Positions 1-33,737 of a stretch of DNA of 33,737 bases are shown here, piece after piece; the stretch's first letter is position 1; each line of letters starts with the position of its first letter. The stretch is from the NCBI GenBank assembly GCA_027459705.1, contig DAIDHM010000101.1:1-33737 (forward strand). The letters run 5' to 3'. A program made the translations under genes and the position numbers. Origin of the DNA: Ktedonobacteria bacterium (GTDB taxonomy: Bacteria; Chloroflexota; Ktedonobacteria; Ktedonobacterales; JACDGC01). The notes beneath the pieces were generated by a model, which was given only the letters and a program-made list of their open reading frames with translations, was not told the DNA's origin and searched no databases.

Positions 1-327
1 CTGTTTCGGGTCGAAGCGATAATGGTGTGCAGCCATGCTGAGGAAGTCGGCGAGTTCGCGTGCGCGGAAAGCGAGATCTTCCTGATCGAACACGCCGTTG
101 GGAAAGCGGCGGAAATAGCGCGGCATGCCCTGTTCCAGAACCTTGCCCCGTGGCGAGAGGATATTGGCGTTTGGAGCGATGGTGTGACCCAGATCTAACA
201 GATCGTATTCGTTGGCGCCAGTGCCATGCAGGAGAACCACCGTGGTGGCCGCCGCCGGAGTTTGGTCAGCGGTCAGTTGTGGCGCGGGTTGAAAAAGGTG
301 GTTGAAACCCAGGTCAGGAATAGACAT
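1..327 (-). CDS. MhqD-like alpha/beta hydrolase (carboxylesterase/phospholipase family), 3' end cut by window
   Basis: The first 109 codons of an alpha/beta hydrolase are visible; the rest lies beyond the left edge. The N-terminal half contains VVLLHGTGANEYDLLDLG (strand, oxyanion loop), then SPRGKVLEQGMPRYFRR and FPNGVFDQEDL. These blocks are typical of the MhqD/YpfH-type esterases of the phospholipase/carboxylesterase family, some of which are linked to quinone or thiol stress. The catalytic GxSxG and the Asp/His would lie downstream and cannot be checked. The start is the ATG at 325-327, preceded on the minus strand by AAAGGAG at a usable distance. There is no signal peptide, so it is probably cytoplasmic. 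It is transcribed away from the amino-acid transporter genes. Family assignment is good; substrate is unknown. Confidence 0.85.
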   Translation of the reverse strand, partial: MSIPDLGFNHLFQPAPQLTADQTPAAATTVVLLHGTGANEYDLLDLGHTIAPNANILSPRGKVLEQGMPRYFRRFPNGVFDQEDLAFRARELADFLSMAAHHYRFDPKQ

Positions 328-437
328 GATAGCAACGAACTCCTTTGGGAGAGTGGGAAAACCGGGAAAGACCTGGCGAGATCATAGCATATCAGAAAGA
401 ACAGAGTGAAGTGGACGGAGTAATTTTGACCCTATTA

Positions 438-459
438 TTTCCTGTAGCCATAGGATATA
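438..459. promoter_or_regulatory. TTTCCTRTAGCCATAGRATATA motif, copy A
   Basis: This 22-bp AT-rich motif lies in the 394-bp divergent spacer 328-721. It matches 20 of 22 positions of a second copy at 14705-14726, and CAATGAG follows both copies after 4-6 nt. Each copy sits upstream of a minus-strand gene (hydrolase here, cyclase there) in the same orientation relative to it, which suggests a regulator site or upstream promoter element. The rest of the spacer holds the plus-strand promoter at 606-634 and no convincing gene. Confidence 0.4.
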
Positions 460-605
460 AAGATCCAATGAGCCATATGAGCAGATTGACAAGGAGTTGA
501 GCTGACACCCGTTTTCGACTTTCCTGTCGGTCCATATTATTGACAAAGCAATATCACAGTTGCCCTACATATTTGCCACATATCGTCAGGTTTTGAGAAT
601 AATTG

Positions 606-634
606 TTGACATGTAACGTATAGCTTAGTATATA
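606..634 (+). promoter_or_regulatory. sigma70-type promoter of the amino-acid ABC transporter operon
   Basis: A consensus -35 TTGACA (606-611) is separated by exactly 17 bp from TATATA (629-634). Transcription would start near 641, giving a leader of about 80 nt before the ATG at 722. Confidence 0.75.
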
Positions 635-721
635 CACCTGTGCGGGCCTTCCGCTGTGGTGTCGTGGTCGGGTCATGCGGCCACGTAAGCGAGGAATCAA
701 TACGTTTCGACGAGGGTAACC

Positions 722-1624
722 ATGCGACGATTTCGGCCCGCCATTTTTATGGTGATACCCCTGGCACTTTCTCTCCTGGCCGCCTGTGGATCATCCAGCC
801 AGGCCGCTGGTGGCTCAACTTCCGCTTGCACTACTAAGATCGATACCTCGAAACTGAATCTCGTGTTGCCAGGGAAACTGACAGTTGCTTCGGATATCAC
901 CTATCCACCGCAAGAATATGTCGACCCAACCACACATAGTTACATAGGTGTCGATATCGACATCGCCAACGAGATCGCCAAACGGCTGTGCCTGACACCC
1001 AATATTCAGAACGTGCAGTTCAACACCATCATCGCTGGTATCACTTCCTCGACCCCAGGCAACCAGTACTACGATATGTCGATCTCAGCCTGGACGATTA
1101 CCCCGGATCGCCAGAAGCAGGTCGACATGATCCCATACTTCCAGGCGGGTGAATCCATTCTGGTGCCTGCAAGTAATCCTAAGAATATCAAGTCAAAGAC
1201 TGATCTGTGCGGTCTTTCGGTCGCGGTCGAGTCTGGGACGACCGAAGAAGGCGAGATCAAGGGCACTGGCGATCCCACCAACCCTGGTTTGAATGAGACG
1301 GGCGGCGCCTGCGCCAATAACAAGGTCAAGTTGCTCTCGTACGATACCGAGGATCAGGCCATTCAGCAATTGTTAACTGGTAGTGTGGATGCCGCCTATC
1401 AGGACTCGCCAGTGAGCGATTATTACAATGGCAAGAACCCGGGTAAGTTCACCACCGTCACCACGGTTGCGGCTTCGCCAGAAGGTATTGTCGTCCGCAA
1501 TGATAACGCTCCCTTCGAAACCGCGGTCAAACAGGTGCTCAGCGATATGCGCGCGGATGGCACCTATGCCGCGATTCTGAAGAAGTGGGGGCAGACGAGT
1601 GGCACCTACCCACCGCTACCGTGA
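722..1624 (+). CDS. amino-acid ABC transporter, extracellular solute-binding lipoprotein
   Basis: This 300-residue periplasmic-binding-fold protein belongs to the SBP_bac_3 (polar amino acid) family. A signal peptide with hydrophobic core and lipobox LLAAC gives a lipidated Cys at about residue 22, so it is tethered outside the membrane. Family blocks are visible: LTVASDITYPPQEYVD, YIGVDIDIANEIAKRL and VAVESGTTEEGEIKG. The C-terminus (ILKKWGQTSG) is the usual end of such proteins. An inserted loop with Cys residues around 163-200 may form a disulfide. A GAGGG ribosome site precedes the ATG. It is the first gene of a three-gene importer and delivers substrate to the permease/ATPase downstream. 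The exact amino acid cannot be told from sequence. Confidence 0.93.
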   Translation: MRRFRPAIFMVIPLALSLLAACGSSSQAAGGSTSACTTKIDTSKLNLVLPGKLTVASDITYPPQEYVDPTTHSYIGVDIDIANEIAKRLCLTPNIQNVQFNTIIAGITSSTPGNQYYDMSISAWTITPDRQKQVDMIPYFQAGESILVPASNPKNIKSKTDLCGLSVAVESGTTEEGEIKGTGDPTNPGLNETGGACANNKVKLLSYDTEDQAIQQLLTGSVDAAYQDSPVSDYYNGKNPGKFTTVTTVAASPEGIVVRNDNAPFETAVKQVLSDMRADGTYAAILKKWGQTSGTYPPLP

Positions 1625-1668
1625 TCTGGTCCGCTTGACGAAAAAGATTGGAAGAGCATAGTCTCATG

Positions 1669-1698
1669 GGGAGGACGTTCAATCCTGAACGTCTTCCC
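1669..1698 (+). terminator. intercistronic hairpin after the solute-binding protein gene
   Basis: Left arm GGGAGGACGTTCA (1669-1681), loop ATCC and right arm TGAACGTCTTCCC (1686-1698) form a 13-bp stem with one G:U pair, followed by TTTCCC. Its place between binding protein and permease fits a partial terminator or 3'-end stabiliser that raises binding-protein levels over permease. Confidence 0.6.
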
Positions 1699-1781
1699 TT
1701 TCCCTATGGGTGATGACGATCGGGGTGTCAACCACATCAAAATGGGAAGATCACTGGATACTTCGCAATGAGGAGAGCATC

Positions 1782-2639
1782 ATGCACGTTGCTGGATTGA
1801 CTGTCATCGCTGCGGCTGGCAGTGGATTTGATTGGGGCGAGGTCGGGAAGTATCTCTTCGACCGAGATATCCTCCAGGGGGCGTTGATCACGGTGGTCAT
1901 GGCAGTCTTATCCCAATTCACCGGGACGCTGATCGGACTCCTTCTGTATCTCATGCGACGCTCGAATTTTCTGCCAATACGTTGGTTTGCCGAACTATAT
2001 ATCTGGTTTTTTCGAGGCACTCCCTTGCTCGTGCAGCTTGAATTGCTTTTCCTGTCATTTTCAGAATTTCATCTCGTACGTCCTATCCGACAGATCGATT
2101 TCTTCCCGTCCCTGGGGTTCGACCGCATCGTGCTGGAAGCAGTGCTCCCTGCCCTCATTGCCTTCTCGTTGAATGAAGGCGCATATATGGCGGAGATCGT
2201 GCGTGCGGGCATCGATAGCATTGACGTGGGGCAAATGGAAGCTGCGAAATCACTGGGCATGACGTATGGACTCGCTATGCGGCGGATTATTCTTCCCCAG
2301 GCCGCAAGAGTCATCATTCCACCATTAGGCAATGAATTCAATAATATGCTGAAGAATATCTCGTTAGCCAGCGTGATCGGTCTCTATGAACTCTTACGCG
2401 TCGCGGAAGCGTATGGATTTACGGATTTCAAACCGGTCGAGGTAGTCATTACTGCGTCGATATGGTATCTCGCGATGACTACTGTGTGGGGATTTATCCA
2501 AAGCTACATGGAGCGTCGACTCAATGCGTCGAACACCCCGATCCAACCGCCCTCGCTCATGCAGCGCATGTTTAGTGGCTGGAGACCCAAACCGGTCAAT
2601 ACGACCGCTGAAGCGATCGCGGAGATTGGCCAACATTGA
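1782..2639 (+). CDS. amino-acid ABC transporter permease (HisM/GlnP family)
   Basis: This integral membrane permease has several TM helices. The polar-amino-acid permease signature WFFRGTPLLVQLELLF is near the middle. The cytoplasmic EAA loop that contacts the ATPase is EAAKSLGMTYGLAMRRIILP, followed by QAARVIIPPLGNEFNNMLKN. I chose the ATG at 1782 because AGGAGAG ends 4-5 nt upstream and the protein then begins just before its first membrane region; this gives 285 residues. An in-frame GTG at 1710 would add 24 residues of poor quality and lies right after the upstream hairpin. It acts with the lipoprotein before it and the ATPase after it. Confidence 0.92.
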   Translation: MHVAGLTVIAAAGSGFDWGEVGKYLFDRDILQGALITVVMAVLSQFTGTLIGLLLYLMRRSNFLPIRWFAELYIWFFRGTPLLVQLELLFLSFSEFHLVRPIRQIDFFPSLGFDRIVLEAVLPALIAFSLNEGAYMAEIVRAGIDSIDVGQMEAAKSLGMTYGLAMRRIILPQAARVIIPPLGNEFNNMLKNISLASVIGLYELLRVAEAYGFTDFKPVEVVITASIWYLAMTTVWGFIQSYMERRLNASNTPIQPPSLMQRMFSGWRPKPVNTTAEAIAEIGQH

Positions 2640-2746
2640 GATACGGGGAGCCACGTCGCCGATGGTACCAGGCGTACTGGCGGTGCGATGGCGCAACACC
2701 TACCATCATGCATGACATTGCAGACTGGCATTGAGGGGAGTACATC

Positions 2747-3532
2747 ATGACCGAGCAACAAGGTACAGCGCGCCCTATCGTGGAAGCAACCGATGTGCAT
2801 AAATGGTTTCAACGTAATGAAGTCTTGCGAGGCGTCTCTCTGCAAGTGCAGCGGGGTGAGGTCGTCGTCATCATCGGACCCAGTGGCTCTGGCAAAACGA
2901 CCTTTCTGCGTTGCCTCAATCATCTGGAGAAGATTCAGTCTGGCAGCATTCTGATCGATGGCGAATCGATCGGGTACCGCACGGTTGATGGCCGTCTGAA
3001 AGAAGACAATGAGGCCAGTATTGCCAAAATTCGCGCTGAGATCGGGATGGTCTTTCAGCGTTTCAATCTTTTCCCGCATATGACCGCAATGCAGAATGTG
3101 ATGGAAGCGCCGATTCATGTGCGTGGCGTAGAAAAGGATGAGGCGGAGGCGCGCGCGCGCGACCTGCTGGCCAAGGTAGGTCTGGGGCATAAGCTGGAGA
3201 GTTTTCCCGCACAACTCTCGGGTGGGCAACAGCAGCGTGTGGCGATTGCGCGTGCATTGGCGATGCACCCGAAGCTCATGCTCTTCGATGAGGCGACTTC
3301 GGCGCTGGATCCTGAATTGGTCGGCGAGGTGCTGAAGGTGATGCAGCAATTGGCAGAAGAGGGCATGACGATGGTCGTGGTGACACACGAGATGGGTTTT
3401 GCGCGGAATGTCGCCCATCGGGCGGTTTTTATGGATGGCGGAGTCATCGTCGAGGAAGGGCCGCCAGCCGAAGTCTTCGAACATCCCCAGCATGAACGGA
3501 CGAAGACGTTCCTGGGTATGGTTCAGCATTGA
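2747..3532 (+). CDS. glnQ: amino-acid ABC transporter ATP-binding protein (GlnQ family)
   Basis: This 261-residue ABC ATPase powers the importer. Walker A is GPSGSGKTT (about residues 44-52), the Q-loop is in [14 protein letters not shown], the signature LSGGQQQR is near 157, Walker [10 protein letters not shown] near 177, and the switch His is in [10 protein letters not shown]. The [17 protein letters not shown] block is typical of GlnQ/HisP. A strong AGGGGAG ribosome site (2734-2740) precedes the ATG. It closes the operon, and its stop lies 2 bp from the stop of the convergent gene, so no separate terminator fits between them. The symbol denotes family; glutamine specificity is not shown. 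Confidence 0.93.
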
Positions 3533-3534
3533 AC

Positions 3535-4869
3535 TCAGCGTGTGGGGATGCTGTGCAGATGCTTCTTGAAGACCAGAAAACTCAGGAAGAATGATCCGAA
3601 GATGACCTGTGTGCCCATCCCGAGCAGTGTTGTCGCCAGGATCGCCGGGCGTACTTCATTCAGTGGTCCGAGGTGATTGGCAATCCATTTGATGAAAATT
3701 GCGCCATCGACGACGAACCCTATCAAGAAGATGCATGTGCCCAGGATGAGGCCGCGCTCGAGGGTGAAGCGGCGACTGAGCCATTGCAGCAGGCTATCGC
3801 GCTCGCCGTCGAGCTCTTCCGTCAGCGAGAAGAAGCGCGCGAAAAGACCCAGGCCAATGATCTGCATGCCGATCAGCGCGATGACGGATGCGAGGATCAT
3901 CGCATGCACATCCCAGGCATGCCCGAAGAGCGGGAGTGGTCCAGGGGTAAGTGCGATCATCACGATCAACCCCAGGAGCACCATGACCAGGCCTGGAATG
4001 AGGAAGAGATGCGTTGGCGAGTAGAGCAACATGAAGCGCAGGTGGCGCCAACCATCGCGGAATGTGTTGAGCTTCGTCTCGCCGATGCGTGGATGATACG
4101 AGATGGGCACCTCAGTCGTCCTTAAGCCAGCTTTGGCGGCATTGATGACCATCTCGCTGGCAAACTCCATTCCCCCGGTGCGCATGCGCAGGCGTCGATA
4201 GGCGTCGCGCGTGAAGGCCCGCATGCCACAATGCGCGTCGCGCAGTCCTGTCTGGAAGAAGAGATTGAGTAACCCTGAGAGCAACGGATTGCCAATATAG
4301 CGGTGCGAGAAGGTCATCGCGTCGCGCGTCATGCCGCCCATGAAGCGATTGCCATTGACGAAATCGTAGCCTTCGCGTAGTTTTTCTATGAAGCGATCGA
4401 TCTCCGCGAAATCATAGGTATTATCAGCATCAGCCATGACCAGGTACGTTCCACGCGCGGCTTCGAATCCTTTGAGGTAGGCATTGCCATAACCACGCAC
4501 AGCTTGCGTGACAACGCGCGCGCCGTGAACGCAAGCGATCTCCGCCGAGCGATCGGTGGAGGCATTGTCCACGACGACAATCTCGGCACTCAAGCGCAAT
4601 CGTTGGATAACGCTATGCAGCGCATCGATACAACCGCCGATGGCGGCCTCTTCATTCAGGCAGGGCAGAACGAACGATATTTCGGGGGTGTGGCAAGGGT
4701 CTTCCAAACTATGCGGATAATCCGCGGCTTGATTCTCCTGGGGTGGAGTCGGAAGGTCGAGTGACTGATCTGACGGGCCAGGCTGTGGGGCAATCATCAA
4801 CGTTTTCCGTGATCCCGTTTTGATATGTGGAGCATGGGCACTGGACTGACGTTTTCCATGGTGTGTCAT
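3535..4869 (-). CDS. family 2 glycosyltransferase, polyprenyl-phosphate sugar synthase (DPM1/DPG-like) with C-terminal TM domain
   Basis: The 444-residue protein starts with about 60 residues of polar linker. A GT-A catalytic domain follows: EISFVLPCLNEEAAIGGCID at about residue 63, VVDNASTDRS, then the acceptor/metal motif MADADNTYDF near 145. The block GNRFMGGMTRDAMTFSHRYI and the GMRAFTRDAYRRL region are typical of enzymes moving a hexose from a nucleotide sugar to polyprenyl phosphate. Four predicted TM helices occupy roughly residues 285-440. The ATG at 4867-4869 follows GGTGAG; M25 is an alternative start. A near-perfect promoter lies 63 nt upstream. The divergent GT-C gene is a plausible consumer of its lipid-linked sugar. 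Confidence 0.88.
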   Translation of the reverse strand: MTHHGKRQSSAHAPHIKTGSRKTLMIAPQPGPSDQSLDLPTPPQENQAADYPHSLEDPCHTPEISFVLPCLNEEAAIGGCIDALHSVIQRLRLSAEIVVVDNASTDRSAEIACVHGARVVTQAVRGYGNAYLKGFEAARGTYLVMADADNTYDFAEIDRFIEKLREGYDFVNGNRFMGGMTRDAMTFSHRYIGNPLLSGLLNLFFQTGLRDAHCGMRAFTRDAYRRLRMRTGGMEFASEMVINAAKAGLRTTEVPISYHPRIGETKLNTFRDGWRHLRFMLLYSPTHLFLIPGLVMVLLGLIVMIALTPGPLPLFGHAWDVHAMILASVIALIGMQIIGLGLFARFFSLTEELDGERDSLLQWLSRRFTLERGLILGTCIFLIGFVVDGAIFIKWIANHLGPLNEVRPAILATTLLGMGTQVIFGSFFLSFLVFKKHLHSIPTR

Positions 4870-4931
4870 CGTATCTCACCGCATGGTGCTCACATGCTCA
4901 CTCTGTATCCGATGCACCTGACATCTCTGCA

Positions 4932-4960
4932 ATTGTAATGTGGGAAAGTTCTATTGTCAA
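4932..4960 (-). promoter_or_regulatory. sigma70-type promoter of the GT2 gene
   Basis: On the minus strand TTGACA (4960-4955), a 17-bp spacer and TACAAT (4937-4932) form a near-consensus promoter. The start would be near 4925, giving a leader of about 55 nt to the GT2 ATG. Confidence 0.75.
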
Positions 4961-5153
4961 TGTACCCGCGATCGCCTGATGAACGCTCGAATTGTCTGCA
5001 TGTGTCTGCGACCATGTTGCTCTGCGGCTTTGTGGCGTCCCGGGTATCTTGCATATCGGTGCTCCATCGGTTGTCTGACCATGTATAGTGGAGAATGAGG
5101 ATATTGAGGAACGAGATGCGAGATGTATAAAGTCTTTGCGCGTTCCACCAAGG

Positions 5154-6725
5154 ATGGCGAGTGTGCGAACGAGCGTTCCACAAATACCACCAGCAGATCC
5201 ACCGACATTACCGCTCATTCAGCCCGTCGTAGGGTCGGACGACCTCAAGATGCCTGGTAGTTTTCACAGCGCGTCTGATCGCGACGGGTGGAAACCGAGC
5301 GATATGACTCCGCAAAAACGAATAGGTACGAGTGGTCACTGCTCTTCTACGCAATCCGTTGGACCAGACCAAGCCACACGATTGAGTACTGCTGTGGTTG
5401 ATCACCCGACAACCGTAACAACAAAAAAAATCATTTTGCAAACGGCTGGAATCTGGGCGGCGACGCGCGTTGGCTATGTCGTGGTTACTTTCTTTACGGT
5501 GACCATGGTTGCTAACCTCCCTTCAGGTCATCAGAATGGCTGGCCAGGCGCGGCGATGCTCAATGCCTGGAAGCAGTGGGATGCTGGCCGTTACTTGAGC
5601 ATTATCCAGCATGGGTATGCGGATCCCAATAATACCGCTTTCTTCCCCCTGTATCCGCTGTTGTCCAGTGGTGTGGCGCATCTCTTAGGACAGAATAATG
5701 CATTACTTGCCGCGCTGTTCGTCGCGAACGTGGCGGCATTGGTGGCGATGATCGGCATCGCGCTCCTCGCTCAGTGTGAATTTGGTCTGCAGGATTCCGG
5801 GCAACGGGCATTGATGGCGTTACTCGCTTATCCATTGTCTTTTTTTCTGGTCGCCCCATATTCGGAAAGTCTCTTTCTGGCGACATCGGTCTTCGCGTGT
5901 TATTACGCTCGACGTGGCGCATGGGGGCGAACGGCGCTCTGCGCGCTACTGGCTGGTTTGACGCGACCGACGGGAGTTGTATTGATTCCCACGCTCTTTT
6001 GGGAATTCGGGCGACAGCAGGGCTGGTGGTGGCGCATTGGTGATCTTACATCTAGATGGTATCGGAACGGCGCTGGCGTGCCAGTTGGTCAGCCACCAGT
6101 TCAGCATGTCCAGTCACCTGGTGGTCCATATTCGTCCGCCATGCGCCGTCTTTTTGTGCTCTCACGCATGGCCCTGGTCGTTGTCGCCGTCCCGGCGTCC
6201 ATCGGAAGCTATGCGGCATATTTGGGCGTCACAAAGGGCGATCCCTTATTATTTCTCCATGTTGAGTACTCGCATTGGCAACGCGGCAACCTCAGCCCCA
6301 TCCAGGTAATGGATGCTGTGGTGCGGCAAATACTTGCTCCCAGCTATGTGGATCATGGCCAGGTGGTCACAGTCGTTGGATCCTATTGGCGCGGATTGCA
6401 GGCGCTCGATTTTGGCATGTGCGCATTGATCTTGTTCGCGACATTCTTGATGGTCTGTACGAGACCTGGAGGCCGACGATTCCCCGGCATGTATGTCATC
6501 TATACATCAGGCATCTGCCTGTTGACGTTCGCAGCCGCCGTGCCATCCCGACCGGATGTTTTCTCTTCGATTGCCCGCTATCTGCTGGCAGCGTTTCCGA
6601 TTTACCTCTACGTCAGCCAGGTGACGCGGCGTCGGCCATGGTTACAAACGCTCTTGCTGGATACTGGATTTGTCTTGTTAGGCGTCTTTACGGCATTCTG
6701 GCTGACTGGACATTGGGTGGAATGA
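5154..6725 (+). CDS. PIG-V-like GT-C mannosyltransferase, multi-pass membrane protein
   Basis: A polar low-complexity N-terminus of about 90 residues precedes a hydrophobic protein with about eight or more TM segments, beginning at IILQTAGIWAATRVGYVVV. The family landmark is WDAGRYLSIIQHGYADP followed by NTAFFPLYPLL, the luminal/extracytoplasmic acceptor-site loop of bacterial PIG-V (COG5542-like) proteins. These use polyprenyl-phosphate mannose on the outer membrane face. A Q-R-G-N-L-S-P-I loop and a final C-terminal TM pair follow. The start is uncertain. A GTG at 5088 is in frame but overlaps a TATAGT -10-like box; the ATG at 5154 or 5304 lacks a clear Shine-Dalgarno. It is divergent from the GT2 gene, suggesting a shared surface glycosylation pathway. 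Confidence 0.8.
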   Translation: MASVRTSVPQIPPADPPTLPLIQPVVGSDDLKMPGSFHSASDRDGWKPSDMTPQKRIGTSGHCSSTQSVGPDQATRLSTAVVDHPTTVTTKKIILQTAGIWAATRVGYVVVTFFTVTMVANLPSGHQNGWPGAAMLNAWKQWDAGRYLSIIQHGYADPNNTAFFPLYPLLSSGVAHLLGQNNALLAALFVANVAALVAMIGIALLAQCEFGLQDSGQRALMALLAYPLSFFLVAPYSESLFLATSVFACYYARRGAWGRTALCALLAGLTRPTGVVLIPTLFWEFGRQQGWWWRIGDLTSRWYRNGAGVPVGQPPVQHVQSPGGPYSSAMRRLFVLSRMALVVVAVPASIGSYAAYLGVTKGDPLLFLHVEYSHWQRGNLSPIQVMDAVVRQILAPSYVDHGQVVTVVGSYWRGLQALDFGMCALILFATFLMVCTRPGGRRFPGMYVIYTSGICLLTFAAAVPSRPDVFSSIARYLLAAFPIYLYVSQVTRRRPWLQTLLLDTGFVLLGVFTAFWLTGHWVE

Positions 6726-6742
6726 GCGATGCACAAATCCAC

Positions 6743-6776
6743 CCGTAATGGTGTGGCTATATCCATACCACTACGG
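6743..6776. terminator. hairpin between convergent genes
   Basis: A 14-bp stem (CCGTAATGGTGTGG / CCATACCACTACGG, loop CTATAT) with one mismatch and one G:U lies in the 85-bp gap between convergent genes. Neither side has a strong T-run, so bidirectional termination is inferred from position and stem strength. Confidence 0.45.
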
Positions 6777-6810
6777 TCACCAACACCCTTTGGTAATCAA
6801 TATTCCGTGT

Positions 6811-9800
6811 CTATGGAGCGATGGTCTCCTTGATAACGACTGGTCCTGCACCCGCTGGTTGTGTTGTGATGGTCACAGTAAAATCAGTAGAAGTTGTCAC
6901 GAACGTGCAGAGATTCACCAGGGGGGTCAAGGTCACGGTCATGGTGCCACCAGCAGGCACGATCCCTGTGGTTTGACCGGCAGGTACGGAGGCCCACACT
7001 ATCCCGGTTGGCAGTAGCGTGGATGGATCAATTGCCAGTGTCCAGCTGACCGCCACAGTGCTTTTTGAATTATCAAACTGAATGGCGATGGGATTCAACG
7101 TGGTAGGATTCGGTGCAACAGGACAGGTTTGCGTAAGCGGGTTTGCTGTGATGGCTAACGCATTGACTGGTGGGGGATTGATCGTATAGGCGATAATGCT
7201 CGGTGCCGCGGTTGGCTGTGGATTGGGTGCATTGGTGGCAGCAGGCGTTGCGATGACATTAATGGTGTAGGTCTGCGCTGGTGCGGCTCCGGCACTGAAC
7301 AAGGCCTGGCAGATGGTGGGTGCGGGAGTCACCGTAATCGATCCATGTTGTCCGGCGGCGATTGTACCGGTTCCAAGGTTCAGCGATGCCCAGGGTTGCG
7401 CGCCAGTCGTGGTTGCGAAGGTGCCAATGACCGTCGCAGTCCACTGAATGTTGATGCTACTCGCGCTGTTATCAAGTACGAACGCACTTGGGGCGAGCGC
7501 GCCGTAGGCTGGAGAGCAAGTCACGGCATAGGCGGCGGGTGTCGCAACCAACTGCATGGTAGGCGGTTGTATGCTGTCTGAAAGTGTATAAGGAGTATTT
7601 GTTGACAGTCCAGATATGACGAGCGGCGCGTTGAATGTAAGATTTTGCGGTGTACCCGCCATATTTACAAGTGCTGAACAGAGTGTTGGGGCTGGTTGGA
7701 GCATAATCTGTTCCGTGCCATGCGCCGGTATCGTCCCCTGGGCTGGTGCTGCGACTGCCCACAAATGAGCGGTGTTTGGCGCGAGTTGTTGAATGGTGAT
7801 ATTCCAATTCACTGGGACGGTGCTCCGCGAATTGTCTAAGGTGATAGCTAGCGATGCCAGCGGACTGAGGTTGGCATCACATACCTGGGTATACGTAGTG
7901 TGGGCGATCGCGAACGCTAAAACTGGTATGGGTGTTGGTATTGGCGTATGGGTCGGTTGTGGCGGCGGCCTGAGTGTTGGTGTTGGCGCAGGTCGCGGCG
8001 TAGGTAAGATCACCGGTAGAGCGGTAGGGGGAGTGGTTGGTTGAGGGACGTCCACAAAGGGTGGCGGCGTTGCTGGATGGTCCGATCCCACCGTGAGGGT
8101 TGGTTGCAGTTGACTTATCCTTTGTTGGGAAGCTGAACCCCATATTCCAAGTGGAAGCTTGGTCAATGCCATCGTGGCTCGACAGAGCACGATCAACATC
8201 GCGAGCGCAACAACTGCCACAATCCCGGCACGTTGACGATTGATACCATATCGCTCGTGTCCGGTTGATGGAGATGTTCGTGTTCGGGAGATCTCGCGCA
8301 GTTTTGCGGCAGCGAGCGGTGGTGCAGCCGGATGTGATAATTGGCGTAGCGTCTGCGCGGTCTGGCCATAACAATCAATCACAGTCACGGCTATCTGGCG
8401 CACTGCGCTTGCTGAGGTCGATGATAGGGGTATGTGCTGATTGGGATCGTCCAGCCGAGATGGGTCGAAGGTTGCCTCATGCCAGTCGATCAGGTATTGG
8501 TGCTGATGCCGAACTTCGCTATCCGGTATGTCTTGAGCGCCGTCTATAAGCACGTTGTTCGATACCCGGAAACCAGCAATGGTTCCTGATGGTGATCTAT
8601 TGGCCTGCACGCTATCGTTACGCGACTGATGCACAGTCCGCCAGTAATAATCATAAGGCGCATAGGAAGGTTTTAGCAGTGTGGTTCGCCAAATATCTCG
8701 ATCAGGTCCGGGGTTGTGTTGCACTGCTGTGCCACGATGAGATGGCATATTGCCTTCCGTCGCATTGGCACCCTGCAATGTCAACAGAATTTCAGGTTTC
8801 AGCGCAGGTGTGAGCGGTTGAAAGTGTGTATGATCTGGGATGATATAAAAAGCTACCACCATATCACCAAGTATGTCTATCGTAGCAGGAACTGCCATGT
8901 AATCAATGTTCGTACCTGGCACCAGCAATTGGATGCGCATTAGCGGCTGGATAAGCGGCTGCAAGGTGGCGACGATCTGATGCAATCGTGAGGAATCGGT
9001 CGCAATGGTACATTCGCGCAACAGAGCGGATATGATGGGGGTGTGTGCATCAGCGGTATGTGTGGTATTCGATTGGCCGTTCGTCATTGAGTTGGCGGCT
9101 AAGCTGGCATGCTGGATATCCGAGATAGGATAACATAACACCATATTACTGCCAGGATGCTTGGAGATGAGATCGTTCCATAGTTCATGATTTGCTATGA
9201 TGTGCTCAAGGTGGAAGGACGAAAGCGGGTTCGTCATTTCCGGCATCGTTCGCATTGGCGTATTTGCTGAACCTGATTGCTGATCGATGCATTCCGGCGA
9301 TCCTGAGCTACCCCGCGAGTTGGTGGATAGCGGATGTTCCACGTCTGATGGGTGGTCCGCACCAGGCCCATATCCGTCTGATGGAGCGTCACTCTTCTGT
9401 TGTGGGTTGGGTGTTGATGTTGAGTTTGCCGCGTACTGATCCCCGGTTGGAGGAGGTGGCTGCGCAGTATATAACGCAAGTCCGCTGACATTGGGCTTTC
9501 CAGACGGACTGAGAAACGGAATGAGAGGCATGGCATTGGTATGGCTATCCGGGAGTTCGAGCACCCTGGTCATGGGAAGTTGGCTGTGCATGATCGCATA
9601 GGAGATGCTAAAATCTTCAAGTGCATCAATGAAGGTGCGGCGGAACTCGACGCGAAAATTGGCGAACGCAGCATGTGCTTCCTGGAGTAGCTGGGTTGGG
9701 ACGGGGCCATCACCGTAGGTAATATGCACATCATCGAGATCCAGATGGTCAAACAATAGACCTACCAACCAATGGCCACCTCGAGTCATGCAACGAGGTC

Positions 9801-10320
9801 GAAAATCTATACGTACGATTCCACTGAGACTGAAGATACGCCCACTGTTTACGTCCTGAATACCACCGAAGCAATCACAAATGAAGCGAAGCGATTGATC
9901 CTCATGTGAGGCATACGGCTGATGATCAGGTCGGATCACACCGCTGGACAGGTTATGTGCAGTGGATGGTAGGGCGCCTGACTGCATGCGCACTACAGGT
10001 CTTTCGATCCAACCATGCATAACGAAGTGACGCGTGGACATGTGGAATTGTCGGGGACCTGTCGACTGAGAAGATGTGTTGAAGTCTGATGGGAATGCAC
10101 TTTGTTGTGGGGAATCCTCTTTGTCACCATGTGCATCCGGGGGATGCTGTTGCAGTTGTCTCATGATGAGATCATGAATAACTCGCTCACTGAAATAAAC
10201 GAAAAAATCTGATGTGGGATGGTTTGCTGGCGGCTCCCGAACTGCCGACTCTTTAGGAACGCCTGATCGTGAAGCAATATCATGCTCGGGCTCAAGGTCG
10301 AATGATGGAGGTTCAGACAT
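6811..10320 (-). CDS. large single-pass membrane protein with three extracellular BACON/Ig-like repeats; function unknown
   Basis: The 1169-residue protein has a long soluble N-terminal part (1-690) that I cannot assign. One TM helix at about 696-716 (AGIVAVVALAMLIVLCRA) is followed by a Pro/Thr-rich stalk (about 735-790) with PTPRPAPTPTLRPPPQPTHT. Three repeats of about 125 residues come next, each opening with a Cys and a block like LAITLDNSRSTVPVNW, FVLDNSASSINIQW or IAIQFDNSKSTVAVSW. Each ends with a Gly-rich strand such as GTIAAGQHGSITVTPAPTIC. They resemble BACON-type beta-sandwich domains, which often bind carbohydrate or act as spacers. The topology suggests a cytoplasmic sensor or anchor with a projecting extracellular arm. 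The ATG follows AGGGGTG. Topology is confident; role is not. Confidence 0.8.
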   Translation of the reverse strand: MSEPPSFDLEPEHDIASRSGVPKESAVREPPANHPTSDFFVYFSERVIHDLIMRQLQQHPPDAHGDKEDSPQQSAFPSDFNTSSQSTGPRQFHMSTRHFVMHGWIERPVVRMQSGALPSTAHNLSSGVIRPDHQPYASHEDQSLRFICDCFGGIQDVNSGRIFSLSGIVRIDFRPRCMTRGGHWLVGLLFDHLDLDDVHITYGDGPVPTQLLQEAHAAFANFRVEFRRTFIDALEDFSISYAIMHSQLPMTRVLELPDSHTNAMPLIPFLSPSGKPNVSGLALYTAQPPPPTGDQYAANSTSTPNPQQKSDAPSDGYGPGADHPSDVEHPLSTNSRGSSGSPECIDQQSGSANTPMRTMPEMTNPLSSFHLEHIIANHELWNDLISKHPGSNMVLCYPISDIQHASLAANSMTNGQSNTTHTADAHTPIISALLRECTIATDSSRLHQIVATLQPLIQPLMRIQLLVPGTNIDYMAVPATIDILGDMVVAFYIIPDHTHFQPLTPALKPEILLTLQGANATEGNMPSHRGTAVQHNPGPDRDIWRTTLLKPSYAPYDYYWRTVHQSRNDSVQANRSPSGTIAGFRVSNNVLIDGAQDIPDSEVRHQHQYLIDWHEATFDPSRLDDPNQHIPLSSTSASAVRQIAVTVIDCYGQTAQTLRQLSHPAAPPLAAAKLREISRTRTSPSTGHERYGINRQRAGIVAVVALAMLIVLCRATMALTKLPLGIWGSASQQRISQLQPTLTVGSDHPATPPPFVDVPQPTTPPTALPVILPTPRPAPTPTLRPPPQPTHTPIPTPIPVLAFAIAHTTYTQVCDANLSPLASLAITLDNSRSTVPVNWNITIQQLAPNTAHLWAVAAPAQGTIPAHGTEQIMLQPAPTLCSALVNMAGTPQNLTFNAPLVISGLSTNTPYTLSDSIQPPTMQLVATPAAYAVTCSPAYGALAPSAFVLDNSASSINIQWTATVIGTFATTTGAQPWASLNLGTGTIAAGQHGSITVTPAPTICQALFSAGAAPAQTYTINVIATPAATNAPNPQPTAAPSIIAYTINPPPVNALAITANPLTQTCPVAPNPTTLNPIAIQFDNSKSTVAVSWTLAIDPSTLLPTGIVWASVPAGQTTGIVPAGGTMTVTLTPLVNLCTFVTTSTDFTVTITTQPAGAGPVVIKETIAP

Positions 10321-10537
10321 TGAACACCCCTTTCAACAAGAATAATGAGTTATTGATGCGATGTTGTGACGACTGGAAAGTTGGCGTTCGGAAGCCAGTA
10401 GTGTACAAAAGGAAGATGATCGATTGGGTAAGAAATGGGGAATGATGGTAGTACCTTGAGGAAGACAAACAAGGACACGTCGCAAGCGTGGTACGACTCA
10501 TCACTACCCCATCAACAGGTACTTTATCAGATAACTC

Positions 10538-12445
10538 TCATATTCGCAACTTCGCTGCATGTGTAAGGACAGAAGTCACACTGGTCTCTTCGCCTTGATC
10601 AATGCCAATAAAATGCTCCTGATGTTGATGCCAAAATGTTCGAAGATGCGCGACTTTGCCAACACAGGCGATACGGTCGCCAGGCTCCAGGCGAACATCA
10701 TCCGCTGGAATGCGGATGATTGTATCACCTCGCCAAATCCCAATGATCGAGATGTCAGGTATTGCGTTTATTCTCGTGCTTGACTGGCAAATTGTGGCGA
10801 GGGTCTCGCCAACCAATGGTGAAGCGGAAGAAAGTATGGCGCTGCGCATGGCATACAAATCCTGATCGAGCATGAAGCCAAGCTCAATGCCAGGAAACAT
10901 CGCGGCGGCCGCGAAAGTGGGGCTGGCGAGATTAGAGACACTATATGAAGTCACGATGTGAAACATCGTCGCCAGTTCATCGGCAAGTTCTTCACTGAAG
11001 ACACGCAGAACAATATGGATATGCGGATTGCAGCGCCGTGCTTCCAATGCCACGCGTACATTCAGCTCATCATCTGAGGTAACTGCCGCAAAGGTCATGG
11101 CGTCTTTGAGTCCAGCACGGACCAGGAGCTCCATGTCGCGGGCATCTCCATGTACCATTTCCACGTTCTCGTAGCGGCTGACGATTTGGCTAAAGGCCGT
11201 ATTGGCTTCTTCCGTGCGCTGGATGACGACGATTTTGAGATGCTCGCGCCACTGATGTAAGCGAGTGACCATCCGGAATCCCATCTTGCCCAAACCACAG
11301 ATCATAATGACTTGTTGATCATTGGTTGATAATGCCAGAGCATGCGTTCCCACCCCTACCTCTGACACATGTGTCGTGTGATTCAGGCCAGCAGACTGCT
11401 CTGCGGCGGAAGTAAGTTCAGCGCGCATGGCATCCAAGTTTTGCATCGTACCAAGAATATTGAGATGCACATCCGTATACCCCGATACTTCATGGGTCGC
11501 TATTTTCAAGATCCGGACACCATAACGCTGCTCCAGAGCTGGAAGATTGTTGATGCTCTGCTGCGAAAGGGGAAGCCGTAGTCTTTCTATAGCGACAATT
11601 TGGTTGCCATGATCCCCGAGAGGTAACGCGTAGATAATGTTTCTTGCGAGCGTCGCCGCGGTAAAAGTTGGTGCTGCGAGAGCTGAGGCGCTGAAAGCAC
11701 TGGCTCGGCCAAAAAAGCTCTCGACACCATTGTCAAAATATTCATTGAATGTGCGTAAAAATACTGCTATATTGGCATTCATTTGACGTGCAGCTAAGGC
11801 GATCTCGAGGTCGATGAGGTCACCATCGATAACTCCGACAATGCTGCGCGCGCGCATGACCCCCGCGCGCTCCAAAATTTCCGTATGACGAGCATCGCCA
11901 TTGATGATCGGGACCCCCATATGGAGTAATGGTTGTACGAACTCGGTTTCCCAGTTGTTCTCAATCACGACAACTCTTTCATGCGCCGCGACCAGACGCG
12001 CTGCGACGCGATACCCCATACGACCAGCACCACAGATAATGTGGTGCTGGTGTTGCACCATGGCGCGTCCCCCCTGTCGATCTTTTATCCTGAGCGGGTT
12101 AAATAATACTCTAGCGGAGTCAAAGACACTTTGGGCAAATAGAATAGTAAAGAGGATATTCAGCACAATCAGAATGGAACCAACGGTATCATGCGACACA
12201 TCACCGATATTATTCAGGGTTAAAAAGGTCACAGCGCGTAACAGATCGATGGGAAAGGTCGATTGTGGATCGTGCATGCTGATATACAGGGTGTTGACGA
12301 GAATGATGATGGATAATAACGATAATGCGGTAAGGGCGCCGAAATAATATGGCCGACGATTCAGCAGGCCTGCGCGGATCCATTCCCACACCGTCAAACG
12401 GAGCTTGATGATGCGCTTGTGAGGGGGATGCGATGCTCCTGGCAT
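10538..12445 (-). CDS. two-TM, double RCK (TrkA-N/TrkA-C) ion-channel-like protein
   Basis: Two TM helices near the N-terminus (FGALTALSLLSIIILVNTLY and VGSILIVLNILFTILFAQ) flank a pore-loop-like segment LRAVTFLTLNNIGDVSHD. Two Rossmann RCK units follow. The first begins HHIICGAGRMGYRVAARL and contains GDARHTEILERAGV; the second begins VIMICGLGKMGFRMVTRL and contains GDARDMELLVRAGL. A C-terminal TrkA-C-like domain has DVRLEPGDRIACVG. The layout matches K+ channels gated by tandem RCK domains and bacterial CASTOR/POLLUX-like channels. The usual TVGYGD filter is not present. I start at the ATG of 12443-12445 because GAGGAG sits 6 nt upstream; a TTG at 12484 would add 13 residues. The cyclase gene lies upstream on the same strand, 233 bp away. 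Confidence 0.85.
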   Translation of the reverse strand: MPGASHPPHKRIIKLRLTVWEWIRAGLLNRRPYYFGALTALSLLSIIILVNTLYISMHDPQSTFPIDLLRAVTFLTLNNIGDVSHDTVGSILIVLNILFTILFAQSVFDSARVLFNPLRIKDRQGGRAMVQHQHHIICGAGRMGYRVAARLVAAHERVVVIENNWETEFVQPLLHMGVPIINGDARHTEILERAGVMRARSIVGVIDGDLIDLEIALAARQMNANIAVFLRTFNEYFDNGVESFFGRASAFSASALAAPTFTAATLARNIIYALPLGDHGNQIVAIERLRLPLSQQSINNLPALEQRYGVRILKIATHEVSGYTDVHLNILGTMQNLDAMRAELTSAAEQSAGLNHTTHVSEVGVGTHALALSTNDQQVIMICGLGKMGFRMVTRLHQWREHLKIVVIQRTEEANTAFSQIVSRYENVEMVHGDARDMELLVRAGLKDAMTFAAVTSDDELNVRVALEARRCNPHIHIVLRVFSEELADELATMFHIVTSYSVSNLASPTFAAAAMFPGIELGFMLDQDLYAMRSAILSSASPLVGETLATICQSSTRINAIPDISIIGIWRGDTIIRIPADDVRLEPGDRIACVGKVAHLRTFWHQHQEHFIGIDQGEETSVTSVLTHAAKLRI

Positions 12446-12678
12446 GTTCTTCTCCTCGTGTCCTGGGAATACTCCTATCGTCAAAGATGGAGCTCGGTCA
12501 ATGAGTGTATCAATGAGTACTCATCAATCTAGACTTGCGGTGGCCGCTCCATTTGCTGAGGGCTCATGCCAACCAGTCAGAGTCAATACACAATCTTTCT
12601 CTGCCCCCTGTGTGAGGATTCTTCTTCATCCCATGAAACTGTTGATAGATCCAGGCGATGTCCAGCGGCCTCACTTCG

Positions 12679-14619
12679 TCACCGTAGACCGCGTAATTCC
12701 CAGAGCGTGAGTGGTTTGGATTTACCTTTGACGACGACTGATTGATAGGGTGTGACAAGTACCATTTCCTCAATTCTGCGATACAAATCATCATGCATGA
12801 GCACCCGGTTTTCGCGAGCTACTTCCTGAATGCGTTTCGCGGTATTGACGGCATCGCCGATAGCCGTATAGTTCTGGATGCGATTATGGCCAATGTTGCC
12901 GACGTATGCTTGCCCGATATGCACCCCAATACCGAATTCGACTGGTTTCTGCCCGGTGCGTGTGTTTTGCTCGCGCAGGGCAGTCTGCATACGCCAGGCG
13001 GCGCGCGCCGCACGGAGAGCATGATCTGTCTGGTCCATAGGGGCATTGAAGATGGCCATGAGGGCATCTCCCTGGAACATGGTGACCGTCCCACCTTCGT
13101 GAAAGACTATTTCTGTTAACAGATTGAGATATTCATTGAGAAGCGTGAAAAGTGGCTCTGGGGCAAGTGATTCGCCTAGTTTGGTGAAATCACGGAGGTC
13201 AGCAAAGAGGATCGAAATTTCGCGCGTGCTACCGCCTAAGATAGCGGCGGAAGGATGGTGCCTGACTAATTCTACGACGTTTGGATGGACATATCGCTCG
13301 ATCCGTTTGGCGGCTTCGCGTTCCGCTTCAATTTCGGTAAGATCATCAATAACAATCACTGTTCCAAGTCGTTGTAAGTCGGCGCTGCGTAACGCTGACC
13401 AGCTGAAGTTCAAGCGGTGTGGTGTTGTTTGGTCCGCAATCATTGTGTCAGCAAGATATGAATCGTGGATGTCGGGAACATCAATAGATTGTGCGATACG
13501 ATCGATAATTGAACGATTTTGAATGGTTTGTAACGCAGCAGAATAAGGCTTATTCAGGACCTCACGTTCGGTGAAACCCAGGATGCGCGTGGCGGCGGGG
13601 TTCGTGCGGGTAATGCGCCCGCTTTTATCCAGGGCGATGACGCCACTGGCGATCGACGCCAGGATGCTATCAGTATAGTTTTTCATCGCGGCAACTGTCT
13701 GCATCTGCATCTGTTGTTGAGCAAAGAGATCGGCATTCTCCAATGCGATAGCTGCCAGATTACAGAACGCCGCAAGCAGATCGAGATCATCCGAACTAAA
13801 CGCGCGTTCGGTTTCTCGACGGTCAACGTAGACCATACCAACGACCTGGTCTTGCGTGCGAAGGGGAGATACCATCAAGGTGTGAATGCCATTACGGGTG
13901 ACACTGGCATCTTGACTGGTGAGTGGCTCAGATTGCACAGATGGAGTGAGGTGTGGTTCTTGTTGCCGCCAGCTCTGTTCGACAGCAGCGCGGCAGATGA
14001 GCTCATCGGAGAGGGGGAGCGCTCCCTGCCCACGATGGCAGGCAGCCTCAAACTGTAGGTGCGCATCATAGGCACGACGAGGGAATCCCGAACTGCTGTG
14101 TCCCTCGCGAGCAAGTGATGAGCCGGAAGGGCCGATGCCAGACGCGCGCTGCATAAAAATCGCGCCGCGATCGCCGCGTACCAGGACCAGAAGGTCCTCC
14201 AGAACGCGGTTGAGCAGTTGCTGGCGCTGGAGGGTACCATTGAGGTGTTCCGCGATGACACAGAGCGATTGGAGTTGGCCACGTTCGGTCCGCAACGTAT
14301 CGATGGTTGAGCGTGCGGCGTTGGCGGCGAACTCAAGTTCCCCCAGAAGATTGTTGATTTCAGCGAGGTGGTCCCCGAGGTGGCCCAGAATCTCTGGCGT
14401 TGCAAATGCCGGCGGGATCGTGGAATTATTTGGTGCGGCACTGTGCTGCGCAAGATGAGTGATAAGGGAAGCAATTTCTTCGCGGGTGGAATGAATGGCA
14501 CGTGCCGCGCGTGCCTGGACGTCTGCGGCGAGAGTCAGGGGGCCGGCGACTGGATTCGTAATGCGAGTGGGAAGACCGCCAGCGCTCAGAAAAGGACCAT
14601 CGGGGTCAGAGATCGCCAT
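12679..14619 (-). CDS. GAF-PAS class III adenylate/guanylate cyclase
   Basis: A cytoplasmic signalling enzyme of 646 residues. An N-terminal helical region leads into a GAF domain (about 120-300), with LLNRVLEDLLVLVRGDRGAI and SPLRTQDQVVGMVYVDRR. A PAS domain (about 320-430) has SILASIASGVIALDKSGRIT and NPAATRILGFTEREV. A short helix then leads to the cyclase homology domain (about 455-610): ISILFADLRDFTKLGESL, TVTMFQGDALMAIFNAP and YTAIGDAVNTAKRIQEVA. Both metal Asp residues and the transition-state Asn/Arg are present. The position normally Lys in xDKFxGD is Met here, so nucleotide preference is open. The ATG at 14619 has GGAGGT 5 nt upstream. It would make a cyclic nucleotide in response to a GAF/PAS ligand. 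Confidence 0.9.
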   Translation of the reverse strand: MAISDPDGPFLSAGGLPTRITNPVAGPLTLAADVQARAARAIHSTREEIASLITHLAQHSAAPNNSTIPPAFATPEILGHLGDHLAEINNLLGELEFAANAARSTIDTLRTERGQLQSLCVIAEHLNGTLQRQQLLNRVLEDLLVLVRGDRGAIFMQRASGIGPSGSSLAREGHSSSGFPRRAYDAHLQFEAACHRGQGALPLSDELICRAAVEQSWRQQEPHLTPSVQSEPLTSQDASVTRNGIHTLMVSPLRTQDQVVGMVYVDRRETERAFSSDDLDLLAAFCNLAAIALENADLFAQQQMQMQTVAAMKNYTDSILASIASGVIALDKSGRITRTNPAATRILGFTEREVLNKPYSAALQTIQNRSIIDRIAQSIDVPDIHDSYLADTMIADQTTPHRLNFSWSALRSADLQRLGTVIVIDDLTEIEAEREAAKRIERYVHPNVVELVRHHPSAAILGGSTREISILFADLRDFTKLGESLAPEPLFTLLNEYLNLLTEIVFHEGGTVTMFQGDALMAIFNAPMDQTDHALRAARAAWRMQTALREQNTRTGQKPVEFGIGVHIGQAYVGNIGHNRIQNYTAIGDAVNTAKRIQEVARENRVLMHDDLYRRIEEMVLVTPYQSVVVKGKSKPLTLWELRGLR

Positions 14620-14704
14620 TGGATACCTCCACAACTCTCAGGGTGAGCGAAAATAGGAACTGCAGAGAGTATAACACAGGAGAGCAGTGTGTTGAGCATA
14701 TGAT

Positions 14705-14726
14705 TTTCCTATAGCCATAGAATATA
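14705..14726. promoter_or_regulatory. TTTCCTRTAGCCATAGRATATA motif, copy B
   Basis: This is the second copy of the 22-bp motif seen at 438-459, in the 412-bp spacer 14620-15031 upstream of the minus-strand cyclase gene. A minus-strand TATACT (14673-14668) lies about 32 bp closer to the gene and could be its -10. Confidence 0.4.
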
Positions 14727-14805
14727 CATACAATGAGTATGAAGCAACCCGGGAAACAATGATGCAGTGCCATCGGTCGCGATTAAGGGACCTGGCAGAA
14801 CTGCT

Positions 14806-14873
14806 TGCCAGCATGAATCCCAGCAATCTGGATCATGTACACGAGATCCAGATTGCTGGGATTCATGCTGGCA
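14806..14873. repeat. perfect inverted repeat, 29-bp arms, 10-bp loop
   Basis: Arms 14806-14834 and 14845-14873 are exact reverse complements around the loop ATGTACACGA. The left arm starts TGCCAGCATGAATCCCAGC. The left arm tip TGCCAG can also pair with CTGGCA at 14792-14797, giving a competing small hairpin. The element lies between the 3' end of the SGNH hydrolase gene and the 5' region of the cyclase gene, both minus strand. No T-run follows on either strand, so it is not a canonical intrinsic terminator. Confidence 0.9.
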
Positions 14874-15019
14874 CCCCACACAGAGAACGCGCGTAACAGG
14901 GCAACGAAAACGTGCTCGTACCGATTGAGCAAGGTACCCCGTATGAGCGCGTCAGGATGAACAGATTTCGTGTACCATATTGACAGCGTGTCACAGTATG
15001 GCAGTCTGTCAAATTTGCT

Positions 15020-15036
15020 TATAGCCAATGGCTATA
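15020..15036. promoter_or_regulatory. palindrome TATAGCC-AAT-GGCTATA
   Basis: Seven-bp perfect arms flank a 3-bp centre. It overlaps the stop codon of the SGNH hydrolase gene and shares the TATAGCCA core of the motif at 14705-14726. It could be an operator half-site arrangement or a small 3'-end hairpin; the sequence alone does not decide. Confidence 0.4.
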
Positions 15037-16213
15037 CAAATGATCCCGAAAACTGAATGGTATCAATCGCATCAGCCATGCGACGATAACCCGCATCATT
15101 AGGGTGCATGCCATCGCCACTGTCATATTCCGCACGCAGCACAGCGCCATCCTCGGGAGATTCCAGTGGCGCCGCGAGCTCAAAGACCGCATCAAACAAT
15201 TGGCCGGTCTGTGACCGCAACCAGGCATTTACGAGTTGACGCTGCTCGGCCTGCGCGGGGAGATAGCCACCCGGGAGGATGGTCGTTCCAAAGACCCGAT
15301 GGTAGCTGTGTCGGACTTGGCGCACAATCTCCAGGAAAGCGTCTATGATCTGTGCACCGGAGACGCCGACGCGGAGATCATTCGAACCTATATGCAGAAT
15401 GAGATCGGTAGCGCCCGGTTGCCCCATAACATCCCATGCCAACCGCTTGTATCCAGCATCACCAAACAAAAACGGTGGAATAGCCGCTCCTCCCGTAAGG
15501 GGCAGTTCTGCGCTTGTGAGTTGATTGCCAGCCAGACCAGCATTAATTACCGACATCCATCGGGATGAATCACCTTCGTGCAACTGACGCGCCAGGTAAT
15601 CTGGCCATCGATTATTGGCATTTACCGTCGAACCAGTCCCGTCAGTTGTCGAAGATCCAAAGGTGACAATCGCTTTGAGTGGAGTTGGGGACAATACATC
15701 AACACCCGTCACCAACCACCAAGACGTCGTGATCAACGGATACAGGAATATTGGCGGACTCAGTGCGACATCGTGCAGACCAGAAATAGATGAGAATTGT
15801 TGCGCCCATGTATGGCCCGTGAGAATATCGCCCTGCGCCACAAAAAAAGTGATGGCGAGATCGCTGAATGGAGTTACCCGCAAGTCGACTGGATCGCTCA
15901 CCACATCTTGTCCTGGCAGCAAGGTCACAGTGGGCTTGCCTGCAAATTGAACGGAGAATAAGGATTGATTTACCTGGGTTCCTATCGAAAGCTGCGGATT
16001 TTGCATGACAGGACTCACCTTCAGGGAAGTGAGAATGACTGGCGCATCACCATAGCGATTGGAGAGGCACAGTCGAACCCGTTGACCTCCGGCGTGCAGG
16101 TGAACAATTTGCCGTAACGTCCGGCCAGTGAGGTTGGCCGATATCATCCGCGAAGGAGCCGCATACCAGGCTCGCACCCAATTGGTCTGCTCTGCAATTG
16201 GTGTTGTGTTCAT
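15032..16213 (-). CDS. SGNH/GDSL-family hydrolase, likely esterase acting on a carbohydrate ester
   Basis: The 393-residue protein has an N-terminal beta domain (about 1-165, with RTLRQIVHLHAGGQRVRLCLSNRYG) and a C-terminal SGNH hydrolase domain. This matches the two-domain layout of bacterial SGNH esterases related to cd01830. Block I is VTFGSSTTDGTGS, with GSS in place of the usual GDS but the nucleophile Ser kept (about residue 187). Block II is NAGLAGNQ, block III HIGSNDLR and block V SGDGMHPND with the catalytic Asp and His. There is no signal peptide, so it appears cytoplasmic or non-classically exported. The ATG at 16213 has GAAAGG about 13 nt upstream, a rather long spacing. Its 5' end abuts the truncated TetR remnant on the other strand. 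Confidence 0.87.
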   Translation of the reverse strand: MNTTPIAEQTNWVRAWYAAPSRMISANLTGRTLRQIVHLHAGGQRVRLCLSNRYGDAPVILTSLKVSPVMQNPQLSIGTQVNQSLFSVQFAGKPTVTLLPGQDVVSDPVDLRVTPFSDLAITFFVAQGDILTGHTWAQQFSSISGLHDVALSPPIFLYPLITTSWWLVTGVDVLSPTPLKAIVTFGSSTTDGTGSTVNANNRWPDYLARQLHEGDSSRWMSVINAGLAGNQLTSAELPLTGGAAIPPFLFGDAGYKRLAWDVMGQPGATDLILHIGSNDLRVGVSGAQIIDAFLEIVRQVRHSYHRVFGTTILPGGYLPAQAEQRQLVNAWLRSQTGQLFDAVFELAAPLESPEDGAVLRAEYDSGDGMHPNDAGYRRMADAIDTIQFSGSFV

Positions 16214-16253
16214 ATGGAGTATTTACCTTTCTCTGCACGTGTGGAGTTCTCGT

Positions 16254-16685
16254 TTAAGACACTATATCAGGCATAGATTCGATCTTCTATCAGCACAAGA
16301 GCGTACTGGCGTAGAAGCGATCTGCGCGTCAGCCGGTGCGTATCGTGCGTTCGCAAAACGCCATCCTGGGTGGTATACCGCGATAGAGTCTATCAATGCT
16401 TTTCCACATCCAGATGTGCAGGCGGCAGGCGATACTCTGATCGACGCGATTACCGACCTTTTTCACAGCTTTCAACCAGAATATGTTGATAAGCTTCACC
16501 TGGTGCGCGCTTTACGCAGTGTCATTTATGGATTCGTTTCCCTGGAGCTCAATGGTGGATTTGCCATAAATCTGGACTGCGATGAAAGTTTTCGGCGGCT
16601 TATCACGATCTTTCTCGCAGGGTTAGAAACTATCTCCCAATCACATTCCTTACCAACCCTGGCGAATACGGAAATCAATGAATAA
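16254..16685 (+). pseudogene. TetR-family regulator remnant lacking its DNA-binding domain (WHG-type C-terminal domain only)
   Basis: The open frame from about 16254 encodes a C-terminal ligand-binding domain typical of WHG-type TetR regulators. AICASAGAYRAFAKRHPGWY corresponds to the common AYRAFAxxHP block, followed by VDKLHLVRALRSVIYGFVSL, the ELNGGF turn and a terminal RRLITIFLAGLE helix. The expected N-terminal helix-turn-helix of about 60-70 residues is absent. The sequence upstream in this frame runs antisense through the SGNH hydrolase start and has no TetR character. No well-placed start codon with a ribosome site was found. It is best read as a 5'-truncated gene left by a deletion or rearrangement. 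A short expressed effector-domain protein cannot be excluded. Confidence 0.7.
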
Positions 16686-16720
16686 CGAATTGTCTCCTGT
16701 ACTTTGTCCCCAGTATAGTT

Positions 16721-16793
16721 TGGACATATCAGACTATGGACATAGTCCGATCAGCGTCTCGCCCGATGGTTGTACATGGATATGTGCTATAGT
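16721..16793 (+). promoter_or_regulatory. extended -10 promoter with operator-like repeats before the small RHH-like gene
   Basis: TGGACATA occurs twice, 16 bp apart (16721 and 16737). The second copy is part of the palindrome GACTATG-GA-CATAGTC (16732-16747). Downstream lies an extended -10, TGCTATAGT (16785-16793), with no clear -35. Together these look like a regulated promoter, perhaps autoregulated by the product of 16834-17136. Confidence 0.5.
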
Positions 16794-16833
16794 AATGCAG
16801 AAGGTTGAGGATGAACGAACGTAGAGGGAAAAT

Positions 16834-17136
16834 ATGAAGACCCAGGACATATCGGATGGGAACAGTGCTACTGATTGGGAGCGCATCCAGATAGGGGTAA
16901 AGATGGAGAAGCGCATGATCAAAGTGCTGAAGGCATTGGCGGAGTATCATGATTGTTCGTTGGGTGAATTGCTCGAGAGCCTGGTACTCCATGCATTTGC
17001 TCATCAATTACCTTTCGACGACGCAATTCTCCAACGCATTGAGCAGTTGCGGCGCGTTTATGAGATGGATTATGACCTGTCTGTGGCGAAGCATTTCGCA
17101 AATGCCAGTGCACACCAACCCCGTCTCTTACCCTAG
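16834..17136 (+). CDS. small ribbon-helix-helix-like protein
   Basis: This 100-residue cytoplasmic protein has a central segment IQIGVKMEKRMIKVLKALAE followed by YHDCSLGELLESLVLHAF. The pattern is a short beta-strand followed by two helices, as in CopG/Arc-type ribbon-helix-helix regulators. A charged C-terminal helix (DDAILQRIEQLRRVYEMDYD) follows. No partner toxin is next to it, so antitoxin function is not supported. GAGGG precedes the ATG, and an extended -10 promoter with palindromic repeats lies just upstream. Function by homology is unknown to me; DNA binding is inferred from the predicted fold only. Confidence 0.65.
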   Translation: MKTQDISDGNSATDWERIQIGVKMEKRMIKVLKALAEYHDCSLGELLESLVLHAFAHQLPFDDAILQRIEQLRRVYEMDYDLSVAKHFANASAHQPRLLP

Positions 17137-17448
17137 TTGAGAGTCCCTATGGGAAGCGGAGGTCCAGCATCGCGTATTCTGCATCCGACCAAATCGGATA
17201 TAGCCCTGGGATGCGAATAAGCGCTATATGTGTGTATCCTATACATAGAGCGAGTTGCTTCAGGGTGTCTCCGGAAGATCCGGTGCCGCCTTGCAGTGCG
17301 CGCTTTCAACTTGATGTGTTCACTGCCTGGTGACAGGTTGGCCCATTGTTTTCCAGTGCTTCCCGTCTGTCAGCGGAAGGGCTTTAAATGTATCGATTCC
17401 GCTCATTGCCGGAACATTGGTGCTTAGAGAGAGAAGGAATTACAGTTT
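17137..17448. other. 312-bp intergenic region before the branching enzyme gene
   Basis: I see no convincing gene. It contains the inverted repeat ATCCGA-CCAAA-TCGGAT (17183-17199), a TCCC-TAT-GGGA palindrome just after the upstream gene, and a copy of the dispersed CGGACC-type repeat at 17271-17290. The ribosome site AAGGAA (17433-17438) of the next gene ends the region. No strong -35/-10 pair was recognised. Confidence 0.5.
17271..17290. repeat. dispersed palindromic repeat, intergenic copy
   Basis: CCGGAAGATCCGGTGCCGCC closely matches the 18-bp tandem unit found inside genes at 24683-24736 (same orientation) and at 31362-31415 (opposite orientation). Confidence 0.6.
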
Positions 17449-20004
17449 ATGACCATGCCACAAGATCCCAACACTCCACAAGTGCAGGGTGCTGAGGAGC
17501 ATGATCCAGTGGTCACAGACCCTTCAGTGGCGGTGGACCAAACTTCATCTACCTTCACGGAGGCAGCAACTGGAGTGCCTGGTGATGTGGAATCCGAAGT
17601 ACAAGCACCTGTCCAACCGATGACGGCACATGTTCCCGCCGCTACCAATCCGTTATCAGTTATTCCTGATGCAGCAACAGCATCCCCTGTGTTCGCACCA
17701 GTTCAACCTGATACTGAAGGACAATCGCTGGCAGAGCCTGAGCCTTTACCTATGCCTGTCAGCACCATGAGGCAATCTCAATTACAAACAACCATGGATA
17801 CATCTGCCAGCATTGCAGAGCCGAACCTGGTCGAAGCCTCTGCCCAGGTCGAAGTATCAACTCTGGTTGAGACACCTGCCCAGGTCTTGACACCTGCCCA
17901 GGTCTTGACACCTGCCCAGGTCGAGGTACCTACCCAGGTCGAAGCCTCTACCCAGATCGAGGAACCTGCCTACGTCGAGGAACTTGCCCACGTCGAAGCC
18001 TCTACCGAGATCGAAGTATCAACTCTGGTTGAGACACCTGCCCAGGTCGCGGCTCAGGTGGTGCCCGATCTAGCGACAAGCAAGTCGTTGTTGGGCGATC
18101 ATGACCGCTACCTCTTCAATGAGGGCACCCATTTTCGCCTCTATAACGTCTTGGGGGCGCATGTCTTACCGGCGGATCCCGACACTCCGGGAGATCGCGG
18201 TGGCACCTTCTTTGCAGTTTGGGCGCCAAATGCTGCTGAAGTGACGGTCGTCGGCGATTTCAATTATTGGAATCGATCGAACAATCCGCTTGTCCGCGAA
18301 GGATCGACGGGTATCTGGCGAGGCTTCATTCCGGGGATTGGTCAGGGCGAGAAGTACAAGTATTTCATCCGTTCCCAAATCAATAACTACAGTATAGAAA
18401 AATTTGATCCTTTCGCGTTCCATAATGAATCGCCGCCAGGAACAGCCTCAGTGATTTGGAATATCGATGATTATCACTGGAGCGATGATCAATGGATGGC
18501 GGTCAGACAGTCGCGCAATTCCATCGAACAACCGATATCCGTGTATGAAATGCATATTGGTTCCTGGCAGCGCGCTTCCGGGCCAGATCATTCGGCGCAG
18601 CGACCACTGACATACCTGGAACTGGCGGAGCAACTCCCTTCATACCTGCAAGAAATGGGATATACCCATGTGGAGTTCATGCCAGTCATGGAGCATCCAT
18701 TTTATGGATCGTGGGGTTACCAGGTCACGGGTTATTTTACCCCAAGCTCGCGCTATGGGTCGCCTGAGGAGTTCATGCACCTGGTAGATGTCCTCCACCA
18801 ACAGAATATCGGCGTCATTCTGGATTGGGTGCCCTCGCATTTTCCAACTGATGGACATGGTTTGGGCTTTTTTGATGGGACGCACCTCTATGAGCACTCT
18901 GATCCGCGCCAGGGATACCATCCCGATTGGCATACATTTATGTTCAACTTCAGCCGCTTCGAGGTCCGTAGCTTCTTGATCAGTAATGCGCTCTTCTGGC
19001 TGGATAAGTTCCATGTCGATGGGCTGCGTGTCGATGCGGTGGCTTCGATGCTCTATCTGGACTATTCACGTAAAGCCGGTGAGTGGGTTCCGAACAAATA
19101 TGGTGGCAACGAAAATCTGGATTCGATCGAGTTCATGCGACGCTGCAATGACGAGGTCCATCGCCATTATCCTGGCGCACTCATGATTGCTGAAGACTCT
19201 TCGGCCTGGCCACGAGTGACGCGACCCCCGTACGAGGGCGGTCTGGGCTTCGACCTGAAGTGGGATATGGGCTGGATGCATGACACCCTCAAATATATGG
19301 AATTGAATCCCGTGCATCGTAAGTACCACCAGGGAGAATTGACTTTCCGCATGGTCTATGCCGGCAGCGAACACTATCTCTTGCCGCTCTCTCACGATGA
19401 GGTCGTCTATGGCAAGGGCTCAATGATTCGCAAGATGCCCGGCGATTCCTGGCAACAATTCGCTAATCTGCGCTTATTGTATGGTTATATGTGGGGGCAA
19501 TTGGGCAAAAAACTCCTTTTCATGGGAGGCGAGTTTGCCCAGTGGTCGGAGTGGAATCACGAGGAGCGGTTGAGTTGGTTCCTGATGTCAAAACCGGAGC
19601 ACGCGGGCATGGCAAGATGGATACACGACCTGAATGCTGTGTATCGGCAGTATCCAGCGTTGCACGAACGCGATGGGGATATGTCAGGCTTCGAGTGGAT
19701 CGACTGTAATGATTACGAACAGAGCATCTTGACCTTTTTGCGTAAAGGGCACTCGGCCGAAGCGCAGATGGTCATCGTGTGCAATTTCACGCCTGTGCCA
19801 CGCCATGGGTACTGGATTGGTTTGCCTCAGGGAGGCTTGTGGAAGCAGGTGCTGAATAGTGACGCGACGATCTATGGCGGCAGTGGCGTTGGCAATGTGG
19901 AGCCTTTCATGGCGCAACAAACGACGGTGCATGGCCGTTCTCACGCGACGCAGTTATTATTGCCACCGCTTGGTGTGATGTTCTTCGCACCCGTCATTCC
20001 TTGA
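17449..20004 (+). CDS. glgB: 1,4-alpha-glucan branching enzyme with repetitive N-terminal extension
   Basis: A glycogen branching enzyme (GH13) that cuts alpha-1,4 chains and re-attaches them through alpha-1,6 bonds. After an unusual low-complexity N-terminus (residues 1 to about 210), a CBM48 domain appears (GGTFFAVWAPNAAEVTVVGD). The (beta/alpha)8 barrel then has conserved region I DWVPSHF, region II VDGLRVDAVASML with nucleophile D529, region III MIAEDS with acid/base E582, and region IV LPLSHDEVVYGKGSM with H649-D650. The C-terminal beta domain ends LLLPPLGVMFF. Catalytic residues are complete. At 851 residues it is longer than the roughly 630-730 usual for the family; the surplus is the extension. 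The ATG at 17449 follows AAGGAA. No other glycogen gene is adjacent. Confidence 0.95.
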   Translation: MTMPQDPNTPQVQGAEEHDPVVTDPSVAVDQTSSTFTEAATGVPGDVESEVQAPVQPMTAHVPAATNPLSVIPDAATASPVFAPVQPDTEGQSLAEPEPLPMPVSTMRQSQLQTTMDTSASIAEPNLVEASAQVEVSTLVETPAQVLTPAQVLTPAQVEVPTQVEASTQIEEPAYVEELAHVEASTEIEVSTLVETPAQVAAQVVPDLATSKSLLGDHDRYLFNEGTHFRLYNVLGAHVLPADPDTPGDRGGTFFAVWAPNAAEVTVVGDFNYWNRSNNPLVREGSTGIWRGFIPGIGQGEKYKYFIRSQINNYSIEKFDPFAFHNESPPGTASVIWNIDDYHWSDDQWMAVRQSRNSIEQPISVYEMHIGSWQRASGPDHSAQRPLTYLELAEQLPSYLQEMGYTHVEFMPVMEHPFYGSWGYQVTGYFTPSSRYGSPEEFMHLVDVLHQQNIGVILDWVPSHFPTDGHGLGFFDGTHLYEHSDPRQGYHPDWHTFMFNFSRFEVRSFLISNALFWLDKFHVDGLRVDAVASMLYLDYSRKAGEWVPNKYGGNENLDSIEFMRRCNDEVHRHYPGALMIAEDSSAWPRVTRPPYEGGLGFDLKWDMGWMHDTLKYMELNPVHRKYHQGELTFRMVYAGSEHYLLPLSHDEVVYGKGSMIRKMPGDSWQQFANLRLLYGYMWGQLGKKLLFMGGEFAQWSEWNHEERLSWFLMSKPEHAGMARWIHDLNAVYRQYPALHERDGDMSGFEWIDCNDYEQSILTFLRKGHSAEAQMVIVCNFTPVPRHGYWIGLPQGGLWKQVLNSDATIYGGSGVGNVEPFMAQQTTVHGRSHATQLLLPPLGVMFFAPVIP
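17820..18060 (+). repeat. imperfect tandem repeats in the glgB N-terminal extension
   Basis: An 18-bp unit (CCTGCCCAGGTCTTGACA) is repeated exactly at 17876-17911 and degenerately on both sides, encoding hexapeptides such as TPAQVL, EVSTLV and ETPAQV. A longer block of about 38 bp starting near 17850 recurs near 18011. The encoded stretch is rich in Val, Glu, Thr, Pro and Ala. Confidence 0.8.
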
Positions 20005-20007
20005 TGT

Positions 20008-20025
20008 CGCTGGTCAACACCAGCG
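20008..20025 (+). terminator. short hairpin after glgB
   Basis: CGCTGGT-CAAC-ACCAGCG forms a perfect 7-bp stem 4 nt after the glgB stop. No T-run follows, so termination is only suggested. Confidence 0.35.
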
Positions 20026-20149
20026 CGTCGCCCTCGATGTGTATTGCCGAACGTTGAGGTTGGAACTCCTCTGATGCTCAGATTGGTTTTGTTCGCTATG
20101 GCCGGAGGGTTCCAGGTAAACATAAGAGTTGAAAGGTAACTGAACACCC

Positions 20150-21124
20150 ATGGAGCACATTCGTTTGGGGCAGACAGGCTTACGTGTTTCGCGCATCTGT
20201 CTGGGTATGATGACCTATGGTTCGACGTCCTGGCGCGATTGGGTGCTGGATGAAGACGCCAGTCGGCCCTTTGTGCAGCGAGCGCTTGAGGCTGGCATCA
20301 CGTTTTTTGATACGGCCGATGTCTATTCACTAGGAGCAAGCGAAGAGGTGCTGGGCCGCGCGATTCGAGATTTCGCGCAGCGTGATGAGGTGGTCATCGC
20401 GACAAAAGTCTACAACCCTATGGGACCGGGCGCAAACAATCGTGGTCTCTCGCGCAAACATATCATGGAGTCGATCGATCGTTCCCTGCGTCGCCTGGGG
20501 ATGGATTATGTCGATCTGTATCAGATCCATCGCTGGGATCGTGAGACGCCGATCGAAGAGACGCTTGAAGCGTTGCATGATGTGGTAAAAGCCGGTAAGG
20601 CTCGCTATATTGGAGCATCCAGCATGTCGGCCTGGCAGTTCACCAAGGCGCTCTATCTCGCAGACCAGCATAACTGGACCAGGTTCGTATCCATGCAGAA
20701 CCATTACAATCTTGTCTATCGTGAAGAAGAGCGAGAGATGTTGCCACTCTGCCGCTCAGAAGGGATCGGTGTCATCCCATGGTCGCCTCTGGCGCGAGGA
20801 TTCCTGGCGGGGAATCGGCCCAAAGGCACTCAAGGGGAGACCACACGAGCCAAGAGCGATGAGTTTGCCCATCGCATGTACCAGGAAGATGATTATCAGG
20901 TTGTCGACCAGGTGGAGGCAGTGGCACGTGAGCGCGGTGTCAAGCCGGCTCAAATTGCCCTGGCTTGGTTACTTCAACAGACTGGCATTACCGCGCCAAT
21001 TGTCGGCGCAAGCAAGATGACGCATTTGGATGATGCGCTCGAGGCGGTCAATATTTCACTCACCTCCGATGAAATGAAGCAGCTTGAGGCACCCTATCGG
21101 CCCCATCCTGTTTTGGGTCACTAA
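20150..21124 (+). CDS. aldo/keto reductase
   Basis: This 324-residue NAD(P)H-dependent (beta/alpha)8 oxidoreductase carries the catalytic tetrad D54 (FFDTADVYS), Y59, K86 (VVIATKVYN) and H127 (LYQIHRWD). The IGASSMSAWQF block and the C-terminal coenzyme-binding stretch ITAPIVGASKMTHLDDAL are typical of the AKR families containing yeast-type and plant-type cytosolic reductases (YghZ/YhdN-like). Residues EDASRPFVQRALEAGITFFD fit the same group. The substrate is unknown. GAAAGG lies about 15 nt before the ATG, a weak ribosome site. It stands between glgB and a convergent kinase gene without obvious operon partners. Confidence 0.93.
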   Translation: MEHIRLGQTGLRVSRICLGMMTYGSTSWRDWVLDEDASRPFVQRALEAGITFFDTADVYSLGASEEVLGRAIRDFAQRDEVVIATKVYNPMGPGANNRGLSRKHIMESIDRSLRRLGMDYVDLYQIHRWDRETPIEETLEALHDVVKAGKARYIGASSMSAWQFTKALYLADQHNWTRFVSMQNHYNLVYREEEREMLPLCRSEGIGVIPWSPLARGFLAGNRPKGTQGETTRAKSDEFAHRMYQEDDYQVVDQVEAVARERGVKPAQIALAWLLQQTGITAPIVGASKMTHLDDALEAVNISLTSDEMKQLEAPYRPHPVLGH

Positions 21125-21383
21125 GGCATACTGGGTGAGGACACGTCTGAGGGCGGTGTGGGGAGCGCGGGGGGACGCGGGCAGCGCAAGCGCAAAGGAG
21201 CGTGGGTGGCGAGACTACCTCGCCCATACTTCTGCGGCTATTGCGCCACCCAATTTCATAAACTCACAGCGACCTTGATCCCTCAACAGTTGGCGATGCT
21301 CGGTCACAGCCGATTATGTACCGTTTAAGCCAAAGGTTGAATGATGAGTATACAAGGTTTTATGGTACGGGCTGGGGTTGTCG

Positions 21384-22943
21384 TTAGTGTGCAGACCGGC
21401 TGAATGTGCCGAGAATTCGCGCGAGGTTTTCCGCGTGGTTTGATGGGTGGGGTAATCGATCACGTGTAGGAAAGCTTCCTGAAGCGGGATGTCGGTAACC
21501 AGCGGCATAGCGCAGCGCTAATGCGAAGAGTCTCTGGGCTTCCTCACTCGCCAATAGGCGATCCTCTGCTGTTTGATGTTCGTCCTGTGTACGGAGCATG
21601 GCGATCGTGCCGCGAATACAAGCACGGTAGCAGCCATAAAATGGTAAAAGTCGGCGGATGGCGATCGCATCGGTGGCATCCTGTGGCGTGACCGCAGCTT
21701 GGTCTGTGATCACTTGAGCATCCACCAGGTTCGTGGAATGATCTCTGCGTATGGGGTGGGTGCTTTTCACCGACTCTGTTCCTTGATGGAGCGTGGTGAT
21801 ATATGTATCCAGAAAATGATCCGCTAAATCACCCGCACCCGCAGCATCTAACTCCATCATGAAAAATGCGATATCGGCCGCCACGTCGAGATAGCGGTAT
21901 TGAGGACCAAACTCAATAGCATCAATAATGGTGACTTGTGGTCCAGTAGGATCACGCTCCCAGGATTGCAACGGATCATAGAGATAACAGTGTTCCAGCC
22001 GCAGATCGCCGTGTCCTGGGCGGATCCATCCCCGTGCAATACGCGAGCGGAATAATCGCCAATTGTGGCGTATAAAATCATGCATATACGTCCCGATGCG
22101 CAGTCGTGATTCTACGGGTAAGAGTGATGGCGCGATCTGCTCCATTACGCGCGAGGTTTCTTCCCAATTTCCAGCTATCACCGCGGGATCACCGAACGCC
22201 GCCATTGTTGATGAAATGCCACGTGCTGTAGCTGCAGCCTCGCCGACTTCTAGATTGCGCATGTGATGGTGCGACTGGCTGGACGCCAACTTTCCATTCG
22301 ATTTGCAATGGAAGTGCGCGATGCGCTGGGCGACTGAAGCGATTTCCTGTCTGGTAAGTTTACCGGCCGCTAGTTTAGCAGCGCAGGTCGCGCTTTCGGG
22401 TAATCTGACCATCACCACCGCATAATCAACAACGAGACCACCGAAGCATGATGTGCCAAATGCGGGGGTCTCGGATGGGGGAAATGATGGACCACAGCGC
22501 ATCTCGCCATTAGAATAAGCCAGGACTGGCGCGACTCCGAGATACACATGCGGCGCTAATGGGGCATTTACGCGAACCTCTTCTGCGCAGTAGAACTGGC
22601 GACGTTCGGGCGTCGAGTAGTTGAGATAAGGCAAGATAACCGAGCGTTTTAACTTATAAGCACGATCTCCGACGAGAAACACCACGGATCCATGCGTGCG
22701 TCTGACGATCACCCGTCCTGGAATTCCCTCATTTACTCCAGGTTGCTCCATCACATCCGGTAGAGGCAGAGGATACGCTCCCAATCGCATCAGACCCTGA
22801 GAGATGGCATCCTGCAGAGCATCCGGGGAGGGGACATGCGCAGAATTGTTACTGTGCCCTGATAATGATCCTGTTTGGTCATACGGAAGCAAGCGCAACG
22901 TCGGGGTGCGAGATTCATGGCCGTTCACGATGTTCTTGATCAT
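21384..22943 (-). CDS. APH-fold kinase-like protein (COG2187-type, N-terminal half family)
   Basis: The 519-residue cytoplasmic protein shows the layout of the COG2187 family, annotated elsewhere as aminoglycoside-phosphotransferase-like. SVVFLVGDRAYKLKRSV holds the ATP-contacting Lys, then comes the block PYLNYSTPERRQFYCAEEV. YLGVAPV and VVMVRLPES follow. The phosphotransferase loop is RPGHGDLRLEHCYLYD (His at about 310), and the metal Asp is in TIIDAIEF at about 340. In many relatives a C-terminal P-loop kinase is fused; here it is absent, the C-terminus being a helical tail with a low-complexity insert around residues 395-430. A strong GGAGGAG precedes the ATG. The substrate is unknown, and antibiotic resistance should not be assumed. 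Confidence 0.8.
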   Translation of the reverse strand: MIKNIVNGHESRTPTLRLLPYDQTGSLSGHSNNSAHVPSPDALQDAISQGLMRLGAYPLPLPDVMEQPGVNEGIPGRVIVRRTHGSVVFLVGDRAYKLKRSVILPYLNYSTPERRQFYCAEEVRVNAPLAPHVYLGVAPVLAYSNGEMRCGPSFPPSETPAFGTSCFGGLVVDYAVVMVRLPESATCAAKLAAGKLTRQEIASVAQRIAHFHCKSNGKLASSQSHHHMRNLEVGEAAATARGISSTMAAFGDPAVIAGNWEETSRVMEQIAPSLLPVESRLRIGTYMHDFIRHNWRLFRSRIARGWIRPGHGDLRLEHCYLYDPLQSWERDPTGPQVTIIDAIEFGPQYRYLDVAADIAFFMMELDAAGAGDLADHFLDTYITTLHQGTESVKSTHPIRRDHSTNLVDAQVITDQAAVTPQDATDAIAIRRLLPFYGCYRACIRGTIAMLRTQDEHQTAEDRLLASEEAQRLFALALRYAAGYRHPASGSFPTRDRLPHPSNHAENLARILGTFSRSAH

Positions 22944-23599
22944 TGATTGCTCCTCCCCTGACGAAGCGGATGGAAACTGTTACCGATTGCTCATATGTGC
23001 ACTGGCTGACCAGCCAGGTAGCCCGATGCAGGTTGCAGTCCCAGTGCCAACCAGATGACGCCCCAATGCCCAATCGCTGACTAAGATACAACTCCCTGCC
23101 GATTACTCTGGGCAGAACTGCATTTGGCTTCGGATCATCCTATTTGATCAAGCTTCCAGGTGCGAATCGGCCATAGTGGAAGCCTAGCCGCAGTGTGGCA
23201 CAAAATGGTCACAACGTTGCAATTCTGGGTCACAAAGCTCTGAATATGCTTGCTACGGCGGATACACGAAGCGAATTCCACAGATGTTTTACCCGCAATT
23301 ATTGCTCGTAGCTGTCACTATTGCCTGGTTTAGTCGTCTTATTATACGTAAGCACTGCGAGAGATTCTTTCATATATTCTTGCAAACACACGTTTCCTCA
23401 GTTACAATACGCGCCAGCATGAGGATTTGCGTTAGCTTTCTTGCTCATTGCGCTGACGAATGGTTGGCGAGTGTTCGGTTGGTCCACTGCCATGTATCGG
23501 ATCATTCTCGCATACCTGCGCCTTCCATGAACGTTTGGTTTTTCTATCCCTGGTGTGGATTCAGACCGAGATCAAGGCGACAGTGAGGTGAACGTTTCT
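22944..23599. other. 656-bp divergent intergenic region
   Basis: No gene is supported here. It contains the palindrome CTGGCTG-AC-CAGCCAG (23003-23018) near the minus-strand gene and the plus-strand promoter at 23380-23408 with a leader of about 185 nt. A possible ORF at 23284-23586 lacks a ribosome site and family features and overlaps the promoter. Confidence 0.5.
23380..23408 (+). promoter_or_regulatory. sigma70-type promoter of the 23600 membrane-protein gene
   Basis: TTGCAA (23380-23385), a 17-bp spacer and TACAAT (23403-23408) form a near-consensus promoter. Confidence 0.65.
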
Positions 23600-25042
23600 A
23601 TGTCAACCAACGAGTCGGTGGGATCGGAGTATACGTCAAACGATGACCACTGGGTGGATGGTCCGCTCCGAGTAGCTGGATCTGGCTCGCCAGGTGAACC
23701 AGGTTCGCCTAACACCAACATCGGGCTATCCGGCGGCCCATCCCAGCATTCGCGCGCAGTGCGGATTGCCGAGATGGATCGACAGGGAGAGGACCATTCG
23801 TTGGGAGCAAACCAACCGCCAATTCAGGGAATGGGAGACCAACAGAGCATGGACCAACCATCACCATCGATATGGTCGGCAAGTGTCGGTTATGTCAAAC
23901 AAGGTTGGCAGCTTTGTCGACGGGATCCCGTCGGATTGTCGCAAGTCACCTTGCTTTTCGCATTTATTGCCTTGCTGGGAGCAATTGTCGGAAGCTATAA
24001 AGGCATGCTGGCTTTCTGGAGTGCGGAGGCATTGATCTGGACGACGATCACGTTAGGCAACATCAGTGTCGTTCTTGCTATTGAAGAGGTGTATGCAGGT
24101 CGACCTATACATCTCATTGTGTTGCTGAAAAATGGCATTCGTTGGTTCCCCCGTTACCTGTGGACGAACGGCATCACAACTCTTTTCTTTTGGGGATTAG
24201 CCGACCCGGCTCAGTTCATTGTCGCGAAAATGTTACGCCAATGGGATCCATTTGGGGTCAACCATTTTTCGCTCGTCATCAACCTGCTGCCCACGGTGTT
24301 ATTGGCTGCGCCATTCCTCTTCTGGCATGTACGACTGGTATTTGCTACATACGCGGCAATCGTTGATGATATGCCAGGCATGTACTCCGTCAACATTAGC
24401 ATCGGCATCGCGCATCGACGATGGCGGATGGTTGTCTGGACATTCGCGCTGGTGGTTCTTTGCATGGGGCCAATTATCGGACCGTTGTACCTCCTCATCC
24501 AGCAAGTTTCTAATCCGATCGTCGGTATGGGGTTGGAGTGGGTGATGGTCATGTGCATGCGTCCTTTGCTGGTCGCGACGCTGCATTTTATTTATAACGA
24601 GTACCGCCCAATTTCAGATATTACCGCACGACAGCGCTGGGAAGCGGAACAGCGCCGCCAGGTATCCCATGGAATGGCGACCAGAAGGTCTGGTGCCGCC
24701 GGATGGTCCGGTGCCGCCGGATGGTCCGGTGCCTCCTTTCGTACCGCACTGATGTATTTAGTTACCGAGGTACTCTGGCAACCCAGCATTCCTCGCACAG
24801 TCCAGTCAAACACGCTCTCCCCTCAACGATCGAACATAAGACCTGCCCGTATGGCTGGCCGTTGGAACGGTGCATCTAACGGGATAGATGTTAATCATAA
24901 TGGCGTAGGGCAGCGGAGATCTCCATCAATCAACAATGCCGAACGGCAAAATGGAAGTGATTCCCAACCTTTATCAGGAACGCCACCGGAACTGTTTCTC
25001 GGCTATAGGAGCGGTCCATCTACCGCGAGCACTGAAGAGTAA
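23600..25042 (+). CDS. multi-pass membrane protein of unknown function carrying inserted repeats
   Basis: The 480-residue protein has a polar N-terminal tail (about 1-105), a hydrophobic core of about six TM helices (residues 115-335) and a polar C-terminal tail (about 345-480). The core starts VTLLFAFIALLGAIVGSYKG and includes WTTITLGNISVVLAIEEVYAG and FATYAAIVDDMPGMYSVNIS, a pattern like poorly characterised bacterial membrane domains near the DUF975 / glycerophosphodiesterase-membrane group; I cannot assign it firmly. Both tails contain dispersed-repeat copies: DGPLRVAGSGS near the start and RRSGAAGWSGAAGWSGAS after the last TM. I chose the ATG at 23600 because GAGGTGA precedes it by 8 nt; an in-frame GTG lies at 23555. 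The hydrolase gene follows 43 nt later. Confidence 0.75.
   Translation: MSTNESVGSEYTSNDDHWVDGPLRVAGSGSPGEPGSPNTNIGLSGGPSQHSRAVRIAEMDRQGEDHSLGANQPPIQGMGDQQSMDQPSPSIWSASVGYVKQGWQLCRRDPVGLSQVTLLFAFIALLGAIVGSYKGMLAFWSAEALIWTTITLGNISVVLAIEEVYAGRPIHLIVLLKNGIRWFPRYLWTNGITTLFFWGLADPAQFIVAKMLRQWDPFGVNHFSLVINLLPTVLLAAPFLFWHVRLVFATYAAIVDDMPGMYSVNISIGIAHRRWRMVVWTFALVVLCMGPIIGPLYLLIQQVSNPIVGMGLEWVMVMCMRPLLVATLHFIYNEYRPISDITARQRWEAEQRRQVSHGMATRRSGAAGWSGAAGWSGASFRTALMYLVTEVLWQPSIPRTVQSNTLSPQRSNIRPARMAGRWNGASNGIDVNHNGVGQRRSPSINNAERQNGSDSQPLSGTPPELFLGYRSGPSTASTEE
24683..24736 (+). repeat. three 18-bp tandem units of the dispersed palindromic repeat, inside a CDS
   Basis: Units are 24683-24700 (AGAAGGTCTGGTGCCGCC), 24701-24718 (GGATGGTCCGGTGCCGCC) and 24719-24736 (GGATGGTCCGGTGCCTCC). 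Here they encode GWSGAA-type hexapeptides. The reverse complement of the array in the response-regulator gene (31362-31415) matches closely. Confidence 0.85.
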
Positions 25043-25085
25043 TTCCAGGTGAACTCAGCGGGATCGAGGGAAGGCGAACAAGTCA

Positions 25086-26237
25086 ATGATCGAGGATTCC
25101 ATCACCAGTACATCGGGCGTTTCGATTTATCTACGAGCCTGGCAATCAGAGGGCATACTGCTCAGCACAGATGATGTAAGCTCCACTGACAATCACATCA
25201 CGACCGGGAATTTCGGTGGTGCTACGATGAATCCATCTGCACTCGTACCTGATCGACACGAATCGTCCCTCGCAGAACACTTTATTATCCTTTGCGTGCA
25301 AGGGCTGGGTGGGCACGGAGGGTATTATGGCCCGCTGGCTCGCCACGTCAACGCCCGCGGCGGCATCGTAGTCGCACCCGATCTGCGTGGACATGGCCGT
25401 TCCAGCGGCATGCGTGGCGATATCGATCACTTCTCGCGCTATCTTGCCGATGTCGATTGCGCAGTACACTGGGCACACGCACGTTGGCCACAATTACCGA
25501 TCTTTTTACTTGGCGAGAGTATGGGGTCGTCGATCGCAATCAATTATGTCGCGCACACGCAAACAACTCATCGGCGTGAGTTGATGCAGGTGAACCATGC
25601 GGCAGGCTATCCGTCCAGCGTTGGGAGTGAAAGAGCTCCTGAGGCATCTGCCGCAATGGCTGGCGGGGCTATGGTCACCAATCCCCCATCGAATGTGACC
25701 GCTAAGCCCATCCCACTGGCAGGCTTAATTCTCGTTGCGCCAGTGTTGCGCGCGCGGGTGGAACCTCGTCCTGGCGAGGTAGTCAATGTATTGCGCGCAT
25801 TGCTGACAGCCCCTACACGACCGATGATTGCCGTCACGGGCCGCGAAGAACAGGGATGCCGTGTTGCTGCTTTTAATGATCAACTGCGGGCCGATCCACT
25901 ATTCGTACGCCACGTGAGTGCCCGATTCCTGTTGCGACTCAATCAATGGCTCGCGATCACCCGGCGCAATGCAGCCCACCTCACCATCCCCACCCTGGTC
26001 TTGCATGGTGGCCAGGATTACATCGCCCATCCTGGGGGCGTCGAGCAATTGTTGCGCGTTGCTACCCAAGCCGACATCGTGCGACATCGACTGCCAACTG
26101 CTTATCATTGCCTTCTCGCCGACCCAGAGACGCCAACTGTCCTCACTCTCATGGATGATTGGATCCACCAACGAGGAGTGGCTCTACCAGTCACCTTAGG
26201 CGAGACGCACGTGTCCACTGCGACACAAACAGCTTGA
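25086..26237 (+). CDS. alpha/beta hydrolase, monoacylglycerol-lipase-like (serine aminopeptidase S33 family)
   Basis: This 383-residue hydrolase of the Hydrolase_4 type has the oxyanion region VQGLGGHGGYYGPLARHV and the block VAPDLRGHGRSSGMRGDIDH, typical of monoacylglycerol lipases. The nucleophile elbow GESMGS has Ser at about 145, the acid is in VLHGGQDYIAHPGG (about 309), and the His is in AYHCLLADPE (about 340). Two departures are seen. A polar N-terminal insert of about 40 residues follows the first strand, and an Ala/Pro-rich insert of about 50 residues lies between the nucleophile helix and the strand LAGLILVAPV. GGAAGG lies about 12 nt before the ATG. It is possibly co-transcribed with the membrane-protein gene 43 nt upstream. 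Confidence 0.88.
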   Translation: MIEDSITSTSGVSIYLRAWQSEGILLSTDDVSSTDNHITTGNFGGATMNPSALVPDRHESSLAEHFIILCVQGLGGHGGYYGPLARHVNARGGIVVAPDLRGHGRSSGMRGDIDHFSRYLADVDCAVHWAHARWPQLPIFLLGESMGSSIAINYVAHTQTTHRRELMQVNHAAGYPSSVGSERAPEASAAMAGGAMVTNPPSNVTAKPIPLAGLILVAPVLRARVEPRPGEVVNVLRALLTAPTRPMIAVTGREEQGCRVAAFNDQLRADPLFVRHVSARFLLRLNQWLAITRRNAAHLTIPTLVLHGGQDYIAHPGGVEQLLRVATQADIVRHRLPTAYHCLLADPETPTVLTLMDDWIHQRGVALPVTLGETHVSTATQTA

Positions 26238-26940
26238 ATGCAACAGCGGATATGGCTACCTACAAAAAATCGAATAGCACATTATTATAGTATGTATTTT
26301 AATCGTTAAATATAATAACGCAATAGAGAATAGGTACATATGTATCTTAGTGTCTATGTACCTATTATAGCAATGGATAAAGTATATAAGTTGTTATTCA
26401 TTTATTTTATGCCAAAGTTGATTGAGCCTTTTCAAACTTTATGTCTACTTCATCTTTCTCCATCATTTGATGACGGCAGTTATCTGCCAAGCGGTTATTT
26501 TTGTAACCCATCTTATTTACTAATGATAATGTCCGTTATCGTAAATACATGATCTGGACCGTTCGGTAAGCCCCCTCTGCATATTTGTATTATTTTATAT
26601 TTTCTTATACACAAATATTTATATACAACCATTTATTTCTAGAATTTAGTATAAAAAGATAATATGTTCTATATATTACTATTTAGATGACAAATCTGAT
26701 TATAAAGAGGGAGAAAGGACAGTAGGGAGTAGGTTCGATCTCTAGTCTGAAATATACATATGTATATGTGGAATAAATATAATATTTTAATAAAATATAT
26801 ATTTGTTGTATTATTTTTATATATACTACTTTGTTAATATGGTATATTTCATACATAATTATATATATATTGACGATTAATGGAATTTCTATATAAAGGT
26901 AAGAATACAAGATTCAGGAATTCATAAGACGACGACGGTG
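26238..26940. other. AT-rich gene-poor island
   Basis: About 700 bp are strikingly rich in A+T compared with the surrounding genes, dense in TATA/ATAT runs, especially 26575-26690 and 26750-26900. Open frames at 26340-26552 (+) and 26683-26910 (-, TTG start) have no convincing ribosome site and no family I recognise; the minus-strand one is Tyr/Ile-rich. No transposase, tRNA or direct-repeat boundary was seen. The rest of the spacer, up to 27183, returns to normal composition and holds the TetR promoter. Confidence 0.7.
26329..26366. repeat. inverted repeat AATAGGTACATA / TATGTACCTATT
   Basis: Perfect 12-bp arms (26329-26340 and 26355-26366) around a 14-nt loop, at the left end of the AT-rich island about 90 nt after the hydrolase stop. 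It may act as a terminator or be part of an inserted element; no T-run follows. Confidence 0.7.
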
Positions 26941-27062
26941 GAGGACAACATACATATAAGGAATGCATTGTTGCGACGATACTACCATGAGTCAAAACCG
27001 AGGCACATAGTCTCGATCTTCCTCAGGGACTGACAATTCGTCATCGCAAAAGACGAAAACCC

Positions 27063-27091
27063 TTGTATATTCCTTTGCCTCATGGTATAGT
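27063..27091 (+). promoter_or_regulatory. promoter of the TetR / ABC exporter operon
   Basis: TTGTAT (27063-27068), 17 bp, TATAGT (27086-27091) preceded by TGG, giving an extended -10. Transcription would start near 27098. Confidence 0.7.
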
Positions 27092-27116
27092 GTCTTTGAC
27101 CGGAATGATGAAATTG

Positions 27117-27140
27117 GTCATCTAGTCATCTGGTCACCAT
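27117..27140 (+). promoter_or_regulatory. operator-like 8-bp tandem repeats downstream of the TetR promoter
   Basis: GTCATCTA, GTCATCTG and GTCACCAT follow each other without gaps between the predicted start site and the tetR ATG. Position suits a repressor site for autoregulation. TetR proteins normally bind inverted repeats, so the assignment is tentative. Confidence 0.35.
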
Positions 27141-27144
27141 CGAC

Positions 27145-27159
27145 ACCGGACCATCCGGT
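27145..27159. repeat. dispersed palindromic repeat copy in the TetR leader
   Basis: ACCGGACCATCCGGT has 6-bp palindromic arms. It shares the GGACCATCC core with copies in coding regions and sits about 25 nt before the start codon of the regulator gene. Confidence 0.6.
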
Positions 27160-27183
27160 TCAATGACTTGTACGAGGCACACT

Positions 27184-27918
27184 ATGCCAACTCCGCGCGA
27201 CCATACGGCCCAATCCGCCACCAGTACTCCATCGGCTGACGAAGAGAAAAACGAGCGCCAACTGCGCCAGGAACGCATCCTTGATGCCGCCACCACGCTC
27301 TTGATTCGCTGGGGGTATCGCAAGACGACGATTGATGATGTGGCACGCGAAGCGGGCGTCGGTAAGGGCACCATCTATCTCCACTGGAAAGACAAGACGG
27401 AACTCTTTCAGGCCGCGATCTGGCGCGCATCCGCACAAGTGACGGAAGAAGCAAAAGCCTCGATCGCCGCAGATCCCCAGGGTGGGCTCGCCCACCGCTT
27501 CTGGACTCATGGCATGATGGCGATTCTCCGCAATCCACTGCTCGCAAAAATTATGCAAGGCAATTCCGACATCTTTCAGGGATTTATCGGTACCTTGCCT
27601 CAATCGACGGTGGCAGAAGCAAAAGAGATTTTCACGCGGCATTTCAGTCAATTGCAACAAGCTGGCTTGATTCGCAATGATATCTCTGTCGCGATTGCCT
27701 ACCACATCTTCGGCGTGCTCAAGCTGGGGCTCATTCATATGGCGGAGTTTTCCGACCAGGAGAACACGCCGTCATATGAAGAACTCACTGAAGCGATGAG
27801 CGAGCTGATCCAGCGCTGGCTGGAGCCAGTTCACCTCCCCACAGACAGCACTACTGGCAAGGCCATCATCAATGATTGGATGGACCAGGTCAACTCGCAG
27901 ATTCCCTACAACCCATGA
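27184..27918 (+). CDS. TetR/AcrR-family transcriptional regulator
   Basis: The 244-residue regulator has a polar leader of about 25 residues and an N-terminal helix-turn-helix domain: ILDAATTLLIRWGYRKTTID and DVAREAGVGKGTIYLHWKDK. A helical ligand-binding domain follows, of the type that regulates efflux pumps. I prefer the ATG at 27184 because GAGG lies 8 nt upstream; an ATG at 27163 is also in frame. The ABC ATPase gene starts 9 bp after its stop, so regulator and exporter form one operon and the protein most likely represses it until an exported compound binds. It has a normal domain layout, unlike the truncated TetR at 16254-16685. Confidence 0.92.
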   Translation: MPTPRDHTAQSATSTPSADEEKNERQLRQERILDAATTLLIRWGYRKTTIDDVAREAGVGKGTIYLHWKDKTELFQAAIWRASAQVTEEAKASIAADPQGGLAHRFWTHGMMAILRNPLLAKIMQGNSDIFQGFIGTLPQSTVAEAKEIFTRHFSQLQQAGLIRNDISVAIAYHIFGVLKLGLIHMAEFSDQENTPSYEELTEAMSELIQRWLEPVHLPTDSTTGKAIINDWMDQVNSQIPYNP

Positions 27919-27927
27919 ACGGAGGCA

Positions 27928-28881
27928 ATGTTTGCTATGTCAACAATGATCGAGGTTGCCGGGCTGACGAAAAGCTATGGCAACAAACGCGGCATCATCG
28001 ATTTGACCTTCCAGGTCGAGGAAGGCGAAGTCTTTGGATTTCTTGGCCCCAATGGCGCCGGTAAGACAACCACTATTCGCATCCTGATGGCGCTCTTGCG
28101 CGCTAACACCGGAACAGCACGGATCGCAGGCAAGGATGTCTGGGAGGAATCGGTCGCGATCCATAGCTTTGTCGGTTACCTGCCTGGCGAGCTGGCATTG
28201 GACCCTGACCTCACCGGCGGACAGATCTTTGAATATTTTGGCAATCTGCGCGGTGGCATCGATCAGACCTTCCTCAAACAGCTCATCGCACGGTTGGATC
28301 TCGATCCTACTCGCAAGTTTCGGCAGTATTCCAGTGGGAACAAACGGAAGGTGGGGCTGATTCAAGCTTTTATGCACAAACCGCGGCTTTTGATTCTGGA
28401 CGAGCCGACGAGTGGTCTGGACCCACTGAATCAACAAGAATTCGGCCGTATGGTGAGTGAAGTGCGCGCGGATGGCCGGACCGTATTGCTTTCTTCCCAC
28501 TTTCTGTCAGAGGTAGAACAAACCTGTAGCCGAGTAGCCATCATTCGCGAAGGTCGATTGGTGCGCACTGGCGGGGTAACCGAACTGAAAGATATGAAAT
28601 TGCATGAAGTGGTGATGACATTCTCAGTGGTGGTACCGACAGAGGCTTTCGCGCATTTGCCGGGCGTGGATCACACTGAAACCCTTGGCGATGGGCACAC
28701 CCTCCGTTTGACGGTGTCTGGTGGGTTAGATGCTGTTGTCAAAGCGGCCGCCAGCTATCCTGTCGTCACGTTCAGCAGCAACGAACCCAGTCTGGAGGAT
28801 ATTTTCCTGCGTTTCTATGCTAGCGAGAGCGGACCGTCCGCTAATACCCCAAAGCCGAAGGCGGTGAGCCATGTGGTTTAA
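27928..28881 (+). CDS. ABC-2 type exporter, ATP-binding protein
   Basis: This 317-residue ATPase belongs to the drug/polyketide exporter group (CcmA/NatA-like). Walker A is FLGPNGAGKTTTIRIL, the variant signature is YSSGNKRKVGLIQAF (SSGNK in place of LSGGQ, common in this group), Walker B is LLILDEPTSGLDPL, and the switch His is in LSSHFLSEVEQ. A C-terminal domain of about 80 residues ends in PSLEDIFLRFYASESG. The last 20 residues (from ASESGPSANT) include a copy of the dispersed palindromic repeat. GGAGG precedes the first ATG by only 2 nt; the ATG at 27937 (11 nt) is an equally possible start. It overlaps the permease gene by 11 bp, indicating translational coupling. Confidence 0.93.
   Translation: MFAMSTMIEVAGLTKSYGNKRGIIDLTFQVEEGEVFGFLGPNGAGKTTTIRILMALLRANTGTARIAGKDVWEESVAIHSFVGYLPGELALDPDLTGGQIFEYFGNLRGGIDQTFLKQLIARLDLDPTRKFRQYSSGNKRKVGLIQAFMHKPRLLILDEPTSGLDPLNQQEFGRMVSEVRADGRTVLLSSHFLSEVEQTCSRVAIIREGRLVRTGGVTELKDMKLHEVVMTFSVVVPTEAFAHLPGVDHTETLGDGHTLRLTVSGGLDAVVKAAASYPVVTFSSNEPSLEDIFLRFYASESGPSANTPKPKAVSHVV
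28828..28842. repeat. dispersed palindromic repeat copy in the ABC ATPase C-terminus
   Basis: AGCGGAC-C-GTCCGCT is a perfect palindrome with 7-bp arms, read as SGPSA. The flanking AGCGAGAGCGGACC recurs as AGTGAGAGCGGACC at 33387 in the kinase gene. Confidence 0.7.
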
Positions 28882-30520
28882 AAACATCTTTGTCAAGACG
28901 TTACGCGATAGCCGTATCGCCATCTTTGGCTGGGGCGGTGGTCTCGGCTTGATGATGTACGCGGTACTCGTGGCGGTGGCCTCGCTCACCAGTACACCAG
29001 AGGCGCGGCAGACGCTCATCAGTCTCGCGCAATCCTACGCCTTTCTCGCCGAACCGGTACGGGTGGATACTCCTGGTGGCTATGCGACCTGGAAGTATGG
29101 GTTTACGATTTTGATCATGGCGATCTGGCCGTTATTAGTCGGGAGTCGCATGTTGCGTGGGGAAGAGGACCGCGGATCGCTGGATGTGCTCCTCTCCCTT
29201 CCTCGCGGACGCACCCAGGTGGCGCTACAAAAACTCGCAGCGATGTGGACGGCACTGCTAGCCATGGGAGCGCTCATCGGCTTGTTTACTTATGCTGGTG
29301 GTATAAAGGCGCAAGCGAACTATGGACTTGTCGGGGCGATGCTGTTCAGTCTCAATCTCGTCTTGTTCTGTGGAATCTTTGGCGGAATCGCTTTGCTCAT
29401 CTCGCAGTTCACACAGCGTGCGGGTACTGCTGCGGGCGCGACCGGTGGATTGCTCTTCTTCTTTATTATGCTGGATATGCTCCACCGTGTCATCTCGGGC
29501 ACCGAGTGGATCAGTCGTCTCTCCCCGGTGTATTACTATAACCTGAGCAAACCGTTGATTCCTTCTTATGGAGCGAATCCAGGCGCGCTATTCGTGTTAT
29601 TCGCTCTTGCGACGATCATCAGCGGGATAGCCATCTGGCTCTTTGATCATCGCGACGTGGGTGACGCGATCATGCTACCGCGCTGGCTACGCCTGCCTGA
29701 ACGGCAGATGACGCCAGACCAGGCATTAGCGCCTCATAGTTGGTCGATGCGATCCATCTATCTGCGTGGACTGGCCAAGGTCATCGCCCCCACGGTATGG
29801 TGGACGATCGGTATTGCTGGTTTTGCTGGGTGGATGATTATCATCGTCAAGCAGACCGAATCGAAACTTGCTGAATTACTCCAATCTACCCCAACTCTGG
29901 CTAATCTCATCGGTAATGTGGGTGGGGGCAACGCCGAAACGAACGCGACGATGCTCAGCTTCTTCTTCATCATTCTCCCACTGCTGTTAATGGCCTTTGC
30001 GATAGCGCAAGCGAGTCGTTGGGGGGCAGATGAGGAAAATGGCTTACAAGAGCTGCTCCTGGCAACACCACAACCACGCTGGATTGTCTTATTAGCACGC
30101 TATGGGGCGCTGGCGACCGCAACCGTCTTCATCGGAGTTCTGACCCTGGTTGCTACAGCACTTGCGGCCTCGAGCAGTGGCATTGCGCTTAATGGTGGGA
30201 ACCTGGTGGCGGCAACGTTGAGTATGATTCCGCTGGGGGCCTTAGTCGCCTCGCTTGGATATCTGCTCTCTGGTTGGTTGCGCACAGCGATTGATACGGG
30301 CATTCTCAGTTTCTTGTTGGTTGCCTGGTTTTTCATCACGTTTGTCGGGCCAGAACTGAGCTTTCCCACTTTGGCGTTGCGGTTATCCGCCCTGTATTAC
30401 TATGGAACACCGTTATTGAACGGATTGCCCCTCGTGAATACGCTTGGTATTCTGGTGGTGGCGATCGTTGCCCTCGTGCTTGCCACGGTTAGATTCGCGC
30501 AACGCGATATCGGTCGCTAA
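28871..30520 (+). CDS. ABC-2 type exporter permease (COG3559-like, drug/polyketide exporter)
   Basis: The 549-residue membrane protein has two similar halves of about six TM helices each. The first half carries EEDRGSLDVLLSLPRGRTQV after its second helix, and the second half has the matching ADEENGLQELLLATPQPRWI. This internal duplication and the paired Glu/Leu motif are typical of the TnrB3-like exporter permeases (COG3559) that pair with a single ATPase. The ATG overlaps the end of the ATPase frame by 11 bp and follows GGTGAG. With the TetR gene it forms a three-gene efflux operon ending at a strong terminator. The exported compound is unknown. Confidence 0.9.
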   Translation: MWFKNIFVKTLRDSRIAIFGWGGGLGLMMYAVLVAVASLTSTPEARQTLISLAQSYAFLAEPVRVDTPGGYATWKYGFTILIMAIWPLLVGSRMLRGEEDRGSLDVLLSLPRGRTQVALQKLAAMWTALLAMGALIGLFTYAGGIKAQANYGLVGAMLFSLNLVLFCGIFGGIALLISQFTQRAGTAAGATGGLLFFFIMLDMLHRVISGTEWISRLSPVYYYNLSKPLIPSYGANPGALFVLFALATIISGIAIWLFDHRDVGDAIMLPRWLRLPERQMTPDQALAPHSWSMRSIYLRGLAKVIAPTVWWTIGIAGFAGWMIIIVKQTESKLAELLQSTPTLANLIGNVGGGNAETNATMLSFFFIILPLLLMAFAIAQASRWGADEENGLQELLLATPQPRWIVLLARYGALATATVFIGVLTLVATALAASSSGIALNGGNLVAATLSMIPLGALVASLGYLLSGWLRTAIDTGILSFLLVAWFFITFVGPELSFPTLALRLSALYYYGTPLLNGLPLVNTLGILVVAIVALVLATVRFAQRDIGR

Positions 30521-30547
30521 TGTTACAAGCAAGCTAAGAAGATAGCG

Positions 30548-30587
30548 AAGCCCAGATGGTCCAGAAGTCGCTGGCCTATCTGGGCTT
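30548..30587 (+). terminator. terminator of the TetR/ABC exporter operon
   Basis: Arms AAGCCCAGAT (30548-30557) and ATCTGGGCTT (30578-30587) pair perfectly. The inner GGTCCAG / CTGGCC can extend the stem, and the T/G-rich tract GGTTGTTTGT follows. It lies 27 nt after the permease stop. Confidence 0.75.
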
Positions 30588-30728
30588 GGTTGTTTGTATC
30601 TGAAATCACTATCCACGGCGTCTCACCAGCCATAAGATGGAATGGCGCAAGTTGCAAGGTCCGGTGCCAGCCCTCCACTATCCGCTTTCCCCTATCGTTC
30701 TCCACATGACCCACGATCCCTCCATCCT

Positions 30729-30778
30729 CGTAAGGTTTCTGTAAGAAATACTTGCTATAGTGATCAGAGAACCTTACG
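30729..30778 (+). promoter_or_regulatory. extended -10 promoter flanked by an inverted repeat, before the response-regulator gene
   Basis: CGTAAGGTT (30729-30737) and AACCTTACG (30770-30778) are exact inverted repeats flanking an extended -10, TGCTATAGT (30753-30761). GTAAG occurs as a direct repeat 11 bp apart (30730, 30741), the spacing favoured by OmpR-type regulators, and a further ACCTTACGG lies near 30800. Autoregulation by the downstream response regulator is a natural reading. Confidence 0.6.
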
Positions 30779-30863
30779 CATGCAACAGGATGGGGACCTG
30801 ACCTTACGGATCACTTGTCCAGTGCCACCCTGGTACATTTCCTTTAGTGAATCATGAAACTCG

Positions 30864-31736
30864 GTGTGTATGCAGCATCAACCTGGACAATCCAAAGTCA
30901 CTCTCGCATTGGGATGTATAAATACCGACAAGGCCACTACTGCGCGCATCCTCATAGTGGATGATGAAATAGCTATTCGTGAGGTATTGGCACGTTACCT
31001 CACCGCAGCTGGTTTTGCGGTCGCTGAGGTCAGTGATGGAGAGGCAGCCCTGCGGTATTTAACCAGTAAGACGTGTGACTTAATCCTACTTGACCTCTTG
31101 CTTCCTTTGATTGATGGTCGTACCCTCTGTCAAAAGATTCGCGCGCATTCCAATATCCCTATTATCATGATCAGCGCCAAAACAAATGAAGATGACAAGA
31201 TCGATGGGTTCACGGTCGGTGCGGACGATTATGTCACCAAACCATTCAGTCCACGTGAAGTGGTGTTACGGGTGTTGGCTGTGTTACGGCGGAGTGCCGC
31301 AAGGATGGATGGACGCATTTTTCCCGCTGCGCATGAGTTGGCACGAGATCTTCCAGTAGCAGCACCGGATTTTTCGGGGGCACCGGACCTTCCGGCGGCA
31401 CCGGACCTTCTGGTTGAAGGGGCGATGCGATGTGGTGACCTCGTCCTGAATCCCCTGACCAGGCGTGTCGAACGTGGGAAAGACTCTCTCGAATTGACGG
31501 CTACCGAGTTCGATCTGCTGCATGTCCTGATTCTGCATCCCAATCAGGTCTTCACGCGTCAACAATTGTTAGATCAGGTCTGGGGCTATGATTATTTTGG
31601 CGACGCCAGTACTGTGACCGTCCACATCCGTCGTCTCCGCGAAAAGATTGAAATCGATCCGGCCAATCCGCAGTACATCAAAACGGTTTGGGGTGTTGGA
31701 TACACGTTACATGTACCAGCGAGGAGGAAACCATGA
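30864..31736 (+). CDS. OmpR/PhoB-family two-component response regulator
   Basis: After a roughly 25-residue leader, a receiver domain begins ARILIVDDEIAIREVLARYL. The phosphoacceptor Asp is in LILLDLLLPLIDG, the Thr/Ser switch in IIMISAKT, and the Lys in DDYVTKPFSPREV. A winged-helix DNA-binding domain (about 190-285) has LTATEFDLLHVLILHPNQVF, LDQVWGYDYFGD and TVWGVGYTLH. The linker is long and carries three hexapeptides, APDFSG-APDLPA-APDLLV, encoded by the dispersed 18-bp repeat. The start is uncertain: GTG 30864 or ATG 30870, both with weak ribosome sites. Its TGA overlaps the ATG of a small ORF (ATGA), followed by the kinase gene. It is probably autoregulated from the promoter at 30729-30778. 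Confidence 0.92.
   Translation: MCMQHQPGQSKVTLALGCINTDKATTARILIVDDEIAIREVLARYLTAAGFAVAEVSDGEAALRYLTSKTCDLILLDLLLPLIDGRTLCQKIRAHSNIPIIMISAKTNEDDKIDGFTVGADDYVTKPFSPREVVLRVLAVLRRSAARMDGRIFPAAHELARDLPVAAPDFSGAPDLPAAPDLLVEGAMRCGDLVLNPLTRRVERGKDSLELTATEFDLLHVLILHPNQVFTRQQLLDQVWGYDYFGDASTVTVHIRRLREKIEIDPANPQYIKTVWGVGYTLHVPARRKP
31362..31415 (+). repeat. three 18-bp tandem units of the dispersed palindromic repeat in the response-regulator linker
   Basis: Units are GCACCGGATTTTTCGGGG, GCACCGGACCTTCCGGCG and GCACCGGACCTTCTGGTT. They encode APDFSG, APDLPA and APDLLV in the linker between receiver and winged-helix domains. Read in reverse complement, the array matches 24683-24736 unit by unit. Confidence 0.85.
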
Positions 31737-31978
31737 AGAATCCTCATAGTATGGACCGCATCCCTACTTTTCAGATCGTGTATATAGATAATTATATACA
31801 TATATGTAAATATATTTGTAATCATATGCTGATATATATCCATAAATCAGTATATGCATTAGTATATATTATCAACTATTATATGTACAAGCGTATAAAA
31901 GTATATTTCAGGTTTTTACTGAAACGGTATGCATATATTTTTAGCGTAAGTTTTGGTCGACGAGTGAGTACATCATAA
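31733..31978 (+). CDS. small AT-rich ORF, predicted membrane miniprotein between response regulator and histidine kinase
   Basis: This 81-codon frame begins MKNPHSMDRIPTFQIVYIDN and is rich in Tyr and Ile. A hydrophobic stretch around residues 30-52 (MLIYIHKSVYALVYIINYYM) could be a TM helix; basic segments KRIK and KRYAY follow, then GRRVSTS. The ATG overlaps the regulator stop (ATGA) and has GAGGAGG 5 nt upstream. Its TAA lies 24 nt before the kinase ATG. A frame of this length without stops is unlikely by chance in such AT-rich DNA, but codon use (ATA, TAT, AAA) is unlike the neighbours. It resembles no family I know. Either a real small membrane partner of the kinase, or an AT-rich insertion behind an ancestral coupled kinase start. 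Confidence 0.45.
   Translation: MKNPHSMDRIPTFQIVYIDNYIHICKYICNHMLIYIHKSVYALVYIINYYMYKRIKVYFRFLLKRYAYIFSVSFGRRVSTS
31770..31860. repeat. palindrome cluster in the AT-rich segment between regulator and kinase
   Basis: GTATATA-GATAAT-TATATAC (31780-31799), the palindrome TACATATATGTA (31797-31808), and CATATGCTGAT / ATCAGTATATG (31823-31833, 31846-31856; one G:U) follow each other. They may fold in the mRNA or mark an inserted element. Confidence 0.6.
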
Positions 31979-32002
31979 GGAGATGGAGGGGGAGGGACAC
32001 TT

Positions 32003-33737
32003 ATGGACACATCAGCATTGCGACATACTTCGCATAACCAATCAGATAATTTACCGCCTTTAGCTGCACACGACGAGCGGAGCACTGCGCACGATGGCCT
32101 GCCGGGCGATTGGCAAGTCCGAACCCGCGGAGCCAATCTGTTGACTCGCTGGTTTCGCACTGCGGGATTCGACCAACTGCGGCCGGATCCGGTGCCGCAA
32201 CGAGTCAAGGGTGTGTTTCTGGTCGCTCGTTGGGGTATCGCCATGTTGGTGGCGCTCGGCGCGGCGCTCATCTGGTTGACCATGATCCTCCATATGTCAG
32301 GGCAAGATCTCTGGCAAGTCAGTCTTTGGCTGGGGATCAGCGGCATTGCCTCACTTATCATGGGGACCCTCGCCTTTGGCTTAGCGGATCGAGCTCATGT
32401 CGGTAGTGCACGCGTCAAATTCGTCATCCCCTCGATACTGGCGGCGTTGGTGGTGGGGCTAAATACCATCATCGCCGCGCGTATGATGTTTATTACGATC
32501 GGTGATGCCCAGATGTTGATCGCCTTTCTCATCTTTGGCGAAAGTGTAGCCCTGGTCGTATCGTCCTCCGTCGTCGCCACTCTCGTCCAATCGCTACGCA
32601 TGATGATGATTGGCGTTCGCCAGATGGCTGAAGGGGAATATGCGGTAAATCTGGAAGTCCGACAGATGCGCCTGATGGAATGCGCCGATCTCGCGCGCCA
32701 TGTCAATGTCATGGCTGAACGTCTGCGTGCTGCCCAAATAGAGCGCGATGCTGCTGAACAAAATCGCCGCCAGGTCATTGCGTCTATTTCGCATGACCTC
32801 CGGACGCCTTTGACCGTCATGCGCGCCATGCTCGAGGCGATCGATGATGAGATCGTGACGGATCCCGCGACCATTCAACGCTATCAGCATTCCATACGCG
32901 CGGAGATCCAGCATCTCAGCTTGATGCTGGATGATCTCTTTGAGGTTTCGCGCATCGAGGCAGGGGCAATTGCGCTCCACTGTGAGCCAGTGGATGTCGC
33001 AGATATTCTTTCTGATCTGGTAGCTTCGGTACATGAGCAAGCCGTTCAACGTGCCATAACGATTTCTGGTTCAGTAGCCGCCGATGTCCCTCTCATCACA
33101 GCGGATGCAAAGCAACTGTATCGCGTTTGCATGAATCTGGTGCAGAATGCATTGCGCCATACCCCACCAGGTGGTCAAATTACGCTCACTCTAGATCGCA
33201 CGCCTGATTCGGTCGTGATCGAAGTCATCGATACGGGCGAAGGAATATCGCCAGACGATCTTCCACATATCTTTGAACCTGCCTATCGAGGGGCAGCCGC
33301 GCGGCAACGAGCCCATACAGAATCTCCGCTGGCAGACGGTTCAGCAGGTCGGGTGCCTGAGCCTGGTCAATACGTGCCCAATGCGAGTGAGAGCGGACCA
33401 ATGAATACGGATCATCCCCCCACCCGTCAGCCAGGTGGAGTCACCAAAATTCAGGAGGCGTGCCTGCGAGCGGACCATTCGTCGGATCTATCCCTGCATG
33501 CTGCTACAGGTAGGAACGGACCATCCGCCAAAGGTGAAATGACCAGTGGTGCGGGCTTTGGTCTCGCTATCGCCCGTGGGCTGGTCGAAGCCCATGGAGG
33601 TGAACTCATCGCGATATCTCCATGGCCAGCACACCGAGGGGTAGCTGGGAGACTTGTCGCAACGGACAATTCTGGTGTGGTGTCGGGCCATCCTGACGGA
33701 TGGCGGATGGCGGATGGTCCACTCCCAGTCCGCTCCC
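32003..33737 (+). CDS. sensor histidine kinase, 3' end cut by window
   Basis: At least 578 codons, open to the right edge. A polar N-terminus (about 65 residues) is followed by about four TM helices (70-190) starting VARWGIAMLVALGAALIWL. A HAMP-like linker, a dimerisation/phosphoacceptor helix with SISHDLRTPLTVMRAMLEAI, an N-box NLVQNALRHTPPGG, a G1 box VIDTGEGISPDDL and an F box IFEPAYRG follow. G2, GAGFGLAIARGLVEAHGGEL, comes only about 85 residues later. This ATP-lid insertion is several times the usual length and holds three dispersed-repeat copies. The C-terminus beyond the catalytic domain (from about GVAGRLVATD) also becomes repetitive (WRMADGPLPVRS). GGAGGG precedes the ATG by 6 nt. 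It is the cognate kinase of the regulator at 30864. Confidence 0.9.
   Translation, partial: MDTSALRHTSHNQSDNLPPLAAHDERSTAHDGLPGDWQVRTRGANLLTRWFRTAGFDQLRPDPVPQRVKGVFLVARWGIAMLVALGAALIWLTMILHMSGQDLWQVSLWLGISGIASLIMGTLAFGLADRAHVGSARVKFVIPSILAALVVGLNTIIAARMMFITIGDAQMLIAFLIFGESVALVVSSSVVATLVQSLRMMMIGVRQMAEGEYAVNLEVRQMRLMECADLARHVNVMAERLRAAQIERDAAEQNRRQVIASISHDLRTPLTVMRAMLEAIDDEIVTDPATIQRYQHSIRAEIQHLSLMLDDLFEVSRIEAGAIALHCEPVDVADILSDLVASVHEQAVQRAITISGSVAADVPLITADAKQLYRVCMNLVQNALRHTPPGGQITLTLDRTPDSVVIEVIDTGEGISPDDLPHIFEPAYRGAAARQRAHTESPLADGSAGRVPEPGQYVPNASESGPMNTDHPPTRQPGGVTKIQEACLRADHSSDLSLHAATGRNGPSAKGEMTSGAGFGLAIARGLVEAHGGELIAISPWPAHRGVAGRLVATDNSGVVSGHPDGWRMADGPLPVRS
33391..33529. repeat. three dispersed-repeat copies in the kinase ATP-lid insertion
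   Basis: GAGCGGACCA (33391-33400), GAGCGGACCATTC (33468-33480) and AACGGACCATCCGCC (33515-33529) share one core and orientation. The first and third are read as SGP and NGPSA, while the second is in another frame (RADHS). Confidence 0.6.
33695..33737. repeat. GGCGGAT tandem and GGTCC-core repeat at the right edge
   Basis: GACGGATGGCGGATGGCGGA followed by TGGTCCACTCCCAGTCCGCT contains 7-bp tandem units and an inverted dispersed-repeat core. GATGGTCCACTCC resembles GATGGTCCGCTCC at 23657 and is also read as DGPL. Confidence 0.55.

Follow-up and report, generated by a model that had tools for sequence, protein, structure and literature searches.

A mostly Chloroflexota family of predicted two-TM, RCK-bearing pore proteins without the potassium channel filter

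Channels and transporters for K+ and, in plants, a Ca2+ channel are known to carry RCK gating rings, and the filter glycines are needed for K+ selectivity. Among the described systems, the one nearest in full-length fold to the protein studied here is GsuK of Geobacter sulfurreducens (PDB 4gx5, 4gx0-4gx2), which carries TM1, a pore helix, TM2 and a tandem RCK in one chain and has the filter TTLGFGD. MthK (PDB 1lnq, 6u68 and others) joins a two-TM pore, with the filter TVGYGD, to one RCK per chain, and TrkA (PDB 4j9u) is a soluble tandem RCK protein without a pore domain. CASTOR and DMI1 (PDB 6o7a, 7vm8) have a tandem RCK gating ring. CASTOR is a plant nuclear channel with four predicted TM helices and the filter AD265S(A)GNHA in place of TVGYG; it is reported to be Ca2+-selective, and D265N abolishes its current (PMC6697748).

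Here we describe a gene from a Ktedonobacteria bacterium (GCA_027459705.1, contig DAIDHM010000101.1), found in a stretch of 33,737 nucleotides that was analysed whole and is called the window. Its product is predicted from modelling to be TM1-pore helix-TM2 followed by RCK, as in RCK-gated two-TM channels of the GsuK/MthK type.

The gene and its predicted fold

ORF analysis of the window places the gene on the minus strand at 12445..10538, coding for 635 aa with no internal stop. The start ATG is at 12445, directly preceded on the minus strand by the Shine-Dalgarno-like GAGGAGAAGAAC, and the stop is at 10538; the ORF listing also has an alternative in-frame start, TTG at 12484. The features are as follows.

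10538..12445, minus strand: coding sequence of the 635-aa protein, stop codon included (open frame, ATG with GAGGAG upstream)
12272..12355, minus strand: TM1, residues 31-58 (AlphaFold helix 31-58)
12221..12256, minus strand: pore helix, residues 64-75 (AlphaFold helix; aligned with the MthK segment before TVGYGD)
12188..12220, minus strand: filter-equivalent loop TLNNIGDVSHD, residues 76-86 (alignment to GsuK TTLGFGDIT and MthK ATVGYGDYSP)
12212..12214, minus strand: Asn78, the conserved Q/E/N/D site of the family (residue counts in non-redundant relatives)
12101..12187, minus strand: TM2, residues 87-115, including Gln105 (AlphaFold helix 87-115)
11396..12049, minus strand: RCK1, about residues 133-350 (TrkA_N and AlphaFold model)
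10634..11314, minus strand: RCK2, about residues 378-604 (TrkA_N 380-493 and TrkA_C 538-604)

An earlier note on this DNA had set a channel with tandem RCK domains at 12060-12445. That interval does hold the pore domain (residues 1-128), but both RCK domains lie outside it. In the whole protein, Pfam finds TrkA_N in two stretches (138 bits for the protein) and TrkA_C in one. The AlphaFold model of the monomer, built with 22 family members, has TM1, pore helix, loop and TM2 and then two complete RCK folds. Its mean pLDDT is 84; the blocks over residues 31-120 range from 74 to 86, and the lowest are 75 (residues 71-80) and 74 (residues 81-90) in this monomer. A single-RCK relative from Herpetosiphon aurantiacus, also modelled as a monomer, gives the same order of TM1, pore helix (58-69), loop and TM2; its pLDDT is 87-94 across residues 31-100, falling to 73-76 at the far ends of both TM helices.

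The filter position in the window protein and its relatives

In the alignment to the family profile, TTLGFGD of GsuK falls on TLNNIGD of the window protein, whose loop residues are L77-N78-N79-I80-G81-D82. Column 78 comes to lie on V of TVGYG (L in GsuK); the family-profile alignment with GsuK and the pore-only-profile alignment with MthK concur in this placement, which could be off by one. The motif G[YFIMW]G is absent from the entire 635-aa protein, and its sole GLG, at residue 384, belongs to the RCK2 Rossmann motif. Pfam recognises no pore family of ion channels, either in the whole protein up to E 1 or in the isolated pore. The sequence confirms that the TxG[YF]GD of GsuK/MthK-type K+ channels is absent from the window protein. 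The earlier note had pointed to the non-canonical segment TFLTLNNIGDVSHD between the TM helices; it occupies residues 73-86 (12229..12188, minus strand), and the observation holds for the relatives described below. Both AlphaFold monomers have the pore helix. The G-D echo of GYGD within the loop looks accidental, since columns 81 and 82 are not conserved in the relatives (L at column 81 in 34/53 tandem proteins, D at column 82 in 22/53).

Relatives were collected by searches of genomes. At a match threshold of E 1e-20, 12/41 genomes (own genome and relatives) and 57/301 (own genome and phylum) had a match, the own genome being counted each time. The genome searches yielded loci for at most 30 among the matches listed, and rarer variants may be missing. 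A single-sequence search of the genome contigs gave no match; a search with the alignment as a profile did. Of 138 loci that the profile matched in named genomes, the best 80 were kept. By title these are mostly Ktedonobacterales, Chloroflexales, Herpetosiphon and Anaerolineae; a few are titled Myxococcota, Armatimonadota, Abditibacteriota or Actinomycetes, and Proteobacteria is the title of two Centralia MAGs (L062, L066). The 135 profile-matched ORFs reduced to 108 distinct ones and, after removal of 6 antiporter ORFs, a TrkA fragment (L002), an RCK-only ORF (L112) and a copy with an identical pore (L121), to 99 pores. Second pieces or copies of proteins already included (L014, L015, L001, L055-L058) had been excluded beforehand, and L110 was included though its N-terminus looks frameshifted. 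The 99 distinct pores comprise 53 pore-RCK-RCK proteins (the window protein among them), 38 pore-RCK and 8 RCK-pore-RCK.

A filter of the form G[YFLIM]G[DNQST] occurs in 0/91 of the pore-RCK and pore-RCK-RCK proteins (38 single, 53 tandem), while GYGD is present in 8/8 RCK-pore-RCK relatives. Judged by these sequences, the missing K+ filter is a property of the family and not a peculiarity of the window protein. Thinning the 91 filterless pores so that all were below 85% identity left 72 for the residue counts. Column 78 is then Q in 41, E in 21, N in 4, D in 3, A in 1 and G in 1, with one gap, so that Q/E/N/D stands in 69/71 of the non-redundant relatives having a residue there. P84 is found in 63/72 and G100 in 61/72 of this set, and D86 in 44/53 tandem proteins. 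Column 105 is Q in 52/53 tandem proteins and mixed in the 38 single-RCK proteins (Q 10, D 8, R 6, N 6, A 4, others 4). Beyond column 78 and P84, and D86 among the tandem proteins, the loop is widely variable. In the window protein column 78 is N; unlike the family, it carries S at column 84 and T at column 100. Two proteins, L128 (titled only 'bacterium') and L134 (titled Actinomycetes), carry the loop LLLDLSTSHTD and are apparently a separate filterless subgroup.

With residues 1-180 alone, phmmer found no PDB chain up to E 1. When E up to 10 was allowed, a pore-only profile matched 23 PDB sequences, every one of them named as a potassium channel (MthK, KcsA, KCNQ4/5, TOK1 and one 'potassium channel protein'; best E 0.049). 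The filterless and the GYGD pores, compared as profiles, matched weakly (21% probability, pairwise E 0.0011), and Pfam gave only scattered matches on 37 isolated pores, none to Ion_trans_2 and one to Ion_trans at E 0.075. Searches of open-access literature found no description of the family.

The altered loop does not look as though it were decaying; it is under purifying selection about as strong as that on the RCK1 Rossmann lobe. In 14 disjoint close tandem pairs, dN/dS was 0.121 for TM1, 0.096 for pore helix plus loop, 0.098 for TM2 and 0.094 for the RCK1 Rossmann lobe; in 6 single-RCK pairs the corresponding values were 0.241, 0.098, 0.092 and 0.071, one RCK-pore-RCK pair having been omitted from the set. 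The loop alone, which has few sites, gave 0.109 in the tandem and 0.041 in the single-RCK pairs. By weighted column conservation the loop (0.454) ranks near TM1 (0.435) and the pore helix (0.468); both RCK C-lobes are less conserved (0.404, 0.377), and TM2 (0.528) and the Rossmann lobes (0.582, 0.544) more so. The polar residues of TM2 share one helix face (100-degree moment, permutation p 0.010), as is expected of a water-lined inner helix, and other explanations for this exist.

RCK domains and gene neighbours

The Rossmann nucleotide motif GxGxxG...E/D, as in the GsuK/MthK type, is present in full in RCK1 of the window protein (GxGxxG and E162), where nucleotide binding is predicted; RCK2 has GxGxxG, but Q409 replaces the acidic residue. 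The same holds broadly for the 53 tandem proteins. In RCK1, all 53 have GxG, 39 have the third G and 52 have E/D at the end of beta-2. In RCK2, GxGxxG is present in 51, with an acidic residue at the end of beta-2 in only 2 (D 2, C 27, H 7, Y 6, R 6, T 2, Q 1, S 1, A 1). The earlier note's statement that the RCK pair is well kept is borne out for both folds.

The origin of the pair was approached with a tree of 75 RCK domains from 48/99 proteins, which holds no GsuK sequence, is rooted at the midpoint and has most forks open. The RCK1 domains of the 19 tandem proteins make up one group (93) and their RCK2 domains another (100, starred); the two, together with 3 single-RCK proteins, two from the Herpetosiphon family group and one from a Chloroflexota MAG, join in a larger one (SH-aLRT 87, unstarred, midpoint root). 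The tandem pair probably arose by duplication inside this clade, the simplest reading of the tree being that the RCK domain was duplicated in a pore-RCK protein that was already filterless. The N-terminal RCKs of the GYGD-bearing RCK-pore-RCK proteins fall among the single-RCK groups with weak support, and the tree alone does not unite the filterless proteins in one clade. A tree constrained to keep the filterless rows together, apart from the 16 rows of GYGD proteins, had a slightly higher likelihood and was not rejected (p-AU 0.67), and a single loss of the filter is therefore possible.

The surroundings of the gene differ between lineages. In the window, a GAF-PAS-class III cyclase gene (12679-14634, minus strand) lies directly upstream on the same strand, 233 bases away. 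A cyclic-nucleotide system was considered on this ground and set aside, with only one weak cyclase match beside the relatives in the 80 neighbour-set loci, many of which have short flanks. Elsewhere in the window (6811-10320, minus strand) is a 1169-aa protein that no Pfam family matches at E 0.001; inspected by eye, it holds towards the C-terminus about three copies of a segment with DNS.S then W.

Among 47 tandem loci, trpD is directly upstream on the same strand in at least 17 (L068, L070, L073-L075, L077, L079, L083, L086, L088, L092, L093, L097, L098, L100, L101, L104), trpC directly downstream in at least 16, and both are present in at least 10. These are lower bounds, as the channel ORF of L094 was lost in ORF picking and several contigs end early, and the gene identities are by Pfam of one representative each. 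Save for L077 and L095, titled only Chloroflexota or Chloroflexi, the trp-linked records are titled as Chloroflexales lineages, and because nearly all are Chloroflexales the linkage may be an inherited gene order there. A link to tryptophan synthesis was likewise considered and set aside; neither trpD nor trpC adjoins the window gene. In 4/6 Herpetosiphonaceae loci (L117, L119, L121, L126; not L110 or L137) an antiporter gene on the same strand directly precedes the gene. The gap is 14 bases in L117, and in L119, L121 and L126 the two ORFs, as picked, overlap; the L119 antiporter, the one submitted to Pfam, has the domains Na_H_Exchanger-TrkA_N-TrkA_C.

The own genome (95% complete) encodes one TVGYGD K+ channel and one TLGLGD channel, both on other contigs, on which TrkA_N was not found. 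TrkH gave no match in this genome, although contig C208 has two adjacent TrkA_N matches (C208:18219-19047). Two proteins of this genome were noted for their pores. L053 (C131:24213-24443, plus strand) has the pore motif TTIFTLGLGDISP, with GLGD replacing GYGD, and matches Ion_trans_2 above the cut-off (44 bits). L054 (C49:11493-11696) has pentapeptide-like repeats with a terminal, weakly Ion_trans_2-like pore (20 bits, under the cut-off) that carries FASFTPVGLTLLP and no GYG.

Candidate functions and known systems

Taking sequence and models together, we infer a cation channel gated by nucleotide, its filter short and polar and its selectivity other than for K+, and put the probability of this reading, in which conduction, selectivity and ligand are all inferred, at roughly 0.5. 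The protein would belong to the pore-loop channels of the two-TM, RCK-gated type, with a single pore built from four subunits and a gating ring made of their eight RCK domains. The ancestors of a mostly Chloroflexota group would have lost the K+ filter, perhaps once, and gained in its place a short loop in which amide or carboxylate side chains (Q, E, N or D) form one ring at V of TVGYG, a site that might be compared with the Q/R/N site of glutamate receptors. An adenine nucleotide bound to RCK1 might open or close the inner helices. Because the stacked carbonyl cage is absent, the pore would be expected to pass cations with a weak preference for K+ or a preference for divalent ions. The purifying selection on the loop, the pore helix in two models and the Q/E/N/D at column 78 lean towards such an altered selectivity; the variability of the loop, save for column 78, P84 and D86, counts against a real filter, which does not usually vary so widely. 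Also in favour are the GsuK-like architecture, the potassium channels matched by the pore-only profile, the polar face of TM2 and the E/D of RCK1; on the other side stand the best E of 0.049 of that profile, the 21% probability in the comparison with the GYGD pores, a loop less conserved than TM2 and the Rossmann lobes, the pLDDT of 75 and 74 in the monomer, and column 105, mixed in single-RCK relatives.

The same loop could belong to a pore domain that does not conduct and only anchors or assembles the RCK domains at the membrane, the protein then sensing nucleotides or redox state and acting on a partner. This is the main rival, which we consider possible but less likely. A GYG-type filter is absent in 91/91 proteins and most loop columns vary, as this explanation would have it, and possible partners adjoin the gene in some lineages, namely the RCK-bearing antiporter in Herpetosiphonaceae and trpD/trpC in Chloroflexales. 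It is opposed by the selection on the loop, similar to that on RCK1, by the retention of a pore helix that a plain anchor would not need and by the polar residue kept at the filter position; a structural role could also explain each of these.

A silent subunit, co-assembling with a canonical K+ channel and lowering or changing its conductance, would find candidate partners in the TVGYGD and TLGLGD channels of the own genome. This is unlikely, however: those channels are on other contigs with no TrkA_N match, and no channel was recognised among the typed neighbour genes, a minority of the neighbours. That GsuK is the best full-length fold match and that the pore-profile matches are all potassium channels would suit a channel that is still K+-selective through an unusual filter, with side chains in the place of backbone carbonyls; with the filter glycines absent, we regard this as very unlikely. 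Least credible is membership in the CASTOR/POLLUX/DMI1 family. The gating rings of CASTOR and DMI1 do match the window model with Z 18.7-19.5, above MthK (16.1), and CASTOR (PMC6697748) is likewise without TVGYG and carries an acidic filter residue. TrkA (24.9) and GsuK (23.1) score higher, however, and the assignment is contradicted by the filter motif (AD[SA]GNHA is absent from the pore alignment), by the TM count (two helices in the model as against the four predicted for the plant channels) and by Pfam, whose 13 matches include no CASTOR-type family.

If the preferred reading, a cation channel of altered selectivity, is true, it would show how a K+ channel can be turned into something else with its pore fold and gating ring kept and the replaced filter under selection; the family, with its single-RCK, tandem and GYGD-bearing members, is suited to direct swaps. 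More tentatively, there may be Chloroflexota-wide bacterial RCK-gated cation channels with a Q/E/N/D ring, non-selective or passing Ca2+/Na+ and controlled by nucleotide, that reached independently a counterpart of CASTOR.

The comparison with known systems may be drawn as follows. GsuK (4gx5_C; Z 23.1 over 438 residues, model range 30-614) shares with the window protein the entire order of domains in one chain, and differs in having its K+ filter. Its nucleotide motif is reported for RCK2 (PMC3510474), the opposite of the window protein, whose acidic residue is in RCK1 and absent in RCK2. This difference supports a tandem history separate from that of GsuK, and the window tandem looks duplicated inside its own group. 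MthK shares the two-TM pore followed by RCK and is the best pore-only profile match; it differs in its TVGYGD filter and single RCK. TrkA, the highest-scoring fold match, shares the tandem RCK fold over model residues 133-610 and differs in being soluble and poreless. CASTOR and DMI1 likewise have tandem RCK domains, whose gating ring may resemble that of the window protein in fold (rmsd 7.8-13.0, Z below TrkA and GsuK), and a polar or acidic filter residue without TVGYG; they differ in filter sequence, TM count and origin as plant nuclear channels. The altered selectivity that the earlier note had proposed on the model of CASTOR/POLLUX is where the evidence leans, but the window protein may be likened to CASTOR, by analogy, in working principle and not in descent. 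At the level of the family, the parts, a pore fold and an RCK ring, are known and their combination is new.
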